In this document: piece by piece, positions 1 through 11,467 of the stretch
Layout of the letters: each line of letters opens with the position of its first letter
Position numbering within the stretch: position 1 is the stretch's first letter
From: Dethiosulfatibacter sp.
GTDB lineage: Bacteria; Bacillota; Clostridia; Tissierellales; Dethiosulfatibacteraceae
Assembly (NCBI GenBank): GCA_030591825.1
Contig: JAUVAG010000011.1
Coordinates: forward strand, 1-11,467
Reading direction: 5' to 3'
DNA length: 11,467 nt
Made by a program: the position numbers and the translations under genes
Notes under the pieces: generated by a model
Database searches by the model: none
Seen by the model: the letters and a program-made list of their open reading frames with translations, nothing else
Told to the model about the DNA's origin: nothing

Positions 1-50
1 AACCGTTGAAACATGAGGGATTGAAAGGATTGATGGGTTGGGAATTAAAG

Positions 51-79
51 TTGCAAATAATGAAACGTAGTTATATAAT
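51..79 (+). promoter_or_regulatory. sigma-A promoter of the fatty acid transporter gene
   Basis: A -35 box TTGCAA (51-56) and a perfect -10 box TATAAT (74-79) are separated by exactly 17 bases. The start of transcription should fall near 85-87, inside the palindrome at 85-98. This placement rules out the in-frame GTG at 86 as the start codon of the transporter and supports the ATG at 122. Confidence 0.8.
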
Positions 80-84
80 AAGAG

Positions 85-98
85 TGTGAACGTTCACA
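85..98. promoter_or_regulatory. perfect palindromic operator, LacI/CcpA type
   Basis: TGTGAACGTTCACA is a perfect 14-base palindrome with a central CG, the usual form of LacI-family operators. It also fits the catabolite-response element consensus TGWNANCGNTNWCA at every fixed position. It sits on the predicted transcription start, where a bound protein would block transcription. The binder could be the LacI-type regulator encoded at 1529-2581 or the global regulator CcpA; the sequence alone does not decide between them. Confidence 0.75.
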
Positions 99-121
99 AA
101 AAACTTTTTAGGAGGACTACT

Positions 122-1462
122 ATGTTTAAAAAATTTACCAACGGCTGTGTAACAATCGTAAACAAGTATCTGCCTGATCCATTTCTGTTCGCAGTAATAC
201 TAACTTTCATTGTACTGATTTTAGGTTTTATTTTGACAGGACAGAGTCCAATGGCTATGATTCAACACTGGGCGGGAGGATTCTGGAATCTCCTTGCATT
301 CTCAATGCAGATGGTTCTGATTCTTGTAACAGGAAGCGCCATGGCACAGGCTCCAGTATTCAAAAAAATATTGAAGGGGATAGCGGGACTTGCAAAAACA
401 CCTGGTTCTGCAATCCTTATTACTACATTCGTAGCAACGTTCGCTTGTTGGATAAACTGGGGATTCGGACTTATTATAGGTGCCCTTTTGGCCAAAGAGA
501 TGGCAAGACAGGTTAAGGGAGTGGATTACAGACTTTTGATTGCATCTGCTTATTCAGGATTTATAGTTTGGCACGGAGGGCTTTCAGGTTCCGTTCCATT
601 GAAGGTGGCTACTGTTGCGGGACTTGAAACGGCAACAGCAGGAGCTCTTACTGAAGCAATACCTACAAGCCTCACAATATTTTCACCACTAAATCTTTTC
701 ATATCTATAGTGATTCTTGTTGTTATGCCTTTCGTTACAAGAGCCATGCATCCAGTACCTGAAAAAACAGTTACAGTTGACCCTGCATTGCTTGGAACTG
801 ACGAAATCATGGAGCATCCAAAGGACACTCCGGCAGACAAAATGGAAAACAGCAAAATTATATGGGGATTGCTTGTTGTAATGGGATATGCGTATATTAT
901 CTACTATTTCTCACAAAATGGATTCAAGCTTGGTCTAAATATAGTTAACTTCATATTCATGTTCACAGGTATATTGCTTCACGGAACATTGAGAAGATAT
1001 ATAGATGCTGTAATAGAAGCTGTAAAGGGATCGGCAGGAATCATCCTTCAATTCCCATTCTATGCAGGAATAATGGGAATGATGGTTGGAAAGAACGTTG
1101 CTGGAGCATCTCTTGCAGGCGTTATATCCAACGGATTCGTAAGCATTTCAACTGTTACAACATTCCCTGTATTCACATTTCTTAGTGCGGGTATAGTAAA
1201 CTTCTTCGTACCTTCAGGCGGAGGACAGTGGGCTGTTCAGGCTCCTATCATGATGCCAGCAGGAAATGCTCTTGGAGTGCCGGCAGCGAAAACTGCAATG
1301 GCCATTGCGTGGGGAGATGCTTGGACAAACATGATTCAGCCTTTCTGGGCTTTACCGGCACTTGGTATAGCAGGACTGGGAGCTAGGGATATCATGGGAT
1401 ACTGTGTAATCACACTTCTATTTGGTGGTCTGGTCATGATTGCAGGATTCTTGATTTTCTAG
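122..1462 (+). CDS. atoE: short-chain fatty acid transporter, AtoE family
   Basis: This 446-residue integral membrane protein matches the short-chain fatty acid transporter family (E. coli AtoE is about 440 residues), which is thought to move acids such as acetoacetate or butyrate across the cytoplasmic membrane. The sequence is a series of hydrophobic segments, with a family-like N-terminus (NKYLPDPFLFAVILT) and glycine-rich motifs such as INWGFGLIIGALLAKE, VWHGGLSGS and VPSGGGQWAVQAP. A charged cytoplasmic-looking loop lies near residues 210-245. The ATG at 122 is preceded by AGGAGG at 111-116; an upstream GTG at 86 in frame lies at the predicted transcription start and is not used. The gene stands alone between its promoter and operator and a terminator at 1483-1518. 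The regulator gene just downstream is the likely local controller. The exact substrate cannot be read from the sequence, but nearby ptb-buk makes butyrate or a branched-chain acid plausible. Confidence 0.88.
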   Translation: MFKKFTNGCVTIVNKYLPDPFLFAVILTFIVLILGFILTGQSPMAMIQHWAGGFWNLLAFSMQMVLILVTGSAMAQAPVFKKILKGIAGLAKTPGSAILITTFVATFACWINWGFGLIIGALLAKEMARQVKGVDYRLLIASAYSGFIVWHGGLSGSVPLKVATVAGLETATAGALTEAIPTSLTIFSPLNLFISIVILVVMPFVTRAMHPVPEKTVTVDPALLGTDEIMEHPKDTPADKMENSKIIWGLLVVMGYAYIIYYFSQNGFKLGLNIVNFIFMFTGILLHGTLRRYIDAVIEAVKGSAGIILQFPFYAGIMGMMVGKNVAGASLAGVISNGFVSISTVTTFPVFTFLSAGIVNFFVPSGGGQWAVQAPIMMPAGNALGVPAAKTAMAIAWGDAWTNMIQPFWALPALGIAGLGARDIMGYCVITLLFGGLVMIAGFLIF

Positions 1463-1479
1463 AGTGTATATGAGATAAT
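1451..1479 (+). promoter_or_regulatory. candidate promoter of the LacI-type regulator
   Basis: TTGATT (1451-1456) and GATAAT (1474-1479) are 17 bases apart, and the -10 is preceded by TGA, giving an extended -10 (TGaGATAAT, 1471-1479). The -35 lies inside the last codons of the transporter gene. Transcription would start near 1486, within the left arm of the terminator hairpin, so transcripts from here would lack part of the stem and should escape termination. Confidence 0.5.
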
Positions 1480-1482
1480 TAT

Positions 1483-1518
1483 AAAGCCTCCTTTTGTATT
1501 ACAGAGGGGGGCTTTTTT
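1483..1518 (+). terminator. rho-independent terminator after the transporter gene
   Basis: The left arm AAAGCCTCC (1483-1491) pairs with GGGGGCTTT (1507-1515), with one G-T wobble, and is followed by T up to 1518. The AGGAGG of the next gene begins at 1519, directly after the T run. The hairpin therefore ends the transporter transcript only 10 bases before the regulator start codon. Confidence 0.8.
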
Positions 1519-1528
1519 AGGAGGAAAT

Positions 1529-2581
1529 ATGAGGTCTACAATAAACGATGTTGCAAGAGAAGCAGGCGTTTCAAGGGGAACAGTTGACAGAGTAATCAAC
1601 AACAAGGGAAATGTATCGAAAAAATCGGAAGAGAAAGTGTTTGCTGCAATTAAAAAGCTTGACTATGTAAGAAGCCCTTTTGCAAGTGCGTTGTCTAAAA
1701 GTGGAAACAGGATTAAAATAGGAATAGTATATCCTGACCTTGACCATTATTACTGGGATGAAGTGGATAAAGGAATAGTGGAAATGAAAAATACAATGGA
1801 TGCCATGGGCGTTGAAATACTAACTGTGAAAACCAAGTCCTACGACTATAGGGAACAGATAAGGGAATTTGAAAATCTGGTTCAAAAGGGTGTCAAAGGT
1901 ATAATAACAATAGCATATCACCGAAACAAGCTGGATAAAAAAATTGAAGAGCTTTATGAAAAAGACATACCGATTATCACTTTCGTAAGTGATGCACCCG
2001 ACAGCAAGAGGCTTTACTATGTGGGACTGAATGACTACAAGGCAGGTATGACTGCCGGAAAGCTTATGGGTCTTTATCTTGAAGGAAGGGGAAATGTTGC
2101 GGTTATTGGAGTGCACAGGGACCTAGCCAGTATGGAGGACAGGATAAGAGGCTTCAGGGACAAGATAAAAATAGAATATCCTGGAATAAATATTTTGTAC
2201 GTATACAGTCTTAAGGAAGATACAAGGTCCGGCATGGATATATACAACGAATCCCTTAAGACTCTTACTGAGGAAATAATAGAGAAAAGACTTGATATCA
2301 ACGGTATTTATGTGACGAGCAGTTTGACGGGACATGTAGGCAAGGTATTGGAAACAATGGAAATAGGGAAGAAAATAATCCTCATAGGCCATGAGAACAC
2401 GAAAGAGACCAGGAAAATGCTCTTGAATGACATGGTACATGCTACGGTTTTCCAGGACCAGAAGGAAGAAATAAAAAGAGCTGTAAATATTTTATGGAAA
2501 CATATCATTGGTGATGAAGAACATGATTTTCCTAATTTCTATAGTAAACAAAGAATTTTAATAAAAGAGCAAATAGAATAG
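1529..2581 (+). CDS. LacI-family transcriptional regulator with periplasmic-binding-like sensor domain
   Basis: The 350-residue protein has the LacI layout. An N-terminal helix-turn-helix (residues 5-24, INDVAREAGVSRGTVDRVIN) is followed by a hinge near 46-60. A sugar-binding-protein-like effector domain runs from about 62 to the C-terminus (starting KIGIVYPDLDHYYW), resembling the ribose-binding type. Aspartate 20 stands where many family members have serine (TVSRVLN); the TVDR form is, from memory, common in clostridial members. The ATG at 1529 has AGGAGG at 1519-1524. The gene follows the transporter terminator and is closed by its own at 2586-2627. The perfect LacI-type palindrome at 85-98 before the transporter is the natural candidate target, which would make this a local repressor. 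The effector is unknown; the family usually binds sugars, but a short-chain acid or a related metabolite cannot be excluded. Confidence 0.87.
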   Translation: MRSTINDVAREAGVSRGTVDRVINNKGNVSKKSEEKVFAAIKKLDYVRSPFASALSKSGNRIKIGIVYPDLDHYYWDEVDKGIVEMKNTMDAMGVEILTVKTKSYDYREQIREFENLVQKGVKGIITIAYHRNKLDKKIEELYEKDIPIITFVSDAPDSKRLYYVGLNDYKAGMTAGKLMGLYLEGRGNVAVIGVHRDLASMEDRIRGFRDKIKIEYPGINILYVYSLKEDTRSGMDIYNESLKTLTEEIIEKRLDINGIYVTSSLTGHVGKVLETMEIGKKIILIGHENTKETRKMLLNDMVHATVFQDQKEEIKRAVNILWKHIIGDEEHDFPNFYSKQRILIKEQIE

Positions 2582-2585
2582 TATG

Positions 2586-2627
2586 AATATACCCGTTATT
2601 TTGATATAATCAGGGTATATTTTTTTT
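2586..2627 (+). terminator. rho-independent terminator after the regulator gene
   Basis: AATATACCC (2586-2594) and GGGTATATT (2613-2621) form a perfect nine-pair stem, followed by T to 2627. Inner TTAT/ATAA pairs can extend it. The loop region contains an extended -10 promoter element. Confidence 0.8.
2602..2610 (+). promoter_or_regulatory. candidate extended -10 promoter inside the terminator loop
   Basis: TGATATAAT is a perfect extended -10 (TGn plus TATAAT), lying between the two arms of the terminator. No good -35 is seen at the matching distance. Transcription would begin near 2617, giving a leader of about 24 bases for the radical SAM gene at 2641. Confidence 0.45.
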
Positions 2628-2640
2628 AGAAAGGATAATT

Positions 2641-4437
2641 ATGGAATTTTTACCTGTAAATAGAAATGAAATGGAAGAAAGAGGATGGGACCAGGTTGAC
2701 TTTGTCATGGTGACGGGAGATGCCTATGTTGACCATCCATCTTTTAGTACGGCAATAATCACAAGAATACTTGAAAAATACGGATACAAGATTGGAATAA
2801 TAGCACAGCCTGATTGGAAGGATGTAGGAAGTTTTAAGATATTTGGAATGCCTAGGCTTGGATTTCTCGTTAATTCGGGAAATATAGACTCCATGGTGAA
2901 CCATTATACCTCCTTTAAGAAAAGAAGGAGCAAAGACATATATTCTCCAGGAGGAGAAGGTGGATTCAGACCGGACAGAGCGGTAACGGTATATGGAAAC
3001 AAAATAAGGGAAGCCTACAAGGATGTTCCCATAATAATAGGTGGACTGGAGTCAAGCTTGAGAAGGCTGGGACATTATGACTATTGGGACAACAAGGTGA
3101 GAAGGTCAATATTGATAGATTCATCGGCAGACATTATAGTCTACGGTATGGGGGAAAAGACCATAGTGGATATTGCAGAGGCCCTTGATGGAGGAATACC
3201 TGTTGATGAAATAACTTACATAACAGGAACTGTCTATAAAACCAGAGATAAGTCAAGAGCTTATGACTCAATAGACCTGCCGGATTTTGAAGAGATATCG
3301 AAGGACAAAAAAAGATATGCGGAAAGTTTTAAGATCCAGTATGAAAATACAGACTCCATAAATGCGAAAGTCCTTGTTGAAAAATACGGTAGCATTTATG
3401 TTGTTCAGAATACTCCTACACCTCCGCTTTCACAGATGGAACTTGATGATGTATATGACATGGAATACACGAGGGAGTATCATCCAATATATGAAAAAGA
3501 CGGTGGAATACCAGCCCTGACAGAAGTGAAATTCAGCATAATCAGCTCAAGGGGATGTTTTGGAGGATGTTCTTTCTGCGCCCTCACTTTTCACCAGGGA
3601 AGGGTAATACAGGCAAGAAGCCACGAGTCAATAATAAAGGAAGGAAAAACCTTTGTTGAAGACAGCGACTTCAAGGGATATATACATGATGTAGGCGGAC
3701 CAACTGCAAACTTCAGAGTTAAAGCATGCGACAAGCAGCTTAAATACGGAGTATGCAAGGACAAACAGTGTCTTTTTCCTGAAAAGTGTGAAAACCTTAA
3801 TGTTGACCACAGTGACTATTTGGATCTGCTTAAGAAGTTGAGAAAGATAGATGGTGTGAAAAAAGTATTTATAAGGTCAGGTATACGGTATGACTATCTT
3901 TTATATGAAAAGGATGACGAGTTTATTGAAGAACTTTGCAAGCATCATGTAAGTGGCCAGTTGAAGCTGGCACCTGAACATGTATCGCCAAAGGTTTTAA
4001 GAGCATTGGGGAAACCATCTTTTAACATCTACAAAAAATTCATAGATAAATATGAAAAAATAAATAAAAAAATGGAGATGAATCAGTTTGTTGTTCCTTA
4101 TTTTATTTCCAGTCATCCCGGCAGCACCATGAAGGAAGCTGTGGAACTTGCGGAATATATCAGGGACATGGGACATATGCCTGAGCAAGTTCAGGATTAC
4201 TATCCTACACCGGGAACATTGTCTACCTGTATGTTTTATACGGGCATAGATCCAAGAACAATGGAAGAAATTTATATACCAAATTCCTTTGAAGAAAAGA
4301 AGATGCAAAGGGCGTTGATGCAATACAGAAAGAAGGAAAATTACATGCTTGTATTGAAAGCTTTGAAGCAGGCAGGTAGGGAAGATCTTATTGGATTTGA
4401 TAAAAAATGTCTTATAAGACCGCCTAAAAAACGTTAG
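2641..4437 (+). CDS. YgiQ-family radical SAM protein (UPF0313)
   Basis: This 598-residue protein belongs to the YgiQ group of radical SAM enzymes, which bind a 4Fe-4S cluster and cleave S-adenosylmethionine; the substrate of the family is not established. The N-terminal part (about 1-290) carries the family features [25 protein letters not shown] and [18 protein letters not shown]. The radical SAM core follows, with the CxxxCxxC cluster motif at Cys306, Cys310 and Cys313 (GCFGGCSFC). A second cysteine group at 363, 372, 377 and 383 lies inside the core region; from memory, similar cysteines occur in other family members and may hold another metal or cluster. The C-terminal part (to 598) includes [17 protein letters not shown] and [11 protein letters not shown], typical of the family. 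The ATG at 2641 has AGAAAGGA at 2628-2634. It appears to be a single gene with no functional tie to its neighbours visible in sequence. Confidence 0.88.
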
Positions 4438-4593
4438 ATGTTAAAATGCATTAGATTCAAGACACTAGAAGCTTCATAAACCATAAAAAAATGGATGTAA
4501 AAAGTGCAAATACGAGGTATATGGCAGGAAACCGAATTATGTAAACTAAACAAATGTATTAATAACGTAATAACCAAGTGCCAAATATGTGTT

Positions 4594-4616
4594 AATATTA
4601 AGGAAAATTTAATATT
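4594..4616. repeat. AT-only inverted repeat upstream of the capA-cdaA promoter
   Basis: AATATTAA (4594-4601) and TTAATATT (4609-4616) are perfect inverted arms around a seven-base spacer. The left arm is part of the ten-base palindrome TTAATATTAA (4592-4601), which occurs again at 10936-10945 between ptb and buk. No T run follows, so a terminator for the preceding gene is unlikely. It could be an operator, or chance in AT-rich DNA. Confidence 0.35.
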
Positions 4617-4624
4617 TGCCACCT

Positions 4625-4638
4625 TGCAAAAAATTGCA
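4625..4638. promoter_or_regulatory. TGCAA-N4-TTGCA palindrome at the capA-cdaA promoter
   Basis: TGCAA-aaaa-TTGCA matches in form the two palindromes at 9827-9840 and 9857-9870 in the presumed enhancer of ptb. It covers the -35 region just upstream of the extended -10 at 4642-4650. A bound protein here should hinder sigma-A RNA polymerase. The candidate binder is the Fis-type DNA-binding domain of the sigma-54 activator encoded at the end of this same operon. Confidence 0.5.
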
Positions 4639-4641
4639 AAA

Positions 4642-4650
4642 TGATATACT
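4642..4650 (+). promoter_or_regulatory. extended -10 promoter of the capA-cdaA-cdaR-activator operon
   Basis: TGATATACT is an extended -10 (TGn followed by TATACT). An alternative reading pairs TTGCAA (4624-4629) with TACTAT (4647-4652) at 17 bases. In either case transcription starts near 4657-4659, and the leader to the ATG at 4724 is about 65 bases. Confidence 0.5.
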
Positions 4651-4659
4651 ATTTTAGTA

Positions 4660-4695
4660 AGCTTTTTCATAGTCGCTTTGCATAGTGAATAAGCT
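4660..4695 (+). other. hairpin at the 5' end of the capA leader RNA
   Basis: AGCTTTTTCA (4660-4669) pairs with TGAATAAGCT (4686-4695) with a single T-T mismatch, around a 16-base loop. It begins almost at the predicted transcription start. A hairpin at the extreme 5' end often slows RNA decay; no riboswitch consensus was recognised in it. Confidence 0.35.
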
Positions 4696-4723
4696 GTAAA
4701 TTAAGTGGAATTGGAAGGGAATA

Positions 4724-5989
4724 ATGAGAAGAAAAAGAAGAAGATTAAACCCGAAGGCAATAATATTGGTTATTGTTCTTGTAGCGGTATATATATTGTT
4801 TACAAATATTGGAGAAGTTATTGGCAGCGATGAATTGAATCTGAATAATCTCAACAAGGAAGAGATGATAGTGGCAGAAGCTGATGTTCCTAAGACCCAA
4901 AAGATTACTCTCGCGGCTGTAGGGGACATAATTTTCCATATGAGTCAGATTAACAGTGGATACGATGAACAGACTGAAACCTTTGACTTTGACAGGTTCT
5001 TTGAATATGTGAAGCCGGTAATAGAATCAGCAGATATTGCAGTTGCAAATTTTGAGGGAACAACAGGTGGTACCAAGGAGTCTTACAAGGCATACCCTAG
5101 GTTCAATATTCCTGATGAAACATTGGATGCAGTAAAATATGCAGGCTTTGATATATTATCCACTGCAAACAATCATACTTTGGATACATATAAGGAAGGT
5201 CTAATAAGGACCCTTGATGAAATAGAAACTAGAGGAATGCTGTCAGTTGGAACTTACAGGGAAAGGCCTGAAAGTCGTGTTCTTTACGTTGAGGAAAAAG
5301 GAATAAAAATAGCTTTTCTTTCCTATACATATAGTTGCAACGGTATGGAGGCTACTATGACGGACGAGGACCTTGATGCAATGGTCAACATAGTCAATGA
5401 AAAACATGTTCTTAACGATAAGACTAAGGCTGCAAAAATATTTGAAGACATAGACGAAGCAAAAGCTGAAGGTGCAGATGTAATAACAGCCATAATGCAC
5501 TGGGGAAATGAGTATCAGAAAGATCCTTCAGTTGCACAGAGGGAATTGGCAGACTTGATGTTCATAAATGGAGTTGACATAATTTTAGGAAGTCATCCCC
5601 ATGTAATCCAGGATTCAAAAACTCTTGAATATGACGGTGAGAAGAAGTTTGTGGTTTATTCCATGGGTAATTTTATCTCAAATCAGAGACAGGAGACACT
5701 TGATTCTGAGTATCTAAACCTTGATAATTTCTATACTGAAGATGGAATAATTATAAATATTGAAATAGAAAAGGATTTTGAAACAGGAGTAACAACAATA
5801 GGTGAAATCGAATTTGTTCCTACATGGGTTTATCGGGTGAAAGCACCTCCTTTATTCGACTACGATGTAATACCTGTGGAAGAATATCTTAAGAGCAACA
5901 GTCTTAACCTTGACGACTATACATTGTCAAGAATGGAAAGGTCATTCAGGGACACTATGTCCAAAATGAATATAAATCAAAGCAATTAA
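4724..5989 (+). CDS. CapA-family protein, membrane-anchored metallophosphatase-like domain
   Basis: The 421-residue protein has a basic N-terminus (MRRKRRRLNPK) and one hydrophobic segment (about 12-30), so the rest should lie outside the cell. From about residue 60 it shows the poly-gamma-glutamate synthesis protein CapA domain, which has a metallophosphoesterase-like fold. Motifs are GD (Asp68), NFEG (109-112), NNH (149-151), MHWG (258-261) and GSHPH (289-293), all consistent with an intact metal-binding site. The ATG at 4724 is preceded by GGAAGGGA at 4713-4720. Only 23 bases separate its stop from cdaA, so it is probably the first gene of that operon. CapA proteins take part in capsule polymer export or attachment in some bacilli, but no other capsule genes are visible here, so the role may be cell-envelope related in a different way. 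The family call is firm; the function is not. Confidence 0.82.
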   Translation: MRRKRRRLNPKAIILVIVLVAVYILFTNIGEVIGSDELNLNNLNKEEMIVAEADVPKTQKITLAAVGDIIFHMSQINSGYDEQTETFDFDRFFEYVKPVIESADIAVANFEGTTGGTKESYKAYPRFNIPDETLDAVKYAGFDILSTANNHTLDTYKEGLIRTLDEIETRGMLSVGTYRERPESRVLYVEEKGIKIAFLSYTYSCNGMEATMTDEDLDAMVNIVNEKHVLNDKTKAAKIFEDIDEAKAEGADVITAIMHWGNEYQKDPSVAQRELADLMFINGVDIILGSHPHVIQDSKTLEYDGEKKFVVYSMGNFISNQRQETLDSEYLNLDNFYTEDGIIINIEIEKDFETGVTTIGEIEFVPTWVYRVKAPPLFDYDVIPVEEYLKSNSLNLDDYTLSRMERSFRDTMSKMNINQSN

Positions 5990-6012
5990 AAATATATTAT
6001 GGAAGTGGTGAA

Positions 6013-6843
6013 TTGGAATACATTAAAACAATACTAACAAATCTTAGAGTACGGGATGTTATAGACATCAGCATTGTTGCCTTTGCCTATTACAAGCTCT
6101 ATATGATTATCAGGGAAACAAGAGCAAAGCAGTTATTGAAAGGTATTATGTTTATATTTATTATTTCAGCTCTTGCAAGTGCCCTTAAGCTTTTCACTAT
6201 AAGCTGGATAATCACCAACACATTACAGGTTGGATTTATAGCTCTTGTAATAGTATTTCAGCCTGAGCTGAGAAAGGCCCTTGAATATATTGGAAGGACC
6301 ACCCTTCTTTCATTTAATGTGTTTGAGGGAGATGAAAAAAGAAACGAAAGAACAATCAAGGAAATAATGATGGCTGTCCATGCCTTGGCTAACCAAAGAA
6401 TAGGTGCTCTTATTATATTCGAGCTTAAGACAGGCCTCAGCGACATAATGGAGTCTGGAGTTGCAATGGATGCGCATATTTCAAATGGACTATTAATCAA
6501 TATTTTCATACCAAATACTCCATTGCATGATGGAGCTGTAATTATCAAGAATTATAGTATCAAGGCAGCAGGTTGTTTTCTGCCTCTTACTGAAAGCCAG
6601 CATCTGAGCAAGGACATAGGAACTAGGCACAGGGCTGCAATAGGAGTTACTGAAAGGTCCGATTCTATAGCTCTTATTGTGTCAGAGGAGACGGGCTATA
6701 TTTCGTATGCCCACGAAGGAAGGCTTTACAGGAATATTCAGAGTGAAGAGCTTACAGAGCTTCTAACAAGCATTTACAAGAAGGATGAGAAGCAAACAAT
6801 ATTTGAAAGATGGTGGCATAGAGATGGTAAAAAACAAGGATAG
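6013..6843 (+). CDS. cdaA: diadenylate cyclase CdaA (c-di-AMP synthase)
   Basis: CdaA condenses two ATP into cyclic di-AMP, the second messenger that controls potassium and osmolyte balance and wall homeostasis in Firmicutes. The 276-residue protein has three N-terminal membrane helices (roughly residues 15-33, 40-60 and 65-84). A cytoplasmic DisA_N cyclase domain follows from about 95 to 250. The catalytic motifs are intact: DGA at 173-175 (in LHDGAVII) and RHR at 205-207 (in GTRHRAA). The start is a TTG at 6013, preceded by a GGTGA-type ribosome site (6007-6011), and the alignment with family N-termini fits it. The gene is 23 bases after the capA-like gene and overlaps cdaR by 20 bases, which implies translational coupling with its regulator. 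In many Firmicutes this pair is followed by glmM; here a sigma-54 activator follows instead. Confidence 0.93.
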   Translation: MEYIKTILTNLRVRDVIDISIVAFAYYKLYMIIRETRAKQLLKGIMFIFIISALASALKLFTISWIITNTLQVGFIALVIVFQPELRKALEYIGRTTLLSFNVFEGDEKRNERTIKEIMMAVHALANQRIGALIIFELKTGLSDIMESGVAMDAHISNGLLINIFIPNTPLHDGAVIIKNYSIKAAGCFLPLTESQHLSKDIGTRHRAAIGVTERSDSIALIVSEETGYISYAHEGRLYRNIQSEELTELLTSIYKKDEKQTIFERWWHRDGKKQG

Positions 6844-8062
6844 ACTGCTAATACAAATCTTTTGTGTCATTGCGGCACTTGTAACCTGGCTTTATGTTGT
6901 GGACCAGATGAATCCGGTTACTGAAAAGGAAATAGACTCGGTTCCCGTGATACTTCAAAATACCGAAAAATTGGAAATTGCAGGTCTTGTAGTTGCAGAT
7001 GTAGATACTGATGGCATAAATATGATTATTGAAGGTTTTAGAAACGATATAATAAATATTGAAATCAACGATATAAATGTATATGTAGATGTAACGGGAT
7101 ACAACGAGGGTCTTAATAAGATTCCCGTTGAAATAATACTTCCTGACGGATACAAACTAGTTGACTACTCTCCAAAGCAGGTTCTCTGCGAACTGGAGGC
7201 CATTGTAAATAAGTCAATAGACTTGACTGTGGAAATAGATGGAATTCCATTTTCGGGATATTATGTTGATGATCCCGTATCTAGTGTGAATTCTGTAATT
7301 GTAAGAGGACCAAGAAGTGTTCTTAACTCTGCGGAAAAGGTTGTAGCATTGTTCAACATAAACGGAGCATCAGGAACTCTTGAAAAGAAGATTCCTATCG
7401 ATGTTTACAGCGACCAGGGTCTTGAGCTAAAACTTGAAATAACTCCTGACATCGCTGAAATAATGGTTCCCATATATCCCATGAAGAGACTAAAAATTGA
7501 AGTTCCAGTAACAGGCATGGTCATGGAAGGCTACGATATAAAATCAATAAAGGTTGAGCCTGAAACTGTACTTATTGCAGGTGATTCTGAAGTTATTAAC
7601 GCAATGGATCATGTACTGGTTGAACCTGTGGATGTTAACAATGCAGACAGTACTGTCTACAATTCATTGGATATTATTGGAGGAAACTATATTGTTACTG
7701 AAGATATCTCTCCAGTGGTAACTGTGGAAATAGAAAAAATCATTTCAAAGGATTTCATATACAATCTTGATGAAATAGAATTTATGAACATTCCTGAGGG
7801 ATACAAGGTGGAAATCACCGAGGATAAGGAATTTCTAATGGTAACTCTCACAGGGCTAACAAGTTATATGAATGAAACAGATAGTGAAGATATAAAAATT
7901 ATTGCAGACCTTGAAGGCTTCGAAGGAAACTCAGGTCAGATTCTATTAAAATATGAAACTGAAAAGGAAATAAAGGAAATATTGATTGATTTGGAATCCG
8001 TTGAAATAAACCTTGTTGAAGAGGGTGACAACGAGATTGGCAATACAGAAGTAACCAACTAA
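6824..8062 (+). CDS. cdaR: YbbR-domain protein CdaR, partner of CdaA
   Basis: CdaR is a membrane-anchored extracytoplasmic protein that binds CdaA and modulates its activity. This 412-residue version has one N-terminal transmembrane segment (about residues 8-26), ending in the family-like TWLYVVDQMNPVTEKEI. About four YbbR-type beta repeats follow, beginning near residues 30, 118, 215 and 305, with the recurrent pattern of a V-P-V strand and a later GP or AGD turn before V-x-A. The B. subtilis protein is about 480 residues, also with four repeats. The ATG at 6824 is chosen because the longer reading from 6785 overlaps cdaA by 59 bases and adds residues outside the family; GGTGG at 6812-6816 serves as the ribosome site. 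The 20-base overlap with cdaA marks a tightly coupled pair. Confidence 0.87.
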   Translation: MVKNKDRLLIQIFCVIAALVTWLYVVDQMNPVTEKEIDSVPVILQNTEKLEIAGLVVADVDTDGINMIIEGFRNDIINIEINDINVYVDVTGYNEGLNKIPVEIILPDGYKLVDYSPKQVLCELEAIVNKSIDLTVEIDGIPFSGYYVDDPVSSVNSVIVRGPRSVLNSAEKVVALFNINGASGTLEKKIPIDVYSDQGLELKLEITPDIAEIMVPIYPMKRLKIEVPVTGMVMEGYDIKSIKVEPETVLIAGDSEVINAMDHVLVEPVDVNNADSTVYNSLDIIGGNYIVTEDISPVVTVEIEKIISKDFIYNLDEIEFMNIPEGYKVEITEDKEFLMVTLTGLTSYMNETDSEDIKIIADLEGFEGNSGQILLKYETEKEIKEILIDLESVEINLVEEGDNEIGNTEVTN

Positions 8063-8113
8063 TAAGAAGACGGCCTTAAGACAATTAAATCAGTGAAAAG
8101 ACAGGAGGAAACA

Positions 8114-9826
8114 ATGAGAAAAGAACTTGAAGTTTTTCTTACCTCTACTCATGACGGCGTAATAGCCATAGATAAAAACTGCAATATTACGCTTTACAAC
8201 AAGGAAGCTGAAAAGCTGGTTGGAATCCCGAGGGAAAAGGCTCTAAACAAGCATGTGGATGATATTGTGGTCAATACAAGACTTCCTTATATACTTGAGA
8301 CGGGAGAACACGAACTGGACTGGCAGCAGCAGCTTAGGGACTATGATATAATAAGCAGCCGCATGCCCGTTAAAAACAAAGACGGGGAAATAATCGGTGC
8401 CATAGCTATATTCAGGAATATAACAGACAGGCTCAATCTTGATAAGCAACTCACTACCATGAATGAATTCAAGAGTCTTCTGCAGGCGTTGTTTCAGGCT
8501 GTTCAGGATGCTATAAGCGTGGTTGACGAAAATGGCGACCATATAATGATAAATCCTGCTTATACAAAGATAACAGGCATAACAGCAGATGAAATATATG
8601 GAAAAGATGCAAATTACGATATGGCCGAAGGTGAAAGTATTCACATGAAGGTGCTTAGGACAAAAAAATCTGTTGAAAACACCAAGATAACTACAAAGCC
8701 AAGTGGTAAGGTTGTAATAGCAAGAGGTGCGCCTATAATGGTTGGAGACAAGCTGAAGGGCAGCGTAGTAATACTACACGACATAAGTGAAATTAAGCAG
8801 CTGACAACCAAGCTCAACGAAGCAAAAAAAAGGATAAGGGAACTGTCTGCGAAATATGCCTTTGATGATATCATCGGTGAAAGCCAGGCGATTAATGAAG
8901 CAAAGGAAAAGATGATTAAAGCTTCCCGCGTTCCTGCTACTGTAATACTCAGGGGAGAAAGCGGTACGGGAAAGGAAATGTTCGCCCATGCAATCCACAA
9001 CGAAAGCAATAGGCGGGAGAACCAGTTCGTAAGAGTAAACTGTGCAGCAATACCTGAGACACTTCTTGAAAGCGAACTTTTCGGCTATGAGGAAGGAGCT
9101 TTTACAGGAGCAAAAAAAGGCGGCAAGAAGGGTTACTTTGAAGAAGCCAACAACGGAACAATATTTCTTGATGAAATATCGGAGATTAATCTGAACGCTC
9201 AGGTTAAACTGTTAAGGGTATTGCAGGAAAAGGAAATAGCAAGGGTTGGAGGAGTAAAGCCCATCCATGTAAATGTAAGGGTGATTTCAGCAACCAATGT
9301 TAACCTGAGAGATAAGATAGACAGGGGAGAGTTCAGGGACGATTTATACTACAGACTGAATGTTTTTCCAATAGATATTCCTCCATTGAGAGACAGGCTT
9401 GATGACATAGAGCTTCTTTCTAAAAGATTCATTGAAAAGCTTAATGTGGAATACGGAAGGAATATAAAGGGAATATCCCTTAAGGCTTTGTCGGAACTAA
9501 AGAGGCATGACTGGCCTGGAAACGTCAGGGAGCTTGAAAACATCATCGGCAGATCCATTATATCAATGAATGCAAATGAGCAGATAATTATGAAGGATCA
9601 TCTTCCATTTCTTACAAATCTTGGAATAAGGAATAATGGAGATTATATCAATGAAATTGAGGACAGTGAAATCACCACTTTGACTGAAGCTGCCGCCGGA
9701 TTCGAAGAGGATTATTTAAAAAGAGTATATGAGATTTACGACTACAACAAAACCATGACTGCAAAAAAACTTGGAATATCCATTAGAAGCCTTTATTACA
9801 AGATGGAAAAACACAATATCAAATAA
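8114..9826 (+). CDS. sigma-54-dependent activator, PAS-PAS-AAA+-Fis
   Basis: This 570-residue enhancer-binding protein activates RNA polymerase holding sigma-54. Two PAS sensor domains come first (about 5-105 and 118-230), then a short coiled-coil linker (about 232-252) and the AAA+ domain. The AAA+ domain has Walker A GESGTGKE (281-288), the sigma-54 contact loop GAFTGA (328-333), Walker B GTIFLDE (348-354) and the arginine region [14 protein letters not shown]-terminal Fis-type helix-turn-helix ends the chain (about 540-570, including [15 protein letters not shown]). All motifs needed for activity are present, and no receiver domain is seen, so control is through the PAS ligand. The ATG at 8114 follows AGGAGG (8103-8108); an in-frame GTG at 8093 has no such site. 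The gene is 51 bases after cdaR with no terminator between. Its position directly before a -24/-12 promoter and ptb-buk resembles BkdR-type control of branched-chain acyl-CoA genes. Confidence 0.92.
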
Positions 9827-9889
9827 TGCAAGAAGTTGCATGGTTTTGTGATTGTATGCAAAATATTGCATGCAAAAACAAGCATGCAA
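9827..9889. promoter_or_regulatory. candidate enhancer (upstream activator sites) for ptb-buk
   Basis: Directly after the activator stop codon lies a cluster of inverted TTGCA(T) half-sites. These are TGCAA-gaag-TTGCA (9827-9840), TGCAA-aata-TTGCA (9857-9870), the palindrome TTGCATGCAA (9866-9875), and TTGCATGC-N8-GCATGCAA (9866-9889). The cluster lies about 105-167 bases upstream of the start expected from the -24/-12 promoter, the usual distance for sigma-54 enhancer sites. Confidence 0.7.
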
Positions 9890-9911
9890 TATAATGAGGA
9901 ATAGTTTAATA

Positions 9912-9968
9912 AAGATGAAGCGTAGTGTTTTCAATGATTTGAAAACATTATGCTTCATTTTGATTTTT
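9912..9968 (+). terminator. long hairpin terminator after the activator gene
   Basis: A 19-pair stem (9915-9933 with 9940-9958, two G-T wobbles) closes a six-base loop, and can be lengthened by three weak pairs. A T-rich tract (TTTTGATTTTT, 9958-9968) follows. It should end the capA-cdaA-cdaR-activator transcript and lies between the enhancer cluster and the sigma-54 promoter. Confidence 0.75.
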
Positions 9969-9984
9969 GGCACGTATCTTGCTT
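9968..9984 (+). promoter_or_regulatory. sigma-54 (-24/-12) promoter of ptb-buk
   Basis: TGGCAC (9968-9973), a five-base spacer and TTGCTT (9979-9984) match the sigma-54 consensus TGGCAC-N5-TTGCW at every fixed position, with GG and GC exactly 10 bases apart. Transcription should begin near 9994, giving a 25-base leader. The adjacent activator gene makes the assignment firm. Confidence 0.88.
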
Positions 9985-10018
9985 AGTATATATAGTGAGA
10001 AATAATGAGAGGTGTAAG

Positions 10019-10915
10019 ATGAAAGATTTCAACGAAGTTTTGAAATATGCAAAAATTAAGGGACCAAAGACATTGTCGGTTGCAGCTGCTCATGATGAAG
10101 GTGTGTTGAAGGCTGTGAAGGCGGCGGCGGTTGATGGTGGAATAGTAAAAGCAATTCTCGTAGGAGATGAGGAAAAGATAAGAAATATTTCCAAAGGTAT
10201 AGACTATGATTTGAAGGATACCGAAATAATTAATCTTAAAGATGTAAAGGAAGCATCATACAAGGCCGTAGAGTTAGTAAGTTCAAAAAAAGCTGATTTT
10301 GTAATGAAGGGTCTTGTTGATACTGCAACAATATTGAAGGCAGTTCTTGACAAGGAAATAGGCTTGAGGACTGGAAAGACTTTAAGTCATTGCGCAGTGT
10401 TCTTTGTGGAAAAATACCACAAGATGCTCATTGTGACGGATGCAGCCATGAATATAGCTCCTGATCTGGCGAAAAAAGAGGAAATACTTGAAAATGCTGT
10501 AAACTTTGCACATTCACTTGGAATCGAGGTTCCGAAATGTGCAGTAATATGTGCCAAGGAAAAAGTGAACCCGGCAATGATTCATACTGTAGATGCAGGT
10601 GAAATGGTGAAGCATAACGAAGAAGGAATAATAAAAGGATGCATAGTTGGCGGACCTTTTGCTCTTGACAATGCAATATCAAAGGAAGCCGCAGTACAAA
10701 AGGGAATAAGCCACGAAGTGGCGGGAGATGCGGATATTCTCCTCATGCCTACCATAGAAGCAGGCAATGTGCTGTACAAGGCACTGTCATTCCTTTCCAA
10801 TTCCGAATCGGCAGGAGTAATACTTGGAGCAGCAGCACCCATAGTGCTGACTTCAAGAGCAGATACAGACATAGCCAAGCTTAATTCAATAGCTTTGGCA
10901 TCAATACATTCATAA
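10019..10915 (+). CDS. ptb: phosphate butyryltransferase
   Basis: The enzyme exchanges the CoA of butyryl-CoA (or a branched-chain acyl-CoA) for phosphate, giving an acyl-phosphate for the kinase encoded next. The 298-residue protein has the length of the family and the phosphotransacylase fold signature, with TDAAMN at 140-145, GGPFALDNAIS around 203-213, and the C-terminal GAAAPIVLTSRAD at 270-282. The ATG at 10019 is preceded by GAGAGGTG (10007-10014). A longer reading from 9950 would start upstream of the predicted transcription start and is rejected. The gene is under a sigma-54 promoter, as in operons for branched-chain acid breakdown (bkd type), so isobutyryl-, isovaleryl- or butyryl-CoA are all possible substrates. 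Butyrate against branched-chain use cannot be told from sequence. Confidence 0.9.
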   Translation: MKDFNEVLKYAKIKGPKTLSVAAAHDEGVLKAVKAAAVDGGIVKAILVGDEEKIRNISKGIDYDLKDTEIINLKDVKEASYKAVELVSSKKADFVMKGLVDTATILKAVLDKEIGLRTGKTLSHCAVFFVEKYHKMLIVTDAAMNIAPDLAKKEEILENAVNFAHSLGIEVPKCAVICAKEKVNPAMIHTVDAGEMVKHNEEGIIKGCIVGGPFALDNAISKEAAVQKGISHEVAGDADILLMPTIEAGNVLYKALSFLSNSESAGVILGAAAPIVLTSRADTDIAKLNSIALASIHS

Positions 10916-10957
10916 AAGGAAGTTTAAGTATTCATTTAATATTAAAAGGATGTTTAA
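10908..10957 (+). repeat. imperfect direct duplication between ptb and buk
   Basis: ATTCAT followed by AAAAGGAAGTTTAA (10908-10927) recurs as ATTCAT (10930-10935), an eight-base insert TTAATATT, and AAAAGGATGTTTAA (10944-10957). The 14-base parts differ at one base. The first copy includes the ptb stop codon. The remaining intergenic sequence to 11064 shows no convincing terminator or promoter, so ptb and buk are probably co-transcribed. Confidence 0.5.
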
Positions 10958-11078
10958 TGAAAAAGTAAGATTCGTAGCAACCCATAACATACAGTATCCA
11001 GTTGAAGCATCTAGATATTATATATCATGAATTGACTCAAATATATATTTTTTACATTAAACTTAGGAGGTATTAGTT

Positions 11079-11467
11079 ATGAAACAATTGGTAATCAATC
11101 CAGGATCGACTTCGACAAAGATTGCAGTATTTGATAATCTTGAAATGATCTTTGAAAAAACATTGAGACATACAGTTGAAGAACTGTCACCATATGAAAA
11201 AATAATTGAAGAATTCGAATTCAGGAAAAATATTATCATGGAAGCGTTAAAAGAGAACAAAATAAAGGTAGAAGAATTGGCATCGGTTGTAGGAAGAGGT
11301 GGCCTTTTAAAGCCTATGGCTGGAGGAACCTACGAAGTTTCAGATAAAATGCTTGAAGACCTTAAGTCTGGTGCTAGAGGAGAACACGCTTCTAATCTGG
11401 GAGGAATACTTGCCTATGAAATAGCAAGGGAGGTAAACATACCATCTTTTGTAGTGGATCCTGTAGT
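11079..11467 (+). CDS. buk: butyrate kinase (N-terminal part, cut by window end)
   Basis: Butyrate kinase turns butyryl-phosphate and ADP into butyrate and ATP, the energy-yielding last step of butyrate fermentation; relatives act on branched-chain acyl-phosphates. The visible 129 complete codons, against about 355 in the family, begin with the acetate/butyrate kinase phosphate-binding signature ([10 protein letters not shown], 5-14). [12 protein letters not shown] (72-83) and [12 protein letters not shown] (98-109) follow, the latter near the substrate-binding site. The ATG at 11079 has AGGAGG at 11065-11070. The 163-base gap after ptb is longer than usual for this pair. The reading frame is open to the last base, so the gene runs past the window and is not broken as far as seen. 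Confidence 0.92.

Follow-up and report, generated by a model that had tools for sequence, protein, structure and literature searches.

The window analyzed here, an 11,467-nucleotide stretch of a Dethiosulfatibacter sp. contig (JAUVAG010000011.1, assembly GCA_030591825.1), carries a row of genes coding for a capA-like protein, the diadenylate cyclase CdaA, the YbbR-repeat protein CdaR and a sigma-54 activator, which is followed by ptb and buk (Table 1). By its sequence, the activator is classified as a sigma-54 enhancer-binding protein (bEBP, hereafter EBP): it combines an AAA+ sigma-54 interaction domain (PF00158, 235.7 bits) with a Fis-type helix-turn-helix (HTH) domain (PF02954), both Walker motifs are present along with a GAFTGA motif at residue 328, and a sigma-54 DNA-binding domain is found in the source genome (E 1.6e-65). 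Its two PAS domains and its position directly upstream of the predicted sigma-54 promoter of ptb place it in the BkdR type, as far as that type is described in the part of PMC4428206 consulted. The most similar protein in the contig scan comes from Dethiosulfatibacter aminovorans DSM 17477 (89% identity). No NCBIfam match was obtained for cdaR, and ptb, which exceeds the cut-off of NF004472, falls below that of the equivalog TIGR02706 (393.3 vs 410.5 bits). The DAC domain is matched exactly once in each of the nine genomes searched, in every case by the cdaA of this locus; two of these genomes (G001 and G185) are rated 100% complete and the source genome is incomplete. Given this single match per genome, the capA-side site described below precedes the only diadenylate cyclase gene detected.

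Table 1. Genes and predicted regulatory features of the locus (positions in the window)
Feature	Positions	Strand	Basis
Predicted -35 hexamer TTGCAA of the capA operon promoter	4624..4629	+	TTGCAA-N17-TANTAT in 8/8 family genomes
Operator TGCAAAAAATTGCA, proposed EBP repressor site	4625..4638	+	exact match
Predicted -10 hexamer TACTAT of the capA promoter	4647..4652	+	conserved TANTAT 17 bp after TTGCAA
capA-like gene (PGA_cap) heading the predicted operon	4724..5989	+	PF09587, E 1e-72
cdaA, diadenylate cyclase	6013..6843	+	TIGR00159, 256.7 bits (cut-off 188.8)
cdaR (YbbR repeats)	6824..8062	+	PF07949, scanned from a longer frame starting at 6785
BkdR-type sigma-54 activator (EBP)	8114..9826	+	Pfam: PAS, PAS, AAA+, Fis-type HTH
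Enhancer site S1 TGCAAGAAGTTGCA	9827..9840	+	exact match; S1 of the array
Enhancer site S2 TGCAAAATATTGCA	9857..9870	+	exact match
Enhancer site S3, degenerate TGCAAAAACAAGCA	9871..9884	+	score 10.3; absent from the earlier note
Intrinsic terminator of the EBP operon	9913..9960	+	20-pair stem, then T-rich tail
Sigma-54-type promoter TGGCACGTATCTTGCT	9968..9983	+	read from the sequence
ptb, phosphate butyryltransferase	10019..10915	+	NF004472, 427.3 bits (cut-off 399)
buk, butyrate kinase, truncated by the window end	11079..11465	+	TIGR02707, partial match, 189.7 bits

An earlier note on this DNA had singled out a palindrome, TGCAA-N4-TTGCA, as occurring three times in the window, always in non-coding DNA, against a chance expectation of about 0.01 copies. 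A pattern search recovers exactly these three copies, starting at 4625, 9827 and 9857, and no other, and none of 200 shuffles contains three; the computed expectation is 0.02, which differs from the earlier estimate and is likewise far below three. The annotated gene ends place all three outside genes—the first lies between a radical-SAM gene ending at 4437 and the start of capA, and the second begins immediately 3' of the EBP stop codon. When up to two mismatches are allowed the window holds 14 sites against 8.73 expected, so that clear enrichment is limited to the exact form. The source genome (1.77 Mb in 351 contigs, 68.3% complete) contains the exact form four times and the reversed control pattern not once. 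The additional copy falls inside a 95-aa coding frame, which we take to be that of ribosomal protein L27; hence, in the sequenced part of the genome the exact copies outside ORFs are the three of the window. We reject a chance origin of the motif, both on the numbers in the window and because the reversed control of the composite-pattern search described below gave 0 matches, and regard the site and its conservation as almost certainly real.

Two of the copies had been described as sitting where sigma-54 enhancers belong, and the relatives agree with this placement. The EBP was used to search 60 relatives, at least 57 of which gave a match; the 29 at orthologue level among the matches listed were used, and lower matches were taken as other EBPs, although one genome (G007) nevertheless has a cut orthologue (L182). 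Loci L024-L084 of the EBP contig scan lie outside the analysis. The scan for enhancer and capA sites covered 27 loci, with L122, L135 and L137 set aside because no capA was seen there; L143, whose contig ends inside the EBP gene, gave no array and was also left out of the EBP tree. Every one of the 26 readable loci has the motif as its enhancer element next to the EBP orthologue. In total, 63 sites that match exactly or with one mismatch fall in the roughly 150 bp past the EBP gene, and the weakest of them scores 9.9; these scores are partly circular, since the position weights were trained on the same sites. The arrays share a common plan, with S1 located 1-34 bp after the EBP match and 26-30 bp from S1 to S2 in 25 of the 26 loci (L128 is without S1); at a lax score threshold of 4, every locus has another site 14 bp past S2. 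The sigma-54-type promoter begins 141 and 111 bp past the starts of S1 and S2, respectively, and a strict sigma-54-like match occupies the equivalent place in 22 of the 28 relatives with this region covered. The terminator (three overlapping matches vs 0.1 in shuffles) intervenes between the enhancer and this promoter, from which it follows that the enhancer is probably transcribed as part of the 3' end of the operon encoding its putative binder.

The copy at 4625 had been placed over the -35 region in front of capA. It indeed overlies the predicted -35 hexamer and extends into the 17-bp spacer, with TGCAA common to the hexamer and the left arm of the palindrome. The palindrome is found at the same place over TTGCAA-N17-TANTAT, before capA-cdaA-cdaR-EBP, in all eight genomes available for the host family, Dethiosulfatibacteraceae (Tissierellales). 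Conservation upstream of capA/cdaA in relatives was a check named beforehand, and it is seen in these eight genomes and additionally in G185, a member of the sister family. All eight family promoters in the set were taken, so the set was not picked by the motif. As the left arm is shared with the -35, independent evidence can only come from the right arm: all five of its columns are invariant in the eight promoters, compared with two of the 12 other spacer columns (Fisher p 0.003, relatedness among the genomes being ignored), and its mean pairwise identity is 1.00 vs 0.59 for the remaining spacer. In a simple promoter scan the capA -35/-10 pair fell below the threshold and two other promoter-like sites were listed, as many as in shuffles; we predict the capA promoter and the operon from conservation and gene order. 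The motif GG-N10-GC does not occur within 200 bp after the capA site in any of the eight family genomes, and G185 has two loose matches to it after the site, one at and one past the capA start. The EBP's own operon appears to have an EBP-type site that overlaps its predicted sigma-70-type promoter.

Searched as a composite, TTGCAA-N4-TTGCA-N8-TANTAT has matches in 13 of 249 genomes of the order, and its reversed control has none. The eight host-family genomes each have it once and always before capA, G185 has it twice (before capA and inside a 603-aa ORF), and one match each falls in G142, G221, G013 and G247, whose 3-kb loci show no capA match. Beyond the host family, the sister family has a capA match in 25 of its 27 genomes (the remaining two are without one), and with L224 left out at a contig edge the promoter is readable in 24. 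In every one of these, TTGCAA is retained at the 17-bp spacing. The right arm reads TTGCA in one of them, TTTCA in 15, ATTCA in two, CTTCA in one and TATAA, CTTTG or CAATG in five; the exact palindrome is accordingly confined to G185, a one-mismatch form is present in 15 and the arm is neither TTGCA nor TTTCA in eight. The TTTCA arm equals the TGAAA form of the enhancer sites in the same genus (L140, L141). In 16 of the 27 scanned loci, which belong to other families, no comparable site lies in the 400 bp before the capA match, and a re-check over 1000 bp before capA (964 in L134) gave a best score of 5.7, compared with capA-site scores of 16.9-21.0 in the family loci. These 16 loci keep the enhancer array despite having no capA site. 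The best scores in their gaps between genes, 8.5 (L126) and 6.8 (L134), are below 9.9, and the three loci exceeding that value between capA and the EBP gene do so where the cdaA match begins (L134, 13.0), inside cdaA (L124, 11.9) and at the end of the capA match (L138, 10.2), which we take as chance occurrences in coding DNA. In the EBP tree the host and sister families are grouped with 100/100 support (11 of 30 rows). Given this grouping, the simplest history would be a single origin of the operator in the ancestor of the two families, followed by partial decay in one genus.

The eight family genomes contain 46 exact sites, as against a single match of the reversed control in each of G001 and G005. 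Besides eight capA operators and nine enhancer sites there are 29 others, 24 of which are inside ORFs (one in the 95-aa frame and 23 in ORFs of at least 186 aa), and we therefore reject a large regulon for the motif. Two of the five remaining sites, both in G002 (L167), are by eye the two arms of a hairpin with T after it. This hairpin, which has another EBP gene on its upstream side and a sigma-54-like promoter on its downstream side, may or may not have a regulatory role. The exact sites at L161, L162 and L186 have no strict sigma-54-like match within 400 bp.

Taken together, we propose that the BkdR-type EBP encoded in the same row binds to TGCAA-N4-TTGCA. The three tandem sites at 9827-9884 would act as an enhancer, from which the bound EBP loops to the sigma-54 polymerase and activates ptb-buk, while the single extra site over the -35 and spacer would let the bound EBP keep the sigma-A RNA polymerase off capA-cdaA-cdaR-EBP. 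The outcome would be an NtrC-like negative autoregulation of the EBP's own operon, and since this operon includes cdaA, the regulator of acyl-phosphate fermentation would also limit transcription of the c-di-AMP synthase gene. Repression is the natural geometry for a site whose left arm is the -35 itself and which has no GG-N10-GC downstream in the family. As a whole, activation of ptb-buk combined with repression of the cdaA-containing operon is our best explanation, with a probability of about 0.72. That the EBP binds the motif is very probable and that it represses the capA operon is likely, but the odds that c-di-AMP levels change to a physiologically relevant extent through the operator are about even. 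The EBP gene may have an internal promoter, which we count against this explanation. The dual role put forward in the earlier note hence stands up in part: the motif recurs at the enhancer in every readable locus and on the capA promoter in all eight host-family genomes and in G185, but the proposed c-di-AMP loop is evidently not order-wide, as 16 of the 27 scanned loci have no capA site. The simpler core would be negative autoregulation of the activator's own operon, with the c-di-AMP synthase gene co-regulated through its place there. In our view, little is known about how diadenylate cyclases are controlled at the level of transcription; if true, the present arrangement would concretely connect a metabolic regulator with the sole c-di-AMP synthase gene detected.

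An alternative reading of the 4625 site is that it is a promoter -35 only, with the palindrome coincidental and nothing bound to it. The sister family lends this some weight, as TTGCAA is kept in every readable promoter there even where the right arm deviates; however, the invariance of the right arm in the host family is explained by no promoter element, which makes this reading improbable. The site could alternatively belong to another regulator. At least 29 EBP-like matches in the source genome could supply a different sigma-54 activator, and a LacI-family gene lies within the window at 1529-2581. CcpA-type cre boxes resemble the palindrome in outline, but LacI-family sites usually have a central CG, which is found in none of the 63 enhancer sites and none of the nine capA operators. 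On this basis, we reject a LacI or cre-like operator. Against any other binder, we also note that the enhancer of this EBP itself carries the same motif and that most of the additional exact sites in the family are buried in ORFs, and so consider a different regulator at the capA site unlikely.

Assuming that the EBP does occupy the site, its effect there could be positive, since enhancer-binding proteins are usually activators, and the capA operon would then be under positive feedback. The missing GG-N10-GC downstream of the site in the host family speaks against this, and occupancy of an arm that doubles as the -35 would be expected to block the sigma-A polymerase; we hold such activation to be very unlikely, and repression of the EBP's own operon remains the preferred reading.

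Repression through the motif is also favored by a set of EBP relatives from Alkalibacillus. In the four that were aligned (L014, L015, L018 and L019) the GAFTGA motif has been lost, while the Walker motifs and a similar HTH are kept. Among the other relatives in the alignment, L006, L010, L011 and L013 have GAFSGA; the comparison leaves out L016, L017 and L021. The sigma-54 DNA-binding domain was not found in any of these four Alkalibacillus genomes, for which completeness is not given, and was found in the other nine genomes searched. Similarly, there is no strict sigma-54-like match in five Alkalibacillus loci and no looser match around ptb in L014, L015 and L019. By eye, the EBP-ptb genes are preceded by a TTGCA(T/A)-N17-TAT(C/G)AT promoter, with the exact motif 7 bp past its -10. 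The loss of GAFTGA, the undetected sigma-54 and the location of the motif at a sigma-A-type promoter together point to a repressor site. As these loci belong to one genus, the apparent switch from sigma-54 to sigma-A is probably one event. In other Bacillota relatives (L005, L007 and L013) the same motif precedes a sigma-54-like promoter, with ptb next in L013; among the Bacilli relatives a ptb neighbor is seen in L013 and the Alkalibacillus loci. If the apparent switch is real, Alkalibacillus would offer a clear example of a sigma-54 activator turned into a sigma-A regulator after sigma-54 loss, with its DNA site kept. In its fullest form, our proposal is that one regulator raises ptb-buk via sigma-54 and lowers the only c-di-AMP synthase operon via sigma-A, tying c-di-AMP supply to the fermentation state, and that this arose once in the ancestor of the two families from a motif that became a pure sigma-A site in Alkalibacillus after sigma-54 was lost—a scenario that could equally well hold or fail.

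Our literature search, whose coverage leaves out most subscription journals, gave among the papers listed neither a published link between an EBP and cdaA nor published sigma-54 control of ptb-buk. The closest clostridial precedent is the work of Nie et al. 2019 (PMC6615313), which, in the parts consulted, describes EBPs that control neighboring butyrate and alcohol genes through sigma-54, many of them with multiple upstream sites, and the present locus shares both the neighboring EBP and the multiplicity of sites. Table 1 of that paper gives one group targeting a butK-containing operon and, in the form consulted, no cdaA target or ptb-buk operon; the terms ptb and buk do not appear in its main text as consulted. 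In Bacillus thuringiensis, according to the consulted part of PMC4428206, BkdR activates the phosphate butyryltransferase gene HD73_4468, and as in that system a PAS-PAS-AAA+-Fis protein is encoded here just upstream of a predicted sigma-54 promoter for a ptb-type gene. Unlike BkdR of Bacillus, the EBP gene is here the last of the capA-cdaA-cdaR row that precedes ptb-buk, and an operator appears to have been added at the row's own promoter. Caulobacter NtrC, which is without GAFTGA, is reported in the consulted part of PMC10274813 to regulate sigma-70 promoters and repress its own operon. The arrangement proposed here differs from NtrC autoregulation in its regulator, motif and targets, in the retention of GAFTGA and in the presence of a diadenylate cyclase gene in the operon, but is reminiscent of it in that a sigma-54-type activator would repress its own operon at a housekeeping promoter.

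The enhancer is a three-site array whose spacing is fixed in the window and its relatives, and, because a predicted intrinsic terminator stands between this array and the sigma-54 promoter in the window, it probably lies within the 3' untranslated end of the transcript of the BkdR-type sigma-54 activator (EBP). At L167, a locus in another genome of the window's family, two exact copies of TGCAA-N4-TTGCA pair as a hairpin followed by T, 3' of another EBP gene and ~220 bp 5' of a sigma-54-like promoter, after which comes a permease-like gene. This pair is a candidate for either a terminator or a second enhancer.

Features discussed, with their coordinates
Feature	Location	Coordinates	Remark
Three-site enhancer array and predicted intrinsic terminator	window	9827-9960	
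Paired motif copies	L167	2326-2357	
EBP relative and sigma-A-type promoter with motif	Alkalibacillus L014	9613 to ~11723	counterparts in L015, L018, L019
EBP relative	Brevibacillus L007	9656-11728	
Short-chain fatty acid transporter and LacI-family regulator genes	window	86-2581	both upstream of capA-cdaA-cdaR-EBP operon

The transporter-regulator pair is a further fermentation-related neighbour of the operon.

The EBP relatives vary N-terminally. The Brevibacillus version carries a DapB_N-like (NAD-binding) extension; a Pfam search with that of Alkalibacillus L014 returned no match. The orthologues of sister-family genus g22 (L139-L142) seem to be missing the first PAS domain, since their alignments start only at query residue ~106-117; that of G185, from the same sister family, is full length. 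This apparent loss and a degenerate operator coincide in one genus, g22.

In the four Alkalibacillus loci L014, L015, L018 and L019, the EBP relative has lost GAFTGA and kept a similar HTH, and the sigma-A-type promoter ahead of EBP-ptb bears the exact motif. A search of these Alkalibacillus genomes for a sigma-54 DNA-binding domain found none. The protein looks like a former activator that is now a repressor.
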